Positions 1-64,000 of a stretch of 64,000 bases of DNA are shown here, one piece after another (positions within the stretch are counted from its first letter, which is position 1; every line of letters starts with the position of its first letter). A program made the translations under genes and the position numbers. The notes beneath the pieces are model-generated. The model was not told the DNA's origin, did not search any database, and saw only the letters and a program-made list of their open reading frames with translations. Origin of the DNA: Acinetobacter sp. C26M (GTDB lineage: Bacteria; Pseudomonadota; Gammaproteobacteria; Pseudomonadales; Moraxellaceae); NCBI RefSeq assembly GCF_023702675.1, contig NZ_CP098478.1, positions 62,001 to 126,000 on the forward strand. Reading direction: 5' to 3'.

Positions 1-702
1 TTCAAGACTTTGACGTTCTGCTTCAGCGTTATAGCCTAAGTCAACATTGTTGGCCTTAGCACGCTCATCCGCAAGCGGGTTACTAAAACCATGCTTGGCA
101 TCTTCAAAAATAATTACATCGTGATCAACGGCTGCATCGTGCATTTCCTGACGGAAGCTTGCCACATTATCCAATGTCACCATGCTATCGAGTTCACCAT
201 GCAGGACTAGAATCTCGGCCTTAACTTTGCCTTTCTCAGCAGGGGCTTTCGGACTTAATATCGCATGGAAAGTCGCAACGGCTTTGATATCTGCACCTGA
301 ACGCGCCAAATCTAGCACCACTTTACCGCCATAACAGAAACCAACCGCTGCCAATTTGTCGGCATTCACTTCTGCTTGAGCCGCTAAAGCATTTAAGCCT
401 GCTTGAGCACGGTCAACAATGGTATCAGCATGCTCAAAAGTTTGATTCATCCATTCAGAGGCTTGTGGCACATTGGTTGTAACTTTCTTATCACCATACA
501 TATCAATTGCTAAAGCGGCAAAACCATGTTCTGCAAGCTCACGTGCACGCTGTTCTGTGTATGCATTGCGGCCCCACCATTCAGGTGCAACGATCACACC
601 TGCAACAGGCATATCAATTGCAGGCGCTGCAAAATAACCAATCAAACGTTGACCATCTGGCGCGGTATATTCGATTTCACGAGTATTGATAGGCAAACTC
701 AT
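1..702 (-). CDS. dienelactone hydrolase family protein (3' end beyond window)
   Basis: Reading the minus strand from the ATG at 702 gives an open frame to the window edge that was translated by hand. The protein is a cytosolic alpha/beta hydrolase of the dienelactone hydrolase family, whose members hydrolyse lactone or ester bonds. The nucleophile elbow reads GFCYGGK, with Cys where most hydrolases have Ser. The later acid (HGELDSMV) and the histidine (KHGFSNP) complete a Cys-Asp-His triad. The start motif is followed by EYTAPDGQRLIGYFAAP, typical of the family. Only the last few residues are missing. The natural substrate cannot be told; many family members are general detoxifying hydrolases. 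Family call is firm, substrate unknown. Confidence 0.9.
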   Translation of the reverse strand, partial: MSLPINTREIEYTAPDGQRLIGYFAAPAIDMPVAGVIVAPEWWGRNAYTEQRARELAEHGFAALAIDMYGDKKVTTNVPQASEWMNQTFEHADTIVDRAQAGLNALAAQAEVNADKLAAVGFCYGGKVVLDLARSGADIKAVATFHAILSPKAPAEKGKVKAEILVLHGELDSMVTLDNVASFRQEMHDAAVDHDVIIFEDAKHGFSNPLADERAKANNVDLGYNAEAERQSLE

Positions 703-808
703 TCTATAATCCTGATCTGTATTTTTAAATTGCATTGATTAAAGCATAAAAAGCAAAATGAGTGACATTACAAAAATAGAAATGCAGTTGTACAAATATG
801 CTAGAAAT

Positions 809-840
809 AAAAAAGAAGAATACGAGGACTCTTCTTTTTT
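809..840 (-). terminator. intrinsic terminator of the DUF1328 gene
   Basis: A-rich and T-rich arms (AAAAAAGAAGA and TCTTCTTTTTT) flank a ten-base loop, just downstream of the minus-strand small membrane protein gene. The stem is AT-rich, so termination may be modest. Confidence 0.6.
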
Positions 841-865
841 ATGTTTGTATACTGTTAATAATGAA

Positions 866-1024
866 CTAGACTTTGCCTCTAGATAAGAAACCAACGATCG
901 CCAAAATCGCGGCAACAACAAGTAAAATCACAGCAAAGTCTTTAGATAGACCTGCAACACCGCCAAAACCTAATAAACTGGCGATTAATGCAATCACTGC
1001 AAAAATAATTGCCCAACGGAACAT
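866..1024 (-). CDS. DUF1328 (YtjA-like) small membrane protein, 52 aa
   Basis: A 52-residue minus-strand protein found by hand translation. It begins [15 protein letters not shown] and ends FLSRGKV. Two hydrophobic segments, about residues 4-20 and 31-48, are separated by a glycine-rich turn ([14 protein letters not shown]), the layout of the DUF1328/YtjA family of tiny inner-membrane proteins. A ribosome binding site (AGGAGAAC) lies just upstream of the ATG. It is followed by its own hairpin terminator, so it is probably transcribed alone. In enterobacteria relatives are stress induced; the molecular role is unknown. Overlapping longer frames on both strands have no family features and were discarded. 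Confidence 0.85.
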
Positions 1025-1210
1025 ATCAAGTTCTCCTATTTTTTCATTATTTTTTCACTATAACGCGGGTTTTTTGCTCGCAATGTGGTGTTTATGTGGT
1101 TTAAATGTTTAATACTTAAAGAAGTGTTAAATGAATAAAAAGAGATTAGACCAAGTCACACACGGATGAATGCTATAATACAAAGCTCCTTTGAAATTGA
1201 AACAATTGGT

Positions 1211-1663
1211 ATGTCCGTCGAACTGCGCCCCAACTTTTGGAAACACTATCCGCTTGATCAGCTCAGCAATGCGGAGTGGGAGGCATTGTGTGATGGTTGT
1301 GGTTTATGTTGCTTGGTTAAACTAGAAGACGAAGAAACCGCAGAGGTCGCTTACACCAAAGTGTCATGTAAATTACTTGATTGTAAAACCGCGCGTTGTT
1401 CCGATTATCCTAACCGTCAGCAGCAAGTGCCTGATTGTATCCAGCTTACTCCTGAGCGGCTCAGCACGATTTCTTGGTTGCCACCGAGCTGTGCCTACCG
1501 TCGTTTAAGTGAAGGTAAAAATTTACCGTCGTGGCATTACCTTAATACGGGTTCACGCCAAAGTGTGATTAAAGCGAAAAAATCAGCGGCGGGGCGTTGT
1601 ATTTCAGAAAGCGATATCGATGAAGAACAAATTGAAGATTATATTGTTCGCTGGATACGTTAA
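1211..1663 (+). CDS. YcgN-family cysteine cluster protein (UPF0260)
   Basis: A 150-residue soluble protein of the YcgN/UPF0260 family. The diagnostic part is a cysteine cluster, CDGCGLCC near the N-terminus, then CKLLDCKTARC, C in VPDCIQL and C in PPSCAYR, a pattern that suggests bound metal, probably an iron-sulfur cluster or zinc. The end of the family signature, LPSWHYLNTG, is also present. An in-frame ATG lies 45 bases upstream (1166), but the relatives I know begin shortly before the FWKHYPL segment, so the later ATG is preferred. Neither start has a strong ribosome binding site. Function is unknown. The gene stands alone between the small membrane protein and the sugar dehydrogenase. 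Confidence 0.85.
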   Translation: MSVELRPNFWKHYPLDQLSNAEWEALCDGCGLCCLVKLEDEETAEVAYTKVSCKLLDCKTARCSDYPNRQQQVPDCIQLTPERLSTISWLPPSCAYRRLSEGKNLPSWHYLNTGSRQSVIKAKKSAAGRCISESDIDEEQIEDYIVRWIR

Positions 1664-1771
1664 CAGTTGTCTAGCGAATCAATAAGCTATGCTGATCATA
1701 AAAACAACATTTTTGCAGTATTGTTATTGACGATGTTCCCTAAGCTGAAGAATAAAAGAGGGAGATAAGCC

Positions 1772-2935
1772 ATGCATAAACTGTTGATGACACCTTTGCT
1801 CTACAGTGGCATTTTATTTTTGGCCGCTTGCGGTACCAACGAAAGTAACTCTAAAACACCAGAACAGAATACAGCACAGCAGGCTTCAAGCCAGCGCATT
1901 GCACAAAAGTATCGGATTGAGAGCGTCGCTGAATTTGATGAGCCATGGGCGATTGTCAGTTTGCCTGATCAGCGCCTACTGATTACAGAAAGAAAAGGGC
2001 AATTAAAACTCTTTGATCCTCAAACCAAGAGCAGTATCAATGTCGCTGGCGTTCCAACCGTCAGTTATGGTGGGCAAGGTGGTTTAGGTGATGTCATTTT
2101 GCATCCTGATTTTCAGCAGAATCATGAACTATATTTGAGCTATGCCAGTAAAGGTCAAGGTGGCTATGGTGCAGAGATTGCACATGCAAAACTGGATTTA
2201 TCCGATTCTATGCAACCCAAGCTCATAGATTTAAAAACCATCTGGCGGCAAGTGCCAAAAGTGTCAGGGCAAGGTCATTATGGTCATCGCATGCAGTTTG
2301 GTCCCGATGGCAAACTTTGGGTCAGCTCGGGTGAACGCCAAAAGTTTGAACCAGCTCAGGATTTAAACAGTAATCTCGGTAAAATTCTGCGTTTAAATGC
2401 AGATGGAACTGCTGCGGAAGGCAATCCGTTTTATCAGCAAGGTGGTGTAACTGCGGAGATTTGGTCATTGGGTCATCGTAATCCACTGGGAATGGCCTTC
2501 GATCAGCAAGGGCAACTATGGGTGGTTGAAATGGGTCCTAAAGGCGGTGATGAATTAAACCGGATTGTGAAAGGGGAAAACTATGGCTATCCAACGGTTT
2601 CGAATGGCGACCATTATTCAGGTTTGCCTATTCCAGACCATCATACCCGTCCAGAATTTAAAGCCCCTGAAATCGATTGGACCCCTGTGATTTCACCTTC
2701 TAGCTTGATTATTTATTCAGGTCAGCAGTTTCCTTTGTGGCAACACAAAGCGTTGATTGGTGGTTTATCTTCTGAAGCCATTGTGGTGGTAGATTTAGCT
2801 GCTAAGCCTGTCCAAGAAGTTCAACGACTTGAGATGAAACAACGCATTCGTGGCCTACATCAAGCCCAAGATGGTTCAATCTGGGTGATCGAAGATGGAT
2901 CACGTGCCAAACTACTTAAACTTCATGCCAATTAA
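1772..2935 (+). CDS. PQQ-dependent sugar (aldose) dehydrogenase, lipoprotein
   Basis: The 387-residue protein has a lipoprotein signal peptide ending at LAAC (Cys about residue 20), so it is exported and lipid anchored. The rest is a glucose/sorbosone dehydrogenase beta-propeller like soluble glucose dehydrogenase B and E. coli YliI. Family blocks visible are LLITERKGQLKLFD, GGLGDVILHPDF, the catalytic-histidine block GHYGHRMQFGPDGKLW, LGKILRLNADGT, SLGHRNPLGMAFD and GGDELNRI followed by GENYGYP. These enzymes oxidise aldoses in the periplasm with pyrroloquinoline quinone. A GGGAG ribosome binding site precedes the ATG. The beta-lactamase gene follows 24 bases later and may be co-transcribed. 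The sugar specificity is not predictable. Confidence 0.9.
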   Translation: MHKLLMTPLLYSGILFLAACGTNESNSKTPEQNTAQQASSQRIAQKYRIESVAEFDEPWAIVSLPDQRLLITERKGQLKLFDPQTKSSINVAGVPTVSYGGQGGLGDVILHPDFQQNHELYLSYASKGQGGYGAEIAHAKLDLSDSMQPKLIDLKTIWRQVPKVSGQGHYGHRMQFGPDGKLWVSSGERQKFEPAQDLNSNLGKILRLNADGTAAEGNPFYQQGGVTAEIWSLGHRNPLGMAFDQQGQLWVVEMGPKGGDELNRIVKGENYGYPTVSNGDHYSGLPIPDHHTRPEFKAPEIDWTPVISPSSLIIYSGQQFPLWQHKALIGGLSSEAIVVVDLAAKPVQEVQRLEMKQRIRGLHQAQDGSIWVIEDGSRAKLLKLHAN

Positions 2936-2959
2936 ATTTTAACTTCAAGTGAATACACA

Positions 2960-4147
2960 ATGAATCAGCCGAACTACTTTTCTATGACTTTAAAAAAACT
3001 ATTTTTACTTACAGGACTGTTGTCCTGTAGCTCGGTTCTTTGGGCTGGGACTTTGACTGAGCAACAAGTTCAAACGATTGTAGACCAGCAGTTTAAGCCT
3101 TTATTAGCACAATATAAGATTCCAGGTATGGCCGTTGCTGTGACCCTGAATGGTAAACATTATTTTGTGAATTATGGGCTTGCCTCTAAGCAAAACCAAC
3201 AAGCGGTAAGTAACAGTACTTTATTTGAACTTGGTTCGGTCAGTAAGACCTTTAATGCGACATTAGCGGCTTATGCACAGGCACAAGGACAGCTGTCTTT
3301 GTCGGATCATCCTGCCAAATATTTCCCTGAACTTAAGAATACTATGGTCAATCGTGCCACCTTATTGAATCTCGGAACTTATACTGCAGGTGGTTTTCCG
3401 CTGCAATTCCCTGATGACGTGGTGCAGCAACAAGATATGCTGAAATATTTTCAGACTTGGCAAGCAAAGACCAAAGTTGGCGCTGCGCGTCAATATTCCA
3501 ACCCGAGTATTGGTTTGATGGGCTATGTCACAGCCTTGGCCATGAAAAAGCCGTATAGCGAACTGATTGAAAAAACGCTGCTGCCGCAATTAGGAATGAC
3601 ACAAAGTTTTATTCGAGTCCCTGAGCAGCACATGTCGCAATATGCATGGGGGTACAAAGCCGATCAAGCCATACGTGTTTCGCCAGGTATGTTTGATGCA
3701 GAAGCTTATGGTCTGAAAAGTAGTAGTGCGGATATGCTGAAATTCCTCGATGCGCAAATTCATCCTCAGCAGTTCAAACAACCACTTCGCCAAGCGATTG
3801 AAAATACCCATGTGGGCTATTTTAAAGTGGGTGCAATGACCCAAGGTTTGGGCTGGGAACAGTATGCCTATCCAGTAGCACTTGAAACACTTTTACAGGG
3901 GAACTCGAGCAAAATGGCGTTAGAAAGTCATACCGTTACACCAATCAAGCAGCCAAAACTTGCCTCAGCAGCGACTTATTTTAATAAAACAGGCTCAAGT
4001 AATGGTTTTGGTGCTTATGCCGCTTTTATCCCACAACAAAAAATTGGAATTGTCATGTTAGCCAATACCAATTTTCCCAATGAAGAACGGATCAAAGCCA
4101 GTTATCGCGTGATGCAACAGTTGGTTCAGAACAACAACGCGCAATAG
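2960..4147 (+). CDS. blaADC: class C beta-lactamase, ADC (AmpC) family
   Basis: A periplasmic serine beta-lactamase (395 residues from the first ATG) with all three class C motifs: SVSK with the nucleophile Ser93 and Lys96, YSN at 179-181, and KTG at 343-345 within KTGSSNGFGAY. Sequence and length fit the Acinetobacter-derived cephalosporinases. The signal peptide is MTLKKLFLLTGLLSCSSVLWAG; translation may start at that second ATG (2984), since the eight residues before it are not typical. Enzymes of this family hydrolyse penicillins and early cephalosporins. No insertion sequence lies upstream, so strong expression from an ISAba1-type promoter is not expected here. The upstream neighbour is a sugar dehydrogenase and rarA follows. 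Confidence 0.95.
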   Translation: MNQPNYFSMTLKKLFLLTGLLSCSSVLWAGTLTEQQVQTIVDQQFKPLLAQYKIPGMAVAVTLNGKHYFVNYGLASKQNQQAVSNSTLFELGSVSKTFNATLAAYAQAQGQLSLSDHPAKYFPELKNTMVNRATLLNLGTYTAGGFPLQFPDDVVQQQDMLKYFQTWQAKTKVGAARQYSNPSIGLMGYVTALAMKKPYSELIEKTLLPQLGMTQSFIRVPEQHMSQYAWGYKADQAIRVSPGMFDAEAYGLKSSSADMLKFLDAQIHPQQFKQPLRQAIENTHVGYFKVGAMTQGLGWEQYAYPVALETLLQGNSSKMALESHTVTPIKQPKLASAATYFNKTGSSNGFGAYAAFIPQQKIGIVMLANTNFPNEERIKASYRVMQQLVQNNNAQ

Positions 4148-4226
4148 AATGTCGCGTGAGTGTAGATTCAAATTGTAGATTTGAGTCAGACACAATAGAC
4201 TAGGGTAAAAGATCATAAAGCCAGTG

Positions 4227-5504
4227 ATGATGTCAGATACGCATATTCCTTTACCTGAACGTTTACGTCCTCGTGACTTGTCCGAAATTATTGGACAAGA
4301 TCATTTGCTGGGTGAAAATGCCCCTTTACGTCAGATGATTGATCAAGGGCACCTGCCTTCGATTATCTTCTGGGGGCCACCAGGGGTCGGGAAAACCACG
4401 ATTGCATTGTTATTGGCTCAAGCCGTGGATCGTCCTTTTATTAGCCTATCTGCACTCAATACAGGTGTGAAAGAGCTTCGTGAGGTGATTGCCGAAAGTG
4501 GTGACTTGTTGACCCCTGTGGTGTTTATTGACGAGATTCATCGCTTCAATAAATCGCAGCAAGATGCCTTACTCAATGCGGTCGAGAAAGGCAAAATTAC
4601 CTTGATTGGGGCAACTACAGAGAATCCTTCTTTTGAAGTGAATAGTGCCTTACTGTCTCGCTGTCAGGTTTATACCCTGAACAATCTGAGTGCTGAAGCA
4701 ATTCAAACCCTGTTGAATAAAGCGATTCAAACGGATAAGTTTTTAAAAGAACGTTTTATCCAGATTGAAGAATATGATGCGCTGATTCAGTTTGCGGCAG
4801 GTGATGCACGTAAGGCGCTTAATCTGATTGATTTGATTGCCAGTACCTTTGAGCCTGATATTGAGAATCTCGTAACCAATGCCATCGTCGTTAAAGTCGC
4901 GCAGCAAAATATTGCGCGTTACGACAAATCAGGTGAGCAGCATTATGATCTGGTTTCGGCATTTATCAAATCGATTCGCGGTAGTGATCCAGATGCGACG
5001 TTGTACTGGATGGCACGCATGCTAAAAGGTGGCGAAGATCCAGTCTTTATTGCACGTCGTATGCTGATTGCTGCATCGGAAGATATCGGCAATTCCAATC
5101 CAAATGCCTTGTTGCTGGCGGGAGAGTGTTTCCGTTCAGTCCAAGCGGTGGGGATGCCTGAAGCGCGTATTATCCTAGGGCAATGTGCCGTGTATCTGGC
5201 CACTAGCCCGAAAAGTAATAGCACCTATCTTGCGATTAACAAAGCCTTAGAGCTGGCAGAAAAAACTGCAAACCTGCCTGTGCCTTTGCACTTACGCAAT
5301 GCACCAACCAAGTTGATGAAGCAGCAAGGTTATGGGGTGGATTATCTGTATCCGCACAACTATCCTGAACACTTCGTATTACAGGACTATTTGCCTCCAG
5401 AATTACGCGGTACCAAACTGTACGAACGAGCCTTAAATAAACGTGAGGTCGAAGGCGAACGTTTGCAGCAACGCCGTTGGCAACAGGAACAACAGCAGCA
5501 GTAA
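4227..5504 (+). CDS. rarA: replication-associated recombination protein A (AAA+ ATPase)
   Basis: A cytosolic AAA+ ATPase of the RarA/MgsA (Mgs1, WRNIP1) family that acts at stalled replication forks. The Walker A motif is GPPGVGKTT near residue 50 and the Walker B motif is [18 protein letters not shown]; sensor 1 is [19 protein letters not shown]. The C-terminal part, including the segment [11 protein letters not shown] and then [13 protein letters not shown], is the tetramerisation and clamp-loader-like region of the family. Length (about 425 residues) is usual. Translation can begin at a GTG at 4224 or at either of two ATG codons at 4227 and 4230; the last lies best from the upstream AAAG. 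It starts about 80 bases after the beta-lactamase gene. Confidence 0.95.
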
Positions 5505-5608
5505 TCAAAGCTCGGTGAATTCACCGATCATTTTAAAACTGTCCAAAGCAAAATTCCGAATCGCATCGATAAATTCTGCTTTGACCTTAATATTCTATTT
5601 GTATAAAA

Positions 5609-6493
5609 ATGAACGCAAAAAAAGCAACATTGATTGGATTGGTCGCGATCTTGCTTTGGAGTTTGATCGTTGCCTTGATTAAGGATGTCAGTAGTCATTT
5701 TGGCGCAGTGGGTGGTGCAGCGCTAATTTATACACTGGCCTCCATTTTCCTGCTGTTCTCGGTCGGCTGGACCAGCCTCAAAAGTTTTCCCAAAACCTAT
5801 TTGATCTGGGGCAGTATTCTATTTGTTGCCTATGAAATTTGTTTATCGCTTTCGATTGGTTATAGCAGTAATAATCGACAGGCGATTGAGGTGGGGATGG
5901 TCAATTATTTATGGCCAACCTTTACCATGGTGGCTGCCATTATTTTTAATCAGCAAAAAGCCAATTTTCTGATTATTCCTGGCTTTATCATTTCAATATT
6001 GGGGATCTGTTGGGTACTCGGTGGCGAGCAGGGCTTAGATTTGGCAGGGATGTTACAAAACATTCAGCACAATCCATTCAGTTATGGGCTTGCCTTTATT
6101 GGAACATTACTGTGGGCTGCCTACTGTACGCTCACAGCAAGAATTGCGCAGGGCAGCAATGGCATCACCCTATTTTTTATTCTCGTCTCGGCGGTGCTTT
6201 GGATTAAATATGCATTGATGGGGGGCGGCACATTTGATTTTGATTGGTCTTCTTCAATTTCATTGTTTTTTGCGGCAGCAGCGATGGGCTTTGGTTATGC
6301 CGCTTGGAATGTTGGGATTTTGCATGGCAATGTAACGCTATTGGCAGGTGCATCCTATTTTATTCCAGTTTTATCCGCCTTTTTTTCGGCAATTCTACTC
6401 AGTACGCCATTAGGCCTTTCTTTCTGGTATGGTGCATTTATGGTGTGTTTGGGTTCAATTCTATGTTGGGTAGCAACACAGAAAAAACGCTAA
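5609..6493 (+). CDS. YddG-like aromatic amino acid exporter (DMT/EamA family)
   Basis: A 294-residue inner-membrane protein with about ten hydrophobic segments in two EamA repeats, the layout of drug/metabolite transporters. The N-terminus (GLVAILLWSLIVALIKDVSSHFGAVGGAALIYTLAS), the SSNNRQAIEVGMVNYLWP block and the second-repeat segment FGYAAWNVGILHGN match the YddG subgroup, which exports aromatic amino acids and paraquat-like compounds in enterobacteria. The gene stands alone between rarA and an acyltransferase gene. Substrate assignment is by family resemblance only. Two overlapping frames inside it on the same strand are shadows. Confidence 0.85.
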   Translation: MNAKKATLIGLVAILLWSLIVALIKDVSSHFGAVGGAALIYTLASIFLLFSVGWTSLKSFPKTYLIWGSILFVAYEICLSLSIGYSSNNRQAIEVGMVNYLWPTFTMVAAIIFNQQKANFLIIPGFIISILGICWVLGGEQGLDLAGMLQNIQHNPFSYGLAFIGTLLWAAYCTLTARIAQGSNGITLFFILVSAVLWIKYALMGGGTFDFDWSSSISLFFAAAAMGFGYAAWNVGILHGNVTLLAGASYFIPVLSAFFSAILLSTPLGLSFWYGAFMVCLGSILCWVATQKKR

Positions 6494-6620
6494 AATATTC
6501 TCTGGTTTAGCTTGGTGTTGCTGCTGCGCTGAACAGTCACTGTATTTTTGTAAGCGACCTCTAGACACTACAGATAAAAGGTCGCATCATCCCGCTTATC
6601 AAGGATGATCAAGCTCCACC

Positions 6621-7739
6621 ATGACCACAAACAAAATTAATGCTGCGGAAAGTATCCGAGGCTTGGCATGTCTCGCTGTTGTGTTGTCACATTTATCACT
6701 GACCTTTTTTCCACAACTGCATAATTTTGATGTAAGTGCTGTACCACAATATAATTTTTTTGCGCAGTTACATCACTCGCCGTTGGCCTTCTTTTATTCA
6801 GGTACAGGCGCGGTTTTTGTGTTCTTTGTTTTAAGTGGTTTTGTACTGACATTATCCAGTTTTAAAAAGCACAATACCGCAATACAATTGAAAAATTCCT
6901 TGATCAAACGTTACCCACGTTTGGCAATTCCAGCCTTCGTCTCTTGTATCATCGCTTATCTGGTGTGTTTTGTGCCTGTCGATGTGTCGCATGTTTCCGA
7001 ATGGGGAGCAGCACTTGCCAACCCACATCCGCAACTGGGTACGGCCTTATATGAAGGCAGTATTGGTGCATTTTTATTTGGTGATTCCAGCTATAACTGG
7101 GTGCTGTGGACCATGCAAATTGAGTTGCTTGGGTCACTGGTGATTTATCTGGCCTGTTATTTCTATGGCAAGTTGCCAATTCTATGTGGTCTATTTCTCA
7201 TCATTAGCATTTTGACCGCGTATATGATCTCGCAAACCGTGTTGCTGGGTCTTCTCAGTTTCGTTTTGGGGATGGGACTGTTTCTCTATGCTGCAGAACT
7301 GAGTACAGCAGTTTCAGTACTGCTATTTTTGTTGGGATTGTATTTTTGTGGCGCACACAACAGCAGCAACAGTTATCAGTTTTTTACTCAATTTTGGGGT
7401 GAGCAGAGCTATGACTATCTCAACTTTATCGGTGGCTTTTGCATTGTTTATGCAGTACTCAAAGGTAAGTGGTTAGCACAGTTTTTTGATCGGACTGTTT
7501 TGGTGTTTTTAGGCAAAATCTCATTTTCAATTTATTTAATTCATCTTGCTGTAGTTTACGCTTTGGGGATTCCATTATTTAATCTATTGCATGTGCAGTG
7601 GGGTTTTTCCTATTTAAATGCAGGATTATTGGCGAGCTTATTGAGTGTGTTATTGAGCATTGTGTTGGCACAACCTTATAGCCATTATGTCGATGATCTT
7701 GCGATTAAAGTCTCCAATAAGCTAGCAAAAATGTTTTAA
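6621..7739 (+). CDS. acyltransferase family 3 membrane protein (OafA/YrhL-like)
   Basis: A 372-residue integral membrane protein of acyltransferase family 3. The N-terminus carries the signature AAESIRGLACLAVVLSHL, with the Arg and His thought to be part of the active site, and the segment FFVLSGFVLTLS that follows is also typical. About ten hydrophobic stretches cover the rest. Such enzymes move acetyl or other acyl groups from the cytoplasm onto surface polysaccharide, peptidoglycan or lipid sugars. There is no polysaccharide cluster nearby to indicate the acceptor. The gene lies between yddG and an amidohydrolase gene, with gaps of more than 100 bases on each side, so it is probably its own unit. 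Confidence 0.85.
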   Translation: MTTNKINAAESIRGLACLAVVLSHLSLTFFPQLHNFDVSAVPQYNFFAQLHHSPLAFFYSGTGAVFVFFVLSGFVLTLSSFKKHNTAIQLKNSLIKRYPRLAIPAFVSCIIAYLVCFVPVDVSHVSEWGAALANPHPQLGTALYEGSIGAFLFGDSSYNWVLWTMQIELLGSLVIYLACYFYGKLPILCGLFLIISILTAYMISQTVLLGLLSFVLGMGLFLYAAELSTAVSVLLFLLGLYFCGAHNSSNSYQFFTQFWGEQSYDYLNFIGGFCIVYAVLKGKWLAQFFDRTVLVFLGKISFSIYLIHLAVVYALGIPLFNLLHVQWGFSYLNAGLLASLLSVLLSIVLAQPYSHYVDDLAIKVSNKLAKMF

Positions 7740-7884
7740 ACCTTGTGCTATGTCGTGTGCATAGCCTATGTAGAGCTGTTCGGAACTTGACCAAACATTA
7801 CAAAAATAATCAGTGAATGCTTTCTATTACAAACAGAATCCGCTTTAATCAAAAAAGACATAATAAAAATATGGGTTTTAATTA

Positions 7885-9624
7885 ATGAACCGTACTTATC
7901 TCAAACACTGCGTTTTATTCACGTCTATTTCACTGGCTGTTGCGGGCTGTGCAACGACGGCAGTACCTGTCACTGCAACAGAACAACTGTTTTATGGTGG
8001 CCCGATTCTGACGATGTCAGGTAATAGTCCTGAATATGCTGAAGCCCTGTTGGTAAAGGATGGAAAAATTGTTTTTGTGGGCTCAAAGCAGCAGGCTGAA
8101 CGCTTGGCGGATAAAAAAGTTCAATCGATTGATCTAAAAAATAAAACCTTATTGCCAAGTTTTATTGATGCGCATAGTCATGTGAATATGGTTGGTTTCC
8201 ATCAAATGGTCGCCAATCTCTACCCCATGCCTGATGGTCAGGTCTCAGATATCAATTCTTTGGTGAATGTGCTGAATAGTTGGAAAGCCCAAAATCCATC
8301 CGTGATTAAAACCATGGGCGGCTGGATTTTGGGTAATGGCTATGATGATGCACAACTGAATGAGCAGCGTCATCCTACGGCAACCGATCTCGATCGGGTG
8401 TCTCAAGAGCAACCTGTAATGATCTTGCATCAATCTGGGCATTTAGCATCCGTCAATCATAAAGCACTTGAATTATTGAAGATCAATCAAAACACTCCGA
8501 ATCCAGCAGGGGGTGTGATTCGCCGTGAAGCCAACTCAAATGTCCCAAATGGCGTGTTAGAAGAGTCCGCTTTATTTACCGCAATTGGCTCAATTTTTAA
8601 AGACGTGCCGCCTGCGGTAATGTTCCAGATCGCAGAAAAAGGGATTGATGTCTATGTAAAAAATGGTTTTACCACGGTACAAGAAGGGCGGGCTGATCAG
8701 GGGACTACTGAAATGTGGCATGTCTTAGCTAAGCAGAATCGACTGCCAATTGATGTGGTTTCTTATCCCGATATCACCACCAGCCAAGACTATATGCTCA
8801 AGCAAGGCAGTCAGCGACAGTATGATCATCATTTTCGTATTGGTGGAGTGAAAATCAGTTTAGATGGTTCGCCTCAAGGTAAAACCGCTTGGCTGACACA
8901 ACCCTATTTGGTACCACCTGAAGGTAAAGATAAGACTTATAAGGGCTATCCTGCCATAAGTAATGATCAGCAGGTCAAGGACTATATCAATTTAGCCTTT
9001 AAGCAAGGGTGGCAAGTACTGGCGCATGCCAATGGCGATGCTGCGATTGATCAATTTATTGAGGTAGTGAAGGATGCTACAGCAAAACAAGGACTAGCAG
9101 ATCGTCGTAGCGTATTGATCCATTCGCAAACCATTCGTGATGATCAACTGGATCAGCTCAAAGCCTTAGATATTATTCCATCTTTCTTTTCACTACATAC
9201 CTTTTACTGGGGCGATTGGCATCGCCAGCAAACCTTAGGCGAAACTCGCGCTGCACATATTTCGCCAACCGCAACCGCTTTAAAAAAGCATCTGATCTTT
9301 ACCGAGCATCATGATGCACCTGTGGTACCACCGAGCAGTATGATGATGCTGGATGCGACCGTGAACCGAGTGACGCGGAGCAATTATGTGTTGGGTGCTG
9401 ATGAGCGCATTAGCCCTTATCTGGCATTAAAGTCGATGACAGATTGGGCCGCGTATCAGTACTTTGAGGATCAGACCAAGGGTACTTTAAGCCAAGGTAA
9501 ATTAGCTGACTTGGTCATTCTGAATCAGAACCCGTTGACTGTACCCAGTCGTGAGATTAAAAACATTAAGGTATTGGCCACTTATAAAGAAGGCAAACTT
9601 ATTTATCAGAACGTGCAGAATTAA
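7885..9624 (+). CDS. amidohydrolase (YtcJ-like), predicted lipoprotein
   Basis: The 579-residue protein begins with a lipoprotein signal (SISLAVAGCATT, Cys about residue 22). It continues as an amidohydrolase of the Amidohydro_3/YtcJ type. The metal site HxH is in FIDAHSHVNM, the later metal ligand region is GGVKISLDGSPQG, and histidines occur in LAHANGDAAI, LIHSQTI and FTEHHDAP. The C-terminal strand set (GTLSQGKLADLVIL) closes the composite beta domain. Relatives act on N-substituted amino acids or formamides; the substrate here is not known. Export of a YtcJ-like enzyme as a lipoprotein is not rare in this genus. A strong terminator directly follows the stop codon. Confidence 0.85.
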   Translation: MNRTYLKHCVLFTSISLAVAGCATTAVPVTATEQLFYGGPILTMSGNSPEYAEALLVKDGKIVFVGSKQQAERLADKKVQSIDLKNKTLLPSFIDAHSHVNMVGFHQMVANLYPMPDGQVSDINSLVNVLNSWKAQNPSVIKTMGGWILGNGYDDAQLNEQRHPTATDLDRVSQEQPVMILHQSGHLASVNHKALELLKINQNTPNPAGGVIRREANSNVPNGVLEESALFTAIGSIFKDVPPAVMFQIAEKGIDVYVKNGFTTVQEGRADQGTTEMWHVLAKQNRLPIDVVSYPDITTSQDYMLKQGSQRQYDHHFRIGGVKISLDGSPQGKTAWLTQPYLVPPEGKDKTYKGYPAISNDQQVKDYINLAFKQGWQVLAHANGDAAIDQFIEVVKDATAKQGLADRRSVLIHSQTIRDDQLDQLKALDIIPSFFSLHTFYWGDWHRQQTLGETRAAHISPTATALKKHLIFTEHHDAPVVPPSSMMMLDATVNRVTRSNYVLGADERISPYLALKSMTDWAAYQYFEDQTKGTLSQGKLADLVILNQNPLTVPSREIKNIKVLATYKEGKLIYQNVQN

Positions 9625-9630
9625 ACTGAA

Positions 9631-9655
9631 AACCGAGCCATCTGGCTCGGTTTTT
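9631..9655. terminator. bidirectional intrinsic terminator
   Basis: The stem ACCGAGCCA / TGGCTCGGT with a two-base loop is followed by five T on the plus strand and preceded by AAAA, so it can serve both the amidohydrolase gene and the convergent TonB receptor gene. Confidence 0.85.
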
Positions 9656-9660
9656 GACTA

Positions 9661-12069
9661 TTACCAACGATAATTGATCTTGCCGTAATAGAACGCGCCA
9701 TTAAAGCCAAAAGGCGAGAACTGGCTATAAGGCAAGCTACCGCCTGTGGATTGGTTGATGTCATAAACATCTTTATCAGGATAAACATCGGTAATATTGT
9801 CACCGCCAATGGTAAAGTTCCAGTTTTGATATTGGTAAGAAAGTGCTAAATCGAGTAACCATTTGGCTGAGAATTTTTGGTCTTTGGCTTCGCCTGAATT
9901 ACTAAAGGTTTTAAAGCTACCATAACGTGTGACATTGGTATTCACAGTGAAGTTTCCAAGCTTATAGTCATTGGCTAAACTGAACTTATGCTCAGGCGTA
10001 CTGCCAGCCAATAAACCGTATTGCTCTCGACGATCAAGACGCGTGAGGTTAATGCCCAGAGCATCTAAGATGGCAGGATTACCATCCACGTGGGTCACTT
10101 TATTTTTATTGTAGTTGTAGGCCAATGATGTATTGAGTTCGCCATAAGGCAATGCAGTCCATTTATAGGTTGCAACTAAGTCAACACCACGCGTGCGGGT
10201 ATCGCTGGCATTGTTGAAATAACGAATCGTGTTGAAGTTGGTGTCGGTGATCCCTTTTGAATTCAGGTATTGGCGGACGGTCGCACTGCTGGCATTGATA
10301 TTGGAGGACAGACTAATTCGATTATCAATGTCGATTTGATAAGCATCCAAAGTCACATACAGTTGATCAGTTGGGGTAAGCACTAAACCTACACTATAGT
10401 TCTTGGATTTCTCTGGTTTGAGTTGTTCTGCACCAAGTAGTTGAGCAACGTATGACGTGGTGGGGAAGGTTCCTGCTTCAGCAAATTGACCATTGACCAG
10501 TTGTGAGGAGGTTTGCGCAAAATATTGTTGAGCAAGACTTGGCGCCCGGAAACCGGTAGATGCACTTCCACGTATCGCAACAGCTGGATGAATCGCATAG
10601 CGCAAAGATAATGATGCATTATCGGTATGTCCAAAATCATTATAATATTCGTGGCGATATGCTGTAGATGCAGATAATTTTTCAGTCAAACTGGCTTCTA
10701 GATCCAAATAAGCTGCATAACTGTCGCGTGACCATTCACCTGCATCGGCAGAGCGAAAGCCTGCTAAACCAGAAGAGCCACTTTTATAATAGGAGGCTGG
10801 ATCACCCGCTTGGATTTGATATTTCTGATTTAAATATTGCGTACCAAAGGCAACATTCAGCGGGCTTGCAAGGGCTGCAAGATTAAACTCTCGAGAAAGA
10901 TCAAAATTCACCACTGTTTGTGCATTTTTCAGCGTACCATTCTGAAAGCCGAAAGGTGTGGTGGCTGTATCTTTATAGAGATCAACATTAATGGTCTTGG
11001 TATCGACATCATAACGATTTAAACCATAATTCACCGAGGCATCATAATGCCAGTCTGACCAATCACCTTTGATCCCTGCAACTGCGCCAAAATCATCGAG
11101 TTGGCCCTGAATGATGGGTAGATAACCATTTGGAAAAAGAGCAGGAATATTATTGGAGGCATTGTTTAAACGATAGAATCCAGCAGTTTCTGCATTACGA
11201 TGGCTATAGGTCGCAAAAGAATATAGCTCTGCATGATCACTGAGGTCATAACCTAAATTCAAGGCTGCTTTTACCTCATCGGAATCTGGATCCCCAAAAC
11301 GGAAAGTGCGCTGTCCATAGGTGCTTGATTTTGGATCACGCAGGTCAGCACCTGCACGGTTGGTGGCTTGGCTATCCTGCCATTCCCCTGAAAAAATCGC
11401 ATAACCATAATTATTCAGTTTAGTTCCACCAGAAACAAAGGATTGTTTTTGTTCACCATCTCCTTTGTTATAAATCCCGTATTTAATCCCAGCTTCACCA
11501 TGCGTCGGGTTGGATTTCAAAATAATATTAATCACGCCTGCAATCGCATCGGAACCATAGCGGGCCGATGCACCTTCACGGAGTACTTCGACACGGCTAA
11601 TCGCTGAGATCGGAATCGCATTCAAATCGGTTGGGGCAGAGCCACGACCAATGGTTCCGCCAAGGTTAATAAAGGCACCTGTGTGGCGACGCTTACCATT
11701 AACCAAAACCAGTACTTGATCAGGTGCAAGTCCTTTCAGTTGAGCAGGTCGAACCAGTTCAGTTCCATCCACCACGGTTGGACGTGGAAAATTAATTGAA
11801 GGAATAATTCGAGATAGTGCAGTCCCGAGTTCATTAGAGCCGGTGCGCTCAGTCAGTTCTTTGGCACTAATCACATCAATCGGCTGTAAGGACTCTGTTT
11901 GTGAGCGATTGTTGGCACGGGTTCCTGTGACCACAATGGTCGCGAGTGTTTTGACTTGTTCGGGTTCTATTGGATTGTTCTCAGCCGCATGAACATTGCT
12001 ATATAGGGCAAGCAGAATCAGACTACTACTTAGACTTAAAGGAAAAGTCTTTAAAATGGGAGCATTCAT
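9661..12069 (-). CDS. TonB-dependent outer-membrane receptor
   Basis: An 802-residue outer-membrane receptor. It has a signal peptide ending near NVHAA, a TonB-box-like stretch ATIVVTGTR, then the plug domain: QPIDVISAKELTERTG, LKGLAPDQVLVLVNGKRRH and EVLREGASARYGSDAIAGVINIIL. The remaining 600 or so residues form the 22-strand barrel, ending in an aromatic residue (GKINYRW) as expected for assembly by the Bam complex. Receptors of this type import iron complexes, vitamins or other ligands using TonB energy. The ligand cannot be assigned; the RHTGAFIN segment resembles receptors often labelled as iron-complex transporters. Two similar octamers (TGTTYACA) lie 10 bases apart just upstream at 12092-12109 and might be an operator. 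The gene is monocistronic. Confidence 0.9.
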   Translation of the reverse strand: MNAPILKTFPLSLSSSLILLALYSNVHAAENNPIEPEQVKTLATIVVTGTRANNRSQTESLQPIDVISAKELTERTGSNELGTALSRIIPSINFPRPTVVDGTELVRPAQLKGLAPDQVLVLVNGKRRHTGAFINLGGTIGRGSAPTDLNAIPISAISRVEVLREGASARYGSDAIAGVINIILKSNPTHGEAGIKYGIYNKGDGEQKQSFVSGGTKLNNYGYAIFSGEWQDSQATNRAGADLRDPKSSTYGQRTFRFGDPDSDEVKAALNLGYDLSDHAELYSFATYSHRNAETAGFYRLNNASNNIPALFPNGYLPIIQGQLDDFGAVAGIKGDWSDWHYDASVNYGLNRYDVDTKTINVDLYKDTATTPFGFQNGTLKNAQTVVNFDLSREFNLAALASPLNVAFGTQYLNQKYQIQAGDPASYYKSGSSGLAGFRSADAGEWSRDSYAAYLDLEASLTEKLSASTAYRHEYYNDFGHTDNASLSLRYAIHPAVAIRGSASTGFRAPSLAQQYFAQTSSQLVNGQFAEAGTFPTTSYVAQLLGAEQLKPEKSKNYSVGLVLTPTDQLYVTLDAYQIDIDNRISLSSNINASSATVRQYLNSKGITDTNFNTIRYFNNASDTRTRGVDLVATYKWTALPYGELNTSLAYNYNKNKVTHVDGNPAILDALGINLTRLDRREQYGLLAGSTPEHKFSLANDYKLGNFTVNTNVTRYGSFKTFSNSGEAKDQKFSAKWLLDLALSYQYQNWNFTIGGDNITDVYPDKDVYDINQSTGGSLPYSQFSPFGFNGAFYYGKINYRW

Positions 12070-12252
12070 TTTGATCTTCTAACTCAAGTTTTGTAAACAT
12101 TTGTGAACATGGTAGGAGGATCAAAATACTTTCAAAAACAATATAAAAACATAAGGTTAGAAAAAAATTCGCAAAGCTGATTTTATGAATTTTAAGTTTA
12201 TGATTTATATGATATTGATATTTAAAATGAAGTCGATTATTTTTGAATAGAC

Positions 12253-12288
12253 AATAAAAAACCAGCCTGAATAGACTGGTTTTTTATT
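12253..12288 (-). terminator. intrinsic terminator after purC
   Basis: AATAAAAAACCAG and CTGGTTTTTTATT form a hairpin with a ten-base loop, 24 bases beyond the purC stop codon. It probably ends the dapA-bamC-purC transcript. Confidence 0.8.
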
Positions 12289-12311
12289 TAGAAGTAACAG
12301 CTTAGCTAGGC

Positions 12312-13031
12312 TTAGATATCATCTAAGTTAATACCTAAACGAGAAGCAACTTCTTCATAAGCTTCAACCACACCACCTAAACCTTGGCGGAAACGGTCTT
12401 TATCTAATTTTTTCTTGGTATCTTTATCCCATAAACGGCAACCGTCTGGAGAGAACTCATCACCCAAAACGATACGGTCATGGAACACACCGAATTCAAG
12501 TTTGAAATCAACCAGAATCATATTACCTGCGTCGAATAATGCTTTAAGCACATCATTTACTTGGTAAGTGAGTTCTTTCATTTTTTCAAGTTGTTCCGCA
12601 GTTGCCCAACCTAAAGCAATCGCTTGAGATTCGTTCACCATTGGATCGCCAAGCGCATCATCTTTGAAGAACAATTCAAATGTTGGCGGAGTTAATTCCT
12701 TACCTTCTTCAACACCTAAACGACGGCAAAGAGAACCAGCGGCATAGTTACGAATCACACATTCAACTGGAATCATCTGAAGTTTTTTAACCAGCACTTC
12801 AGTTGGAGAAAGCAATTTTTCAAAATGCGTTTCAATACCTGCAGCAGCTAATTTGTCCATGATGAAGGCGTTAAAACGGTTGTTGACCTTGCCCTTACGG
12901 TCCAATTGCTCAATTTTTTCACCGTTGAATGCCGAGGCATCATCACGGAATACTAAGATCAGGTGATCAGCATTGTCTGTCTCATATACAGATTTAGCTT
13001 TACCAGTATAGAGCAAGGTTTGTTTTAACAT
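12312..13031 (-). CDS. purC: phosphoribosylaminoimidazole-succinocarboxamide synthase
   Basis: SAICAR synthetase (239 residues), the purine biosynthesis step that joins aspartate to carboxyaminoimidazole ribotide using ATP. The N-terminus [34 protein letters not shown] is the classic purC nucleotide-binding region. Other family blocks are [12 protein letters not shown] and [10 protein letters not shown] followed by [12 protein letters not shown], which contains residues for substrate and magnesium binding. Length is normal for bacteria. It is the last gene of a three-gene minus-strand set with dapA and bamC, the same order as in E. coli, and is followed by a terminator. Confidence 0.97.
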
Positions 13032-13066
13032 GGGGGAACCTTTTGAAAAAAATGCCTAGTAAACGA

Positions 13067-13672
13067 CTAGGCTGGCCAATTTTGGTAAATCTGAGCTAAC
13101 ACTTCAGTTGCAACCGCTGGGTCTGCAAAAGTGGTGTCAAGTTTGAAGAGGGCAATGGTGTTATTTGAGCCAACAGCAGTAAGCTTCAATAGGTAGTTCT
13201 GATCACCAACCTTAATAGTCGCTTCATAGCCATGATCTGCTTGAGAAATGACTTTGTAGTTGAGGCTGTTGACGGTCGCAAAAGTATATTGCCATGCAGT
13301 TGCTGTTGGGCCTTCCACTTTCAGTAATGGGTTTTTATTCCCATCCATCACCAATTGTGGACGACCTAAAGTCGTTGCTGCCGCTTCAGTGGTATTGCTT
13401 GCAGTTTTCATTGACTCTGGACGAGGCAATGCATAACGGTTGCCAGTTGCGTTCTCAAATGTTGGCGCATGTTGAATCGCAAGTGGATCAACCGTTGGGG
13501 CTGGATACAATGGCGTGAATGGTCTTACCGTTGCATTCTCAGGGAATTTGAGTGGTTCAAGCGCTTGCGCTTTTTTATAATCTAAAGAATGATTATTGAG
13601 GGCAAAACGACCACAACCAGCCAAACTTAAAGCTGAAATGACAAGGACAACACCAAGACGTAATTGCATCAT
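13067..13672 (-). CDS. bamC: BamC-like outer-membrane assembly lipoprotein (short form)
   Basis: A 201-residue lipoprotein with signal peptide MMQLRLGVVLVISALSLAGC. After the Cys comes a BamC-like lasso region, NHSLDYKKAQALEPLKFPENA, which in E. coli BamC contacts BamD, then one small globular domain (about residues 110-200) that resembles a single BamC helix-grip domain. E. coli BamC has about 340 residues and two such domains, so this form is shorter. Position between dapA and purC matches the E. coli order exactly and supports the call. It starts 12 bases after dapA, so translation is likely coupled. The role is a non-essential part of the beta-barrel assembly machine. Confidence 0.8.
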   Translation of the reverse strand: MMQLRLGVVLVISALSLAGCGRFALNNHSLDYKKAQALEPLKFPENATVRPFTPLYPAPTVDPLAIQHAPTFENATGNRYALPRPESMKTASNTTEAAATTLGRPQLVMDGNKNPLLKVEGPTATAWQYTFATVNSLNYKVISQADHGYEATIKVGDQNYLLKLTAVGSNNTIALFKLDTTFADPAVATEVLAQIYQNWPA

Positions 13673-13684
13673 AAATTGCTCGTA

Positions 13685-14578
13685 TTAAATAATGCCCGCA
13701 GTTTTGAGATCTGTGCGGAGCGGTTCACGATATTGTTCTGCGAGAGCGGTTAAAGGCAGGCGTAGACCTGTACTAATATATCCCATCTCATGCAACGCCC
13801 ATTTCACAGGAATTGGGTTTGATTCGCAAAACAAAATATTGTGTAGATTTGCAATTTGTTGATTCAAACTTTGTGCTTTTGCTTTATCACCTGCCAAGGC
13901 AGCTTCACAAACTTCGCTCATTTGTTTTGGTGCAACGTTGGCAGTAACTGAGATATTGCCTTTGGCACCCAATAAAATCAGTTCCCAAGCAGTTTCGTCA
14001 TCGCCTGAGTAAACTGCGATTTTACCATTTAGACCTTCGATGAGGGCTTGACCACGTGGTACATCGCCTGTTGCATCTTTAATCCCAACAATGTTTTTAA
14101 CATCAGCTAAACGAATCACGGTTTCATTTTGCATGTCAACACCAGTACGACCTGGAACATTATAAAGAATTTGTGGAATATCAACTGCTTCAGCAATTGC
14201 TTTATAGTGTTGATATAAGCCTTCTTGTGTTGGTTTATTATAATATGGCGTAACGAGCAATGCTGCATCAGCACCGAGTTGTTTGGCTGCTTTGGTTAGT
14301 TCAATTGCTTCGTGAGTTGAGTTTGCACCTGTACCCGCGATAATTGGAATGCGTTTATTGGCTACACGAATCACTTCTTTGATGACTTGTGTGTGTTCTT
14401 CCATACTTAATGTAGAGGCTTCGCCCGTTGTGCCAACAGCAACAATACTATGTGTACCTTGTTGGATGTGCCACTCAACGAGCTTCTCAAGACTCTTCCA
14501 ATCTACGCGACCATCTTCAAACATAGGGGTGACGAGTGCGACAATTGAGCCTTGAATATTCTGTGCTAGCTGAGTCAT
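13685..14578 (-). CDS. dapA: 4-hydroxy-tetrahydrodipicolinate synthase
   Basis: The first committed enzyme of lysine and diaminopimelate synthesis, condensing pyruvate with aspartate semialdehyde (297 residues, usual length). The TIM-barrel landmarks are GTTGEASTL for pyruvate binding, the tyrosine in LLVTPYYNKPTQEGLYQHY, and the Schiff-base lysine in VGIKDATGD. GSIVALVTPM at the N-terminus is also typical. It is the promoter-proximal gene of dapA-bamC-purC. The 279 bases upstream, shared with the divergent pncA, must contain promoters for both but I could not define them. Confidence 0.97.
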   Translation of the reverse strand: MTQLAQNIQGSIVALVTPMFEDGRVDWKSLEKLVEWHIQQGTHSIVAVGTTGEASTLSMEEHTQVIKEVIRVANKRIPIIAGTGANSTHEAIELTKAAKQLGADAALLVTPYYNKPTQEGLYQHYKAIAEAVDIPQILYNVPGRTGVDMQNETVIRLADVKNIVGIKDATGDVPRGQALIEGLNGKIAVYSGDDETAWELILLGAKGNISVTANVAPKQMSEVCEAALAGDKAKAQSLNQQIANLHNILFCESNPIPVKWALHEMGYISTGLRLPLTALAEQYREPLRTDLKTAGII

Positions 14579-14857
14579 TTTAAAAAACTATCCTATTTTC
14601 CCATCCGAGATTGAATTAGTTGAAACGAAATATTGGATGGTTGCAGTATTTTGATTCGTCGTTCAATAATGAATTCGATTGAATGACAATTATGCAAATT
14701 ATGACTGATCAGCGGCATAAGAACAATATGCTTTAGTCAAACAGCCGAAAACTTTCATTCATCTTTAACTTGAATAATTTTCATCTTATGAAAAGTTTGT
14801 GCCTGTTTGGCTAGTCAGAAACAATGAGGCAGCGTATTGTACAAGGAGCAATCTAGG

Positions 14858-15502
14858 TTGAATAATGAGATGCAAAGCGATTCAAAACATAGCGCATTAA
14901 TTGTTGTTGATGTGCAAAATGGATTTACACCGGGTGGAAACTTGGCAGTCACTGACGCTGATCAAATTATCCCAGTGATTAATCAACTAGCGCGTCAGTT
15001 TGAAACCGTCGTGCTGACCCAAGACTGGCATCCCGATCAGCATATTTCTTTTGCTGATAATCACGAAAATCAAGTTCCATTTGAAACCATTGAGTTGCCA
15101 TATGGAACCCAAGTGTTATGGCCAAGACATTGTGTACAAGGCACACACGATGCTGAATTCCACCCCGATCTTGATATTCCAACCGCGCAACTGATTATCC
15201 GCAAAGGCTTTCACGTCAATATTGATAGTTATTCAGCCTTTATGGAAGCAGATCGTAAAACACCGACAGGTCTAAAGGGCTATTTAACAGAACACCAAAT
15301 TGATACGGTCTATATTGTGGGGATTGCCACCGATTTTTGTGTGGCGTGGACGGCACTGGATGCTGCACAGATGGGTTTTAAAACCTATGTGATTGAAGAT
15401 GCCTGTAAAGCGATTGATTTAAATGGTTCATTACAAAGCGCATGGCATAACATGTTAGAACAAGGCGTTCAACGCATTCAGGCTGCTGCAATTTTGGTAT
15501 AG
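14858..15502 (+). CDS. pncA: nicotinamidase
   Basis: Hydrolyses nicotinamide to nicotinate for NAD salvage. The isochorismatase-fold triad is visible: Asp in ALIVVDVQNGF, Lys in IIRKGFH and Cys in GIATDFCVAWTALDA. The metal site is DWHPDQHISF with a later His in WPRHCVQGT. I chose the TTG at 14858, which lies nine bases after a good AAGGAG; a further ATG at 14870 begins the conserved part but is too far from that site. An earlier in-frame TTG at 14837 overlaps the ribosome binding site and is unlikely. The partner salvage enzyme gene pncB lies 16 kb away in the same window. Confidence 0.93.
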   Translation: MNNEMQSDSKHSALIVVDVQNGFTPGGNLAVTDADQIIPVINQLARQFETVVLTQDWHPDQHISFADNHENQVPFETIELPYGTQVLWPRHCVQGTHDAEFHPDLDIPTAQLIIRKGFHVNIDSYSAFMEADRKTPTGLKGYLTEHQIDTVYIVGIATDFCVAWTALDAAQMGFKTYVIEDACKAIDLNGSLQSAWHNMLEQGVQRIQAAAILV

Positions 15503-15593
15503 GCTTGTGACGATTGATCCAAAGGCGTTAAACTTCTAAAACTGATGAATCAGCATCAGTTAAAACATGACTTAAGGCAGAATTGAGCGTTTT

Positions 15594-16058
15594 ATGACAG
15601 TCGAGCTTGATGATTTTGATCAGAAAATTATCCATCATTTACAAATGAATGGACGGTTGGCCAATCAGGAACTTGCTGAATTGGTGGGTTTGTCGACCTC
15701 GCAATGTTCTCGTCGTCGTGTTCAGCTTGAACAGAAGAAAATTATTACCGGGTATTATGCTCAAATTGCGTTGAGTGCAGATCCGGCACCGATCATGGGT
15801 ATTATTGAAGTGAAATTGCAAAACTATAGTGATGCAACCCATGATCGTTTTGTTGAGTTTCTGCTACATGAGCCTGCCGTGAAAGATATTCATAAATTAA
15901 CAGGTAGTTATGACTTTGCACTTAAAGTAGCGGTTAAAAATTTAGATGAGATGGTTAAACTCATCGGGATTTTGTCTTCTAAGAATTTTGGCGTCAGTAA
16001 TCTCAATACCTCAATTGTGCTAGAAAAACTAAAAGAAAACGGGATTGCGATTAAGTAA
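15594..16058 (+). CDS. Lrp/AsnC family transcriptional regulator
   Basis: A 154-residue regulator. Residues 5-55 form the AsnC-type helix-turn-helix (LDDFDQKIIHHLQMNGRLANQELAELVGLSTSQCSRRRVQLE). Residues 65-145 form the RAM ligand-binding and oligomerisation domain (IMGIIEVKLQ, LTGSYDFALKVAVKNLDEM). Such proteins sense amino acids and control amino acid metabolism or export. Neighbours, pncA and a YitT protein, give no clear target, and no divergent transporter gene is adjacent. Start is the ATG at 15594. Confidence 0.9.
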   Translation: MTVELDDFDQKIIHHLQMNGRLANQELAELVGLSTSQCSRRRVQLEQKKIITGYYAQIALSADPAPIMGIIEVKLQNYSDATHDRFVEFLLHEPAVKDIHKLTGSYDFALKVAVKNLDEMVKLIGILSSKNFGVSNLNTSIVLEKLKENGIAIK

Positions 16059-16275
16059 AAGGGATCTCGTTGTCATTTCATTTAATGCAAAATAAAAAAG
16101 CAGGCTTATTGAAAGATATAGACTATTCGAAATGAAGTATTTTGAATATAAATTGCATTTATGGCGAAAATATAAGAATAAATTGCGAAATTTAAATAAA
16201 AATGATCAAATATGCCATGTCTTTCTTTGAAAGATCTCTCTCCCTTTAGCTGTTCTCCTATTGAGTTGTACCGTT

Positions 16276-16914
16276 ATGAATACCGAGCAAAATGTATCTC
16301 TGGTAAGTCCAGTCATGCCTGTGATTGAACAGCACTCTAAAATTGAAGATGCGTTGGCGATGTTGATCGGAACATTCATTCTTTCTTTTGCTATGACTTT
16401 ACTACAGCAAGCAGGAATTATGACAGGTGGGACGGCAGGTCTATCTTTGTTAATTCATTACATTACTGACCTGAAGTTTGGTGTCTTATTTTTCTTAATT
16501 AATATCCCATTCTATTATTTTGCCTACAAAAAGATGGGCATCGCACTGGTGGTGAAAACCTTTATTGCTGTTGCATTACTGGCTGGATTTACTGAAATTA
16601 TTCCACAATTTTTCCATCTTTCTGATGTCAATCCGATTTACGCCACGATTTTTGCCAATGTATTGATGGGTGTAAGTTTTTTGATTCTATTTAGACATCG
16701 TTCGAGCTTAGGTGGGATCAATTTATTGGCTTTGTATTTACAGGAACGTTTTAAAATCCCGGCTGGAAAAGTGCAAATGGGTATTGATGTGGTGATTTTA
16801 TTAACGTCGTTGTTGTTTGTGGACTGGAAACTGATTTTGGTCTCAATTTTCGGCGTGATTATTTTGAATTCAATCATTTTGTTGAATCATAAAACCACAC
16901 GTTATGTGGCTTAA
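16276..16914 (+). CDS. YitT family membrane protein
   Basis: About 212 residues with five or six hydrophobic segments. The segments LIGTFILSFAMTLLQQAGIMTGGTAGLSLLIHY and LGGINLLALYLQERFKIPAGKVQMGID are the conserved glycine-rich blocks of the YitT (DUF161) family of inner-membrane proteins of unknown function. An in-frame TTG at 16261 would add five residues, but the ATG is preferred. The gene stands alone; the roughly 200 bases before it are AT-rich and hold nothing I can name. Confidence 0.85.
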   Translation: MNTEQNVSLVSPVMPVIEQHSKIEDALAMLIGTFILSFAMTLLQQAGIMTGGTAGLSLLIHYITDLKFGVLFFLINIPFYYFAYKKMGIALVVKTFIAVALLAGFTEIIPQFFHLSDVNPIYATIFANVLMGVSFLILFRHRSSLGGINLLALYLQERFKIPAGKVQMGIDVVILLTSLLFVDWKLILVSIFGVIILNSIILLNHKTTRYVA

Positions 16915-16949
16915 ACTTAAAATTTTTATTCTCATTAACTAAAAAATAT

Positions 16950-16985
16950 AAAGAAAACTCGAGGGAGGGCGAACCCTCCTTCGAG
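16950..16985 (-). terminator. intrinsic terminator after glmS
   Basis: CTCGAGGGAGGG and CCCTCCTTCGAG pair around a four-base loop with one mismatch. On the minus strand the stem is followed by TTTTCTTT, seven bases after the glmS stop codon, so it ends the long minus-strand operon. Confidence 0.85.
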
Positions 16986-16992
16986 CTAAGAA

Positions 16993-18831
16993 TTATTCTA
17001 CTGTCACACTCTTCGCAAGGTTACGTGGTTGATCGACATCTGTACCACGTAACACTGCGACGTGGTAAGACAAGAGTTGTACAGGTACGCTGTAAACAAT
17101 TGGTGCTAACCATTCATTTACTGCTGGAATATGTACAACATGTTGGCGATCTTTACCATGGATACCACTGTTTTCATCTGCGAATACAAATAACTCACCG
17201 CCACGGGCTTGTACTTCTTCCATATTCGATTTGAGTTTATCCAGCATTTCATCATGTGGTGCTAAGATGACGACAGGCATTTCATTGTCAACTAATGCCA
17301 ATGGCCCGTGCTTTAATTCACCTGCGGCATAACCTTCGGCATGAATATATGAAATTTCTTTCAGTTTCAATGCGCCTTCTAGCGCGATCGGGAAATGTGT
17401 ACCACGACCTAAGAATAAGCAGTGATTTTTCTCAACAAACAATGCCGATAAACGCAGGATTTCAGTATTGCCTTGTAAAGTATCTAAAATAACTTTAGGG
17501 CAATGCCATAAGGCTTCCGTGATCTCAGCAAATTGAGCAGCAGACAAACGCTGTTTGACTTGACCAATTTTTAAGATCAATAGCATCAATGCCGCAAGTT
17601 GCGTGGTAAATGCTTTGGTCGAAGCAACACCGATTTCAGGGCCTGCCAATGTCAGTAAATGGTGATCTGTTTCGCGTACCATAGATGAGGTCGCAACGTT
17701 ACAAATCGTCATGGTGCTGATGTCAATATTGTTGGCTTTGGCACGTTTTTGTGTTTCACGTAACGCTGCTAGTGTATCTGCAGTTTCACCTGATTGTGAA
17801 ATACAGACATATAGGGTATTTGCTACGATTACTGGATTGCGATAGCGGAATTCACTTGCAATCTCAACTTGGCAAGGTACACCAATCAGTTGTTCAAACC
17901 AGTATTTGGCAATCATGCCTGCATGGTAACTGGTACCACAAGCAATGATCTGAATTTGCTGGATTTTGGCAAAATCAGCATTGGCATGGCTGAGGAAATC
18001 TTCACGTAAGTTATTGCCATTGAGCGCTTGAGAAATGGTTTGCTGAATTGCTTCAGGTTGCTCATAAATCTCTTTCAGCATGAAGTGCTTGTATTCACCT
18101 TTAGATGCATTGCTTACCGTTGCATCTAACTCTTTCATTGGACGTTCTACAAGCTCACCATTTGCAAAAACTTCAATGCTGGTACGGGTTAAGCGAGCGA
18201 TATCGCCTTCTTCTAAATAGACGAAGCGGTTGGTAACTGGTAATAAAGCCAATTGGTCAGAACTGATAAAGTTCTCGCCTATACCTACACCAATGACCAG
18301 CGGTGAACCTTCACGAACTGTGATGAGTTCATCAGGATGTGCAGTGTGTACAATGCCTAGTGCATAAGCACCTTTCAGTCGAGGAGTTATTTTTTGTACT
18401 GCTTCCAGCAAGCTATCTGTCTGTTTTAATGCATCGTTAACGAGATGTGCAACAACTTCGGTATCGGTTTGTGAGGTAAACACATAGCCAAGCGCTTGTA
18501 ATTCATCTTTAAGCTCTTGGTAATTTTCAATGATGCCGTTATGAACCACAGCAACATTACCCGAAACGTGCGGATGCGCATTATTTTCAGTTGGTTTGCC
18601 ATGTGTTGCCCAACGTGTGTGTGCAATACCCACATTTCCTGTTAAATGCTGTTCTGATACGGCTTCAGCCAAGTTGGCAACTTTACCAACACGACGTTCA
18701 CGTAAGATTTTTTGATTATTGAGTAATGCTAAACCAGCAGAGTCATAACCGCGATATTCAAGACGTTTAAGTCCTTCAATTAAAATATCAGTTACACAAC
18801 GTTCAGCAACGCCACCAACAATACCACACAT
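16993..18831 (-). CDS. glmS: glutamine-fructose-6-phosphate aminotransferase (isomerizing)
   Basis: Makes glucosamine-6-phosphate from fructose-6-phosphate and glutamine, the first step to UDP-GlcNAc for peptidoglycan and LPS (612 residues, normal). The N-terminal Ntn glutaminase domain starts with the catalytic Cys2 (MCGIVGG) and contains RWATHGKPT and HNGIIENY. Two SIS domains follow, with ACGTSYHAGM and CISQSGETADTLAAL in the first and FLGRGTHFPIALEGALKLKEISY in the second. The end DQPRNLAKSVTVE is the conserved sugar-channel tail. It lies 12 bases after glmU. No glmS ribozyme is expected or seen. Confidence 0.98.
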   Translation of the reverse strand: MCGIVGGVAERCVTDILIEGLKRLEYRGYDSAGLALLNNQKILRERRVGKVANLAEAVSEQHLTGNVGIAHTRWATHGKPTENNAHPHVSGNVAVVHNGIIENYQELKDELQALGYVFTSQTDTEVVAHLVNDALKQTDSLLEAVQKITPRLKGAYALGIVHTAHPDELITVREGSPLVIGVGIGENFISSDQLALLPVTNRFVYLEEGDIARLTRTSIEVFANGELVERPMKELDATVSNASKGEYKHFMLKEIYEQPEAIQQTISQALNGNNLREDFLSHANADFAKIQQIQIIACGTSYHAGMIAKYWFEQLIGVPCQVEIASEFRYRNPVIVANTLYVCISQSGETADTLAALRETQKRAKANNIDISTMTICNVATSSMVRETDHHLLTLAGPEIGVASTKAFTTQLAALMLLILKIGQVKQRLSAAQFAEITEALWHCPKVILDTLQGNTEILRLSALFVEKNHCLFLGRGTHFPIALEGALKLKEISYIHAEGYAAGELKHGPLALVDNEMPVVILAPHDEMLDKLKSNMEEVQARGGELFVFADENSGIHGKDRQHVVHIPAVNEWLAPIVYSVPVQLLSYHVAVLRGTDVDQPRNLAKSVTVE

Positions 18832-18843
18832 AATTTTATCCTC

Positions 18844-20208
18844 TTATTTTTTCAACTTTTGGGGACGTTGATAATTTGCTTTCTCAAACTGTTTTGCGCG
18901 TTCGACAGCTAAACTATGCTCAGCCACATCTCGGGTGAGGGTTGATCCTGCACCAGTTGTTGCGCCTTGACCAATTCTGATTGGTGCAACCAATGAGTTA
19001 TTGGTACCAATGAATACATTGTCTTCAATGACAGTGCGGTGTTTGTTTGCACCATCGTAATTACAAGTAATCGTTCCTGCACCGATATTACAGCTTGCAC
19101 CAATATCTGCATCACCTAAGTAGGTGAAATGATTGGCTTTGGAGCCTAGTCCGATATTTGAGTTTTTCACTTCAACGAAGTTGCCGATATGTACGTCATT
19201 AGCAAGATTGGCGCCTGGACGTAAACGTGCGAAAGGCCCAATTTGGGTATTTTCACCAACGATGGCATTTTCAAAAATGCTATAGGCTTGAACTTTTGTA
19301 CCAGCAGCAATACGGGTATTTTTCAGAATACAGCCTGCACCGAGTTGTACATTATCACCCAGTTCACAGTCACCTTCGATGATGACGTTGGCATCAATTT
19401 GTACGTCTTGTCCACATTTTAAACTGCCACGTAAATCAAAACGATTTGGGTCAATAAGGTGAACACCTTGTAGCATCAATTCTTTGGCTTGCTGCTGTTG
19501 GAACTGACGCTCCAACGTAGCAAGTTGTAAGCGGTTATTCACACCTTCAACCTCGAACGCAAGCTCTGGTTCAACTGAGGCAACTTCTAAGCCATCTGCG
19601 ATTGCCATCGCGACAATATCGGTGAGGTAATATTCACCTTGCGCATTTTCATTGGAAAGTTGAGGCAACCATTCGTGAAGTTTTGCATTGTTTACACAAT
19701 AAATGCCTGTATTAAATTCTTTAATTTGGCGTTGTTCTTCGTTGGCATCTTTATGTTCAACAATGGCCTGGATTTTGCCATCTTGACGAACAATACGACC
19801 ATAACCTGTTGCATCATCTACAGTGAGCGTCACTAAGCCAATGCCTGTTTGCGTTGATGCATCCAATAATTTTTGTAGCGTATCTGCCTGAATACAGGGT
19901 ACATCGCCTGATAGAATCAGTGAAACACCTTCTTGAGGTAGAACAGGCAAAGTCATTTGCACGGCATGACCTGTTCCGAGTTGTTCTGCTTGTTCAACCC
20001 ATTCGATTTGTTCAGCAGCAAAGTTTTGTTTAACCAGTTCACCGCCATGCCCATAAATGGTAATAATATTTTGGGCATGGAGTTTTTTTGCCGTTTGAAT
20101 CACATGTCCAAGCAGTGGACGACCTGCAAGTGGTTGTAATACTTTTGGTAGTTGTGAACGCATTCGCGTTCCTTTCCCTGCTGCAAGAATAATAACAGTT
20201 GTTGACAT
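18844..20208 (-). CDS. glmU: bifunctional UDP-GlcNAc pyrophosphorylase / GlcN-1-P acetyltransferase
   Basis: Two-domain enzyme (454 residues) for the last two steps to UDP-GlcNAc. The N-terminal uridyltransferase has [14 protein letters not shown] and later the lysine of [15 protein letters not shown]; residues from about 250 onward form a left-handed beta-helix of hexapeptide repeats with the acetyltransferase site ([40 protein letters not shown]). It begins 26 bases after pgpA and is followed closely by glmS, so the two amino-sugar genes end a larger operon. Confidence 0.98.
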
Positions 20209-20234
20209 AACTAACTCTAATTCAATGGCTTAAG

Positions 20235-20750
20235 TCAAAATATAAAATGAAGAATAAAAATACAGAGTGCTGCCCAAATTCCGGCAATAATGTCATCCAG
20301 CATAATTCCAAAGCCGCCAGACACTTTTTGGTCGGCCCAACTAATTGGAAAAGGTTTCCAGACATCAAATATACGGAATAATACGAATCCAACAATGACC
20401 CATAGCCAATTCATTTGCTGTAAATACAGCAAAGGTAAAAGGGTGATCGATTGACCTGCGAACTCATCCCAAACAATACGCCCATCATCATGAACATTGA
20501 TGACTTTTGCGGTATGCCCACAGATATAAATGCCAATTAAGGACATCAATATGATCGCAATGAGACTTGCTGGCAAACCCAGATATAACCACAGTGGTAC
20601 AAATAACAATGCAAAGGCAGAACCAAAAGTTCCAGGCGCTTTAGGTGCTAAACCAGAGCCAAAACCGACTCCGCAGAATACGATGAAGCGGTCAAACCAA
20701 GTCATTTGGTTAAAGTGAATGGGAGGCTTATGCAAAGTGTTGGTATCCAT
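20235..20750 (-). CDS. pgpA: phosphatidylglycerophosphatase A
   Basis: An inner-membrane phosphatase that converts phosphatidylglycerophosphate to phosphatidylglycerol. Family blocks are GFGSGLAPKAPGTFGS, then WDEFAGQSITLLPL and GGFGIMLDDIIAGIWA, with acidic residues for metal binding, and there are about four hydrophobic segments. A longer frame reaches 20816, but the ATG at 20750, giving about 171 residues and overlapping the end of thiL by 23 bases, fits the family and suggests translational coupling. The thiL-pgpA order is common in gamma-proteobacteria. Confidence 0.92.
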   Translation of the reverse strand: MDTNTLHKPPIHFNQMTWFDRFIVFCGVGFGSGLAPKAPGTFGSAFALLFVPLWLYLGLPASLIAIILMSLIGIYICGHTAKVINVHDDGRIVWDEFAGQSITLLPLLYLQQMNWLWVIVGFVLFRIFDVWKPFPISWADQKVSGGFGIMLDDIIAGIWAALCIFILHFIF

Positions 20751-21645
20751 GAACATGTAATGGGTGTGCTTGACCCATATACTCAAATAACAATCCAGTT
20801 TGTTGGGTAATTTCACCGATTATTGTAAGCGGAACATCTAATTGTTGTCGCGACAGTTTTTTGAAGTTTTGCGGTGATATTGTAAAGCATAATTCGTAAT
20901 CATCACCGCCTGCAAGTGCATAATGACAAGCTTGTTGCAATTCAAGTTGTTTGAGTGATAGATCTAGCGGAAGCTGCTCAAGCTGTAATTTTGCACCGAC
21001 ATTGGATGCTTTTAAAATATGACCTAAGTCTTGAGCCAATCCATCTGAGATATCAATCATACTTGATGCCAACCCTTTGAGCTGCTGACCCAAATGACAA
21101 CGTGGGGTTGGATAATCTAAGCGTTGTTGTAGTGCGTGTCCGAGATGCTGTAATCCAAACGCAGCATCGCCAATTTGCCCACTGACACAAATATAGTCGC
21201 CGATTTGAGCGCCTGCGCGAGTAATGGCCTGACCATGTTCAATCCAACCTAAGGCGGTCACACTAATCGTGAGTTGAGCACTTTGGGTGGTATCACCGCC
21301 AATCAGGCTGACACCAAACTGATCGCAGCAATCGAACAAGCCCTGACTAAAGCCAGCCAGCCAGTCATGATCAACAGTCGGGAGACTAAGTGCGAGTAAA
21401 ATACTATGGGGTTTTGCTCCCATTGCCGCCAAGTCTGATAAATTGACAGCGACACTTTTCCAGCCGATGGCGTGAGCAGCAGTATCTAAGGGGAAATGAC
21501 GACCAGCAACCAGTGTATCTGCACAGATCACCAGTTGTTGTGAAGGAGGGGGGGTAACGATGGCTGAGTCATCCCCGATACCTAAACTGACATCAGATTT
21601 TGATGCACGTTTAAAGTAACGTTCAATAATGGAAAACTCAGCCAT
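20728..21645 (-). CDS. thiL: thiamine-monophosphate kinase
   Basis: Phosphorylates thiamine monophosphate to the active cofactor thiamine diphosphate (305 residues). The AIR-synthase-like fold shows SLGIGDDSAIVTPP near the N-terminus, VNLSDLAAMGAKP, LIGGDTTQSAQLTISVTALG, the segment SSMIDISDGLAQDLGHI and AGGDDYELCFT, which together form the metal and nucleotide sites. It lies 15 bases after nusB and overlaps pgpA. Gene order nusB-thiL-pgpA is conserved among related bacteria. Confidence 0.96.
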   Translation of the reverse strand: MAEFSIIERYFKRASKSDVSLGIGDDSAIVTPPPSQQLVICADTLVAGRHFPLDTAAHAIGWKSVAVNLSDLAAMGAKPHSILLALSLPTVDHDWLAGFSQGLFDCCDQFGVSLIGGDTTQSAQLTISVTALGWIEHGQAITRAGAQIGDYICVSGQIGDAAFGLQHLGHALQQRLDYPTPRCHLGQQLKGLASSMIDISDGLAQDLGHILKASNVGAKLQLEQLPLDLSLKQLELQQACHYALAGGDDYELCFTISPQNFKKLSRQQLDVPLTIIGEITQQTGLLFEYMGQAHPLHVHGYQHFA

Positions 21646-21660
21646 ACAACATCAAGCCTA

Positions 21661-22110
21661 TTATTTTGCTTGTTGTTTTTCAGCTTCACGAAGCTTTGAT
21701 GAAAGACGGTCTAATACACCATTGATATATTTATGACTATCTGCACCACCAAAGTGTTTAGCTAGCTCAATTGCTTCATCAAGTACAACACGGTATGGAA
21801 CTTCGAGATGATCTCGTAATTCATAAGCACCAAGTCGTAGAGTAGCAAGCTCGACACCATCCAATGCACTTAACTCACGGTCAAGTACAGGAATGAGCAA
21901 CTCATCTAAAGCTTCATGTTGAGCAATCACTTGAGTGAGTAATTCATGGTAATAGTTAAGGTCAACTTTATGCATGGCATTTTCTACACGCGTGCGTGCT
22001 TCAATTTCATGTACTGGGTTCTGACTCATTTGCCATTCATAAATCCCTTGTACAGCAAAACGACGTGCTTTGCGTTTCGCTGCATAAGCGGCCTGAAGTG
22101 TTTGCGACAT
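21661..22110 (-). CDS. nusB: transcription antitermination protein NusB
   Basis: A 149-residue all-helical RNA-binding protein that acts with NusE (S10) on boxA in rRNA operons. The basic N-terminus [18 protein letters not shown] and the C-terminal block [34 protein letters not shown] are diagnostic. It starts three bases after ribH and precedes thiL, the common gamma-proteobacterial order ribH-nusB-thiL. Confidence 0.97.
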
Positions 22111-22113
22111 GCT

Positions 22114-22584
22114 TTAAATTGCCTTTAATAAGTTAACCATTTCGATTGCAGTCAATGCAGCTTCGCTACCTTTATTTCCTGCTTTCGTACCAGAACGTTC
22201 GATTGCTTGTTCAATGCTGTCTGTAGTCAATACACCATTGATTACTGGCATTGTGCTTTCAAGAGCAACCACGCCTAAGCCTTTTGCACATTCACCTGCA
22301 ACAAAGTCAAAGTGAGGTGTGCTGCCACGAATCACTGCACCTAATGCAATGATGGCATCAAATTTATTTGAAGCTGCTAATTTTTTCGCAACAATCGGCA
22401 GTTCCCATGCACCTGGTGCATGAATAACGGTAATCGCTTCTTCTGCAACGCCATGACGTTTTAGAGTGTCGATTGCGCCTTCAAGTAAATGTTCAACAAC
22501 GAAGCTGTTGAAACGACCGACTAAGATCGCATAACGACCTTCGCTTGCGAGATGTAATAAACCTTCAATTCGGCGAATTGCCAT
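22114..22584 (-). CDS. ribH: 6,7-dimethyl-8-ribityllumazine synthase
   Basis: Catalyses the penultimate riboflavin step, joining the ribityl-aminouracil to dihydroxybutanone phosphate (156 residues). Family blocks: [30 protein letters not shown] for the substrate pocket, and [23 protein letters not shown] with the catalytic His. [16 protein letters not shown] followed by [15 protein letters not shown] completes the fold. It lies 11 bases downstream of ribBA, which makes one of its substrates. Confidence 0.97.
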
Positions 22585-22595
22585 AGCAACCTCGA

Positions 22596-23717
22596 TTATT
22601 TTGCTGTGATTTGATCGGCAGTGATGTATTCCACTACCTCTAAATTAAAACCGGATAAAGCATTGAAACGAAGTGGAGAACTCAACAACTTCATTTTCTC
22701 AACGCCTAAATCACGTAAAATCTGTGCACCGACACCAATGGTTTGGTATTGATGAGACAATGCAGCATTGGATTTGAGTGGTTTTGGCTGGTTTAAGTTG
22801 TTCAGTGCAGGACCAAGGTCTTCTAGATGATCCTGACCAATCCACACCAATACACCACGATCACTTGCAGCAATGGTTTTCATTGCGAGATCTAAATTCC
22901 AGGCAGATGAACCATCAGCTTTATGTAATTTTAATAAGTCACGAATCGGGCTGAAGCCATGTACACGGACAGTGGTCACGCCTTGTTTCGGATCACCTTT
23001 GACTAAGGCAACGTGAATATCTGGGTTGCCGATTTCACGGTACTTATATAGTTCAAATGCACCGTATTCGGTTTCAATGCTTTCTTGAGACAAACGTTCA
23101 ACGGTTTGTTCATTGGTCATGCGGTAATGAATGAGATCTGCAATGGTTCCGATTTTTAAACCGTGTTTTTCTGCAAATACTTCTAAATCAGGACGACGCG
23201 CCATTGTACCGTCATCATTGATAATTTCACAAATCACTGAGGCAGGTTCTAAACCAGCTAAACGGGTGAGGTCACAGCCTGCTTCGGTATGACCAGCACG
23301 ATGTAGCACACCACCTGGCTGCGCCATTAATGGAAAGATATGACCTGGTTGAACGATATCGCTCGGTTTTGCGTGTGCTGCCACCGCAGTACGAATAGTG
23401 TGCGCACGTTCAGCTGCAGAAATACCTGTACTGATGCCTTCTGCTGCTTCGATTGAAAGCGTGAAGTTGGTTGCATGTTGCGCACCGTTTTGATCAACCA
23501 TTAACGGGAGGTTGAGTTGTTTACAACGATCACGACTGAGTGTTAAGCAAACCAAACCACGTGCATGGGTAATCATGAAGTTAATATCTTCAGGGCGAAC
23601 ATGCGTTGCGGCGATGACTAAGTCACCTTCATTTTCACGATCTTCATCATCCATAAGGATGACCATTTTGCCTGCACGAATATCTGCGACAAGTTCTTCA
23701 ATACGACTCAGCGGCAT
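22596..23717 (-). CDS. ribBA: RibBA-type DHBP synthase with degenerate GTP cyclohydrolase II domain
   Basis: The N-terminal 200 residues are a full 3,4-dihydroxy-2-butanone-4-phosphate synthase: [15 protein letters not shown], the block [12 protein letters not shown], and [17 protein letters not shown] followed by [15 protein letters not shown]. The C-terminal 165 residues resemble GTP cyclohydrolase II ([37 protein letters not shown]). However, the segment that holds the three zinc cysteines in active enzymes reads [19 protein letters not shown] and contains none. I infer only the RibB activity works, so a separate RibA is expected elsewhere. It heads the seven-gene minus-strand run down to glmS. 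A GGTGAAAG ribosome binding site precedes the ATG. Confidence 0.93.
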
Positions 23718-23930
23718 TCGCTTTCACCTTTGATGCTGCCTTTTTAGGCACTAGTATTCGATAAATCTGGCATAGTTTACCGCATTTTAAAAAATTTCGC
23801 CTGTGCTTCTTTACCAATAAAAAGTCAGACTAAACAAATTATCTGGCAACACTTTATCCTGCCCAAATTTGCCACTTTACAAGACGGTGTGATGCGATTG
23901 TAAGGTTTATATGTATGGGCTAAACAAAAA

Positions 23931-23965
23931 AACACAAGGCTTTGTATGAGACAAAGCCTTGTGTT
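23931..23965 (-). terminator. strong intrinsic terminator
   Basis: A perfect 15-base stem (AACACAAGGCTTTGT with its complement) and a five-base loop. On the minus strand it is followed by seven T, and it lies 34 bases after the stop codon of the AhpA/YtjB-like gene. Confidence 0.9.
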
Positions 23966-23999
23966 TGCGATGACTTATTTACCGTAAGTGGAGGGTAAC

Positions 24000-25295
24000 T
24001 TATTCAAGCTCTGTCGAGGTCTTGACTTTTTTACCCATTAAAATTTCGGTACGCAGCGTTTGAGCAAGTGTTGCACACTCTTCATTCATACCATTAATCA
24101 TAAAGGCATGGCGTGTCATGATATTGCTTGGATTTGGCATTGCCACCAATTCATAGTTGTTTTGAATCGTTTTGAGCTGTTCGTGATTTAAATGCAAAGC
24201 CGCTTCTTTAGCGTGTAAATGTTGTGCCAAACGTTTCGCAGCTTCAAGCGCATCTAACTGCATGGCATCAACAGCACTTGCAACCGCACCGCGTGTTTGT
24301 AGTGCAAAACGTTTATCTTCACGGTAACGCTTGTAAAGCACGTCTGCCAATAATTGGAAAACAGCCCCAACCATCATCAAACATTCAAGTGCATGGGGTT
24401 GTTCTGAGCTGGTTGCTAAAGTTGCACCATCGGCATTAAATTCTTGCGCGACGCGAATCTGTGAAGCATCGATTTGATAATGTTTAGCACAGAGATCAAT
24501 ACTTTTATCCAAAAATAATTGGCATAGTTTGAAATACGGAACGGAAACAGACTGATTGACACTGCTCAGTAATTGTTTCGGATCATAAAATTGGATGTTC
24601 AGAGCTAAAGCTTGATCATTGATTTGGGATGATTCAACTAGGTTCTTTTCAACACGTGGCTTATCTTGTGTTTTTGCTTGTTGCTGTGCTTGAGCAACCA
24701 AAGTCACGGTATTTTGTTTTTCCAAAGCCAATGCTTGGGTTAAACGCTGAATCTCATGCTTGAGATGATTTTCTTGATTGATGCGTGCCAAGTATTCGCT
24801 ACGGGTTGGACGCGCAATAGCACGATAAGCCAACCAAATTAACCCATGAATAAATAAAGAAACTAAAATAGCCAACCATTGAGTTCGCAAAATCTCACCG
24901 ATACTCGGTTGGATTAAGGTAATTTCAACGGTACCGACTTTCTTTTCATTTTGTAATGCATCACGAACAAATACTTCGCCTTGGCGGGTTTTAGCCATAC
25001 CACTGGTTGCAAGCACTTGTTTATTGGCATCTAAAATTCGAATGGATGCAACACTTGGATTGGTTGCATAACGATTCGCAACCAATGCCAGTGAAACTGT
25101 ATTAGCAGGTTCTAACTCTGAAAGACTATCTGCCACTAACTGACTGGTCATCAGCTGTCCTTGGCTGGCGCGATTTTCATTGAGTTGATGTGTCGTTGCA
25201 ATCACCAATAAAAAGGTATGCAATGCAAAACTTACGATCAGTAGGCTAGCAAATAGCCCTTGGCGAGGCGCATTCAAGTTAAACTTCCAAGGCAA
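24000..25295 (-). CDS. AhpA/YtjB-like membrane protein, divergent from serB
   Basis: A 431-residue inner-membrane protein. Residues 10-32 are a transmembrane helix, 33-135 a small periplasmic domain (NRYATNPSVASIRILDANKQVLATSGM), 138-160 a second helix, and the rest is cytoplasmic with a predicted coiled coil (HLKHEIQRLTQALALEKQ) and an unrecognised C-terminal domain. The first half resembles Smp/YtjB/AhpA proteins, and in E. coli that gene also lies divergent from serB, which supports the call. The cytoplasmic extension is longer than in enterobacterial Smp (about 214 residues in total). Function is unknown; Pseudomonas and Vibrio relatives have been linked to haemolysis control. Confidence 0.75.
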   Translation of the reverse strand: MPWKFNLNAPRQGLFASLLIVSFALHTFLLVIATTHQLNENRASQGQLMTSQLVADSLSELEPANTVSLALVANRYATNPSVASIRILDANKQVLATSGMAKTRQGEVFVRDALQNEKKVGTVEITLIQPSIGEILRTQWLAILVSLFIHGLIWLAYRAIARPTRSEYLARINQENHLKHEIQRLTQALALEKQNTVTLVAQAQQQAKTQDKPRVEKNLVESSQINDQALALNIQFYDPKQLLSSVNQSVSVPYFKLCQLFLDKSIDLCAKHYQIDASQIRVAQEFNADGATLATSSEQPHALECLMMVGAVFQLLADVLYKRYREDKRFALQTRGAVASAVDAMQLDALEAAKRLAQHLHAKEAALHLNHEQLKTIQNNYELVAMPNPSNIMTRHAFMINGMNEECATLAQTLRTEILMGKKVKTSTELE

Positions 25296-25356
25296 ATAGA
25301 TTCATGGGTTATGTTATGATTCTTACAATAGTTGTCGCTCAACCACGAGTCAATTC

Positions 25357-26577
25357 ATGCGAGAAATCATTCTTATATCCTTTCTAGGACCAGATCAACC
25401 GAATCAGTTTACTCGATTAATGCAGGTACTATCCGTACATTCTTTGCAAATACTCGATGTCGGTCAGGCAGTTATCCATAATCAACTGACCCTTGGGATC
25501 GTTGTTGCATCGGATAATGAGACTGCAACGGCATTAGCAATGAAAGAGATTCTGATTTTAGCACATGATATTGGCTTAACTGTGCGATTTAAACCAATCT
25601 CCAACGCAGAATATGATCAATGGGTGAGTGAAGGTGGCCGAACACGTTATATCGTCACTGCGCTTGCACCTGAACTCACCGCTGCACATTTGCAAGCGGT
25701 CACAAAAATTGTGTCGAGTCAGGGCTTTAACATTGAAACGATCACCCGTTTATCTGGCCGTTTAGAACTTGGGACAGAAAGTCATTTTCCACGTCGTGCT
25801 TGTGTCCAGTTTGGTCTCAGTGGGCAGATGTTGGATGCACAGGCCATGCGCGCTGCATGTTTAAGTTTATCTGGTGAGTTAAATATTGATGTTGCGGTAC
25901 AAGAAGATAATGCTTATCGCCGTAATCGTCGTTTAGTTTGCTTTGATATGGACTCTACCCTGATTGAACAAGAAGTCATTGATGAACTGGCATTAGAAGC
26001 AGGCGTTGGCGCTCAAGTTGCTGAAATTACTGAGCGTGCCATGTTGGGTGAACTTGATTTTCAACAAAGTTTTCGTGCCCGAGTTGCTTTATTAAAAGGT
26101 TTGGATGCTTCAGTATTACCGAAAATTGCGGAACGTTTGACTGTGACCGAAGGAGCAGAGCGTTTGATCTCTACCTTGAAAGCCTTAGGTTATAAGACGG
26201 CAATTTTATCAGGTGGTTTCCAGTACTTTGCTGAGTACTTACAAGCAAAACTTGGGATTGATGAAGTACATGCCAATATTCTTGATGTAGAAGATGGTTT
26301 TGTGACAGGCGAAGTCAAAGGCGCAATTGTGGATGGTGCCCGTAAAGCTGAACTGTTACGTCAATTGGCGGAAAAAATGGGAATTTCGCTAGAGCAAGCA
26401 ATGGCAGTGGGGGATGGTGCCAATGATTTGCCGATGCTTTCAATCGCTGGTTTAGGTGTTGCATTCCGTGCAAAACCTTTAGTTCGTCAAAATGCCAATC
26501 AGGCCATATCGAGTGTTGGTTTGGATGGTGTATTGTACTTGTTGGGTATGCATGATAAAGATTTAAATCGAGCTTAA
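25357..26577 (+). CDS. serB: phosphoserine phosphatase with N-terminal ACT region
   Basis: Last enzyme of serine synthesis. The first 190 residues are ACT-like ligand-binding domains (ILISFLGPDQPNQFTRLMQVL and YIVTALAPELTAAHLQAV), then a HAD phosphatase. The nucleophile is the first Asp in CFDMDSTLIEQE, the Ser motif is ILSGGFQYFAEYL, and motif IV is AVGDGANDLPML. The 406-residue length with two ACT units is usual for Pseudomonas and Acinetobacter. The intergenic space with the divergent membrane protein gene is only 61 bases. A hairpin terminator follows 23 bases after the stop. Confidence 0.96.
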   Translation: MREIILISFLGPDQPNQFTRLMQVLSVHSLQILDVGQAVIHNQLTLGIVVASDNETATALAMKEILILAHDIGLTVRFKPISNAEYDQWVSEGGRTRYIVTALAPELTAAHLQAVTKIVSSQGFNIETITRLSGRLELGTESHFPRRACVQFGLSGQMLDAQAMRAACLSLSGELNIDVAVQEDNAYRRNRRLVCFDMDSTLIEQEVIDELALEAGVGAQVAEITERAMLGELDFQQSFRARVALLKGLDASVLPKIAERLTVTEGAERLISTLKALGYKTAILSGGFQYFAEYLQAKLGIDEVHANILDVEDGFVTGEVKGAIVDGARKAELLRQLAEKMGISLEQAMAVGDGANDLPMLSIAGLGVAFRAKPLVRQNANQAISSVGLDGVLYLLGMHDKDLNRA

Positions 26578-26600
26578 CCTCCCCAATAATATGCTTCAAA

Positions 26601-26636
26601 ATAAGGCCGCTATCTCAGCGGCCTTATGCATTTTTA
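26601..26636 (+). terminator. intrinsic terminator after serB
   Basis: ATAAGGCCGC and GCGGCCTTAT form a ten-base perfect stem with a seven-base loop, followed by GCATTTTTAG. Confidence 0.9.
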
Positions 26637-26984
26637 GTGCGTCACTTATTCGTCATAATTATGTCTAAATGTATAGAAAAACAACGATAAAAAAATTCCG
26701 AAAAAAGTTTTTTTGCAGCCAAAAACACACATAGTTTTTTGTAATGACACGCGGCAATTGATGCTATATGGAGATTCAGGACTTTTCTCTGTTTTAAAAA
26801 TGTAATGACAAAAGCATATTGCGACAGCTTGTGTCGTAAGGTTAATTTCAGGCTCTTTTTTTCTAAAAAAAACGCTCCATAATGCATAAAGACGTTAATG
26901 CAACACGAAGTACTGTTAGAGATTACAGAACAATATAGAGGTCTGAACACACTACAGACCACCCTTTTAAAGACGGAGGTTTCT
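26637..26984 (+). other. gene-free leader region with two small hairpins
   Basis: About 350 AT-rich bases with no convincing gene. Two inverted repeats stand out. CGACA/TGTCG is at 26822-26836. GGTCTG/CAGACC is at 26940-26960, directly before the GGAGG ribosome binding site of the next gene, where it could affect translation. Runs of A and T (near 26690-26710 and 26855-26870) suggest promoter elements but no clear -35/-10 pair was assigned. Confidence 0.4.
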
Positions 26985-27320
26985 ATGGAAGCAGCGAATT
27001 TCACCATGTTGGTTGGATTTGGCTTAATCGCTGTCGCAGTTATTGCTGTTTTCTTTTCTCCTTATCGTCGTTGGTTAGGTTTTATGTTGGCGGGTATGCT
27101 GTGCTGGGGACTGTTAGAAGTGGTACGCTTTGGTGCGCAAACCATATTCGAGATGTCCGTCGCCTATAGTTATTTGACCGCGTTGAGCCTTGCGATGATA
27201 ACGGTTACATTTATTCTTTTACGTGAAGACAAACAAGCACAAAAACAGTTGGCTAATCGTCAGTATATTGAACATACCCCTGTGTATAAGGACGACCAGC
27301 AGCAATGTTCTAGCAGATAA
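26985..27320 (+). CDS. small inner-membrane protein, unknown
   Basis: An unrecognised 111-residue protein. It begins MEAANFTMLVGFGLIAVAVIAVFFSPYR and has three hydrophobic segments (about 6-24, 32-48 and 58-80), then a polar tail rich in Gln and Asp that ends QQQCSSR. The start is fixed by a very good ribosome binding site, GGAGG at 26975-26979; a longer frame from 26898 lacks any. The tail faces the cytoplasm if the positive-inside rule holds for the SPYRRW loop. It has its own terminator, so it is a single-gene unit. I can assign no function. Confidence 0.75.
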   Translation: MEAANFTMLVGFGLIAVAVIAVFFSPYRRWLGFMLAGMLCWGLLEVVRFGAQTIFEMSVAYSYLTALSLAMITVTFILLREDKQAQKQLANRQYIEHTPVYKDDQQQCSSR

Positions 27321-27343
27321 ATGATAATAATTTTAACAACATC

Positions 27344-27369
27344 AAAGGCATGCTCAGCATGCCTTTTTT
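27344..27369 (+). terminator. intrinsic terminator
   Basis: AAGGCATGC/GCATGCCTT with a three-base loop and a run of six T ends the small membrane protein transcript. Confidence 0.9.
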
Positions 27370-27468
27370 GCACTAATTTTTTGCAACAAAGCTTTTACAG
27401 ACAGCTCTACAACTGTGCTAGGATACGGTTGTCTTAATTTTCATCATAATACTGTAGGCATAATTGTC

Positions 27469-27948
27469 ATGAAGCTTTCTTCTTTACCTGTGGTTAAGTT
27501 ACCTATCGTTGATGTAAGCACTGATCCACTGGATTTATTAGTGGCAGGTTTGGCGTTACGTATGAAGCAATTGGCACGTACGAGCCCAAAGTTTATTGAA
27601 TTGGTACATGACCGTGAATTTCGTATTCAGATTGGTACAGATTTAGGTTTGGCGCGTCAGATTCTTGTGAATCATGGCAAGATTGATACGGTTGCAGGTA
27701 GCCCAGAAAAAGCAGATTTTATTTTACAATTTGCATCGAGTGAGCAAGGTGTAAAAACGTTGCTAAAAGGCGACCCAACAGCATTCATGACAGGTATGCA
27801 AGATGGCAGCATCAAAATGGAAGGTGACTTCAGTCTATTGGTTTGGTTTAACCAAGCAGCTAAATTGATTCCACCAAAAGTACCAAAACCTGTAAAAGAA
27901 AAAATCCGTCAAGCACGTGCCTTTATTAAAGAAAAAACTGGCAAATAA
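27469..27948 (+). CDS. SCP2 sterol-binding domain protein
   Basis: A 159-residue soluble protein from the ATG at 27469. A longer frame from 27415 is possible but adds residues that look non-coding. Residues 40-130 form an SCP2 fold: FRIQIGTDLGLARQILVNHG, ADFILQFASSEQGVKTLLKGDP and MQDGSIKMEGDFSLLVWFNQAAKLI. SCP2 proteins bind lipids; in proteobacteria UbiJ and UbiT use such a domain to hold ubiquinone intermediates. Sequence is too far from those to name. The basic C-terminus (KPVKEKIRQARAFIKEKTGK) is notable. It is monocistronic with a strong terminator. Confidence 0.8.
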   Translation: MKLSSLPVVKLPIVDVSTDPLDLLVAGLALRMKQLARTSPKFIELVHDREFRIQIGTDLGLARQILVNHGKIDTVAGSPEKADFILQFASSEQGVKTLLKGDPTAFMTGMQDGSIKMEGDFSLLVWFNQAAKLIPPKVPKPVKEKIRQARAFIKEKTGK

Positions 27949-27956
27949 GCTGATAT

Positions 27957-27984
27957 AAAAAACTCCCCAATTGGGGAGTTTTTT
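27957..27984. terminator. bidirectional intrinsic terminator
   Basis: AAAAAACTCCCC AATT GGGGAGTTTTTT is a perfect palindrome between two convergent genes, the SCP2 protein gene and dtd, and should stop both transcripts. Confidence 0.92.
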
Positions 27985-27995
27985 ATTGCCTAGCA

Positions 27996-28436
27996 TTATT
28001 CAATTTCTAAATTGAAGGTGACGGGCCCATCATTGATTAAATGAACTTTCATATCTGCTGCAAAAATACCTGTTTGCACATGCTCGAATTGTTGTTGTGC
28101 ATATTCAACCAATTGCTCATACAGGACTTTGGCTTCTGCAGGCGGCATGGCTGGTCCAAAGTCAGGACGTAAGCCTTTTTGGGTTTGTGCCATCAAGGTA
28201 AATTGTGAAACCAATAGAATTCCACCATTAGCTTGGCTGACATTCCAGCCCATTTTGCCTTGCTCATCATCAAAAATACGATACTTCAAAATCTTATCAA
28301 TCAGGTTTTTGCCTTTTTCTAAAGTGTCTGCTTTGCCTAGACCTAAAAATACCAATAAGCCGTGTTGAATTTCGCCAGTGGTTTGCCCTTCAACCACAAC
28401 TTTGGCTTCGAGGACACGTTGAATTAATGCGCGCAT
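27996..28436 (-). CDS. dtd: D-aminoacyl-tRNA deacylase
   Basis: Removes D-amino acids (and glycine from mischarged tRNA-Ala) as a proofreading enzyme (146 residues, typical). It begins MRALIQRVLEAKVVVEGQ; a longer frame starting at 28526 adds 30 residues without family support. The active-site motifs are LLVSQFTLMAQTQKGLRPDF (the SQFTL strand) and NDGPVTFNLE near the C-terminus (the GPxT motif), with GRF-type core strands between. It is convergent with the SCP2 gene and divergent from the catalase gene. Confidence 0.95.
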   Translation of the reverse strand: MRALIQRVLEAKVVVEGQTTGEIQHGLLVFLGLGKADTLEKGKNLIDKILKYRIFDDEQGKMGWNVSQANGGILLVSQFTLMAQTQKGLRPDFGPAMPPAEAKVLYEQLVEYAQQQFEHVQTGIFAADMKVHLINDGPVTFNLEIE

Positions 28437-28631
28437 AAAAATGAAGATCGGTATTGAATCAGCGCAACAGTCTAACAGATTTGGTTGTTCTACACCGACC
28501 CCAGCAAGATGCTTGGCTGGTCTCAATCTTATTTTTCGATTTATTTTATTAAAATTATCTTTTTTATCTATTGTTGAAATCTTTGTATAGTCCCAGTGCA
28601 GGAAAGGTATTTTGATTTTGGATTTAATAGC

Positions 28632-30155
28632 ATGTTTAAGCGAACTTTTTTATTTACAATTATTGCAGCAACGCTCGGCACCGCGTATGCAGCACCTTTA
28701 ACAAAAGACAACGGTGCACCTGTAGGTGACAATCAAAATTCTATGACAGCAGGCGCGAATGGCGCAACGCTACTCCAAGATGTACAGCTGATTCAAAAAT
28801 TACAACGTTTTGGCCGTGAACGTATTCCTGAGCGTGTAGTACATGCACGTGGTACAGGTGTATACGGTGATTTCGTCGCAACAAAAGATTTGTCTGATTT
28901 AACTGTCGCGTCCATGTTTAAAGCAGGTACTACAACCCCTGTTTTTGTTCGCTTTTCAACGGTGATTCATCCTAAAGGTTCTCCAGAAACCGCACGTGAT
29001 CCACATGGTTTCGCAGTGAAATTCTATACCCAACAAGGTAACTGGGATTTGGTCGGCAATAACCTACCTGTGTTCTTTATTCGTGATGCAATCAAGTTTC
29101 CAGATTTTGTTCATGCGATGAAGCCTGATCCAGTGACTAATGTCCAAGATCCGAACCGTATTTTTGATTTCTTAAAAAGCCAGCCTTGGTCAATCAATAT
29201 GTTGACCTATGTCTATTCCAATTTAGGTACACCAGAAAGCTACCGCACGCTAGATGGTTTTGGCGTGCATGCCTTTAAACTCTATAACGACAAAGGCGAA
29301 TATAAGTACGTTAAGTTCAACTGGCGTTCTAAACAAGGTGTGAAAGGGCTGAATCTGGATCAGGTGCGTGAAGTTCAAGGTCGTGACTGGAATCATTTGA
29401 CCAATGATATGTACAAAAATGTCTATGCTGGAAACTATCCAAAATGGGATTTGTATATTCAGGTGCTTGATCCAAAAGATTTGGGCAAATTTGATTTCAA
29501 TCCATTAGATGCAACCAAAATCTGGCCAAATGATCTGGTCCCTGAAGTGAAAGTAGGGACGTTGACGCTGAATCGTATGCCGAAAAACTTCTTCCAGGAG
29601 ACAGAACAATCGGCATTTGCTCCAGGTAACTTAATTCCTGGGATTGAGCCATCGGAAGACCGTTTACTGCAAGGACGTATCTTCTCTTATTCGGATACAC
29701 AGTTATACCGTTTAGGTGCGAACCATCAGCAGATTCCAGTGAATCGTCCTCGGGTTACGGTGAATAACAACAACCAAGAAGGTTTTATGAACATGGGGCA
29801 GACTGAATCCCATGTGAATTATGAGCCAAGTACGGTTGAGCCTAAACCATCTACTGAGATTGCCAGAGCTGTACAAACGCCTTTGCAAGGTACGGTATTG
29901 CAGCAGGCAATTCAGAAACAGCAGCCCTTTAAACAAGCGGGTGAGTTATACCGTAGTTATTCAGTCGTTGAAAAAAATGACTTGATTCGTAACCTTGCTG
30001 CGGATTTAGGTGCAGTAAAAGATATCGAAACCAAGACCATTATGCTGTCTTACTTCTACAAGGCCGATGCCGATTATGGAGCGCGTCTTGCCAAAGCGCT
30101 AAATGTAAATCTAAAAAATGTACAGACCAAAGCGTCGCAGCTAAAAGACGAATAA
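28632..30155 (+). CDS. exported monofunctional haem catalase
   Basis: Decomposes hydrogen peroxide. The protein (507 residues from the ATG at 28632) has a Sec signal peptide, MFKRTFLFTIIAATLGTAYAA, so it acts in the periplasm like Pseudomonas aeruginosa KatB. Haem-site residues are present: distal His in PERVVHARGTGVYGDF, the Asn in VGNNLPVFFIRDAIKFPDFVHA, and proximal Tyr in GRIFSYSDTQLYRLG. The length is that of small-subunit catalases. A GTG at 28596 is in frame but the extension is not needed. The next gene encodes an ankyrin protein, as in katB-ankB of P. aeruginosa. I leave the symbol blank because KatA, KatB and KatE cannot be told apart safely. Confidence 0.93.
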   Translation: MFKRTFLFTIIAATLGTAYAAPLTKDNGAPVGDNQNSMTAGANGATLLQDVQLIQKLQRFGRERIPERVVHARGTGVYGDFVATKDLSDLTVASMFKAGTTTPVFVRFSTVIHPKGSPETARDPHGFAVKFYTQQGNWDLVGNNLPVFFIRDAIKFPDFVHAMKPDPVTNVQDPNRIFDFLKSQPWSINMLTYVYSNLGTPESYRTLDGFGVHAFKLYNDKGEYKYVKFNWRSKQGVKGLNLDQVREVQGRDWNHLTNDMYKNVYAGNYPKWDLYIQVLDPKDLGKFDFNPLDATKIWPNDLVPEVKVGTLTLNRMPKNFFQETEQSAFAPGNLIPGIEPSEDRLLQGRIFSYSDTQLYRLGANHQQIPVNRPRVTVNNNNQEGFMNMGQTESHVNYEPSTVEPKPSTEIARAVQTPLQGTVLQQAIQKQQPFKQAGELYRSYSVVEKNDLIRNLAADLGAVKDIETKTIMLSYFYKADADYGARLAKALNVNLKNVQTKASQLKDE

Positions 30156-30170
30156 ACGTTTTCAAGATGT

Positions 30171-30262
30171 GGTAACAGGTGCCTGAATGTTACCCCCAGA
30201 AAGTCCTGTAACCTCAATAGCCTTTCCTGCACCTAGGGCGAGTGTTACAGGCATTCCTTTTT
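30171..30262 (+). other. structured spacer between catalase and ankyrin genes
   Basis: The spacer has nested short inverted repeats: GTAACA/TGTTAC at about 30172-30192, and CCTGTAAC (30205-30212) with GTTACAGG (30244-30251), followed by CATTCCTTTTT. It may be a weak terminator or processing site that lowers expression of the second gene. Confidence 0.35.
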
Positions 30263-30285
30263 AGACTATTAATTGGGTGTGAATA

Positions 30286-30393
30286 ATGGTTCATTTTCGG
30301 TCTTTATGATTTGCGATCAGCTTAGTTTGTGGCAGTTTCTCGATTTCTGGCTATGTAGGCACGCCATCTGTCACAGTCAAAGGATCAGAGGAA
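30286..30393 (+). pseudogene. interrupted signal-peptide region of the ankyrin gene
   Basis: Reading upstream in the frame of the ankyrin gene gives MVHFRSL, then TGA, then FAISLVCGSFSISGYVG and onward without a stop into the ankyrin repeats. This looks like a normal signal peptide in which one codon, most simply TGG for Trp, has become TGA. The ATG is at 30286. Unless the stop is a sequencing error, the protein is no longer exported normally. Confidence 0.6.
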
Positions 30394-30771
30394 GTGGTTG
30401 AGCTATTTTTCTCTGCAGCCAAAGTCGGCAATATCGAGGTCTTGCAAGAGTTTTTAAAGCATGGTTTCCCAGTTGATATTCAAGATCATTCTGGTTATAG
30501 CGCATTGATGATGGCGAGTTATTATGGACAGAAAGATGCAGTAAAAACATTGTTGCAATACAATGCTAATCGTTGCCTACGAGACAAACGTGGACATACG
30601 GCTTTAATGGGGGCGATTGTCAAAGCTGAATGGAGCATTGCCAAACAATTGCGTCAGGTCGATTGTGATGCGAATGCAGAGAAAACAGGACAGCTCACTG
30701 CTGAACAATTCGCGATTCAATTTGGACAACAGCAACGTTTAAAGCAGATTCAACCTTCAGTATCGAACTAA
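30394..30771 (+). CDS. ankyrin-repeat protein (AnkB-like), damaged 5' end
   Basis: The remaining open frame from the GTG at 30394 codes for 125 residues with about three ankyrin repeats: VELFFSAAKVGNIEVLQEFLKHG, the unit DHSGYSALMMASYYGQKDAVKTLLQYNAN and DKRGHTALMGAIVKAEWSIAKQL. In P. aeruginosa the ankyrin protein AnkB follows katB and supports catalase activity in the periplasm; the neighbour here is an exported catalase, so the same role is inferred. The true start was probably the ATG at 30286, now separated by an in-frame TGA. The GTG has only GAGGAA as a possible ribosome binding site, and a protein begun there would stay in the cytoplasm. Confidence 0.7.
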   Translation: MVELFFSAAKVGNIEVLQEFLKHGFPVDIQDHSGYSALMMASYYGQKDAVKTLLQYNANRCLRDKRGHTALMGAIVKAEWSIAKQLRQVDCDANAEKTGQLTAEQFAIQFGQQQRLKQIQPSVSN

Positions 30772-30914
30772 GTTTGCTTTTCGCTTTAAATATTTGAATT
30801 TAAAAATACTTTGTTGGGTATGGTTTTTGAAAAAATATCCATCGTCGTAGACAGTCTCATTTTCGGATAAAAGTATGCTTTAATGCTTGAAATAGAATAG
30901 ATCCTAAGTCAGTC

Positions 30915-32132
30915 ATGTCTACACCAATTATTCAATCTTTACTGGATACCGACTTATATAAATTCACCATGTTACAGGTGGTGTTACATCAGTTTCCGCA
31001 AACACATAGTGTTTATTTATTTCGTTGCCGCAATTTAGAAGATACGGTTTATCCCCTAGTTGATATTTTGGATGATTTGAATCAGCAGCTAGATCTACTC
31101 TGTGAACTGCGTTTTGCAGAAGATGAATTGCAATATCTGCGTTCATTGCGTTTTATTAAAAGTGATTTTGTTGATTATCTCGAATTATTCCAACTGAAAC
31201 GTCGCTTTATTCAAGCCAGTATTGATGATACGGGGCGTTTAGATATTCGTATTGAAGGCCCTATGGTTCAGGCGATGATGTTTGAGATTTTTGTCTTGGC
31301 CATCGTAAATGAACTGTATTTCCGACGTATTCGGAGTGATGACGTGCTGGCGGAAGGTGAACGACGCTTACAACAGAAATTGCTGCAATTACAGCACTAT
31401 GCCCAAGAACAACAAGATAAAGAACCACCATTTTTAGTGTCTGATTTTGGTACGCGTCGTCGTTATAGTTTTGAATGGCAAAAACATGTGGTGCAAGCTT
31501 TTCAGACCGCAGCACCCAAAGTATTCCGAGGCACCAGCAATGTACTGTTGGCAAAGCAATTGGGGATTAGCCCGATTGGTACCATGGCGCATGAATTTTT
31601 ACAGGCTTTTCAGGCACTTGATGTGCGGTTACGTAATTTTCAAAAAGCAGCTTTGGAAGCATGGGTACAAGAGTATCGTGGTGATCTAGGCATTGCCTTG
31701 ACTGATGTGGTAGGAATGGATGCTTTCCTGCGTGACTTTGATTTGTATTTTGCCAAGTTGTTTGATGGTTTACGTCACGACAGTGGTGATCCGTATGAGT
31801 GGGGTGATAAGGCTTATGCGCATTATCGGAAACTCAAGATTGATACCAAAACCAAGATGCTAACCTTTAGCGATGGCCTGAATTTAGAGAAAGCATGGTT
31901 ATTGCATCAGTATTTTAAAGACCGTTTCCAAGTAAGTTTTGGGATTGGCACCAATTTGACCAATGATATGGGGCAGAAACCATTGAATATTGTGTTGAAA
32001 TTGGTGGAGTGTAATCGTCAGTCAGTAGCGAAGATTTCGGATAGCCCAGGTAAGACCATGACGGATAATGATACGTTCTTGGCGTATTTACGTCAGGTGT
32101 TTGAGATTGAAGAGAACGAAGTTAGCGTTTAA
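30915..32132 (+). CDS. pncB: nicotinate phosphoribosyltransferase
   Basis: Converts nicotinate and PRPP to nicotinate mononucleotide for NAD salvage (405 residues). Family blocks: [21 protein letters not shown] at the N-terminus, [38 protein letters not shown] and [17 protein letters not shown], which includes the phosphorylated histidine (RHDSGDP). [18 protein letters not shown] binds the phosphate. The gene stands alone. It works with pncA, also in this window, to recycle nicotinamide. Confidence 0.97.
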
Positions 32133-32189
32133 GCAAACAAGTTTAGAGGATGGTGATGGCGGTATCTTACTGGGCATTTTTTAAATATT

Positions 32190-32345
32190 AAGTTCAACCT
32201 TCGGTTCGACCTACTTTTCTTTCGGGAAAAGTAGGCAAAACCATTGTCATCCACAAAACCTGTTCATTTCCTTCTTCTATTTTATATTTCGCAGAAACAA
32301 TACCTTGTAGATATTTCGCAGGTTGTGGATGACGTTTTCGAGTAT
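32190..32345. repeat. palindromic intergenic element, possible MITE or structured RNA
   Basis: Two inverted repeats sit in the 374-base gap between pncB and the rhodanese gene. CCTACTTTTC and GAAAAGTAGG surround TTTCGG at 32210-32235. Then GTCATCCACAA..CCTG (32246-32262) pairs with CAGGTTGTGGATGAC (32319-32333) over a 56-base loop that holds two copies of ATATTTCGCA. A frame across it has no family features. The rest of the gap up to 32506 is AT-rich with no gene seen. Confidence 0.5.
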
Positions 32346-32506
32346 CTAATTTCATGTGATAGCTTATATTAAATCTCAAAAGCATTATGGATATTCGTCA
32401 GACGGTATATCTACTTTTCTGCTAAATCAATGCAAAAAATCAGACAAAGATAAAAAGTCGGCTATGTTAATATCATCCCCAATGCGGATGATAAAACAGC
32501 ATAACC

Positions 32507-33355
32507 ATGACTGACGTAGATTTTAAACTGGGTTTACTGATTGAGCCTGAACAACTGGTGTCTTATTTGGGCAGCGAGTTGATTCGTATTGTCGATTTAA
32601 GCCGAGCTTCGGTGTATGAGCAACTGCATATTCCTCATGCCATACATTTACAACCTAAATACTTGGTTGCACAACAAGAACAGGCCAACGGGGTGTTGCC
32701 AGATTTAGCAGGCTTACAAGCCTTAATCGAAAAATTAAATATTTCACCTCAGCATCATGTCGTAGTCTATGACGATGAAGGTGGGGCTTGGGCAGGGCGT
32801 TTGATCTGGAATTTACATTGCCTTGGTTTTAACCGTACCAGTTTGATTAATGGTGGTATTCATGGCTGGTTGGGAGCTGGTTTGCCGACTACTGCTGAAG
32901 TCGATCCCGTAAAATCCGTTGCTGATCTGTTTCAGATCGATTTAGACACGGTACAGCAGCATCGAATCGAATATCACGAATTGTTACAACAGGTTGAACA
33001 AGATAATATTCAGCTCTGGGATTGCCGTACCAACGAGGAATATACAGGCTTACGCCTCGCTGCGCGACGCGGTGGTCACATCCCAAATGCACTGCATTTT
33101 GAATGGAGTACTGCCCTAAACCGTGAAAATCATCTAAAATTACACCCGCTTGAACGCACACAACAACGTTTAGAACAATTAGGCTTTAATTTACAACAAC
33201 CTGTGGTGGTGTACTGTCAGTCTCATCACCGTTCTGGCTTGGCGTATATTTTGGCAAGATTGCTCAACTGGCAAGTTAGGGCCTACGATGGTGCGTGGAG
33301 TGAATGGGGCAATCGCCTCGATAGTCCTATTATTTCAGGGGAGTCACCATCTTGA
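32507..33355 (+). CDS. two-domain rhodanese-like sulfurtransferase (SseA-like)
   Basis: A 282-residue tandem rhodanese. The N-terminal domain ([24 protein letters not shown], then [19 protein letters not shown]) has no catalytic Cys, as usual. The C-terminal domain has [12 protein letters not shown] and the active loop [14 protein letters not shown] with the nucleophile Cys. The loop differs from CRKGVT of thiosulfate sulfurtransferase and CGSGVT of mercaptopyruvate sulfurtransferase, so the sulfur donor is open. It overlaps the psd start by four bases (TTGA), so the two are translationally coupled; that pairing has no clear metabolic reason. Confidence 0.88.
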
Positions 33356-34203
33356 GTTTTGCAGCAGATTTAAAAAAACAATTATTTATCAAAGCACAGA
33401 ATCTGGTGCCGCAACATCAACTCAGCCGTGTTGTGGGTAAGGTAGCCGCAAGTGAAAATCTTTTGGTAAAAACTGCTGTTATTCAAGCGTTCAAAGCAAA
33501 ATACGGAATTGATATGAGCATTGCTGAACAAAGCAATGCGCAACAGTATAAATCTTTCAATGAATTTTTTACCCGTGCGTTAAAAGATGGTGTCCGTGGT
33601 ATCGATGAGCAAGCGGATAGTATTGTTTGTCCAGCGGATGGTGCGATTTCGCAACTGGGTAAAATCGAAGCAGGTGATATTTTCCAAGCCAAAGGTCAAA
33701 GTTTTTCAGTTGAGAAATTAATTGGCGATCCGCAATTGGCTAAACCTTTCCAAGATGGTCAATTTGCAACCGTTTATTTATCACCGAAAGATTATCATCG
33801 CGTCCATATGCCTTTGGCGGGGACATTAACCGAAACCTTATATATTCCGGGTGAGTTGTTCTCAGTCAATCAAACCACGGCTGAAAACGTACCGGGCTTG
33901 TTTGCACGTAATGAGCGTATGGTGTGCTTATTTGATACCGAGCTGGGGCGTATGGCGGTGGTTTTGGTTGGTGCCATGATTGTGGCTGGTATTGAAACGG
34001 TTGCAACGGGCAAAGTAAAACCTTCTGGCAAAGTTGAATTGCAGCATCACCAAATGCAATTGGATAAAGGTGCAGAGTTAGGTCGTTTCTACCTAGGCTC
34101 AACTGCTGTGGTTTTATTTGAAAAAGATAAAATGGTCTGGGAAGAGCAGTTTAAAGCCAATTCGACAGTGGTGATGGGTGAGCGCTTAGGTCATTCGGTT
34201 TAA
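33352..34203 (+). CDS. psd: phosphatidylserine decarboxylase proenzyme
   Basis: Makes phosphatidylethanolamine from phosphatidylserine at the inner membrane (283 residues before cleavage). The chain self-cleaves at LGST ([14 protein letters not shown]), where the Ser becomes the pyruvoyl cofactor of the alpha subunit. Other landmarks are [29 protein letters not shown], and the histidines in [15 protein letters not shown]. The start is a TTG that overlaps the rhodanese stop, with the ribosome binding site AGGGGAG 8-14 bases upstream. It is the last housekeeping gene before the accessory region. Confidence 0.96.
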
Positions 34204-34208
34204 TTGAT

Positions 34209-34254
34209 AAAATTATAAAAAACCCTTTAAATTTTAAAGGGTTTTTTATAATTT
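34209..34254. terminator. bidirectional terminator after psd, touching a dif-like site
   Basis: AAATTATAAAAAACCCTTTAA pairs with its complement ending TTTTTTATAATTT. The stem is strong and symmetrical, serving psd and the convergent unknown gene. Its last four bases are shared with the dif-like site that begins at 34251. Confidence 0.9.
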
Positions 34255-34278
34255 CGCATAAGCTGTATTATGTTAATT
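34251..34278 (+). repeat. dif-like XerC/XerD site A
   Basis: Arms and spacer read ATTTCGCATAA, GCTGTA, TTATGTTAATT. This fits the 11-6-11 layout of chromosomal dif and of Acinetobacter plasmid pdif sites (XerC arm, spacer, XerD arm). The orientation is XerC to XerD on the plus strand. It lies immediately after psd and marks the left end of the accessory region. Confidence 0.8.
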
Positions 34279-34295
34279 TTAGATTCTCTAATTAT

Positions 34296-34985
34296 TTAAC
34301 CTAGTTTACTCTTGCTGGGACTAGGCATCTCCAAACCATCTTTTAAATGTTTAATAAACTTATTGATACAAGGATAAGAAGAGGAGCCACACGCTTGTCT
34401 AAAGTTTTCCAGTAAAAAATGATTATCTTGTGTTGAAACTAAATACTTAAATTGTTCTGTTATCATCTGTTGATCACAAACATGATGAGACCATGCAGAT
34501 AATACTGTTTCTAAGTTATTTAAATAACTAATTATTTCCCATCTTAGTAATCCTGAAAATTCCTGTTTTAGAGTAAAAAATTGCTGATTGTCTATTTCAA
34601 TTCCTTCGTGTCCTTGTTTTTCAATATTTGGAAAAATCGTTAAAAAATTGTTTTTATACTTTATGTCAATATTCATGATAGCTTCTTGATTTAATAGCTG
34701 TTTGGATTGCTCAAACGTGAAATTTTCAACTAACTTTCTAGCAAGTGTTGAAGACCTCTCTAGTGTTTCATCCCAAAACATTAATAAATCTATAGCTTTC
34801 TCCTTCCTTGCTCTCTCATGTTCTTGTTTAAATACCTTTCTACTTAGACAAAACTGACAAATAATTATGCCTGAGAGAATTAGGTTCAAAATAACCACCA
34901 CCACCATTACCCAATCTGTAACTTTTGGCTCTGCGATTTGTTGTAATGTCGAAATAAGTTGCTGAGAAATAGGAATATCTTTCAT
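34296..34985 (-). CDS. unknown membrane-anchored protein in a dif-flanked module
   Basis: An unrecognised 229-residue protein. One transmembrane helix (VTDWVMVVVVILNLILSGIIICQFCL, about residues 22-48) is followed by a basic and acidic helical stretch (SRKVFKQEHERARKEKAIDLLMFWDETLERSS) and a cytoplasmic, mostly helical domain. The overall shape, one N-terminal anchor and a WDE-containing helix, recalls small DUF4760-like proteins, but I would not assign it. Codon use is AT-rich compared with psd. It fills the space between two inverted dif-like sites almost exactly, so it is likely the cargo of one mobile module. Confidence 0.65.
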   Translation of the reverse strand: MKDIPISQQLISTLQQIAEPKVTDWVMVVVVILNLILSGIIICQFCLSRKVFKQEHERARKEKAIDLLMFWDETLERSSTLARKLVENFTFEQSKQLLNQEAIMNIDIKYKNNFLTIFPNIEKQGHEGIEIDNQQFFTLKQEFSGLLRWEIISYLNNLETVLSAWSHHVCDQQMITEQFKYLVSTQDNHFLLENFRQACGSSSYPCINKFIKHLKDGLEMPSPSKSKLG

Positions 34986-35076
34986 AATTAGAAGTACAGA
35001 AAAAATTAGTCATACTCTAAAAGAAAATAGTAAAAAATATAAGTATATTCAGCATTTATTAATTCAATTTCCACCT

Positions 35077-35104
35077 ATTTAACATAATAGGCGTTATGCG
35101 AAAC
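35077..35104 (-). repeat. dif-like XerC/XerD site B (inverted)
   Basis: Read on the minus strand: GTTTCGCATAA, CGCCTA, TTATGTTAAAT. It is inverted relative to site A and closes the first module. The spacer equals that of site C. Confidence 0.78.
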
Positions 35105-35170
35105 CGTACTTAAAAAGTTATTTTAAATCAATTTATTACAAATTTTACATAACCCCCAAAAACACCCAAA

Positions 35171-35201
35171 AGCCGACTTAGAAACAAGTCGGCTGCTTTT
35201 T
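35171..35201. terminator. hairpin terminator, twin of the one at 39315
   Basis: AGCCGACTT AGAAAC AAGTCGGCT followed by GCTTTTT. A near-identical hairpin stands in the same place after site D, which supports duplication of the whole unit. Confidence 0.8.
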
Positions 35202-35346
35202 AAGCAAATTTGTCACTTTTAGCCAATAAAATTGGTCAAAAAGCACTCAAAAATTCAAATTTTCCTGATTTCTTAAGGCTTCAATGACCTACTTTTATCC
35301 CCATTTCCTGCGGACAAATATCGGGATAATTTGAGGATATGTCCAT

Positions 35347-35538
35347 GTACGTTCTGGCGTACAACAATTCAGGAAAATTGCCAATAGGCACATTTAGCTC
35401 AATTTCCTATTATGGATTCATCGAGAACAGGATGTTCCATATAACAACAATAAGATCAGCGACAGGACGCGAGGGATGACAGGAGTTGACCCTAGTACCA
35501 AATACGAAAAACCCCGACAGGATGTCGGGGGTTTTTTA
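35347..35538 (+). ncRNA. putative small RNA, copy 1 of a three-copy family
   Basis: About 190 bases related to copies at 39385 and 40804. Shared parts are GTACG near the 5' end, a long-range stem (AGGAAAATTG with CAATTTCCT), a hairpin GAAC/GTTC around AGGAT, the stretch AGGACGYGAG..ATGACAGGAGTTG, AATACGAAAAA, and an intrinsic terminator (CCCCGACA GGA TGTCGGGG then TTTTTT). No coding capacity. Strand is set by the T-tail, although the terminator could also serve the convergent restriction gene, whose stop is 17 bases away. It is the most divergent copy. The nature as an expressed RNA is inferred. Confidence 0.55.
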
Positions 35539-35554
35539 TTGTCATTCTCAAATA

Positions 35555-36346
35555 TTAACCTTTAAACTGCATTTTTTGAGCTCCACTGCCACTAGCATAA
35601 GTCCAATTCAAACCAGTTCCAAATCCTGGTTTTCTAACTTTAGATCCCTCAGCAATCCGATCACTTATATAATCATCAATATTTGTTATTGTTACATCTA
35701 CATACTCACGATCAATCACTTTAAATCGAATCAATAAGTCTGGATGTAAAATATTTCCTTCGCTTTTTTCAGCACTTAACGTAACACACCAACGAATAAA
35801 CTGCTCTCTGTATGGTTCCAATAGTTCTGTTAAACGCTGCTTTTGAACATTAGTAAATAACTTAGCACTTTGATCATTTTGATGTTTACGCATTAATTCT
35901 TTCAACTCACCATCAGGAATACCAACACCGCGACATATTGTTTCCACATCATATTCTGCAATAGATACTTTAGGTTTACTTGAATGTTTAATATTCAATG
36001 GTACTAATCTTTTTGTGCCATCATATAAGTGAATAGTGATACAAGCATCTGTCTTTGGTAATCCACCAGCAATGGTTCGCCCCAGACTACTATCACTACT
36101 ACTTACATCTGAAATATCTTCAAGATAAATATTTAAGGCTTCTAAAATCCTATTAACTATCGTAGATTCTTGAGGATATACAATAGGGTCACTATAGAAA
36201 ATCATAGTTTTGAAATCACTAAAAATTTCTAATATGTATCGTTCATATAGTTTACCTAGCCTATCAGAAGTCCTTCCATGCTGTTCTAACGGTAGATTAT
36301 CTATTCCAAATTCTTCATATAGTTCTGCTAGTAGTTCAGTTCTCAT
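35555..36346 (-). CDS. MspI-like type II restriction endonuclease (CCGG)
   Basis: A 263-residue endonuclease that I recognise as a close relative of R.MspI from Moraxella, which cuts C^CGG as an unusual monomer-active type II enzyme. The start MRTELLAELYEEFGIDNLP and the stretches DVSSSDSSLGRTIAGG, IKHSSKPKVSIAEYDVETIC, HQNDQSAKLFTNVQKQRLTE and GFGTGLNWTYASGS are near-identical by memory. Catalytic residues map to Asp100, Asn118 and Lys120 (MspI 99, 117, 119). It is divergent from its methyltransferase gene with a 111-base intergenic region. The AT-rich composition and position among dif-like sites indicate transfer. Specificity is inferred from similarity. Confidence 0.93.
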   Translation of the reverse strand: MRTELLAELYEEFGIDNLPLEQHGRTSDRLGKLYERYILEIFSDFKTMIFYSDPIVYPQESTIVNRILEALNIYLEDISDVSSSDSSLGRTIAGGLPKTDACITIHLYDGTKRLVPLNIKHSSKPKVSIAEYDVETICRGVGIPDGELKELMRKHQNDQSAKLFTNVQKQRLTELLEPYREQFIRWCVTLSAEKSEGNILHPDLLIRFKVIDREYVDVTITNIDDYISDRIAEGSKVRKPGFGTGLNWTYASGSGAQKMQFKG

Positions 36347-36402
36347 ACTCTTACCTAAACCAATGTTTTATATAATTTTGATCTAGTTAAGATAATCATT
36401 AA

Positions 36403-36447
36403 TTGACTTATATTGGCGCTGTACGGATAATATGAAAAAATATATCC
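36403..36447 (+). promoter_or_regulatory. methyltransferase promoter with overlapping operator
   Basis: TTGACT (36403-36408) and GATAAT (36426-36431) are 17 bases apart, a good sigma-70 promoter that would start transcription near 36438. An interrupted palindrome with arms GGATA (36425-36429) and TATCC (36443-36447) covers the -10 region and the expected start. The methyltransferase has an N-terminal helix-turn-helix, and MspI-type methylases are reported to repress their own synthesis, so this is a likely operator. Confidence 0.55.
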
Positions 36448-36457
36448 ATCGACCGTA

Positions 36458-37720
36458 ATGAAACCTAAGACACTTAAAGCACTCCGTAACCGTTTACAAA
36501 TGACACAAAAGCAAATGGCCGATTTGCTAAATGTTTGTTCCAAAACATGGCAAGCTTGGGAAAATGGTACTAATCCTATGCATATTGCTTTTGCTAAATT
36601 ATTAGAACAAAAAGTGAAAAATGAATTATCTTTACCTAATGCTAAAACTACAGATAAGCTTCTAAAAAATAAGATAATCTTTTCTGAATACAATCAGACT
36701 CAAATTACAAAAAGTGCTGAAGATTTAGCAATTATTACGCACAGAGATGTATTTAAAGGTGTTCTTTCTGAAGGATTCACCTTCATTGACCTATTTGCTG
36801 GAATAGGTGGAATTCGACAATCATTTGAAAATCATGGAGGAAAATGTATCTTTTCCTCTGAAATTGATCCTTTTGCTAAATTTACCTACTACACAAACTT
36901 TGGTGAAGTTCCTTTTGGAGATATTACTAAAATTTCAGTGGATTCTATTCCTAAGCACGATATTTTATGTGCGGGATTCCCATGTCAACCTTTTAGTCAT
37001 ATCGGTAAAAGAGAGGGGTTTGAACATCCAACTCAAGGGACTATGTTTTATGAAATTGTGCGTATCATAAAAGATAAAAAAACACCTGTCCTTTTTCTAG
37101 AAAATGTTCCCGGACTAATTAATCATGATGATGGGAATACATTACAGATAATTATTGAAACCCTCCAAACTATGGGATACAAAGTACAACATACTGTTCT
37201 TGATGCAAGTCATTTTGGTGTTCCCCAAAAGCGTAAAAGATTTTATTTGGTAGCCTTCTTAGATCAAAAAATTCAATTTGAATTTCCTAAACCTCCAATG
37301 ATTTCTAAAGATATTGGTGAGGTTTTGGAACAAGATATAACTGGATATAGTATTTCTGAGCATCTCCAAAAAACATACTTATTTAAAGTAGATGACGGAA
37401 GACCAACATTAGTTGATAAAAACTCAACTGGGGCCATAAAAACGCTAGTTTCGACTTACCATAAGATTCAGCGTTTAACGGGTACCTTTGTAAAAGATGG
37501 TGAAACAGGCATCAGACTATTAACTACAAATGAATGTAAAGCAATTATGGGTTTCCCTGAAAATTTTGTTATCCCTGTATCTAGAACCCAAATGTACCGC
37601 CAAATGGGAAATTCTGTTGTAGTTCCTGTTGTTACAAAAATTGCGGAACAAATCTCTTTAGCTTTAAAAAATGCCAAACAAAAATCACCGATAGAAAATT
37701 TTGAGTTAGAACTAAGTTAA
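36458..37720 (+). CDS. MspI-like DNA cytosine-C5 methyltransferase with regulatory N-terminus
   Basis: A 420-residue methyltransferase closely resembling M.MspI, which protects CCGG by methylating the outer cytosine. Residues 1-55 are a helix-turn-helix (MTQKQMADLLNVCSKTWQAWENG) as in M.MspI, used there to repress its own gene. Motif I is FIDLFAGIGGIRQSF, motif IV GFPCQPFSHIG with catalytic Cys176, motif VI LFLENVPGL, motif VIII FGVPQKRKRFYLVAF and motif X MYRQMGNSVVVPV. The target recognition region is about residues 275-365. It must act before the nuclease; the divergent layout allows this. A weak terminator follows. Confidence 0.95.
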   Translation: MKPKTLKALRNRLQMTQKQMADLLNVCSKTWQAWENGTNPMHIAFAKLLEQKVKNELSLPNAKTTDKLLKNKIIFSEYNQTQITKSAEDLAIITHRDVFKGVLSEGFTFIDLFAGIGGIRQSFENHGGKCIFSSEIDPFAKFTYYTNFGEVPFGDITKISVDSIPKHDILCAGFPCQPFSHIGKREGFEHPTQGTMFYEIVRIIKDKKTPVLFLENVPGLINHDDGNTLQIIIETLQTMGYKVQHTVLDASHFGVPQKRKRFYLVAFLDQKIQFEFPKPPMISKDIGEVLEQDITGYSISEHLQKTYLFKVDDGRPTLVDKNSTGAIKTLVSTYHKIQRLTGTFVKDGETGIRLLTTNECKAIMGFPENFVIPVSRTQMYRQMGNSVVVPVVTKIAEQISLALKNAKQKSPIENFELELS

Positions 37721-37725
37721 CAATA

Positions 37726-37751
37726 AAAGTCCCTAAATAAGGGGCTTATTT
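37726..37751 (+). terminator. weak terminator after the methyltransferase gene
   Basis: AAGTCCC and GGGGCTT pair (one G-U) around seven bases, followed by ATTT. It runs directly into dif-like site E. Confidence 0.5.
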
Positions 37752-37775
37752 AACATACAATCTCTTATACGAACT
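37748..37775 (-). repeat. degenerate dif-like site E
   Basis: Minus-strand reading: AGTTCGTATAA, GAGATT, GTATGTTAAAT. The XerC arm matches the published pdif arm ATTTCGTATAA in 10 of 11 bases; the XerD arm differs from TTATGTTAATT at two. It is weaker than sites A-D and may be a relic of the insertion that brought the restriction genes. Confidence 0.5.
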
Positions 37776-37776
37776 C

Positions 37777-37806
37777 AAAAATGGAAGCTTATAGCTTCCA
37801 TTTTTT
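37777..37806. terminator. bidirectional hairpin terminator
   Basis: AAAAATGGAAGCT TAT AGCTTCCATTTTT is a near-perfect palindrome with a T-run on both strands. Confidence 0.8.
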
Positions 37807-37811
37807 GTCTA

Positions 37812-37976
37812 TTAGACATTGAATCCTATGTGTTTTCCCGTTGGAAGCTCTACATCAATACGAAGTTTTCCGCCCATTGCTTCACATACTTTTTCATCGT
37901 TGAAATTTTCAGATCATTTCTACGATTTTCGATAAATTCCCTTAATGGTTTACCAATAGTCAAAACAATATTTATT
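37812..37976 (-). pseudogene. relic of an Xre/HigA-type antitoxin-like gene
   Basis: Two minus-strand frames join to give a coherent C-terminal fragment: IGKPLREFIENRRNDLKIS then TMKKYV in one frame, then EAMGGKLRIDVELPTGKHI then GFNV and TAA in another. One base is missing after GT of the YV codon pair at about 37889. The pattern KKYVEAMGGKLRIDVELP is typical of helix-turn-helix antitoxins. A stop codon (TGA) interrupts the frame shortly upstream, so the N-terminal half is lost. No toxin gene is visible beside it. Probably the remains of a toxin-antitoxin module carried by the same mobile unit. Confidence 0.55.
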
Positions 37977-38027
37977 CAAGTGCTACTAAGACAGATATTT
38001 ATACTGTAAAAAACCTGATAAAAACTA

Positions 38028-38058
38028 AAAAGCCTATCTTAAAAATTGGCTTTATTTT
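38028..38058 (-). terminator. terminator after the Sel1-repeat gene
   Basis: AAAGCC and GGCTTT pair over a loop of about 13 bases; on the minus strand TTTTTAGTTTTT follows. It lies two bases from the stop codon. Confidence 0.55.
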
Positions 38059-38060
38059 TA

Positions 38061-38420
38061 TTAGATTCTATCAATAAAGTTTTTTGCCTGAGTATTGCCT
38101 TGATCGGAAGACTTTTTTAACCACTCAAGAGCCTTATTATGATCTTTTGGTACACCTACACCATAATAATAAAGTATACCTAATCTATATTGTGCTATAG
38201 CATTGCCTTGCTCAGCCGACTTTCTATACCATGACCCAGCTTCTAAAAAGTTCTGAGCAACACCATCTCCCATAACGTACATCGAACCAACTTTCAATTG
38301 CACCTTAGCATCACCTTTCTGAGCTAAATCCAATGTTTCTTTAAAACTAGCAACATTTTCAGCAAAAGCCGTATTCAAAAACACACATGCAACACCCGCA
38401 AGCAACAATTTTTTTATCAT
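38061..38420 (-). CDS. small exported Sel1-repeat protein
   Basis: A 119-residue protein with a signal peptide MIKKLLLAGVACVFLNTAFA and then almost only Sel1-like repeats: VQLKVGSMYVMGDGVAQNFLEAGSWYRKSA, then AIAQYRLGILYYYGVGVPKDHNKALEWLKKSS and a last part unit. Sel1 repeats are protein-protein binding helical pairs. Exported short forms are common accessory proteins in Acinetobacter; the role is unknown, possibly periplasmic adaptor or immunity-like. It lies between dif-like sites E and C with its own terminator, so it may be the cargo of a further module. Confidence 0.8.
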   Translation of the reverse strand: MIKKLLLAGVACVFLNTAFAENVASFKETLDLAQKGDAKVQLKVGSMYVMGDGVAQNFLEAGSWYRKSAEQGNAIAQYRLGILYYYGVGVPKDHNKALEWLKKSSDQGNTQAKNFIDRI

Positions 38421-38523
38421 TCTGAATCCTGAAAATTTAAATATAAAATAGCAAATTACATTGATAATAATTTTACTTAAAAATGACTGAATTGACAGAT
38501 TTTAAAGATCATTTTTCATTTCA

Positions 38524-38551
38524 ACTCCGCATAACGCCTATTATGTTAATT
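38524..38551 (+). repeat. dif-like XerC/XerD site C
   Basis: Arms and spacer ACTCCGCATAA, CGCCTA, TTATGTTAATT on the plus strand. It is oriented like site A, and lies 42 bases beyond the 3' end of the next minus-strand gene, as site A does for its gene (17 bases). Confidence 0.75.
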
Positions 38552-38593
38552 TTAGGAAATCTTAAACTTAGACTACAGCTAAAAGGATTAGAT

Positions 38594-39121
38594 TCAGTTC
38601 AGAATCTTTCTTCTGACTAGGTCTTTATTTTCATTTGATAAACCTAAGTAGACTTTATAAATCAGATCAACTAAGTCCTTTTCTAAAATACCTTTATCAT
38701 CTTCTTGCTTAAGAACATTGATCCTAAACAATGAGTTAAGACTTTTACTGTAATCCCAACAATAATCAGATAATTTTACTTTCAACTCTTCATAGCTCTC
38801 ATCATTCTCATCTAAGGTCTGATACCAATTAGCTAGAACTATCTCAGTTTTTCTCCCATCCAAATAAGAGCGGTTTAATTCAGCATATTGCTTTGCATTC
38901 ATATTCTGATAACCGATATATTTTGATGGAGCAAATAAATATTTATTTTCCACTTCATCCCAATACGCATACCAAGCTCTGTAATGAGAGATATTTTCTA
39001 CTAGCAATGTAATTGATTTATCACAATCACCATCTACATAAAGATCCAACTCATGATTAAAATGTTTAATATTTTTAATTACTTCTTCGTTGTTAGTAAC
39101 TAAACGTGGTTGCTCAGTCAT
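38594..39121 (-). CDS. unknown acidic protein in a second dif-flanked module
   Basis: An unrecognised 175-residue soluble protein, rich in Asp, Glu, Lys and Tyr. A notable stretch is ISHYRAWYAYWDEVENKYLF, followed by APSKYIGYQNMNAKQYAEL. I have a faint memory of similar FAPSKFIGY segments at the N-terminus of defence or restriction-related proteins, but cannot name a family. The C-terminal part (LEKDLVDLIYKVYLGLSNENKDLVRRKIL) is helical. There is no signal peptide or membrane segment. It is the only gene between dif-like sites C and D, and AT-rich. ATG start at 39121 has the ribosome binding site AAGGGGA upstream. Confidence 0.65.
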   Translation of the reverse strand: MTEQPRLVTNNEEVIKNIKHFNHELDLYVDGDCDKSITLLVENISHYRAWYAYWDEVENKYLFAPSKYIGYQNMNAKQYAELNRSYLDGRKTEIVLANWYQTLDENDESYEELKVKLSDYCWDYSKSLNSLFRINVLKQEDDKGILEKDLVDLIYKVYLGLSNENKDLVRRKILN

Positions 39122-39220
39122 GACTATATTCCCCTTGTTTGTTTAGTTCATTTAGTCCTTGAACTCATTGATTACAATTTAATATAGCACTAATGTTCTG
39201 TCAATTGTTTTTCATTCCTC

Positions 39221-39248
39221 ACGTAACATAATGGGCGTTATGAGAAAT
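39221..39248 (-). repeat. dif-like XerC/XerD site D (inverted)
   Basis: Minus-strand reading: ATTTCTCATAA, CGCCCA, TTATGTTACGT. The inner half of each arm is intact; the outer XerD bases have drifted. It closes the second module. Confidence 0.68.
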
Positions 39249-39314
39249 CAAATTTAAAAATTTAATTTAAATCAAATGCTTAAATTGATTTAACACCCTA
39301 AAAAAACAACAAAA

Positions 39315-39344
39315 AGCCGACTTAGACACAAGTCGGCTTTTTTT
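39315..39344. terminator. hairpin terminator, twin of the one at 35171
   Basis: AGCCGACTT AGACAC AAGTCGGCT followed by TTTTTT. Only one loop base differs from the copy at 35171. Confidence 0.85.
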
Positions 39345-39384
39345 GGAGCAGTTTTGATATGTTTTGCCAAGCTCTAACCTTACC

Positions 39385-39586
39385 TGTACGTTTTTGCTTA
39401 CACCAATTCAGGGCAATGTCCCATTTTCAGTCAAGGCTGAATTGCCTAATATGAACTCATCAGGAACAGGAAGTTCCAAAACATAAAACAAGAATGATAA
39501 GTTTGTGCATCAGGATGTGAGATATGACAGGAGTTGTATCTAGTGAAAGGAATACGAAAAAGCCCGACAGGATGTCGGGCTTTTTT
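39385..39586 (+). ncRNA. putative small RNA, copy 2
   Basis: About 200 bases, roughly nine-tenths identical by eye to copy 3. It folds as GGCAAT (39411-39416) with ATTGCC (39440-39445) enclosing TTCAG/CTGAA, then a hairpin GGAAC/GTTCC, then a single-stranded stretch, then the terminator GCCCGACA GGA TGTCGGGC with TTTTTT. No open frame is conserved between copies. The 3' end meets the 3' end of the minus-strand LysR gene 36 bases further on. Multi-copy small RNAs related to phage C4 antisense RNA are reported from A. baumannii; whether this is one of them needs a covariance search. Confidence 0.6.
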
Positions 39587-39622
39587 CATTTAAGCTGAAA
39601 CTCAGTCAGTTGTTTCTCTCAT

Positions 39623-40519
39623 CTATTTGGCACTGTAATAGGCATGAATCGATGCTGCACAACGTTCAACGATTAGATCTTCATCCTTTTTCCAGATGAG
39701 TTTCACTTCACTGAGGGTGTTCTCATCCTGAATCGGAATCAGTCTGACATTACTTGGTAAAATCACTTTAAACTCTTCGGGCACAATACACACGCCAAAA
39801 CCATTGGCGACCAGTTCCAGTTGAGACCTTTTTCGTGAATAGATTCTGGTTCTTTTTGGACTAAAACCATTCACCAAACATAAATTGGCTGCCAAATAAC
39901 TTAAGCCACCACGGGCTTTATGCGGTACAGAAACAAAATTTAATGGCTCCAATTCACGGATCGATATACTTTCTTTTTCACTTAATAATGGGTCTGCAAT
40001 ATGGGCAGCAACATATAAAGGGGCAGTGTATAAACTGATCGAATTGACATCATTTAAATTGTGATAAATCGGGGGGCGAATAAAACCCAGATCAATTGTC
40101 CCATTCAATAAATATTCGAGCTGTAATTCAGAGGATAGCGTATTCATTTCGATATCAATGTTATAGATATCACAGAGCTGCTCAAAGATTTCCAGCTTAT
40201 TTTGATCCAACACAATACTACTGGAATGGGCAATTTTAATGATTCGACCTTCACCACGGCTGATGCTTTGGGCACTGACAATGGAACTTTTTAAATGATC
40301 GATATTGGTTTTTAGACTTTTATACAGGGCTTCCCCAGCAGGTGTGAGTCTAATTTTCTTTTCAGATCGATCAAAAATTTCAAAACCGATTTCTTCTTCT
40401 AAATTTTTAATTTGTCTGCTTAGGGCGGATTGAGCAATAAACAGCTTCTCCGAAGCGGCAATAAACCCCCCAGTTTCAACAATCGTGATTAGATAATTAA
40501 ATTGTTTTAATGTCCACAT
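39623..40519 (-). CDS. LysR family transcriptional regulator
   Basis: A 298-residue LysR-type regulator. The helix-turn-helix is at residues 3-60 (TLKQFNYLITIVETGGFIAASEKLFIAQSALSRQIKNLEEEIGFEIFDR), and the substrate-binding domain follows from about 90 with DLGFIRPPIY, typical of CatM/BenM/CbbR-like proteins. A tiny gene lies divergent 97 bases upstream, which would be the usual place for its target, but that gene codes for only 41 residues. It and the small gene are bracketed by small-RNA copies 2 and 3 as direct repeats, so they might have been inserted or be lost as a unit. Effector unknown. Confidence 0.9.
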   Translation of the reverse strand: MWTLKQFNYLITIVETGGFIAASEKLFIAQSALSRQIKNLEEEIGFEIFDRSEKKIRLTPAGEALYKSLKTNIDHLKSSIVSAQSISRGEGRIIKIAHSSSIVLDQNKLEIFEQLCDIYNIDIEMNTLSSELQLEYLLNGTIDLGFIRPPIYHNLNDVNSISLYTAPLYVAAHIADPLLSEKESISIRELEPLNFVSVPHKARGGLSYLAANLCLVNGFSPKRTRIYSRKRSQLELVANGFGVCIVPEEFKVILPSNVRLIPIQDENTLSEVKLIWKKDEDLIVERCAASIHAYYSAK

Positions 40520-40615
40520 ATCTCAAAATTAGATCAGTGCTTGTTTTTTCTATATTAGATTAGATGAAAGAAATCTTATACCTTTTTTATAGATCCTTGA
40601 TTCAGGTGGCTGAAC

Positions 40616-40741
40616 ATGACAATGAGAAATAAGATTTTGACCTTGATTGCTGCTGTCGTGATTTGTTTACTGGCGCAAAGCTACGATCACTATATGGGGG
40701 TGATGACAACAGAGCAGACTATTGATTTATTGGGAGATTGA
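40616..40741 (+). CDS. tiny membrane or exported peptide, 41 aa, divergent from LysR gene
   Basis: A 41-residue frame found by reading the gap: MTMRNKILTLIAAVVICLLAQ, then SYDHYMGVMTTEQTIDLLGD. It has one hydrophobic segment (7-21) after a basic start, so it would be a signal-anchored or secreted peptide. The ribosome binding site AGGTGG (40604-40609) is well placed, six bases before the ATG. It could be a real LysR target or the stump of a deleted transporter. I cannot assign a family. Confidence 0.45.
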   Translation: MTMRNKILTLIAAVVICLLAQSYDHYMGVMTTEQTIDLLGD

Positions 40742-40803
40742 TAGATTCATCCTACTCAGTTTCATATGATTACTGACTTTTTAAGGGTGAGAAAGCTCAG
40801 CGA

Positions 40804-41006
40804 TGTACGCTTTTTCTTACACCGATCAGCGGTAATATCCCATTTTCAGCCAAGGCTGAATTGCCTAATATGAACTCATCAGGAACAGGAAGTTCCAGAA
40901 CATAAAACAAGAATGATAAGTTTGCGCATCAGGACGTGAGATATGACAGGAGTTGTATCTAGTGAAAGGAATACGAAAAAGCCCGACTTGGATGTCGGGC
41001 TTTTTT
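40804..41006 (+). ncRNA. putative small RNA, copy 3
   Basis: About 200 bases close to copy 2. Differences preserve pairing: the inner stem is TTCAGCC/GGCTGAA, longer than in copy 2, and GGTAAT still pairs with ATTGCC through a G-U pair. The terminator loop differs (GCCCGACTTGGATGTCGGGC). The T-run reaches into the end of the minus-strand LysR gene (stop at 41005), so the hairpin probably ends both transcripts. No dif-like site precedes this copy. Confidence 0.6.
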
Positions 41007-41904
41007 ATTTAATATTGATTTGTTTTTCCCATAGCTCAATCAAGAGCTGCATGGATTTGCTCAGTGGTTTATAAGCTGGCCAAATCGCATGAATCGGCAT
41101 ATCCAGTCCATTGGTGGTATCCAGAAAGGCTAAGCGCACCAGACTGTGTTTGGCAAAATGTGTTTGCACTACAGAAAGGGGGAAATTACCCCAACCGAGT
41201 CCTTGTTCCACCATATCAATCGCCATGGATAAATTATCGCTGTACCAATATGAATCGGAGACCAATACCCGACTATCAGGTAATGGATAATGCTTGCTTG
41301 CAACAATAATCTGTCTGAGTTCAGATAACATAGTGAGTTCATTTTTATTATGCGCTTTGAGCTGTTGCGCATCTTTAGGTGAAACGGCAGCAACAAATTG
41401 TTCCATGCCCAGCAAGCGAAAGCGTTCATTATTATCGAGTTGTGATGAGCTATAGGCGATATAGAGATCGATCTCGTTCTGGTGTAGCCGTGTTTTGAGC
41501 TCTTGTTGTGGTGCGCTGACTATTTCAATATTTAACAATGGAAAACGTTGAATCAGTTGCTCAATACTTGCTAATAAAAATTTTTGATTCACATCTGCGG
41601 CAATGCCAATGCAGAGGCTGGTCTCCAATCCTGTTGAAAGCTCGGTTAGATGCAGGTCGAGTTGACGTAATTTGGTCACAATCAATCGGGCATGCGGTTC
41701 AATTGAAAGGGCGACTTCGGTAGGGGCGAGATGATTTTTGCTACGCTCAAACAGTTTTAAGTTTAGCTCTGCTTCAAGATTGGCAATCGCCATGCTGACT
41801 GCTGAAGGGACCCGATTTAAGGCGCGCGCTGCCGCAGAAAAATTACCTCGATCAATAATTTCAAGAATCAGTTCAAGCTGTTCACGACTGAGCTTCATAG
41901 TCAT
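41005..41904 (-). CDS. LysR family regulator, AceR-like
   Basis: A 299-residue LysR-type regulator with an N-terminal helix-turn-helix (LSREQLELILEIIDRGNFSAAARALNRVPSAVSMAIANLEAELNLKLFERS) and a substrate-binding domain (LCIGIAADVNQKFLLASIEQL). It is divergent from a PACE-family efflux gene 88 bases away. In A. baumannii AceR, a LysR protein, activates the divergent aceI gene in response to chlorhexidine, so a similar job is inferred. The VPSAVSMAI recognition helix is typical of this subgroup. Its 3' end overlaps the terminator of small-RNA copy 3. Confidence 0.88.
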   Translation of the reverse strand: MTMKLSREQLELILEIIDRGNFSAAARALNRVPSAVSMAIANLEAELNLKLFERSKNHLAPTEVALSIEPHARLIVTKLRQLDLHLTELSTGLETSLCIGIAADVNQKFLLASIEQLIQRFPLLNIEIVSAPQQELKTRLHQNEIDLYIAYSSSQLDNNERFRLLGMEQFVAAVSPKDAQQLKAHNKNELTMLSELRQIIVASKHYPLPDSRVLVSDSYWYSDNLSMAIDMVEQGLGWGNFPLSVVQTHFAKHSLVRLAFLDTTNGLDMPIHAIWPAYKPLSKSMQLLIELWEKQINIK

Positions 41905-41992
41905 TCTCTTGTCAGTAAATCTGATGACGATTGACTTTTTTTATCAAATTTAAGGCGTAAAATCCACTCATTATTGATTTTAAGGTGTGGTC

Positions 41993-42445
41993 ATGCAAGG
42001 AACCAAGAGAAGAGTCACTTACGTATTTTTCTATGAAGTTTTGAGCTTTTTTATCTGTGCGATGGTGTTGGCGGTGCTTTCAGGCACGACCATTAGCCAT
42101 ACAGGACCTTTGTCGATCTTGATTGCTGTGATCGCAGTGACGGTCAATTTCTTTTATAACTATGTATTTGAGATATGGGAAAAGAAACAGACATCAAAAA
42201 AACGTACAGTGCTCAGACGTGTTGTACATGCCATTGGCTTTCAAATTGTCTTGGTGATGATTTTGATTCCGTTAATTGCATGGTGGATGCAGATCAGTCT
42301 AGTTAAAGCTTTCTTACTCGATTTTAGTTTGATGGTACTGATTCCATGTTATACCTTTGTTTATAATTACTTTTTTGATCATATTTTTGGTTTACCCAGC
42401 CATTTGGTTGAGCCAGCAGCGTTGAGCGCAAAAACCAGCTCCTAA
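41993..42445 (+). CDS. PACE-family multidrug/biocide efflux transporter (AceI-like)
   Basis: A 150-residue inner-membrane protein with four transmembrane helices in two bacterial transmembrane pair domains, the design of the proteobacterial antimicrobial compound efflux family. Conserved points seen are the Glu of helix 1 (VFFYEVLSFF), NFFYNYVFEIWEKK after helix 2, RVVHAIGFQIVLV at the second repeat and the Asp of FLLDFSLMVLI. AceI exports chlorhexidine; this homologue is diverged, so its substrates may differ. The ATG at 41993 has TAAGG upstream; a GTG at 41987 is an alternative. Confidence 0.88.
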   Translation: MQGTKRRVTYVFFYEVLSFFICAMVLAVLSGTTISHTGPLSILIAVIAVTVNFFYNYVFEIWEKKQTSKKRTVLRRVVHAIGFQIVLVMILIPLIAWWMQISLVKAFLLDFSLMVLIPCYTFVYNYFFDHIFGLPSHLVEPAALSAKTSS

Positions 42446-42470
42446 TTGACCATTTTATCGTTAAATTCAT

Positions 42471-42502
42471 AAAAAAGAGCGCATAAATTGCACTCTTTTT
42501 TA
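42471..42502. terminator. terminator between convergent genes
   Basis: AAAAAAGAGCGCA and TGCACTCTTTTTTA pair with one mismatch around TAAAT. It ends the PACE gene and, 40 bases further, the convergent DUF2147 gene. Confidence 0.75.
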
Positions 42503-42541
42503 TGTGAAAGATAAATTATTTCTGCGACTGAATTTAAATCA

Positions 42542-43009
42542 TTAAAGTCGAATCCAAGTCATATTACGGAAACTGTTATTGCTTGGATTTTTCGCATTAA
42601 TACTTAGCATTTTGCCAGTTTTGCTTAAACGAGCATTCAGGTTATATTTTTGACCATCATAGGGATTGAGCCAAACACCTTGTCCAAATTCCTCATTTTG
42701 ATTCAACATCTTTAGACCTGTTAACACTTCCATACCGATAATCTGTTGGTTTTTTAAAGCGCCAGAACATGCTGTACATAAGGTTGGTGCCGATTCCTTG
42801 GCAGAAGGATACATTTTGACAATTACCGCACTGTATTGTTCGGTCGCAGAATGTCTGCGAATCACAATATCAGACAAGTAAGAGCCCGTACGCTCATCCA
42901 CGACTTTCCAAGTGCCAATTAGAGGGTCTGTTGGTGCAGCTTGAATCACCAAAGGGGTGCTGAGTCCAAGTAATAGGACACAAGCGCGAAGAAAAGAAGT
43001 ATTTAGCAT
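42542..43009 (-). CDS. DUF2147 family exported protein
   Basis: About 155 residues from the ATG at 43009, which gives a clean signal peptide MLNTSFLRACVLLLGLSTPLVIQAA; a longer frame from 43048 is less likely. The mature part is a DUF2147 beta-barrel: DPLIGTWKVVDERTGSYLSDIVIRR, YSAVIVKMYP, the block QQIIGMEVLTGLK and GVWLNPYDGQKYNLNARLSKTGKMLSI. A Cys pair (LCTACSG) sits in the middle. DUF2147 proteins are small periplasmic lipocalin-like proteins of unknown role. It stands alone downstream of phoR. Confidence 0.85.
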   Translation of the reverse strand: MLNTSFLRACVLLLGLSTPLVIQAAPTDPLIGTWKVVDERTGSYLSDIVIRRHSATEQYSAVIVKMYPSAKESAPTLCTACSGALKNQQIIGMEVLTGLKMLNQNEEFGQGVWLNPYDGQKYNLNARLSKTGKMLSINAKNPSNNSFRNMTWIRL

Positions 43010-43090
43010 GATAATGGCATCAAAAATATAAATAATGAAATGAAACAAAAGGTTATTATATTATTTTAGTGGAATGATCACAGCATATTT

Positions 43091-43113
43091 AAGGGAACTT
43101 GGCAGTTCCCTTT
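43091..43113 (-). terminator. hairpin after phoR
   Basis: AAGGGAACT/AGTTCCCTT with a four-base loop, directly after the phoR stop. The T-tail is short (TTAAAT), so termination may be partial. Confidence 0.5.
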
Positions 43114-43117
43114 ACGC

Positions 43118-44476
43118 CTAAATCATGCGGTATAAGCGTTCTTTCGGGAACACAGCGGTAAAGGTCGAGCCTTCATTTTCTTTGGATGTAATTTCTAAAT
43201 GCGCACCGTGTTGCATTAACACGTGTTTCACAATTGCGAGTCCTAATCCTGTTCCACCTGTTTGACGGCTACGTGCGCTATCAACACGATAGAAACGTTC
43301 TGTTAAACGCGGTAAATGTTTTGGGTTAATCCCAATCCCATTATCCTGTACGGTAAAGTAAGCATGATCACCATCTTCATGCCAGCCAATGGTGATGATG
43401 CCGCCTGCAGGAGTGTATTTAATCGCATTGGTAATTAAATTGCTGAATGCACTGGCAATTTCGATATCAGAACCAATCAGGTCGCAATGACTATCAATAT
43501 CCAGATTCAAGGTATGCCCATAATCGAGATTATAGGCACGAGCATCATCAAAGATTTGATTCATCAGATTTGCCATATCAATAATCTGATTTTTCGCGAC
43601 TTTTTTATTATTTTCTAAATTAGATAACAGTAATAAATCATTAACTAAAGCATTCATACGCTTAGTTTGTGACTGCATTTGTGTGAAAGCGCGTTTCCAG
43701 CGTGGCGTAATATCATCTTGATCGATAAAGGTTTCGATATAACCACTGAGTACGGTAAGCGGTGTACGTAATTCATGTGAAATATTATCGACAAAGTCTT
43801 TACGCATTTGCTCAAGGTTATGTACTCGCGTGGTGTCATAAGCAACCAATAGACGGCTTTCGCCACCGAAGCGGGTCAGTTTGACTTGTACGTAACGTTC
43901 TTCATCCATCTGTGCTTGCAGACGGATACCATCAGGAGATTGCTCACTGTGGTTAAAATATTCAATAAAACTGGGTTGACGCAAAATGGACAATAAATTG
44001 CGACCACGATCCAAGGGACTAATCCCTAACAGTTTTTCAGCAGCAGGATTCCACCATTCGATTTGATGTTGATCATCAATTAAGACCACGGCTTCGGCCA
44101 ATGCCACCAAAGAAGATTGCGCACGATCAATCAAACCCACCATTTCAGCTTGAACAATACGTTCTTGACGCTGCGCACGATAGACATTGAACAGTAATGC
44201 GCCCCAGATCCCGTTCAGATTTGGAGGGACGTCATAAGGGCGATTGGAAATCCATTCATTGACCAGATAAAGCGAGCGGAGCTGTAGCATGAAAAACAGC
44301 ACAAAGGCGACAAAAATACAGCTCCAGAAGTATCCCACCCCGAATCCGACTAAGCTCGCAATCAATAAGAAAAAAAGTAACAGTCTTAAATCTTGTTTTG
44401 CAAAGGTCCATAAACTGCTGTAGCGAAAACGTTGGTGTTCACGTGCCAGTTCAGGGACGGGATAAGGTTCATACAT
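43118..44476 (-). CDS. phoR: phosphate regulon sensor histidine kinase
   Basis: A 452-residue membrane kinase. Two N-terminal helices (about 30-75) are followed by a PAS domain (residues 110-200, LAEAVVLIDDQHQIEWWNPAAEKLLGISPLDRG), the HisKA domain with the phosphorylated His in DNISHELRTPLTVLSGYIE, and the ATPase domain with NLITNAIKYTP, DNGIGINPKHLPRLTERFYRV and GTGLGLAIVKH. The architecture and the adjacent phoB identify it as PhoR, which reports phosphate status through the Pst system and activates PhoB. It begins nine bases after phoB. Confidence 0.95.
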   Translation of the reverse strand: MYEPYPVPELAREHQRFRYSSLWTFAKQDLRLLLFFLLIASLVGFGVGYFWSCIFVAFVLFFMLQLRSLYLVNEWISNRPYDVPPNLNGIWGALLFNVYRAQRQERIVQAEMVGLIDRAQSSLVALAEAVVLIDDQHQIEWWNPAAEKLLGISPLDRGRNLLSILRQPSFIEYFNHSEQSPDGIRLQAQMDEERYVQVKLTRFGGESRLLVAYDTTRVHNLEQMRKDFVDNISHELRTPLTVLSGYIETFIDQDDITPRWKRAFTQMQSQTKRMNALVNDLLLLSNLENNKKVAKNQIIDMANLMNQIFDDARAYNLDYGHTLNLDIDSHCDLIGSDIEIASAFSNLITNAIKYTPAGGIITIGWHEDGDHAYFTVQDNGIGINPKHLPRLTERFYRVDSARSRQTGGTGLGLAIVKHVLMQHGAHLEITSKENEGSTFTAVFPKERLYRMI

Positions 44477-44485
44477 AAAGGATTT

Positions 44486-45196
44486 TTAACCTACTGCTAA
44501 ATCTGCTCGTGTCGAGAAGCGATAACCTGTGCCACGAACGGTTTGGACAAAACGGTCGACACCAAAAGGCTCTAACACTTTGCGTAAACGACGAATATGC
44601 ACATCAATGGTACGGTCTTCGATATAGACATTACCACCCCAGACTTGATCTAGGAGTTGAGCACGCGTATAGGCACGCTCTGGGTGCGTCATAAAGAAGG
44701 CCAATAAACGATATTCGGTTGGACCCATCTCTAAAATACTGTTGCCAAAACTCACGCGCTGACTGACAGGATCAAGTAATAAGCCATTGGCATCAATCAC
44801 TTTCTCACCGCTCAATGCATTGGCACGACGTAACACTGCTTTGATACGAGAGACCAGTTCACGGGTTGAAAATGGCTTGGTCATGTAATCATCTGCACCG
44901 GCATCCAGACCTTGAACTTTATGGTCTTCTTCGCCACGTGCAGTCAGCATGATCACAGGAATCTCTGCCAAGTTCTCATCACGTTTGAGGCGGCGGCATA
45001 AATCTACGCCACTTACACCACCTGGTAGCATCCAATCCAGCAAAATAAGCGCAGGACGCTGATCAACGATAATCTGATGCGCTTGTTTGGCATCCTCTGC
45101 TTGTAAACATTGGAAGCCTGCCATATCTAAAGAGGTATGGATCATTTCGCGGATCGGTAGCTCATCATCGACAATTAAAATATAGTCATCTTTCAC
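44486..45196 (-). CDS. phoB: phosphate regulon response regulator
   Basis: A 236-residue OmpR-class response regulator. The receiver has acidic residues DDELPIRE, phospho-acceptor Asp in [14 protein letters not shown], Thr in [15 protein letters not shown] and the switch Lys in [11 protein letters not shown]. The winged-helix domain ends with [19 protein letters not shown], typical of PhoB. It heads phoB-phoR. A Pho-box-like repeat 47 bases upstream suggests autoregulation. Confidence 0.97.
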
Positions 45197-45242
45197 AGCG
45201 CAATACCCTTAAAATCTGTAACGGTTTAACCGTTTTGTTGTT

Positions 45243-45276
45243 ATGACAGGCTTATTACAAAGATTAATTATGACAA
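45243..45276 (-). promoter_or_regulatory. likely Pho box upstream of phoB
   Basis: On the minus strand half-sites TTGTAAT and CTGTCAT are 11 bases apart (45260-45243), matching the seven-plus-four PhoB repeat. A third TTGTCAT lies 16 bases further upstream (45276-45270). The rest of the 250-base gap up to 45447 is AT-rich and without genes. Confidence 0.6.
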
Positions 45277-45447
45277 TATCATTGCAAAAGAATTAATAAA
45301 GTCGAATTTAGCAATAAATTGTGACAAGCATGGGGCAGAGTCGTGACGGATTGATGACAATTTGCTTAGCAATAAAGCAAATAAATTCATTTGTTTAACT
45401 AAAGTGTAGTTTAACAGCTTTGTTTGTCACAAAACTGTAAAACGATT

Positions 45448-46125
45448 TTAATTTTTTTGCGAGGTTGTTTCGATAAAAGACAAAAAGACAGCACAGCAGG
45501 CTGACAAAACATCTTCCAACGGCTGTTTGAAGCCTTCTGAGACCCAGCGAATAATAATATGGGTGACATAACCATTTAAGCCCGTTGCCATGAGCGAAAC
45601 TTCTTCAGCACTTTGTGGTGCATTTGGCATGGTGATCATCACAAATCCTTGAATAATACGATCGAACTGGGTCAAAGTCTCTTGAATGGTGGCTTGATTA
45701 TGTAGATCTTGAACCAGCATTGCATCAATATAAATAATTCGTGCCATACGAGGATCATCTTTAATGGCATTCAGTAATGCAGAGAGGCCAGCGTTCACCA
45801 TATTCTTCGGTTCTGGCGCAGCCATCAGAACAGCTTGGGTTAAACAGGTTTGCATTTTTTCAATCATTTTTAAGAACACGGTTTGAAACAGTTCTTCGCT
45901 TTTCTTAAAAGATTCATAAAAATAGCGTTCAGTCAGCTTGGCTTCATTACAGACATCTTTGACCGTGACCGAGAAAAAGCCTTGTGTGCCGTAGGTTGCA
46001 ATACCTGCTTCAATTAATTTTTCACGACGTGCTTCTTTGCGCTCGGTTAAAGACAGACCTTTAAATTGTCGTTCTTTCGCTTCTGTATTTTTTTTCTTTC
46101 TTGTCGCTTGATCTTGAGTTGCCAT
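45448..46125 (-). CDS. TetR family transcriptional regulator
   Basis: A 225-residue TetR-type regulator. After a lysine-rich start (RKKKNTEAKERQFKG) comes the helix-turn-helix at about residues 28-78 (RREKLIEAGIATYGTQGFFSVTVKDVCNEAKLTERYFYESFKKSEELF). The C-terminal ligand domain is all helical and of unknown specificity. It is divergent from a short-chain dehydrogenase gene with a 300-base intergenic region containing palindromes, so it may control that gene and itself. In this genus such pairs often concern fatty acid or hydrocarbon metabolism, which I cannot confirm here. Confidence 0.9.
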   Translation of the reverse strand: MATQDQATRKKKNTEAKERQFKGLSLTERKEARREKLIEAGIATYGTQGFFSVTVKDVCNEAKLTERYFYESFKKSEELFQTVFLKMIEKMQTCLTQAVLMAAPEPKNMVNAGLSALLNAIKDDPRMARIIYIDAMLVQDLHNQATIQETLTQFDRIIQGFVMITMPNAPQSAEEVSLMATGLNGYVTHIIIRWVSEGFKQPLEDVLSACCAVFLSFIETTSQKN

Positions 46126-46260
46126 TGAGAAAACCGTTCCCTAAAAAGTCTTTAAATCGTGTGTCTAATATTTGCATTTCAACTATGTTGTGCTGACTAG
46201 CATAACCAAATTTTGAAAATATGCCTTGTCTCTTTTAAACATCATCAGTCATGAAATGTA

Positions 46261-46347
46261 AATAGGCCTATTATGACATGTAGGATGTTGGTTGTTGCCA
46301 TTTGTCTTAAAGCTAGAGTGTACTATATTGACAACACGTATTGTCAA
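46261..46347. promoter_or_regulatory. palindromes between TetR and dehydrogenase genes, possible operators
   Basis: Two symmetrical sites: a perfect 12-base palindrome AATAGGCCTATT at 46261-46272, and TTGACAA, CACGTA, TTGTCAA at 46328-46347 (seven-base arms; the centre CACGTA departs from symmetry only in part). The second contains a TTGACA that could be a -35 box. They are candidates for binding by the adjacent TetR protein. The remaining intergenic sequence shows no gene. Confidence 0.45.
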
Positions 46348-46425
46348 AATTATATTGGTTACAGGTTAAACAGCACATGGTCTGAGCGAATATGTGCGTA
46401 TCATTCGCAGTACAAAGGATAGGCA

Positions 46426-47253
46426 ATGAAAAATTTTAAAAATAAAGTCGCAGCGATCACCGGTGCAGGTTCTGGGATTGGACAACAATTGGCAGTTTTA
46501 TTGGCGAAACAAGGTTGCCATTTGTCATTGAGTGATATCAATGACAAAGGCCTGACGCAAACTGTTGAATTGGTGAAACAGTATCCTGTAACAGTGACCA
46601 CCAAAGTACTTGATGTTTCAAACCGTGATGCGGTGAAACAGTGGGCGCAAGAGACTGTACAGGATCATGGCTCAGTCAATTTGATCTTCAATAACGCAGG
46701 TGTAGCACTTGGCTCGACAGTGGAAGGCGCAAGTTATGAAGATTTAGAATGGATCGTTGGGATTAATTTCTGGGGTGTGGTCTATGGCACCAAAGAATTC
46801 CTGCCATTCATCAAACAGACCAAAGATGGTCATATCATCAATATCTCCAGTATTTTTGGTTTAACCTCGCAACCAACCCAATCGGCATATAACGCAACCA
46901 AATTTGCGGTGCGTGGTTTCACTGAATCATTACGTCAGGAATTGGATATTGAGAAGGGCGGTGTCAGTTCACTTTGCGTACATCCGGGCGGGATTCGTAC
47001 CAATATCGCCAAAGCAGCAAAAATGAATGACAGCTTGAAGAGCTTGGGTATGGACCCAAACAAATCAATCAAGCAATTTGACAAGTTCCTACGTACTCCA
47101 CCAGAAGAAGCAGCTCGTCAGATTTTAAATGCAGTATTAAAAGATAAACGCCGTTTATTGATTGGTACGGATGCACGTATTGTGGATTCGTTCCAACGTT
47201 TATTCCCGACGGGTTATCAACGTATTGCAGCGCTTGCAACCAAGATGATGTAA
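46426..47253 (+). CDS. short-chain dehydrogenase/reductase
   Basis: A 275-residue classical SDR oxidoreductase. The Rossmann nucleotide motif is AAITGAGSGIGQQLA, the structural motif NNAGVAL, and the catalytic Ser-Tyr-Lys set is in IINISSIFG and SAYNATKFAVRGF. The Asp at the end of the second strand (LSLSDIN) suggests NAD rather than NADP. The C-terminal extension (FDKFLRTPPEEAARQILNAVLKDKRRLLIGTDARIVD) is typical of the acyl-CoA or steroid-reductase-like subgroup. It follows the divergent TetR gene, which is its likely regulator, and has its own terminator. Confidence 0.92.
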   Translation: MKNFKNKVAAITGAGSGIGQQLAVLLAKQGCHLSLSDINDKGLTQTVELVKQYPVTVTTKVLDVSNRDAVKQWAQETVQDHGSVNLIFNNAGVALGSTVEGASYEDLEWIVGINFWGVVYGTKEFLPFIKQTKDGHIINISSIFGLTSQPTQSAYNATKFAVRGFTESLRQELDIEKGGVSSLCVHPGGIRTNIAKAAKMNDSLKSLGMDPNKSIKQFDKFLRTPPEEAARQILNAVLKDKRRLLIGTDARIVDSFQRLFPTGYQRIAALATKMM

Positions 47254-47264
47254 GTTGTCAGTAT

Positions 47265-47296
47265 GAAAAAAGCCATTCTCTGTGAATGGCTTTTTT
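47265..47296. terminator. bidirectional intrinsic terminator
   Basis: AAAAAAGCCATTC TCTGT GAATGGCTTTTTT lies between convergent dehydrogenase and MATE genes and should stop both. Confidence 0.92.
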
Positions 47297-47316
47297 ATAT
47301 CCGTCATAAGGTGGTT

Positions 47317-48684
47317 TTAGATCAGTACCTTAATCTTGGTCTTTTTCCAAAAGAATTGATAATAAAAGGCTTGGAATAGACATAGACAGACAAAGGACAG
47401 TGCATAGGCAATCCAAATGCCTGTTAAGCCCCACAATGAGCTAAACCAATACGCGCATGGCACTTCGATCAGAACAATTGTGAAGATATTGATGAGCATT
47501 GGGATATTAACTGCACCGCTGGCACGCATGATCGATGCAAAAATAGCACTGGCACCAAAGAACAGAATCGACCACAACACAATAAATAATAATTGTTGCC
47601 CCAGCTCAATTACACTGTGATCGGTAATAAACAGTGCCATCAGATATTTTGAGAACAAATAAGCCAAGGCAATCAAACTACCAGTAAATAAGAAATTCAT
47701 GCCTAAAGCGGTACGGGTGACTTTGGCCAATAAATCAGGCTTACCTGCGCCAATCGCTTGTGCAGCAAAAATCGAAGCGGCAATCGAAATCGACAAGGCT
47801 GGAAATTGAATGTAGTTCAGTACCTGATTGACTGCACCGTAGGCAGCAGTGGCATGTGCACCATAATGGTTAATCAAGCCAATAATCACCAAACCAGCTA
47901 AGGAGGTGGTGACCATTTGAATCCCTGTTGGAATACCGAGCTTTAAAATTAATTTACTCAGCTCAGCATCATGGCGAATATGTTGCAGCAATAGACCATC
48001 AATTTTCAGTGGATGATTTTTATAGTTTAGATAAATTGCTAAGAAAATTAGTACAGCGGCATAACCGATAATGGTTGCAATTGCAGGGGCGACAATACCC
48101 AAAGCCGGAAAACCAAAATAACCTTTCAGTAAAACGGGGGTTACGCCCAAACCAATCAAGCTAGTGAGACTGAGTGCAATCAATGGCGTCACACTATCAC
48201 CGACACCCCGCAAAATCGAGGTATAAATAATATAGACGAACAGTAAAGGGCTACCGACCAACATCCATTGCACATAAGGCAAGGACAGGTGCATCACTTT
48301 AGGGTCGGTACCCAGCAACTCCAAAATATGTTTGGCGAAGATCAGACCCAAGACCGCAATAATGCTGCCGCCGATCAAGGTCATAAAGACGGTTGAGCCA
48401 ATCACGGAACGGACTTTTTCTAGATTCTGCGCACCCCATGCTTGCCCAATCAGTACCGTGGAGCCTGCGGAAATCCCAATCACAAAAGCCAGTAAAAAGA
48501 ACAGGATGGGGAAGAATACCGATACAGCGGCAATTGCATTTACCCCCATCATTTGACCGACAAAGATGGTATTAATGGTTCCCGACAGGTTTTGTAAAAT
48601 ATTGGTGGCAATCAGCGGCACCAGAAACACAAAAAAGGTTTTCCAGAGATTCGGTTGCATGACCAAGGGTTGGCGTGGTGTCAT
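47317..48684 (-). CDS. MATE family efflux transporter
   Basis: A 455-residue protein with about 12 hydrophobic segments, in two MatE repeats. LVPLIATNILQNLSGTINTIFVGQMMGVNAIAAVSVFFP and GISAGSTVLIGQAWGAQ are the N-terminal family block and LGIPTGIQMVTTSLAGLVIIGLINHYGAHATAAYG the corresponding block of the second half. MATE proteins export cationic drugs with sodium or proton exchange. It does not match the AbeM sequence I remember for A. baumannii, so it is a different member. Substrates unknown. It is monocistronic. Confidence 0.9.
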   Translation of the reverse strand: MTPRQPLVMQPNLWKTFFVFLVPLIATNILQNLSGTINTIFVGQMMGVNAIAAVSVFFPILFFLLAFVIGISAGSTVLIGQAWGAQNLEKVRSVIGSTVFMTLIGGSIIAVLGLIFAKHILELLGTDPKVMHLSLPYVQWMLVGSPLLFVYIIYTSILRGVGDSVTPLIALSLTSLIGLGVTPVLLKGYFGFPALGIVAPAIATIIGYAAVLIFLAIYLNYKNHPLKIDGLLLQHIRHDAELSKLILKLGIPTGIQMVTTSLAGLVIIGLINHYGAHATAAYGAVNQVLNYIQFPALSISIAASIFAAQAIGAGKPDLLAKVTRTALGMNFLFTGSLIALAYLFSKYLMALFITDHSVIELGQQLLFIVLWSILFFGASAIFASIMRASGAVNIPMLINIFTIVLIEVPCAYWFSSLWGLTGIWIAYALSFVCLCLFQAFYYQFFWKKTKIKVLI

Positions 48685-48781
48685 TCAGTTTCCTTCACGC
48701 TTCATCCTGAAACGATTGTATTTTTTTCAACATAACACTATCAGTTGTGTTGAAGATGAGGGTTCAGTTTCTATTTGTTGA

Positions 48782-49936
48782 TCAACATTGTACGAGGATT
48801 TCACCTGCGCGTTGTAGTGTTTGATCGCTTTTCGCGAAGCAGAAGCGGATTAAGCGTAATGATTCAGGTGCTTGCTGATAGAACACTGAAATTGGAATTG
48901 CCACAATTTTATGTTGCTCCGCAAGAAATTGGCACATCTCGATATCATTAAGATCAGGGCGAATATTGCTGTAATTCAGATTTTGGAAATAGGTGCCTTG
49001 AGATGGGATGAAGTCGAAACGTGAATTTTGAATTTGGGTGTTGAACAGATCACGTTTCGCCTGATAAAAACTTGGCAATTCTTGAATATGCTCAGGGTGT
49101 TGTTGCATATAGTTGGCAAGTGCAATCTGGCATGGAGTGGTGCCACAGAAATTGGCAAATTGATAGATCTGGCGGAACAGGTGCATGAGTTGTGGCGCAG
49201 CAACACAATAGCCGGTTTTCCAACCTGTGACATGGTAGCTTTTGCCGAAAGAACCAATCACGAAACTGCGTTCACGTAATTCTGGAAATTGCAGTGCGCT
49301 ATGGTGTTTTTGCCCATCAAAAATCAGATGTTCATAGACTTCATCGGAGAGCACCACGATATTTTTATCTTGAATCAGCTCAATTAACTGTCGCCAATCC
49401 TGTTCTGACCAAATTGCACCTGTTGGATTGTGTGGGGTGTTGACAATAATCATGCGAGTATTGGCATTGATACTGTCTTTGACCTTTTGCCAATTCACCT
49501 GAAAGCTTGGAGCATCTAAATGGATATGCACTGATTTTCCACCTGCTAACTGAACCGCAGGGGCATAGCTGTCATAGCTTGGATCGAAAATAATCACTTC
49601 ATCGCCAGCATGGATGCAGGCTTGAATTGCGCAGAAAATCGCAATGGTTGCACCAGGGGTAATGGTGATTTCAGTGACTGGATCGAGTTGCAATTGATCG
49701 CGTGCTAAGAATTGTATCGCCAGTTGTTGTCTTAATGCGAGTACGCCATCGCCAGCAGGATATTGGTTATAGCCTGAAAGTGTTGCTTGGCTTAGTGCTT
49801 CGAGCAGGGCTGGTGGCGCAGGAAAATCGGGGAAGCCTTGGGACAGGTTCAGGGCATTGAGGCGGTGTGCGAGTTCAGTCATGACACTAAAAATGGTAAC
49901 GCCTTGGCTTGGGAGTTTTGACTGAAGTTGCAACAT
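48782..49936 (-). CDS. PLP-dependent aminotransferase (class I/II, YbdL/MdeA-like)
   Basis: A 384-residue fold-type I aminotransferase. The N-terminus has LSQGFPDFPAP, substrate and cofactor contacts are YDSYAP, NTPHNPTGAIW and VLSDEVYEHLIFD, and the PLP lysine is in SFGKSYHVTGWKTGYC. The sequence best fits the group with E. coli YbdL (methionine aminotransferase) and kynurenine aminotransferases. Possible role: methionine salvage or amino acid catabolism. It has a 97-base gap to the MATE gene and no obvious operon partner. Overlapping frames on both strands are shadows. Confidence 0.9.
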   Translation of the reverse strand: MLQLQSKLPSQGVTIFSVMTELAHRLNALNLSQGFPDFPAPPALLEALSQATLSGYNQYPAGDGVLALRQQLAIQFLARDQLQLDPVTEITITPGATIAIFCAIQACIHAGDEVIIFDPSYDSYAPAVQLAGGKSVHIHLDAPSFQVNWQKVKDSINANTRMIIVNTPHNPTGAIWSEQDWRQLIELIQDKNIVVLSDEVYEHLIFDGQKHHSALQFPELRERSFVIGSFGKSYHVTGWKTGYCVAAPQLMHLFRQIYQFANFCGTTPCQIALANYMQQHPEHIQELPSFYQAKRDLFNTQIQNSRFDFIPSQGTYFQNLNYSNIRPDLNDIEMCQFLAEQHKIVAIPISVFYQQAPESLRLIRFCFAKSDQTLQRAGEILVQC

Positions 49937-50031
49937 CGGATGTCCTTTTTAATATCTAATTTCTTTTTTACGATGACTCTGCACAGCCTCGTATGCTGTG
50001 AGAAATTATATGTAATTTGCATAGGCATGTT

Positions 50032-50124
50032 TTACTTTTCAAGGATGAAAAGTAACAAAAATCCTTTGTAGTGCTGACGGCTCATCCCTGAGGTCGCAGC
50101 ACTACGGGCGGCATCCATGCCGCC
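50032..50124. repeat. palindromic intergenic repeat (REP-like)
   Basis: Three hairpins in a row: ACTTTTC/GAAAAGT (50034-50053), TAGTGCTG/CAGCACTA (50069-50104) and GGCGGCAT/ATGCCGCC (50107-50124). GC content here is higher than in the surroundings. The first stem resembles the one at 32210 (CCTACTTTTC/GAAAAGTAGG). It occupies the space between two minus-strand genes and could be a REP or MITE-type dispersed repeat, or an mRNA stabiliser. Confidence 0.5.
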
Positions 50125-50181
50125 GTCACGATAGCTAATCCCAACTTAAATTGAGCTAGAGGATTTTAGGATTTGATTTAT

Positions 50182-51489
50182 TTACAAAACATTTTCAACA
50201 ATGGCACGAATTACACCAAGTGCTAAACCAATAAACGCACCGACGATCACACCATTGACGCGGATCATATGCAAATCACCGCCAACTTCACTTTCGATTT
50301 TGGCAATCATTTCACGCGAATCCCATTCGTGGATACGCTCACTGATGTAACGAATGATTTTGTCGCTGTATTGCTCACTGAAATTGGTGGCCAAACCGAC
50401 CATTTTTTCATTCAGCACCTGACGCACTTTTTCATTTTGAATCAGACTTTCACCGAGTTGTTGTATCGCAGCCTGTAAATTGGTGGCAATGCCTGAATCT
50501 TCCCGCATTAAATCGGTTTTAATCGCATCACATAAAATCGCTACAGCACCACTGATAAAGTTCAGTACTTGTGGGCTATCGAGCAAGGCATCTTTGCCAC
50601 GATTTAAGCGTTGGCTGGCGTCACTGTCTGTTTCTGCCAATTCCAGCATCAAGTTATGCGTGGTGGCTTCAATATCCTGACGCCAAGGGTGGTCAGGATT
50701 AGCTAGCATCGATTCAACTTTTTCAATGAGTGAATCAATGGTGCGTTGCTGTACATCAATGCCGATCCAGCTTGCGCCTTTAGCCAGTTTCCAAACACCT
50801 AATTCTTGGAATAATTTACGTGATAAATCACGTGCTTCTTCAGGGTGGGACACCATCCATTCATGTGCCAGATCTAGTCCACGTTGTAATACATCCTGAT
50901 GGAAATCATTTTCCAGTACCGCACGCAGCATTTCACTGGCCAGTTTGTTGACCTTGGTACTTCTGACCCATTGCACACTGTTATTTTGGACAAAGTGGGC
51001 AATCTGATCTTGGCTGACAAATTCAAAGATTCTCGGTACGGTGTGCTGAATCATTTGCACCACATGCTGATTGTTTTTAGGATTAGCCAACCACTGACCT
51101 ACCGCCAAACTGATATCGGCATTTTGTAAGCTACGTTCCACAATTTGTGGCGATAAGAAATTTTCCTGTACAAAGCGTCCCATTGATTCGGCAATACGCG
51201 CTTTATTCCGTGGAATAATTTCAGTGTGATCACGCAACAGTTTGGGCAGCGGCATTCTGCCGAAAGGGTTGCGGAATAATACTGTGACCGCATACCAATC
51301 GGCTAAGCCACCGACCACGCCAGCTTCTGCACCGAGCATAAAAATATGGATAAGCCATTTATATTCAGGGAGAAAATGTGCCGCGACCATTAAAGCGACC
51401 CATGACACCACTGCAATAATCAGTGCCATGGTGGCGAAGTATTTACTTCGTTGTAAGCTTGGGACGTGGATTTCTTCGACTGAACTCAT
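50182..51489 (-). CDS. DUF445 family membrane protein
   Basis: A 435-residue protein of the DUF445/YjiN type. Two transmembrane helices near the N-terminus (residues 18-60) include HIFMLGAEAGVVGGLADWYAVTVLFRNPFGRMPLP, the family signature. A long helical, probably periplasmic or cytoplasmic middle region follows, and a last helix (IRVNGVIVGAFIGLALGVIRAIVE) anchors the C-terminus. Function is unknown; paralogues are common in gamma-proteobacteria. It follows a DUF4136 lipoprotein gene by 17 bases, so the two are likely co-transcribed. Confidence 0.88.
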   Translation of the reverse strand: MSSVEEIHVPSLQRSKYFATMALIIAVVSWVALMVAAHFLPEYKWLIHIFMLGAEAGVVGGLADWYAVTVLFRNPFGRMPLPKLLRDHTEIIPRNKARIAESMGRFVQENFLSPQIVERSLQNADISLAVGQWLANPKNNQHVVQMIQHTVPRIFEFVSQDQIAHFVQNNSVQWVRSTKVNKLASEMLRAVLENDFHQDVLQRGLDLAHEWMVSHPEEARDLSRKLFQELGVWKLAKGASWIGIDVQQRTIDSLIEKVESMLANPDHPWRQDIEATTHNLMLELAETDSDASQRLNRGKDALLDSPQVLNFISGAVAILCDAIKTDLMREDSGIATNLQAAIQQLGESLIQNEKVRQVLNEKMVGLATNFSEQYSDKIIRYISERIHEWDSREMIAKIESEVGGDLHMIRVNGVIVGAFIGLALGVIRAIVENVL

Positions 51490-51506
51490 TGAGCCATCCT
51501 TTTAAT

Positions 51507-52064
51507 TTACTTTTTGTTTTGAGGTGGTGCAGGTGGTTGCAACACGTCTCCTGTTGGACTCAGACCATATTTTGGACCTAAGGACTGTAAAATCAGTTGC
51601 GCATCAAAAGCATCAGGTGATTGCTGCTGAGTCTTAAAGCACTCGATAGTATACGATACTTGAATTGGATCAATATTGACCACTTGTGGGGTATCGTAGA
51701 ATGGATCAGGCCAAAAGGCAGGATGACGACGATAATAACCATAAGGATAATAAGATGGTGTCGGATAAATTACAGCCTGACGAGGTGCTTTATGACGGGC
51801 ATTACTTGGATCATCCACCACACTAAAATAACGGAACCCATTTTTGACCGTGGTTTGTGCTGCTTTAAGTAGAGTGATTTCCTCAGCCGTACCATAACTC
51901 AAATTGTTATCTGCTTGGAAACCAACGCGGTAAGTTTTGTTATTTAACGGATAAGCGGTGAACTGACCGAGTTGGTCAAAGGTTCTAGGTTTGGAGGGAA
52001 CCGTTGCACATCCTGCAAATGTCAATGCGACAAGGAGCGGGGTGCATATTAATAAAGCTTTCAT
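51507..52064 (-). CDS. DUF4136 lipoprotein
   Basis: A 185-residue lipoprotein with signal MKALLICTPLLVALTFAGC. The mature part shows the DUF4136 pattern: FDQLGQFTAYPLNNKTYRVGF, then ITLLKAAQTTVKNGFRYFSVVDD, then a proline- and tyrosine-rich linker (YPTPSYYPYGYYRRHP) and a final beta region (VSYTIECFKT). It is likely anchored in the outer membrane. Function is unknown. It is the middle gene of a minus-strand cluster with the DUF924 and DUF445 genes. Confidence 0.85.
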   Translation of the reverse strand: MKALLICTPLLVALTFAGCATVPSKPRTFDQLGQFTAYPLNNKTYRVGFQADNNLSYGTAEEITLLKAAQTTVKNGFRYFSVVDDPSNARHKAPRQAVIYPTPSYYPYGYYRRHPAFWPDPFYDTPQVVNIDPIQVSYTIECFKTQQQSPDAFDAQLILQSLGPKYGLSPTGDVLQPPAPPQNKK

Positions 52065-52100
52065 ATGCCATTCCTGTGTACAGTGTCGAGGGAGATCGAC

Positions 52101-52640
52101 TTAAAAACTACTGTTCGGTTGAGTTAAAAATTCCAGTTCTTCAGCGCTTGAGTTGCGGCCTAAAATGGCATTGCGATGTGGATAACGACCAAAACGATCA
52201 ATGATCACTTTATGCTTTTTCTCAAAGTTTAAATTAATTTCATTGCCTAAACGTTGAAATAATTTTAGGGCAAATTCATGTATGAGTTTGGATTCACTAT
52301 GCATAAACGGCATATATAAAAATGAACGCTGATCTGGGCTGAGTTGTGCATCCAGTTGTAAGCTAATCGCTTCTTGTGACAGGGTTAATGCCAAGCTGTC
52401 GTAAGCAAAGGCCTGTGCTTGATCTCGATATAAGTTTCGTGAGAACTGATCGAGGACAATAATTTCAGCCAAACGACCTTCAGGCGTTTGACGCCACGAC
52501 CATAGTTCGGCTTGAGCAGCTTGCTGATGAATCTCTGCAAAGGACGCACGAATTTTTGCATCGAAATCATCACTTTTGGCAAACCAAAGTGAACGATGAT
52601 CAGGGTCAAACCAAAAATTAAGAATGTCTTGCGCTTGCAT
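52101..52640 (-). CDS. DUF924 family protein
   Basis: A 179-residue soluble protein of the DUF924 family, an all-helical TPR-like fold. Start MQAQDILNFWFDPDHRSLWFAKSDDFDAKIR and the blocks IIVLDQFSRNLYRDQAQAFAYD and SFLYMPFMHSESKLIHEFAL are diagnostic. The ATG at 52640 fits family length; a frame from 52682 adds 14 unlikely residues. Function is not known. It leads the cluster with DUF4136 and DUF445, with 36 bases to the next gene. Confidence 0.9.
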   Translation of the reverse strand: MQAQDILNFWFDPDHRSLWFAKSDDFDAKIRASFAEIHQQAAQAELWSWRQTPEGRLAEIIVLDQFSRNLYRDQAQAFAYDSLALTLSQEAISLQLDAQLSPDQRSFLYMPFMHSESKLIHEFALKLFQRLGNEINLNFEKKHKVIIDRFGRYPHRNAILGRNSSAEELEFLTQPNSSF

Positions 52641-52808
52641 GGGCGAGTATCCATTGGAAGATTTATTTTTCAATAAAATCACAATTTTTGCGTGTCTTAT
52701 GTAACAAGATTGTGATAAAAATTGCCAAACTAAATCAGATGACTAGATTGTAATTGTCGTTATAATTGGCTGAGTCGAAGGGATTGGCATTTTTCATTAT
52801 GTCTGTAG

Positions 52809-52843
52809 AGTCGACGACGTCGCTACCATGCATGTGGTCGACT
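52809..52843 (+). promoter_or_regulatory. hairpin in the gshA leader
   Basis: AGTCGAC and GTCGACT pair around a loop of about 21 bases that is itself partly palindromic (ATGCAT). It lies 26 bases before the gshA start and could affect translation or mRNA stability. The remaining leader is AT-rich. Confidence 0.35.
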
Positions 52844-52868
52844 GATCTTGAATAAGCGAGCATAGAAT

Positions 52869-54443
52869 ATGAATCAACCCAGCCTTACTTCCTCTGTGAT
52901 ACCAACTTGGGTAGATGCCTCGCTATTAAAGGGGATGTTACGTGGGATTGAGCGTGAAAGCCTACGCATGCAAAGCAATGGATTTTTATCACAACAAAAT
53001 CACCCCATCGCTTTAGGTTCGGCACTCACACATCCGCATATCACCACTGATTATTCAGAAGCGTTGATGGAGTTTATTACCACGCCACAAAGTACCATTG
53101 CTGCAGCTTTAAACGAATTGAGTGACATTCATAGCGTGGTGCATCAGCAGCTAGAAGAAGGTGAAAAACTCTGGCCTTTGTCAATGCCATGCATGTTGGA
53201 TGATAACGAAGAAAATATTAAGCTCGCACAATATGGCCGTTCTAATATTGGCCGCTTTAAAACCTTATACCGTCGTGGTTTAGGCGTGCGTTACGGACGC
53301 CGTATGCAAACCATTTCAGGGGTTCATTATAATTTATCTTTTCCAGAACAATTATTTGCTGTTTTGCAGCAGCATGAAAGCAATCCAGAATTAAAACAGC
53401 TCAGTCCGCAAGATTATCGTAGTCACCGTTATTTTGGCTTGATCCGTAATTTTATTCGTCTGATTCCTTTAGTGATGTATATGTTGGGCGCAAGTCCATC
53501 GGTGTGTCGTTGCTTCCTGACTGGTCGTCAGCATCACTTACAGCCTTTAGTGAAAGGCACACTCTATTTACCTGAAGCGACTGCATTACGGATGGGGCGT
53601 TTGGGCTATCAAAACTCAGCACAAAAAGAGCTCGGTATTCATTATAACGACCTGCATGATTATCTCGATGGCTTACAAAAAGCCGTGCATACCCCATATC
53701 CAGAATTTACCCAGCTCGGTTTAAATGATGAACAGGGCGAGCCAATTCAAATCAATGATCACGTATTACAGATTGAAAATGAATACTACAGTCTGGTGCG
53801 TCCTAAACAGGTGCCACAAGCGGGTGAAACACCTTCGCAAGCGTTAAAAAATCGTGGTGTCGGCTATGTCGAATTACGTGCAGTCGATGTGAATCCGTAT
53901 AGCGCGATTGGGATTGATGAAATCTCAGCAGCCTTTCTCGAAAGTTTAGCCTTGTATTGTCTATTAAAAGATAGTCCAGATCTCTTTGCAGAAGAACAAG
54001 AGCAAATTGATCGTAACCAAACTGAAGTGGTGAATCGCGGTCGTGCGGCAGACGCTAAGATCGAAGAGGGCGGTCACTCCATTCCATTGAAAGACTGGGC
54101 ACAAACTCATTTAAATGCGATTCAAGCCTGTGCCAATATACTAGATCAAATGGATGATACTCAGTTGTATCGAGATGCGATTCAGGTGATGCAACAACGC
54201 TTAGATCATGTTGAAAACACGCCTTCAGCCCATGTAATTGCAGATACTTTACAACATGGTGGCACATGGAATTTTGGTAGTGTCATGGCGCAGCAACATG
54301 TTGACCATTATGATCAACATCCACTCAGTGAAGAACGCAAACACTATTTTGAACAATTGGCGCAAACTTCGTTGCAAAAACAGGCGCAACTTGAACAAGA
54401 TAACGACATGAGTTTTGAACAATATCTTGCACAATACCGTTAA
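52869..54443 (+). CDS. gshA: glutamate-cysteine ligase
   Basis: First enzyme of glutathione synthesis, joining glutamate and cysteine with ATP (524 residues, the E. coli-type length). Landmarks are LLKGMLRGIERESLRMQ at the N-terminus, LTHPHITTDYSEALMEFIT, LWPLSMPCML, GRRMQTISGVHYNLSFP, and GVGYVELRAVDVNPYSAIGI, which together form the substrate and metal sites of the group 1 GCL family. It is followed 18 bases later by dsbB; the two may share a transcript, linking thiol homeostasis in cytoplasm and periplasm. Confidence 0.97.
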   Translation: MNQPSLTSSVIPTWVDASLLKGMLRGIERESLRMQSNGFLSQQNHPIALGSALTHPHITTDYSEALMEFITTPQSTIAAALNELSDIHSVVHQQLEEGEKLWPLSMPCMLDDNEENIKLAQYGRSNIGRFKTLYRRGLGVRYGRRMQTISGVHYNLSFPEQLFAVLQQHESNPELKQLSPQDYRSHRYFGLIRNFIRLIPLVMYMLGASPSVCRCFLTGRQHHLQPLVKGTLYLPEATALRMGRLGYQNSAQKELGIHYNDLHDYLDGLQKAVHTPYPEFTQLGLNDEQGEPIQINDHVLQIENEYYSLVRPKQVPQAGETPSQALKNRGVGYVELRAVDVNPYSAIGIDEISAAFLESLALYCLLKDSPDLFAEEQEQIDRNQTEVVNRGRAADAKIEEGGHSIPLKDWAQTHLNAIQACANILDQMDDTQLYRDAIQVMQQRLDHVENTPSAHVIADTLQHGGTWNFGSVMAQQHVDHYDQHPLSEERKHYFEQLAQTSLQKQAQLEQDNDMSFEQYLAQYR

Positions 54444-54461
54444 AATTTTAGAGGACTTCCC

Positions 54462-54968
54462 ATGCGATGGAATTACCGCTTAGTTAGTGCATTACTGGTA
54501 CTGACCAGCATTATTGGTATCTCATTTGCGTTGTATTTAGAACATGTGCAAGGTTTGGATCCTTGTCCACTCTGTATTTTCCAACGCCTTGGCTTAATTG
54601 GAATGGGTTTAATCGCACTGGTAGCATTTATCCATAATCCAGTTTCAAATGGCTTCAAACGCTTTTATGCATTCTTGGCAACTTTATCAATTGGCTGGTC
54701 TGTTGGTGTTGCTGCACGCCATGTTTGGTTGCAGAGCTTACCACCTGATAAAGTGCCAAGCTGTGGACCTGGTTTAGATTATTTGGTTGATGCGTTACCG
54801 ATGAAAACGGTACTGCAAGAAGTACTTTCGGGTTCAGGTGAGTGTGCCGCGGTCGATTGGACTTTTCTCGGACAGTCATTGCCAGTATGGTCTCTGGTTT
54901 ATTTTAGTTTGATTTTATTAATTTGCTTATGGCAGTTATTTAGAAACTATCGCGTTACACAAAAATAA
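54462..54968 (+). CDS. dsbB: disulfide bond formation protein B
   Basis: A 168-residue inner-membrane protein with four helices that reoxidises DsbA and passes electrons to ubiquinone. The first periplasmic loop holds the CxxC pair (LDPCPLCIFQR), and the second holds two Cys, in VPSCGPGLDYL and SGSGECAAVDWTF, as required for the disulfide relay. Arg following the first CxxC (FQRLG) is the quinone contact. It lies 18 bases after gshA and ends in a clear terminator. Confidence 0.96.
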   Translation: MRWNYRLVSALLVLTSIIGISFALYLEHVQGLDPCPLCIFQRLGLIGMGLIALVAFIHNPVSNGFKRFYAFLATLSIGWSVGVAARHVWLQSLPPDKVPSCGPGLDYLVDALPMKTVLQEVLSGSGECAAVDWTFLGQSLPVWSLVYFSLILLICLWQLFRNYRVTQK

Positions 54969-54993
54969 GCGGATCGTTGTTCTAAGTAATTTT

Positions 54994-55028
54994 AAACCCG
55001 AAATATGGATGCATGTTTCGGGTTTATT
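54994..55028 (+). terminator. intrinsic terminator after dsbB
   Basis: TAAACCCGAAA and TTTCGGGTTTA pair over a nine-base loop, followed by TTTTG. The next 115 bases contain the likely vgrG promoter. Confidence 0.85.
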
Positions 55029-55145
55029 TTGTCACTTAGTCAAAAAAAGTGTAACTTTTTACTAAAAATGGTCGTTTTTTTGTAGACAGTCAGGTCTGTT
55101 TTTTATAAAGTTCAGCCGATTCCCCGTACGATCTGATTATAAAAA

Positions 55146-58100
55146 ATGCTTTTTAATATATTTAATGTATTAGAAAAAATAGGGCTAAATGCACAGAAAC
55201 GTGCCATCCACGTACAATTTTCTAATAATCTACTGAATAATCAAGTTTTTTTACAACGCATACAAGGCCAGCATCAACTCAATGTGGGTTTGGAAGCAGA
55301 GCTGATTTGTCTTTCGACCAATGCCCAGATTCCTCTCAAACAATTTATTGGGACTCAGGTTGCAGTTGATCAGGTCACTGATTCAGGGCAACTATTTCGC
55401 ACCACGGGGATTGTGACCGAGGCCAGTTATGGACAGAGTGATGGTGCATTAACGCTGTATAAGCTGACTGTACACGATGCAACCCATTTATGGCATAAGC
55501 GCCGTAATAGCCGTGTTTTTATGAATAAAACGATTGTGGAAATCACCGAAGTTTTGTTCAAAGAATGGCAGCAAAGAAGTCCACTATTTGCGGCAAGTTT
55601 GAGTCTGGATCTGAATGGCTTAAGCCAGAATTATGATATACGCCCATTTGTAATGGGTCATAATGAATCCGACTATTCTTTTCTTACACGCCTATGGCGC
55701 AGTGAAGGCATAAACTGGCTGATTGATGAAGCTGAGCTTTTTGTGCCACATTCAAGTACACCTGCCAAAGCGCAGAAGCTGAGATTGATTGATGATAATA
55801 GTCAATATCAGGCTTTAGCTCGACGGAGTATTCGCTATCACCGCAGCAGTGCTACTGAATTCCAAGACAGCATGACCAGTTTCGTGGCGGTGCGTAGTTT
55901 GCAGCCGACTGCGGTGCATCTGCAACGTTGGCAGCCTGATGCCTTGGCACAAGAAGAAGGTGCAGGTTCAGTGGTCACTAGTCATAACCATTCGGAAAGT
56001 TTTGATTCTGCCAGTTTAAGCCTTGAGCAGGCATGGCATATCAGCCCAGCTTGGATGCAGGACTTAAAGGGTGAAGACCAAGCCACAGCTTCAGGCGGTA
56101 GTCAGTTAGAAAAACTGAATCAACAATTCAATGACATGTATGCCAGCCAAGCCAAATATTTTAAGGCTTATAGTACTGTGCGCGATAGCCAAGTTGGTTA
56201 TTGGTTTAATCTCAGGGAACATCCTGAAATTGATCAGCATGCAGGGGCCGATCAGGAGTTCCTGATTATTGCCAAGAATTTCTATAATCAAAATAATTTA
56301 CCGAAAGATTTACAGCAACAGGTCAGTCAACTGCTCAGCCAAAGCCGCTGGGATCAACGAGGCTATGACGACATCGAGCGCCAAGGCAATGAGCTGACCT
56401 TGATTCGCCGTCAGATCAAAATCACCCCTGAATATGATCCAGAATTGCATCGTCCGATCGCCTATCCGCAACGCGCCAAAGTAGTGGGGCCTGAAGGGGA
56501 AACCATCTATGTGGATGAGTGGGGACGGATTAAGGTACGTTTTCTGTTTACCCGTAGTGATGATCATGGACATGATGGCGGTGCGGGCAGCAATGACAAT
56601 GACACCGACTCCGCATGGGTGGATGTCCTGACCCCTTGGGCGGGGGAAGGCTATGGAGCACGCTTCTTGCCGCGTATTGGTGAGGTGGTGGTCATCGACT
56701 TCTTTGATGGCAATATCGATCGTCCTTTTGTGACAGGGCGAATCCATGAAGCACAGCGTTCTCCGACCAAATTTGATGTCAAAGGGCAGCTTCCCGACAC
56801 TAAAAAACTCAGCGGTATCCGCAGTCAGGAAGTGAATGGCAATGGTTTTAACCAGTTACGTTTTGATGATACGACAGGGCAAATTAGTACCCAGTTGCAA
56901 AGTAGTCATGCGGCAACACAGTTGAACTTAGGTAATTTGAGTCACCCTAAAGTACAGGAAACCAGTAACGGTCGTGGCGAGGGCTTTGAGCTCAGAACGG
57001 ATGCTTGGGGCGCTGTACGGGCAGGTAAGGGTATGCTGATTAGTACCTATGCCCAAGAACAGGCCATTGCTGATCATCTGGAAGCTGCGCAAGCGCAATC
57101 TTTGCTGTCACAGGGCTATGACAGTATGAAAATGCTCAGTGAGGTGGCTGCGAAGCAACAGACTGATGCGCTAAATGTGATTAACCGTCTACCGAAGTTT
57201 ATTCAATCATTGGAGCTTAAAACTACCGGTCAAGCACTGGATAGTACTTTAAATTTATTTAAAGAAGGGATGAGTAATGATCCGATCCATGCGCTGAAAG
57301 ATTGTGGTGGTTTTATTGAGGATATCGGAGCGCTTGGTGGCGACGCCAAAGGTGCGGTAGAAGAGTTTAATGCATTCTTTAGTGATGCCAAAGATGCGGT
57401 TGAAAATCTAAAAGAGTTCATTGAAAACATAGAACAGCATGGCGCTGATATTGTCAAAGGCAAACTTGCCAGTATTAAAGATCGGATTCAGCAAAACCCG
57501 TTTGAAAGTATTAAAGAAGTCGGCAATGTTTTGGCCAATGTCGATATTAAAGATTTTGAGCTGATGAGTACTTGCGGCACCTTTAGTAAAGGCAGCAAGT
57601 TAGAAGTGACCCCGTCCAAAGCATTGAGTTCGTTACAGGGCTTTATGGAGGGCTATACCCAAGGTTTGGAAAGCAGTTCGAATGCCAAACAGCAAGAGCA
57701 AGGCAAGATTTTCAGACAGGCGTTGATGTTGTTGGCATCGCCGAATGGGATTGCATTAACCACGCCTGAAAATATTATCTTACAGGCCTCTCAGGATATT
57801 GCCGAGAGTGCCAGTGGCTCAATTAACTTGAGCGCACAGAAGAATATTATTGGGCATGCACAGGACAAGATCAGCTTGTTTGCTGCACAAAAGGGCTTTA
57901 GGGCTTATGCAGCGAAAGGGAAATTGGAGTTGCAGGCGCAGGATGATCTAATTGAAGTGATTGCTAGGAAGGTCATTAGATTAATTTCGACAGAGGAAAA
58001 AATTGAGCTTACGAGTGCGAAAGAAATTGATATTAAAGCTGGAGGTAGTCAACTAATTGTAAATGGAGGTGGAGTGTTTATAAAAACAGGTGGCAAGTTT

Positions 58101-58535
58101 GAGGTGAAGAGTGGGCAGCATATTTTTTTAAGTGGTGAAAATATTTCTATACCAAAATATGATTTACCTAAAATAGAAAAGAATAAATTTAGCTTGAGAT
58201 TTGCCCCATTTGGTAATGATATGAACTTTGATCTAATGGGTTTTGTTAACCAACCTTATAAAATTATTAATAAAGAAAGTGGGGAAATACTTTCAAGTGG
58301 TGTGATCACTGAAACAAAATTACCACGAATTTTCAGTGATACTGAAGATGAGGTAGAGTTATCGATTGGTAAGGAGTTATGGAAAATTGATGTTCAAGAA
58401 TTATCTCCTAGTGGCGAAAATGAATCAGGAAATGAAGTCGAAATTCCAGAAAATTTATATTGTGAGTTTGAAGATGAAAATATTGAGCATGATTTTCTTG
58501 ATTCAGACCTAATAAATTCAATAATAAATAAATAG
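55146..58535 (+). CDS. vgrG: type VI secretion spike protein VgrG with extended C-terminus
   Basis: A 1129-residue VgrG. Residues 1-430 are the gp27-like part (YDIRPFVMGHNESDYSFLTRLWRSEGINWLI). About 430-540 form the gp5-like OB fold and spike base (VDEWGRIKVRFLFTR, WAGEGYGARFLPRIGEVVVIDFFDGN). The segment ELRTDAWGAVRAGKGMLIST and the following beta-helix (DUF2345, IALTTPENIILQASQDIAESASGSI) extend the spike. After about residue 950 the DNA becomes AT-rich, and the final 130 residues (KFSLRFAPFGNDMNFDLMGF to the acidic tail) look like a cargo-specific adaptor. The effector gene follows after 10 bases. Core T6SS genes are not in the window. Confidence 0.95.
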   Translation: MLFNIFNVLEKIGLNAQKRAIHVQFSNNLLNNQVFLQRIQGQHQLNVGLEAELICLSTNAQIPLKQFIGTQVAVDQVTDSGQLFRTTGIVTEASYGQSDGALTLYKLTVHDATHLWHKRRNSRVFMNKTIVEITEVLFKEWQQRSPLFAASLSLDLNGLSQNYDIRPFVMGHNESDYSFLTRLWRSEGINWLIDEAELFVPHSSTPAKAQKLRLIDDNSQYQALARRSIRYHRSSATEFQDSMTSFVAVRSLQPTAVHLQRWQPDALAQEEGAGSVVTSHNHSESFDSASLSLEQAWHISPAWMQDLKGEDQATASGGSQLEKLNQQFNDMYASQAKYFKAYSTVRDSQVGYWFNLREHPEIDQHAGADQEFLIIAKNFYNQNNLPKDLQQQVSQLLSQSRWDQRGYDDIERQGNELTLIRRQIKITPEYDPELHRPIAYPQRAKVVGPEGETIYVDEWGRIKVRFLFTRSDDHGHDGGAGSNDNDTDSAWVDVLTPWAGEGYGARFLPRIGEVVVIDFFDGNIDRPFVTGRIHEAQRSPTKFDVKGQLPDTKKLSGIRSQEVNGNGFNQLRFDDTTGQISTQLQSSHAATQLNLGNLSHPKVQETSNGRGEGFELRTDAWGAVRAGKGMLISTYAQEQAIADHLEAAQAQSLLSQGYDSMKMLSEVAAKQQTDALNVINRLPKFIQSLELKTTGQALDSTLNLFKEGMSNDPIHALKDCGGFIEDIGALGGDAKGAVEEFNAFFSDAKDAVENLKEFIENIEQHGADIVKGKLASIKDRIQQNPFESIKEVGNVLANVDIKDFELMSTCGTFSKGSKLEVTPSKALSSLQGFMEGYTQGLESSSNAKQQEQGKIFRQALMLLASPNGIALTTPENIILQASQDIAESASGSINLSAQKNIIGHAQDKISLFAAQKGFRAYAAKGKLELQAQDDLIEVIARKVIRLISTEEKIELTSAKEIDIKAGGSQLIVNGGGVFIKTGGKFEVKSGQHIFLSGENISIPKYDLPKIEKNKFSLRFAPFGNDMNFDLMGFVNQPYKIINKESGEILSSGVITETKLPRIFSDTEDEVELSIGKELWKIDVQELSPSGENESGNEVEIPENLYCEFEDENIEHDFLDSDLINSIINK

Positions 58536-58545
58536 GAATATAATT

Positions 58546-60426
58546 ATGCCGAAATTTATTAAAGCATCTCATGACAGACCAACATTGACTGTTCAATATC
58601 TTGCAGATGATGGGAAAATATTATTAAGAACAGGAGGGACAATTGCTTGGAGATTTAATAACCCTGGAAATATGAGACCAAAAGATAAAGGAATGTATCC
58701 AGGACAAATTGGTACTGGAAATACGAAAAGTGGAAACTTTGCTATTTTCGAAAGCTATGAAATAGGAAGGCGAGAAAAAAAGGCCTTACTCAGACGTAAA
58801 TATAACAATTACTCATTAAAAGATGCCCTATATATTTATGCGCCACCTAATGAGAATGATACTGAAGCATATATTGCTTATTTAATAAAACATACAGGTT
58901 TTAATCGCTCAACTGTATTGTCATCGTTAGATGATAAAGGAATTGAGAAATTAATGGATGCTATGGAGCGTAAGGAAGGGTATTATAATACAAATACACA
59001 ACCTCCGCGTTCTGATAAATGGATTAGTACTACAACTGTAAATGTTAATAATGGTTCTAATCCATTAGCTGATCAAAAAATTATAATTAATCATAATGAT
59101 AAGAAAAAAGAGTATGTCACGAATAAAAATGGTAATTTGCCACCCATTCCTCATGTAAAACAAGGAGAGAAGATATCTTTTAGTACTATGGTGGATGGCT
59201 GTGAAACATTAATTGGAGAAGTGGTCACTTCTGTTGAGTCTCAAGTGGTTAGTTTAGTTAATAATGCAGCCCGTTTTACCAGTAAGTTAATGCCTCAGAA
59301 CGGGTCTTTTAGTGGAAAAAAAGATGATATACCAAGAATTGACTATGTTGTTGTCAATGGGGATGTACTCTCAAAAATAGCAAAGCGCTTTCGAGTAACT
59401 GCTCAACAAATTCAACAGTGGAATAATATAAAAAATGCAAATGAAATTTATGCAGGTCAAATACTTTCGATAGGATATTTTGCAAAAAAAAATAATGAGC
59501 AACAAAAAGGTAAAAGTAGAAATAGTTCTACAAATATTTATAGAGTTAAATCTGGAGATACAATTTATAAAATTTGTAAATTAAAAGGTATCTCAATTGA
59601 TAGTTTTATGAAAGCGAATCCGCAGATTAAAGAAAGAGATACGATTTTAGTTGGTCAAATAGTTACAATACCTTCTTCTGTTTCTAGTCCTCATACTAAA
59701 CAAAAAAGTGAAACAAAAAAGCAAGAATCAAATGGAGTTGGGACAGCAGCCCTGACTTCAATAACTAAGGCTGTCTCTAGTTTAGGGAATAATATTCAAG
59801 AGGTTACAAGAACTAAATCAGGAACAGGTGAGGGATTAGCGATTTTACCTGTGAATAATCGAGAGGCGCCATGGATGCCAATTGTGATTCGGGAGCTAAA
59901 ACAATGGTATGGCAAAAGAGAGGGTGTCATTACAAAACAAGATAACTACCATATGTTAACGGGTAGTAAAATCAATACCTTGGTTGGTTCAACTCAAGCA
60001 TGGTGTGCATCATTTGCAAATTATTGCTTACAAGAAGCTAAATATGCAAAATCAGCTGAGCCAGCAAGCGCATTAAGCTTTCGTCGTGATACAAAAAATT
60101 TTGTTAAAATAACAAAGCCTATTTTTGGTGCATTGGCAACTATCCCCACATCCTCGGGAGCTAGTCCAGAAGCTAAATCAGGCTTTGGTCATGTTGGTTT
60201 TGTTTATTGTTTAGATAAGACCAGTGGTCGATTTCTTATAATAGGTGGGAATCAGGATGATCAAATCACAATTGCAAGTAAATCAATATCAGCTTATAGA
60301 TTTTATATACCAAAAGCTTATCATGAGTTTTCGAAATCTCAAGTTCTGGAAAAGAAAATGTCGGTTGATGATTTATATGGAGCTTTAGGGCTAAAAACAG
60401 TTCGTACAAGCAATGCAACACGGTAG
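58546..60426 (+). CDS. predicted T6SS peptidoglycan-hydrolase effector with LysM domains
   Basis: A 626-residue multidomain protein directly after vgrG. Residues 30-150 hold a domain with TIAWRFNNPGNMRP, the NNPGN motif seen in phage-like and T6SS muramidase-type proteins. Residues 155-240 are Ig-like (TTVNVNNGSNPLADQKIIIN). Two LysM domains follow (265-310, YVVVNGDVLSKIAKRFRVT; 332-378, YRVKSGDTIYKICKLKGI). The C-terminal domain (435-600) is a CHAP/NlpC-like (TIGR02594) peptidase with Cys487 in QAWCASFANYC, His549 in GFGHVGFV and Asn569 in GGNQDDQ. It probably cuts both glycan and peptide. A. baumannii Tse4 is a reported bifunctional peptidoglycan effector; identity with it is not shown. Confidence 0.8.
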   Translation: MPKFIKASHDRPTLTVQYLADDGKILLRTGGTIAWRFNNPGNMRPKDKGMYPGQIGTGNTKSGNFAIFESYEIGRREKKALLRRKYNNYSLKDALYIYAPPNENDTEAYIAYLIKHTGFNRSTVLSSLDDKGIEKLMDAMERKEGYYNTNTQPPRSDKWISTTTVNVNNGSNPLADQKIIINHNDKKKEYVTNKNGNLPPIPHVKQGEKISFSTMVDGCETLIGEVVTSVESQVVSLVNNAARFTSKLMPQNGSFSGKKDDIPRIDYVVVNGDVLSKIAKRFRVTAQQIQQWNNIKNANEIYAGQILSIGYFAKKNNEQQKGKSRNSSTNIYRVKSGDTIYKICKLKGISIDSFMKANPQIKERDTILVGQIVTIPSSVSSPHTKQKSETKKQESNGVGTAALTSITKAVSSLGNNIQEVTRTKSGTGEGLAILPVNNREAPWMPIVIRELKQWYGKREGVITKQDNYHMLTGSKINTLVGSTQAWCASFANYCLQEAKYAKSAEPASALSFRRDTKNFVKITKPIFGALATIPTSSGASPEAKSGFGHVGFVYCLDKTSGRFLIIGGNQDDQITIASKSISAYRFYIPKAYHEFSKSQVLEKKMSVDDLYGALGLKTVRTSNATR

Positions 60427-60441
60427 AATCAGGATATATTT

Positions 60442-61158
60442 ATGAAATTTAGTACCATCTGTTTTTTTACTTCCCTATTTTTTTTAAGTGCTTGTTCACA
60501 ATCAGAAACTCAAAATCAGCACTTAAATGAGAAAACTGAACAAAAACTTGAAACTCATGATCAAAGTACTGATTCGGTTATCTTGTACATGAAGAATGCA
60601 GAATCATCTGGTCAAGAAGCGACGACAAAAGAACAGGCAGAATTTTATCGAGTTTTATTAAAGAAGTTAGATGGGCAAAAAATTTTAGTTCAGGATTTCT
60701 ATATTTCGGGTAAGAAACAAACGGATCCGTATATCTTAACAGATGGTAAATTGGATTATGTTTATAATGAACAAGCTGATACATCATATTATCCGAGAGA
60801 AGGCTCTAGAGTTGTATGGTATGAGTCTGGTAGTAAAGCAGCGGAGACAGAATATAATGATCATAAAGAAAATGGTCTATGGCGTGTTTGGTATGAAAAT
60901 GGAAATTTAAAGGAAGAAACAAATTATAAAGCAGGTAAAATAAATGGTATTAGTAAAAATTGGAATGAAGATGGAAAATTAACAGGTGAGTGCAATTATA
61001 AAGATGGTCTAGAAGATGGTAGATGTTATGAAAAATATACAATGAACCCTCAAGTTTTTATCTATGATGGTACATATAAAAAGGGAATGAAAGTGGGTGA
61101 ATGGAAAGAGTGGGATGAGGAAGGTAAATTAGTAAAAGTAGAGAACCATGATGATTAA
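60442..61158 (+). CDS. lipoprotein with YwqK/MORN-like repeats, candidate immunity protein
   Basis: A 238-residue lipoprotein (signal MKFSTICFFTSLFFLSACSQ). The second half is a run of YwqK/MORN-type repeats, each about 23 residues: VVWYESGSKAAETEYNDHKENGL, then WRVWYENGNLKEETNYKAGK, then ISKNWNEDGKLTGECNYKDGL. YwqK-like proteins are often immunity or antitoxin partners of polymorphic toxins. It begins 15 bases after the effector gene and is placed in the periplasm, where a peptidoglycan-degrading toxin would act, so it is the best immunity candidate. AT-rich like its neighbours. Evidence is contextual. Confidence 0.75.
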   Translation: MKFSTICFFTSLFFLSACSQSETQNQHLNEKTEQKLETHDQSTDSVILYMKNAESSGQEATTKEQAEFYRVLLKKLDGQKILVQDFYISGKKQTDPYILTDGKLDYVYNEQADTSYYPREGSRVVWYESGSKAAETEYNDHKENGLWRVWYENGNLKEETNYKAGKINGISKNWNEDGKLTGECNYKDGLEDGRCYEKYTMNPQVFIYDGTYKKGMKVGEWKEWDEEGKLVKVENHDD

Positions 61159-61525
61159 TCTAAAAGTAAATACTTTGTTTTTTGCTATAGTAGCGAACAC
61201 CATATTTTTATCGCAAACATATGCGAGTGATAATTTTACAGTCTTGACAGGTCATATATTAAATAAAAAAAGTATAGATGAGCAAAATAAAGCACATCCG
61301 TATGATGTTATTTTGTTGCCAACTGCTAGAGATTTTTATTTAAAAGAAGAAGGTGAGGAGTATAAAAAAATAAAAGAAATTCAGTTGAACTATTTAGATG
61401 TGAAATATAAGGTTGAGTATAGTAAACCTGCAAAAATAACGTGTAAAGGTTTGTATTCAGCTGATTCTATGTTTCATTATACCAATTTAATTTGTGTGGT
61501 TGATAAGATAAGCTATATAAAATGA
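61148..61525 (+). CDS. small exported protein of unknown function, T6SS cargo region
   Basis: A 125-residue protein overlapping the previous gene by 11 bases. It begins MMINLKVNTLFFAIVANTIFLSQTYA, a signal peptide, followed by SDNFTVLTGHILNKKSIDEQNKAHPYDVILLPTARDFYLKEEGEEYKKI. Two cysteines near the end (ITCKGLYS and NLICVV) could form a disulfide. I do not recognise a family. Overlap and location suggest it is translated with the YwqK-like protein and may be a second immunity or accessory factor. Codon use is very AT-rich. Confidence 0.65.
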   Translation: MMINLKVNTLFFAIVANTIFLSQTYASDNFTVLTGHILNKKSIDEQNKAHPYDVILLPTARDFYLKEEGEEYKKIKEIQLNYLDVKYKVEYSKPAKITCKGLYSADSMFHYTNLICVVDKISYIK

Positions 61526-61597
61526 ATTGTAAGTTTTAAATAATACCATTTATGTTTTGTTGAAAACTGATTGAATTTTAAGTCTTTATATTGTCAG

Positions 61598-62075
61598 TGA
61601 GAAGATTATTCTATTGATGATAAATATTATGAAATTAATTTTTCTTCAAAACATAATTTAATGAATGATATGGGGAGTTGTATCACTATTTTAATCCTGA
61701 CTCAACTATTACCTATACTTTCCACTCTAAAAAGCTAGTTGAAATTTTAATTAAATATGAAAATAAAAGTGTGCATTCATCAAAGGGTGTTAGTAATGGA
61801 ATGATTGTTGAAAATATAAATAATAATTTTATAGGAATACCCGTTATACACTCTGATAGTGAAGATAAGAGTGAACAAACAGACCTACTTATAGGGATCA
61901 GGTAACATATGATGCTAAGAAAGGACAGTATACGTATCTTGCAAATGTTAAAACTTATCAAGATGGAAAAATTTCCCCATTCAAGGTTGTTTTGAATAGT
62001 AGCTTAAAATGTATCTCTTCAACCTTAGGTTGTGAAACTACAGGTGTTTTAGCAGCTGAAAAAGATATTAAGTAA
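61598..62075 (+). pseudogene. frameshifted remnant of an exported cargo-region protein
   Basis: Three frames carry consecutive protein-like pieces. Frame one gives EDYSIDDKYYEINFSSKHNL (61598 on). Frame two gives YHYFNPDSTITYTFHSKKLV then onward to SEQTDLL (61681-61894). Frame three gives PTYRDQVTYDAKKGQYTYLA then onward to CETTGVLAAEKDIK and stop at 62075. The pieces abut, so at least two frameshifts, near 61672 and 61890, broke one gene, and its N-terminus is lost. A 75-residue frame inside (61678-61905) is unlikely to be a real gene. Probably a decayed immunity or effector gene. Confidence 0.55.
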
Positions 62076-62121
62076 TTCAATTTAGATTTTGGTTAGGTAT
62101 TTTATTCTAAAGGGGTTTATT

Positions 62122-62670
62122 ATGCATTCTTCTTGTAAAAAATATATATGTATCCTCGGTTTAGTCAGCCTCAGCATCATAACTGCTTCCTGTAGCACTG
62201 CCTCAGAAAAGAAAAATGAGATTTCTCATCAAAACCAAACACAAAAAGCTTCATCACATCCTGCAAAGTTAAAAAATGATGATGGTTTCCTGATCACTTC
62301 ACTTCCTTATAACTCAAATGCACATCTGAATTGTATTTTATCTGCCCAAAGAATGAATTGTGGTTCAATTAACTTAATTGATAGTGTTGGCTTGATCAAA
62401 GTTTATAAATTTATTAACCCAAGCTATGGCGATTCGGTCGTTTTCCCAGAAACAAGAGCGGGTGTTTTATTGATCGCGTCCCCCTCAACAAGTGAATGGG
62501 AAACCCCAGAAATAAATCTGACAACGGTAAACCAGTTTGGCTTGGTTAAAAGCATTACCTTAGATGCATCTCAAAATATTGTCATTAATCAGAAGTATGA
62601 AGTTTTATATAAAGAAAATGGGAAAGATTTAAAACTGAAGTTAAATGAACAGGGTGACTTTGTTAAATAA
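62122..62670 (+). CDS. lipoprotein of unknown function
   Basis: A 182-residue lipoprotein from the ATG at 62122, which has AAAGGGG 9-15 bases upstream; an in-frame GTG at 62089 is less likely. Signal MHSSCKKYICILGLVSLSIITASC ends in a lipobox (TASC). The mature part has a polar linker, then a beta-rich domain: GFLITSLPYNSNAHLNCILSAQ, VYKFINPSYGDSVVFPETR and VLLIASPSTSEW. A Cys pair (NCILSAQRMNC) may form a disulfide. Base composition is closer to the chromosomal average than the genes before it, so it may mark the right border of the cargo region. No family recognised. Confidence 0.7.
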   Translation: MHSSCKKYICILGLVSLSIITASCSTASEKKNEISHQNQTQKASSHPAKLKNDDGFLITSLPYNSNAHLNCILSAQRMNCGSINLIDSVGLIKVYKFINPSYGDSVVFPETRAGVLLIASPSTSEWETPEINLTTVNQFGLVKSITLDASQNIVINQKYEVLYKENGKDLKLKLNEQGDFVK

Positions 62671-62713
62671 AAATATGTATAGCTTATTTGAGCTTGTTGC
62701 AGCCTTTGACTAA

Positions 62714-62745
62714 AAAAAGCTCAGCTAGAACCTAACTGAGCTTTT
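62714..62745. terminator. bidirectional terminator between convergent genes
   Basis: AAAAGCTCAG and CTGAGCTTTT pair around an 11-base loop, with A- and T-runs on the two sides. Confidence 0.85.
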
Positions 62746-62750
62746 ATCTT

Positions 62751-64000
62751 TTAGGTCTCAACAATGCCTTCTAAATCATCAAAGGTATAGTTATGGGGTA
62801 CATTGATCATATGGGTTTGTACACCGGCTTCAACCTTCTCTTTAGCATCTGGATATAACCAGCGGGTAATCTGCTCAGCCACACTGGAATGATACTGAAT
62901 TTCAAAGTGGTTTAGCCCATAGAAAACCGCTTTATGGGTGTCAGGTAATTTCAGTTGGAAACGCGGGTTTGGATGTTCACCTAAAGCACTTTTCACACTG
63001 ACCAGATAATCCCCAATCACAGACAGCGCTTTATTACGTAACTTCTCAAATTCTAAAGTCCCTGCAATCAAGAAGGTATTGATATGGGACGGTAGCGGTG
63101 CAGGTTTACGATTGTCGTCAGCAAAACCAATGCGGGCATCATTATGTTCCCAGTCATCATCACGGACACTGCCATAACGTAGATCGAGTATGCCGTTACT
63201 ACGCACATTCACCAACTGACCAAGCAAGTTGATAAACGGGAATCCACCAAGTTTGTCCTGCAAGACGAAACCAAAGCGTTCAAGTACTGCACCATGATGT
63301 GGCGAACCGATACAAACCAGATTCTCGACCATATGCACCCATTGATACAGATTCTGTTTGCCATAAAACAGGGCACTACGCGAAACCAAGCCGCCCATAC
63401 TGTGCCCGATCAGATCGATACTGGTGATGCGTGGATTACGCTGTACCAAATCCTCTAAGGTATTGGCAAAACTACGGCCATTGGCGGAAATTCGGCGTCC
63501 AGTGTTGTAATTCAAATACAACATGGTGTTGTTATCACGTTGCGCGAGCAAACGCTCACCAATCCCACCATAGCGATGATTCGACCAAGTCAAATGGTTC
63601 ATACATAAACCATGGGCCAGAATCACCACACGGCCTGTTAGCTCGCCCTGCTGTAAAGAACCATAGTGATCATAAAGCACCATCGGCAAAGCCATTGGAT
63701 TATGCTGCTTTAAAAAGAAATCACCAAAAATCCCATTCAACGCACCCACCAAAAAATGTAGAGTTGGGGTTAAGGGCTTGTCATGCAAGACTGGAAATTT
63801 TTCAATAATACGACGTAAATTGGGCGCCAGAAAATGACTACCATATTTTTGTAGGGCAACATAAGAAAACTGATAAAACTTTTGCAGTTGCGGGTGCTTT
63901 TGTAATTGTTTGGCTTTTTGTGCACTTAAACCGAGCGTTGTCCTTAATACCTCAGTTTGTACGACTTGGATCAGTTCATGTACACCACTGAGGCTAGTAC
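62751..64000 (-). CDS. alpha/beta hydrolase, lipase-like (5' end beyond window)
   Basis: The frame is open to the right edge; the 70 codons before the TTG at 63788 read as protein (LGLSAQKAKQLQKHPQLQKF, NLRRIIEKFPVLHDKP), so that TTG is not the start. The fold is alpha/beta hydrolase of the PGAP1/triacylglycerol lipase kind: oxyanion-region VVILAHGLCMNHLTW, nucleophile elbow LIGHSMGGLVSRSAL, then IGSPHHGAVLERFGF and a late His (GLNHFEIQYHSSV). It probably acts on lipids or polyesters, perhaps intracellular. No signal peptide can be judged because the start is absent. Confidence 0.88.
   Translation of the reverse strand, partial: TSLSGVHELIQVVQTEVLRTTLGLSAQKAKQLQKHPQLQKFYQFSYVALQKYGSHFLAPNLRRIIEKFPVLHDKPLTPTLHFLVGALNGIFGDFFLKQHNPMALPMVLYDHYGSLQQGELTGRVVILAHGLCMNHLTWSNHRYGGIGERLLAQRDNNTMLYLNYNTGRRISANGRSFANTLEDLVQRNPRITSIDLIGHSMGGLVSRSALFYGKQNLYQWVHMVENLVCIGSPHHGAVLERFGFVLQDKLGGFPFINLLGQLVNVRSNGILDLRYGSVRDDDWEHNDARIGFADDNRKPAPLPSHINTFLIAGTLEFEKLRNKALSVIGDYLVSVKSALGEHPNPRFQLKLPDTHKAVFYGLNHFEIQYHSSVAEQITRWLYPDAKEKVEAGVQTHMINVPHNYTFDDLEGIVET

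Follow-up and report, generated by a model that had tools for sequence, protein, structure and literature searches.

A row of dif-like modules at the psd-lysR locus of Acinetobacter sp. C26M, with cargo that differs between relatives and an adjoining Rsm-like small-RNA unit

The window analysed here (a stretch of 64,000 nucleotides, 62-126 kb from the start of the contig) carries, between the gene for phosphatidylserine decarboxylase (psd, Pfam PF02666, 33352..34203, + strand) and a lysR-type regulator (39623..40519, -), an island bordered and subdivided by 28-bp sites, each made up of a XerC arm, a 6-bp spacer and a XerD arm. Four of these are well formed: the left anchor A (34251..34278, +, ATTTCGCATAA GCTGTA TTATGTTAATT), B (35077..35104, -, GTTTCGCATAA CGCCTA TTATGTTAAAT), C (38524..38551, +, ACTCCGCATAA CGCCTA TTATGTTAATT) and the right anchor D (39221..39248, -, ATTTCTCATAA CGCCCA TTATGTTACGT). 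Their orientation alternates between C/D and D/C (A+ B- C+ D-), and the spacer CGCCTA is common to B and C, which face opposite ways. A fifth, degenerate site, E (37748..37775, -, spacer GAGATT), lies between B and C at the right border of a restriction-modification (R-M) module; the first letter of its XerD arm is G, not T, and it is weaker than A-D and probably dead. With E included, the order becomes A+ B- E- C+ D-, where the two successive minus sites are explained by a lost plus site. The island, with several modules in series, sits on a single 3.93 Mb contig (C1:96251-101248), and the genome encodes XerD plus a second recombinase.

An earlier note on this DNA had reported four XerC/XerD sites, and A-D bear out both the positions and the orientations it gave. 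The 28-bp pattern, at three mismatches or fewer, matched five times in the 64 kb against 0.03 expected, and none of 100 shuffles of the window yielded five matches, which excludes chance as their origin. A looser pattern, run over the whole contig, gave five exact matches, four of them A-D; at up to two mismatches it gave 20 matches contig-wide and 20 for the reversed control, so only the strong site matches are informative.

Single genes between sites, as that note had also proposed, are found in two of the three intervals: A-B holds gene1 (34296..34985, -, 229 aa) and C-D holds gene3 (38594..39121, -, 175 aa), neither with an assigned function. The B-C interval is instead a composite block, with an MspI-family restriction endonuclease (35555..36346, -, 77% identity to R.MspI), a C5 DNA methyltransferase with an N-terminal HTH (36458..37720, +, 76% identity to the pMsp22 enzyme), the remnant of an HTH antitoxin gene (37810..37933, -) and a Sel1-repeat protein of 119 aa (38061..38420, -). 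The gene1 block has a counterpart on plasmid pA52-2 (93.5% DNA identity with matching borders, 99.1% protein identity), and gene3 is found on two plasmids at ca. 81% protein identity with a border match at the D end only, while a search for the Sel1 module elsewhere found none. For gene1, a PADLOC match to a 2TM effector (E 0.0056) was too weak to be accepted, and AlphaFold models computed without alignments reached a mean pLDDT of 37 (gene1) and 43 (gene3).

Homologous R-M modules occur on four plasmids, each with the same GAGATT right site. One of these plasmid modules encodes MspI itself, a textbook restriction enzyme in laboratory use, and the pMsp22 endonuclease is identical to the R.MspI structure sequence (PDB 1sa3). 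By its likeness to this enzyme, the window endonuclease would recognize CCGG. The window pair differs from the pMsp22 module in being chromosomal, in having lost its left pdif site and in its degenerate right site. The location of MspI in a pdif module implies that restriction systems can travel by such modules.

Forty relatives were fetched for comparison at the psd-lysR locus. Five of them keep both A and D in the same place with different cargo, and in all five homology to the window stops at 34282-34284 (at most 6 bp from A) and resumes at 39224, inside D; a sixth (L171) also has both sites, with two ORFs separating psd from its plus site. The sites are far better conserved than the DNA just inside them, pairwise identity being 0.88 vs 0.34 at A (10 genomes) and 0.85 vs 0.29 at D (6 genomes). 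Both the breakpoints and this conservation agree with the earlier proposal of pdif-type modules in a housekeeping background, as do the near-identical or homologous plasmid modules with matching borders. When the cargo of the site-bearing relatives was compared, nothing cross-matched save Sel1 proteins.

We consider it likely that the conserved psd-lysR locus of this chromosome holds a dif-module island, whose cargo has been replaced repeatedly between the old anchors A and D. Site A, past the psd terminator, and site D, ahead of a chromosomal small-RNA gene, would be the old anchors, and the interior would have been exchanged repeatedly for cargo of the plasmid pdif-module kind, giving the present order A+ [gene1] B- [small RNA, R-M, dead E, antitoxin remnant, Sel1] C+ [gene3] D-. 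The module borders suggest movement by XerC/XerD, which would fuse a plasmid with the island into a cointegrate at sites sharing the 6-bp spacer; resolution at a different site pair would then swap one or more modules. Given that B and C have equal spacers in opposite orientation, the middle block should be invertible. The sites, their borders, the plasmid counterparts and the differing cargo of relatives are direct observations. The spacer rule for Xer recombination at pdif sites, as stated in the available portion of PMC13141974, counts in favour of such exchange; against it count the degeneracy of E and of the sites of several relatives, the absence from the window of the left R-M site, and the finding in PMC11705084 that the xrs cassettes tested could not be excised.

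A different history would account for several features of the relatives. In it, natural transformation and homologous recombination within the flanks (psd and lysR) would carry the entire island from genome to genome as one allele, the sites being passive relics of plasmid assembly. In a kinase-gene tree the anchored genomes are scattered like random labels (7 rows, at least 6 changes), both sites are missing from L153, L159 and L160, which are closely related to the window, and sites are decayed in L150, L156 and others. The scatter indicates that whole-locus homologous exchange has also occurred, or that site loss is frequent. Nevertheless, flank recombination alone does not yield cargo that differs exactly at the inner A and D edges in five of five anchored genomes, and we regard whole-allele movement as an unlikely sole explanation. 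That the sites are copies of the terminus dif, or places where a Xer-using phage integrates, is highly improbable. Their 28-bp architecture is identical in kind, and genes that read as filamentous-phage-like adjoin the real dif, yet no phage family appeared among the tested cargo proteins and the island lies near the beginning of the contig, whose first gene, from its translation, appears to be dnaA. A terminus-type dif with spacer TGTATA was found half a chromosome away, at C1:2052148-2052175; this, together with the position of A-D (C1:96-101 kb) and their differing spacers, rules out the suggestion of the earlier note that one of them is the replication-terminus dif.

The proposed island has relatives among described systems. 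Chromosomal dif-module islands are a kind described in 2026 (PMC12907356, available portion): the island of Acinetobacter sp. M10 likewise has a chromosomal row of alternating dif-like sites and modules common to plasmids, but is 36 kb long and rich in resistance genes, unlike the window island, and the portion available describes no comparison of an anchored locus between species; a term search of the text returned none of psd, restriction or RNA. The modules of Rep_3/OrfX plasmids (PMC13141974, in part) share the 28-bp sites, the alternating C and D modules, the fused modules and the spacer rule, whereas the window island is chromosomal with conserved outer sites; neither an sRNA nor a non-coding unit came up in a term search of that text. 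The extra chromosomal dif sites and the terC/add modules (excerpts of PMC6449649) are similar in their pdif-like added sites and single plasmid-like chromosomal modules, and an anchored locus with varying cargo was not found in those excerpts. At the psd-lysR locus, orthologous outer sites enclose different cargo in different species, which makes the gain and loss of dif modules traceable at single-site resolution.

A repeated non-coding unit, missing from the earlier note along with the B-C contents, directly adjoins both B and D. From site B, a 238-bp linker with a hairpin (35105..35342, +) leads to a plasmid-type Rsm-like RNA core (35343..35546, +) with a GacA-box-like palindrome (35346-35363) followed by hairpins and a terminator (35418-35536). 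Beyond D, a 136-bp hairpin-bearing linker (39249..39384, +), equal to the plasmid linker minus ca. 100 bp, precedes a chromosomal-type core (39385..39592, +; palindrome 39385-39402, hairpins and terminator 39457-39586), and a third core lies at 40803..41010 (+) without an adjoining dif site. The unit resembles the Gac/Rsm (Csr) RNAs RsmX/Y/Z and CsrB in its AGGA hairpin loops, palindrome and terminator, and chromosomal members of this group have been predicted in Acinetobacter (PMC7366521 Table 1 and PMC5568370, each in part); it differs from them in that its copies on plasmids keep a set spacing from a pdif site. Nothing matched Rfam at the gathering level, and the RsmY match (27.4 bits, E 6.7e-5) falls below the gathering score of 57. 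A search for C4-type antisense RNA (PMC5320573, available portion) brought up no hit to the C4 family in Rfam with the E threshold relaxed to 1, and that candidate was dropped.

Related copies of the unit occur in 324 Acinetobacter plasmid records. We scanned 26 plasmid loci (12 picked for matching the window, 14 from the best 60 of 345 records), three of which (L027, L028, L193) lack a copy of 100 bp or more. In the resulting non-random sample of 23 copies, 21 have a pdif site of the same orientation upstream, at ca. 240 bp from the RNA in the 15 full-length copies. Since the linker aligns throughout, this set distance mostly reflects common descent of a single block, and the plasmid copies are not independent events. 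A limited literature search found no earlier report of the RNA-pdif linkage.

The unit beside B, judged by its sequence, is a candidate Rsm/Csr RNA of the plasmid type, expected to bind CsrA, the gene for which is present in the genome. A reading we find doubtful is that the units beside B and D are not CsrA-binding RNAs but insulating terminators, or accessory sequences of the Xer complex that keep their spacing from the XerC arm constant: the linker is itself conserved, many plasmid matches span the hairpin part only, ANGGA is not enriched in the RNA units and total GGA only weakly so (7, 6 and 6 vs 5.1, 3.8 and 4.0 expected). Against this, the hairpins with AGGA loops covary (in 12 of 18 pairs both partners have changed), several GGA motifs sit in hairpin loops, CAGGA occurs 4-5 times per copy vs 0.3-0.4 expected, and the GacA-box-like palindrome lies upstream in 72 copies, of which many are near-identical to one another (3 match the box exactly, 55 have one mismatch, 10 two, 3 three and 1 five, counted without a shuffle control). 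Chromosomal copies without an adjoining dif site (the third core of the window; L152, L161) also speak against it, as they do against a plain plasmid-backbone edge, which was rejected as an identity for the repeat.

Returning to a CsrA-binding RNA, we postulate, at about even confidence, that Acinetobacter pdif C modules carry a fixed arrangement of pdif D/C site, ca. 240-bp linker, GacA box and Rsm-type RNA, i.e., a mobile CsrA sponge by which plasmids and chromosomal islands could tune the Gac/Csr network of the host, and that, like Rcd at cer, the RNA might signal or affect Xer recombination at the site it is linked to. Such a linkage suggests a channel from module-bearing plasmids to host CsrA, a protein that A. 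baumannii reportedly needs in order to grow on rich media (PMC12802169, available sections). The ColE1 cer site with its Rcd RNA (PMC5357621, in part) likewise ties a small-RNA gene to a plasmid Xer site; the Rcd gene, however, lies inside cer and its RNA product binds tryptophanase, whereas the window RNA starts >240 bp from its site and resembles a CsrA binder.

A pattern search of the window returned five 28-bp dif-like sites where 0.03 were expected, bearing out the positions and orientations that an earlier note had given for four of them, i.e., A (34251-34278, plus), B (35077-35104, minus), C (38524-38551, plus) and D (39221-39248, minus), which differ from the pattern by 0, 1, 2 and 3 bases. 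The island between psd and a lysR-type gene is genuine and of a class already described, the dif-module islands; what is new is the setting, an anchored chromosomal locus (outer sites A and D) whose cargo varies between genomes, along with cargo of the MspI type and a linkage to an Rsm-like RNA unit. In E (37748-37775, minus), the fifth match, the first base of the XerD arm is altered, and because a pdif site with an XerD arm starting CTATG is judged likely inactive in an excerpt of PMC13141974, we treat E as a putative fossil. In the whole 3.93-Mb contig (C1), a looser pattern had five exact matches, of which A-D make up four; when up to two mismatches were allowed, it gave 20 matches vs 20 for the reversed control, i.e., no excess. 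The suggestion that one of A-D could be the terminus dif did not hold, since the contig starts with dnaA (by reading of its translation), the window occupies 62-126 kb and a terminus-type site, ATTTCGTATAATGTATATTATGTTAAAT, is found at C1:2052148, 52% round the chromosome. A second dif-like site lies 8.6 kb from the latter (C1:2052148-2060786), and the duplicated small genes and Zot-like gene between the two (named by eye) read as a Xer-integrated filamentous phage. Elsewhere, a lone dif-like site at C1:3877746-3877826 carries the spacer of E, GAGATT, with a weaker site in equal orientation 53 bp further, and Acinetobacter sp. ANC 3832 has a chromosomal inverted pair of strong sites about 7 kb past psd (L057, 17928-18515).

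The A-B interval holds gene1 (229 aa) and the C-D interval gene3 (175 aa), neither of which matched a Pfam or NCBIfam family, while B-C contains the non-coding unit, an MspI-family endonuclease, a C5 methyltransferase, site E, the remnant of an HTH antitoxin gene and a Sel1 gene. Among 175 genus genomes, own genome counted, gene1 is present in 2, gene3 in 4 and the endonuclease in 2. The stretch 34242-35546 (A, gene1, B and the non-coding unit) recurs on the A. baumannii plasmid pA52-2 at 93.5% DNA identity, with 99.1% identity for the gene1 protein; gene3 occurs on two Acinetobacter plasmids (ca. 81% protein identity), where homology extends into a D-like site (in L191 with three XerC-arm mismatches), and the Sel1 protein has only generic plasmid relatives (< 60% identity). 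The restriction-modification pair is found on pMsp22, pTB2-2B-4, pAJ_068-3 and, only in pieces, pANC7201.2, at about 75-78% DNA identity. On its right, the module is bordered in all four by a minus-oriented site whose spacer is GAGATT, as at E; on its left, three (L026, L027 and L029) have a plus site, the first two with one additional ORF inside. In pANC7201.2 (L029) this plus site separates the non-coding unit from the endonuclease; as it is absent from the window, where ca. 8 bp separates the two, the best reading of B-C is that of a fused block, leaving the order A+ B- C+ D-. Over 262 residues, the endonuclease encoded on pMsp22 (strain NEB149) and crystallised R.MspI have the same sequence; MspI itself thus lies in a pdif module. 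Our literature search found no related paper on MspI together with pdif; according to an excerpt of PMC9455709, GR13 plasmids include restriction-modification in their cargo. Residues 7-51 of the methyltransferase (36458-37720) form an HTH resembling the VC1465-family Xer recombination activation factor model (36.7 vs a cut-off of 70 bits), probably just a common HTH.

A query of the psd end plus site A matched 172 of the 175 genomes, and 40 psd-downstream regions were fetched (29 best matches and 11 more distant). A plus site stands at the A position in nine, part of them degenerate, and good A and D sites are both present in five (L147, L149, L151, L155 and L166). The comparison with other Acinetobacter genomes proposed in the earlier note came out in its favour: in each of the five, homology with the window stops at 34282-34284 and resumes at 39224. 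In ungapped alignments on the site, pairwise identity at A is 0.88 (ten genomes) vs 0.34 just inside and 0.43 outside, the last understated because gaps were forbidden, and at D 0.85 (six genomes) vs 0.29 inside and 0.51 outside. The enclosed cargo differs; examples are a transposase plus a DNA methylase similar, at scores under the curated cut-offs, to DUF1156 anti-phage methylases in L147, a Sel1 gene in L155, and single genes of no assigned family in L151 and L166. In an all-vs-all comparison covering the window and 23 loci (ORFs of 70 aa or longer), Sel1 (L155 vs window) was the only cross-match among site-bearing genomes; anchor-less genomes often have chromosomal-looking genes in common, read from ORFs as LysR- and LysE-type (L152, L161, L167, L168 and L170) or PhzF-type (L152, L162, L167 and, partially, L168). 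In L171 a D-type site is present, and two ORFs, read as transposase pieces, lie between psd and a plus site. At the same locus in L165 (251-3653, psd first), two identical, inverted 457-aa ORFs, read as transposases, flank an inverted dif-like pair.

In a 33-row tree built from the downstream kinase gene alone (not a species tree), the seven anchored rows lie dispersed, requiring at least six changes and clustering no more than with shuffled labels, and decayed A sites persist in L150 and L156. The anchors therefore seem to be old and to have been lost often, or exchanged together with their flanks. As for the machinery, the genome's XerD exceeds its curated cut-off; a further tyrosine recombinase, which falls below it, is presumably XerC. 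B and C have a common spacer, CGCCTA, in opposite orientation; that of D, CGCCCA, is one base away and also occurs in sites of pAB1, L190, L192 and pMsp22, which makes it plausible that such plasmids form a cointegrate at D. Simple excision of modules is reported, by PCR, for module pairs in the excerpt of PMC13141974; it is doubtful, as the cassettes tested in PMC11705084, again an excerpt, did not excise. Given this doubt, exchange of modules through cointegrates would be the favoured route.

The linked Rsm-like RNA unit merits separate study. By blastn against a plasmid collection that is redundant and in which at least one record is chromosome-sized, the 442-bp unit beside B matched 1077 records (1055 Acinetobacter; 296 covering at least 80%) and its 204-bp core 345 (324 Acinetobacter; 122 covering at least 80%). 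The core opens with a GacA-box-like palindrome, followed by AGGA-loop hairpins and a terminator; GacA box and CsrB repeat served as reference motifs. Across 72 copies, many near-identical and scored without a shuffle control, the palindrome fits the box exactly in 3, with one mismatch in 55, two in 10, three in 3 and five in 1. Over 32 copies and 18 pairs (one hairpin was excluded, its register differing between subtypes), 95.8% of cells pair vs 25-45% in slid controls, and 12 pairs changed on both sides; pairing, two-sided changes and covariation score were reached by 0 of 500 shuffles, the number of further pair types by 72. The three copies in the window have 5, 5 and 4 CAGGA motifs vs 0.3-0.4 expected (0/500 shuffles), plain GGA is weakly raised (62-83 of 500), and ANGGA is not enriched over shuffles in these copies. 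Rfam RsmY matched the D copy (E 6.7e-5) and the B copy (E 0.05), both under the gathering score, and a covariance model, with rough E-values, found matches in 169/175 genus genomes, with seven matches in the genome of the window itself. From these lines we conclude that the core is a predicted Gac/Rsm-type RNA family. Chromosomal members have already been predicted for Acinetobacter, according to excerpts of PMC7366521 (Table 1) and PMC5568370. Further core copies, with no dif site reported alongside, lie at 40803-41010 of the window and C1:3716068-3717067.

In 21 of the 23 plasmid copies analysed, a D/C site lies upstream with its XerC arm facing the RNA (control: such a site is found within 400 bp of 11% of random positions in the same records); the two copies without one are located near IS elements. 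The site-to-core distance is 227-242 bp in 15 full-length copies (238-242 in 14) and 284-300 bp in six partial ones, consistent with trimming of the 5' end in the alignment. No report of this linkage was found among the literature matches listed, many subscription papers being outside coverage; among the papers of one listing, only PMC12442408 has pdif, csrA and sRNA together, in unrelated passages. The unit accompanies a minority of sites (8/52 on eight complete plasmids) and is often, not always, followed by toxin-antitoxin genes. The B copy lies 238 bp from its site and the chromosomal D copy 136 bp (131-137 bp in four relatives; L151 agrees once its trimmed start is corrected). The linker is conserved, the chromosomal version being shorter by ca. 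100 bp. In the linker between site B and the RNA (35105-35342), the plasmid-conserved blocks GCCAATAAAAT and TTATCCCCATTTCCTGCGGACAA are perhaps protein-binding sites.
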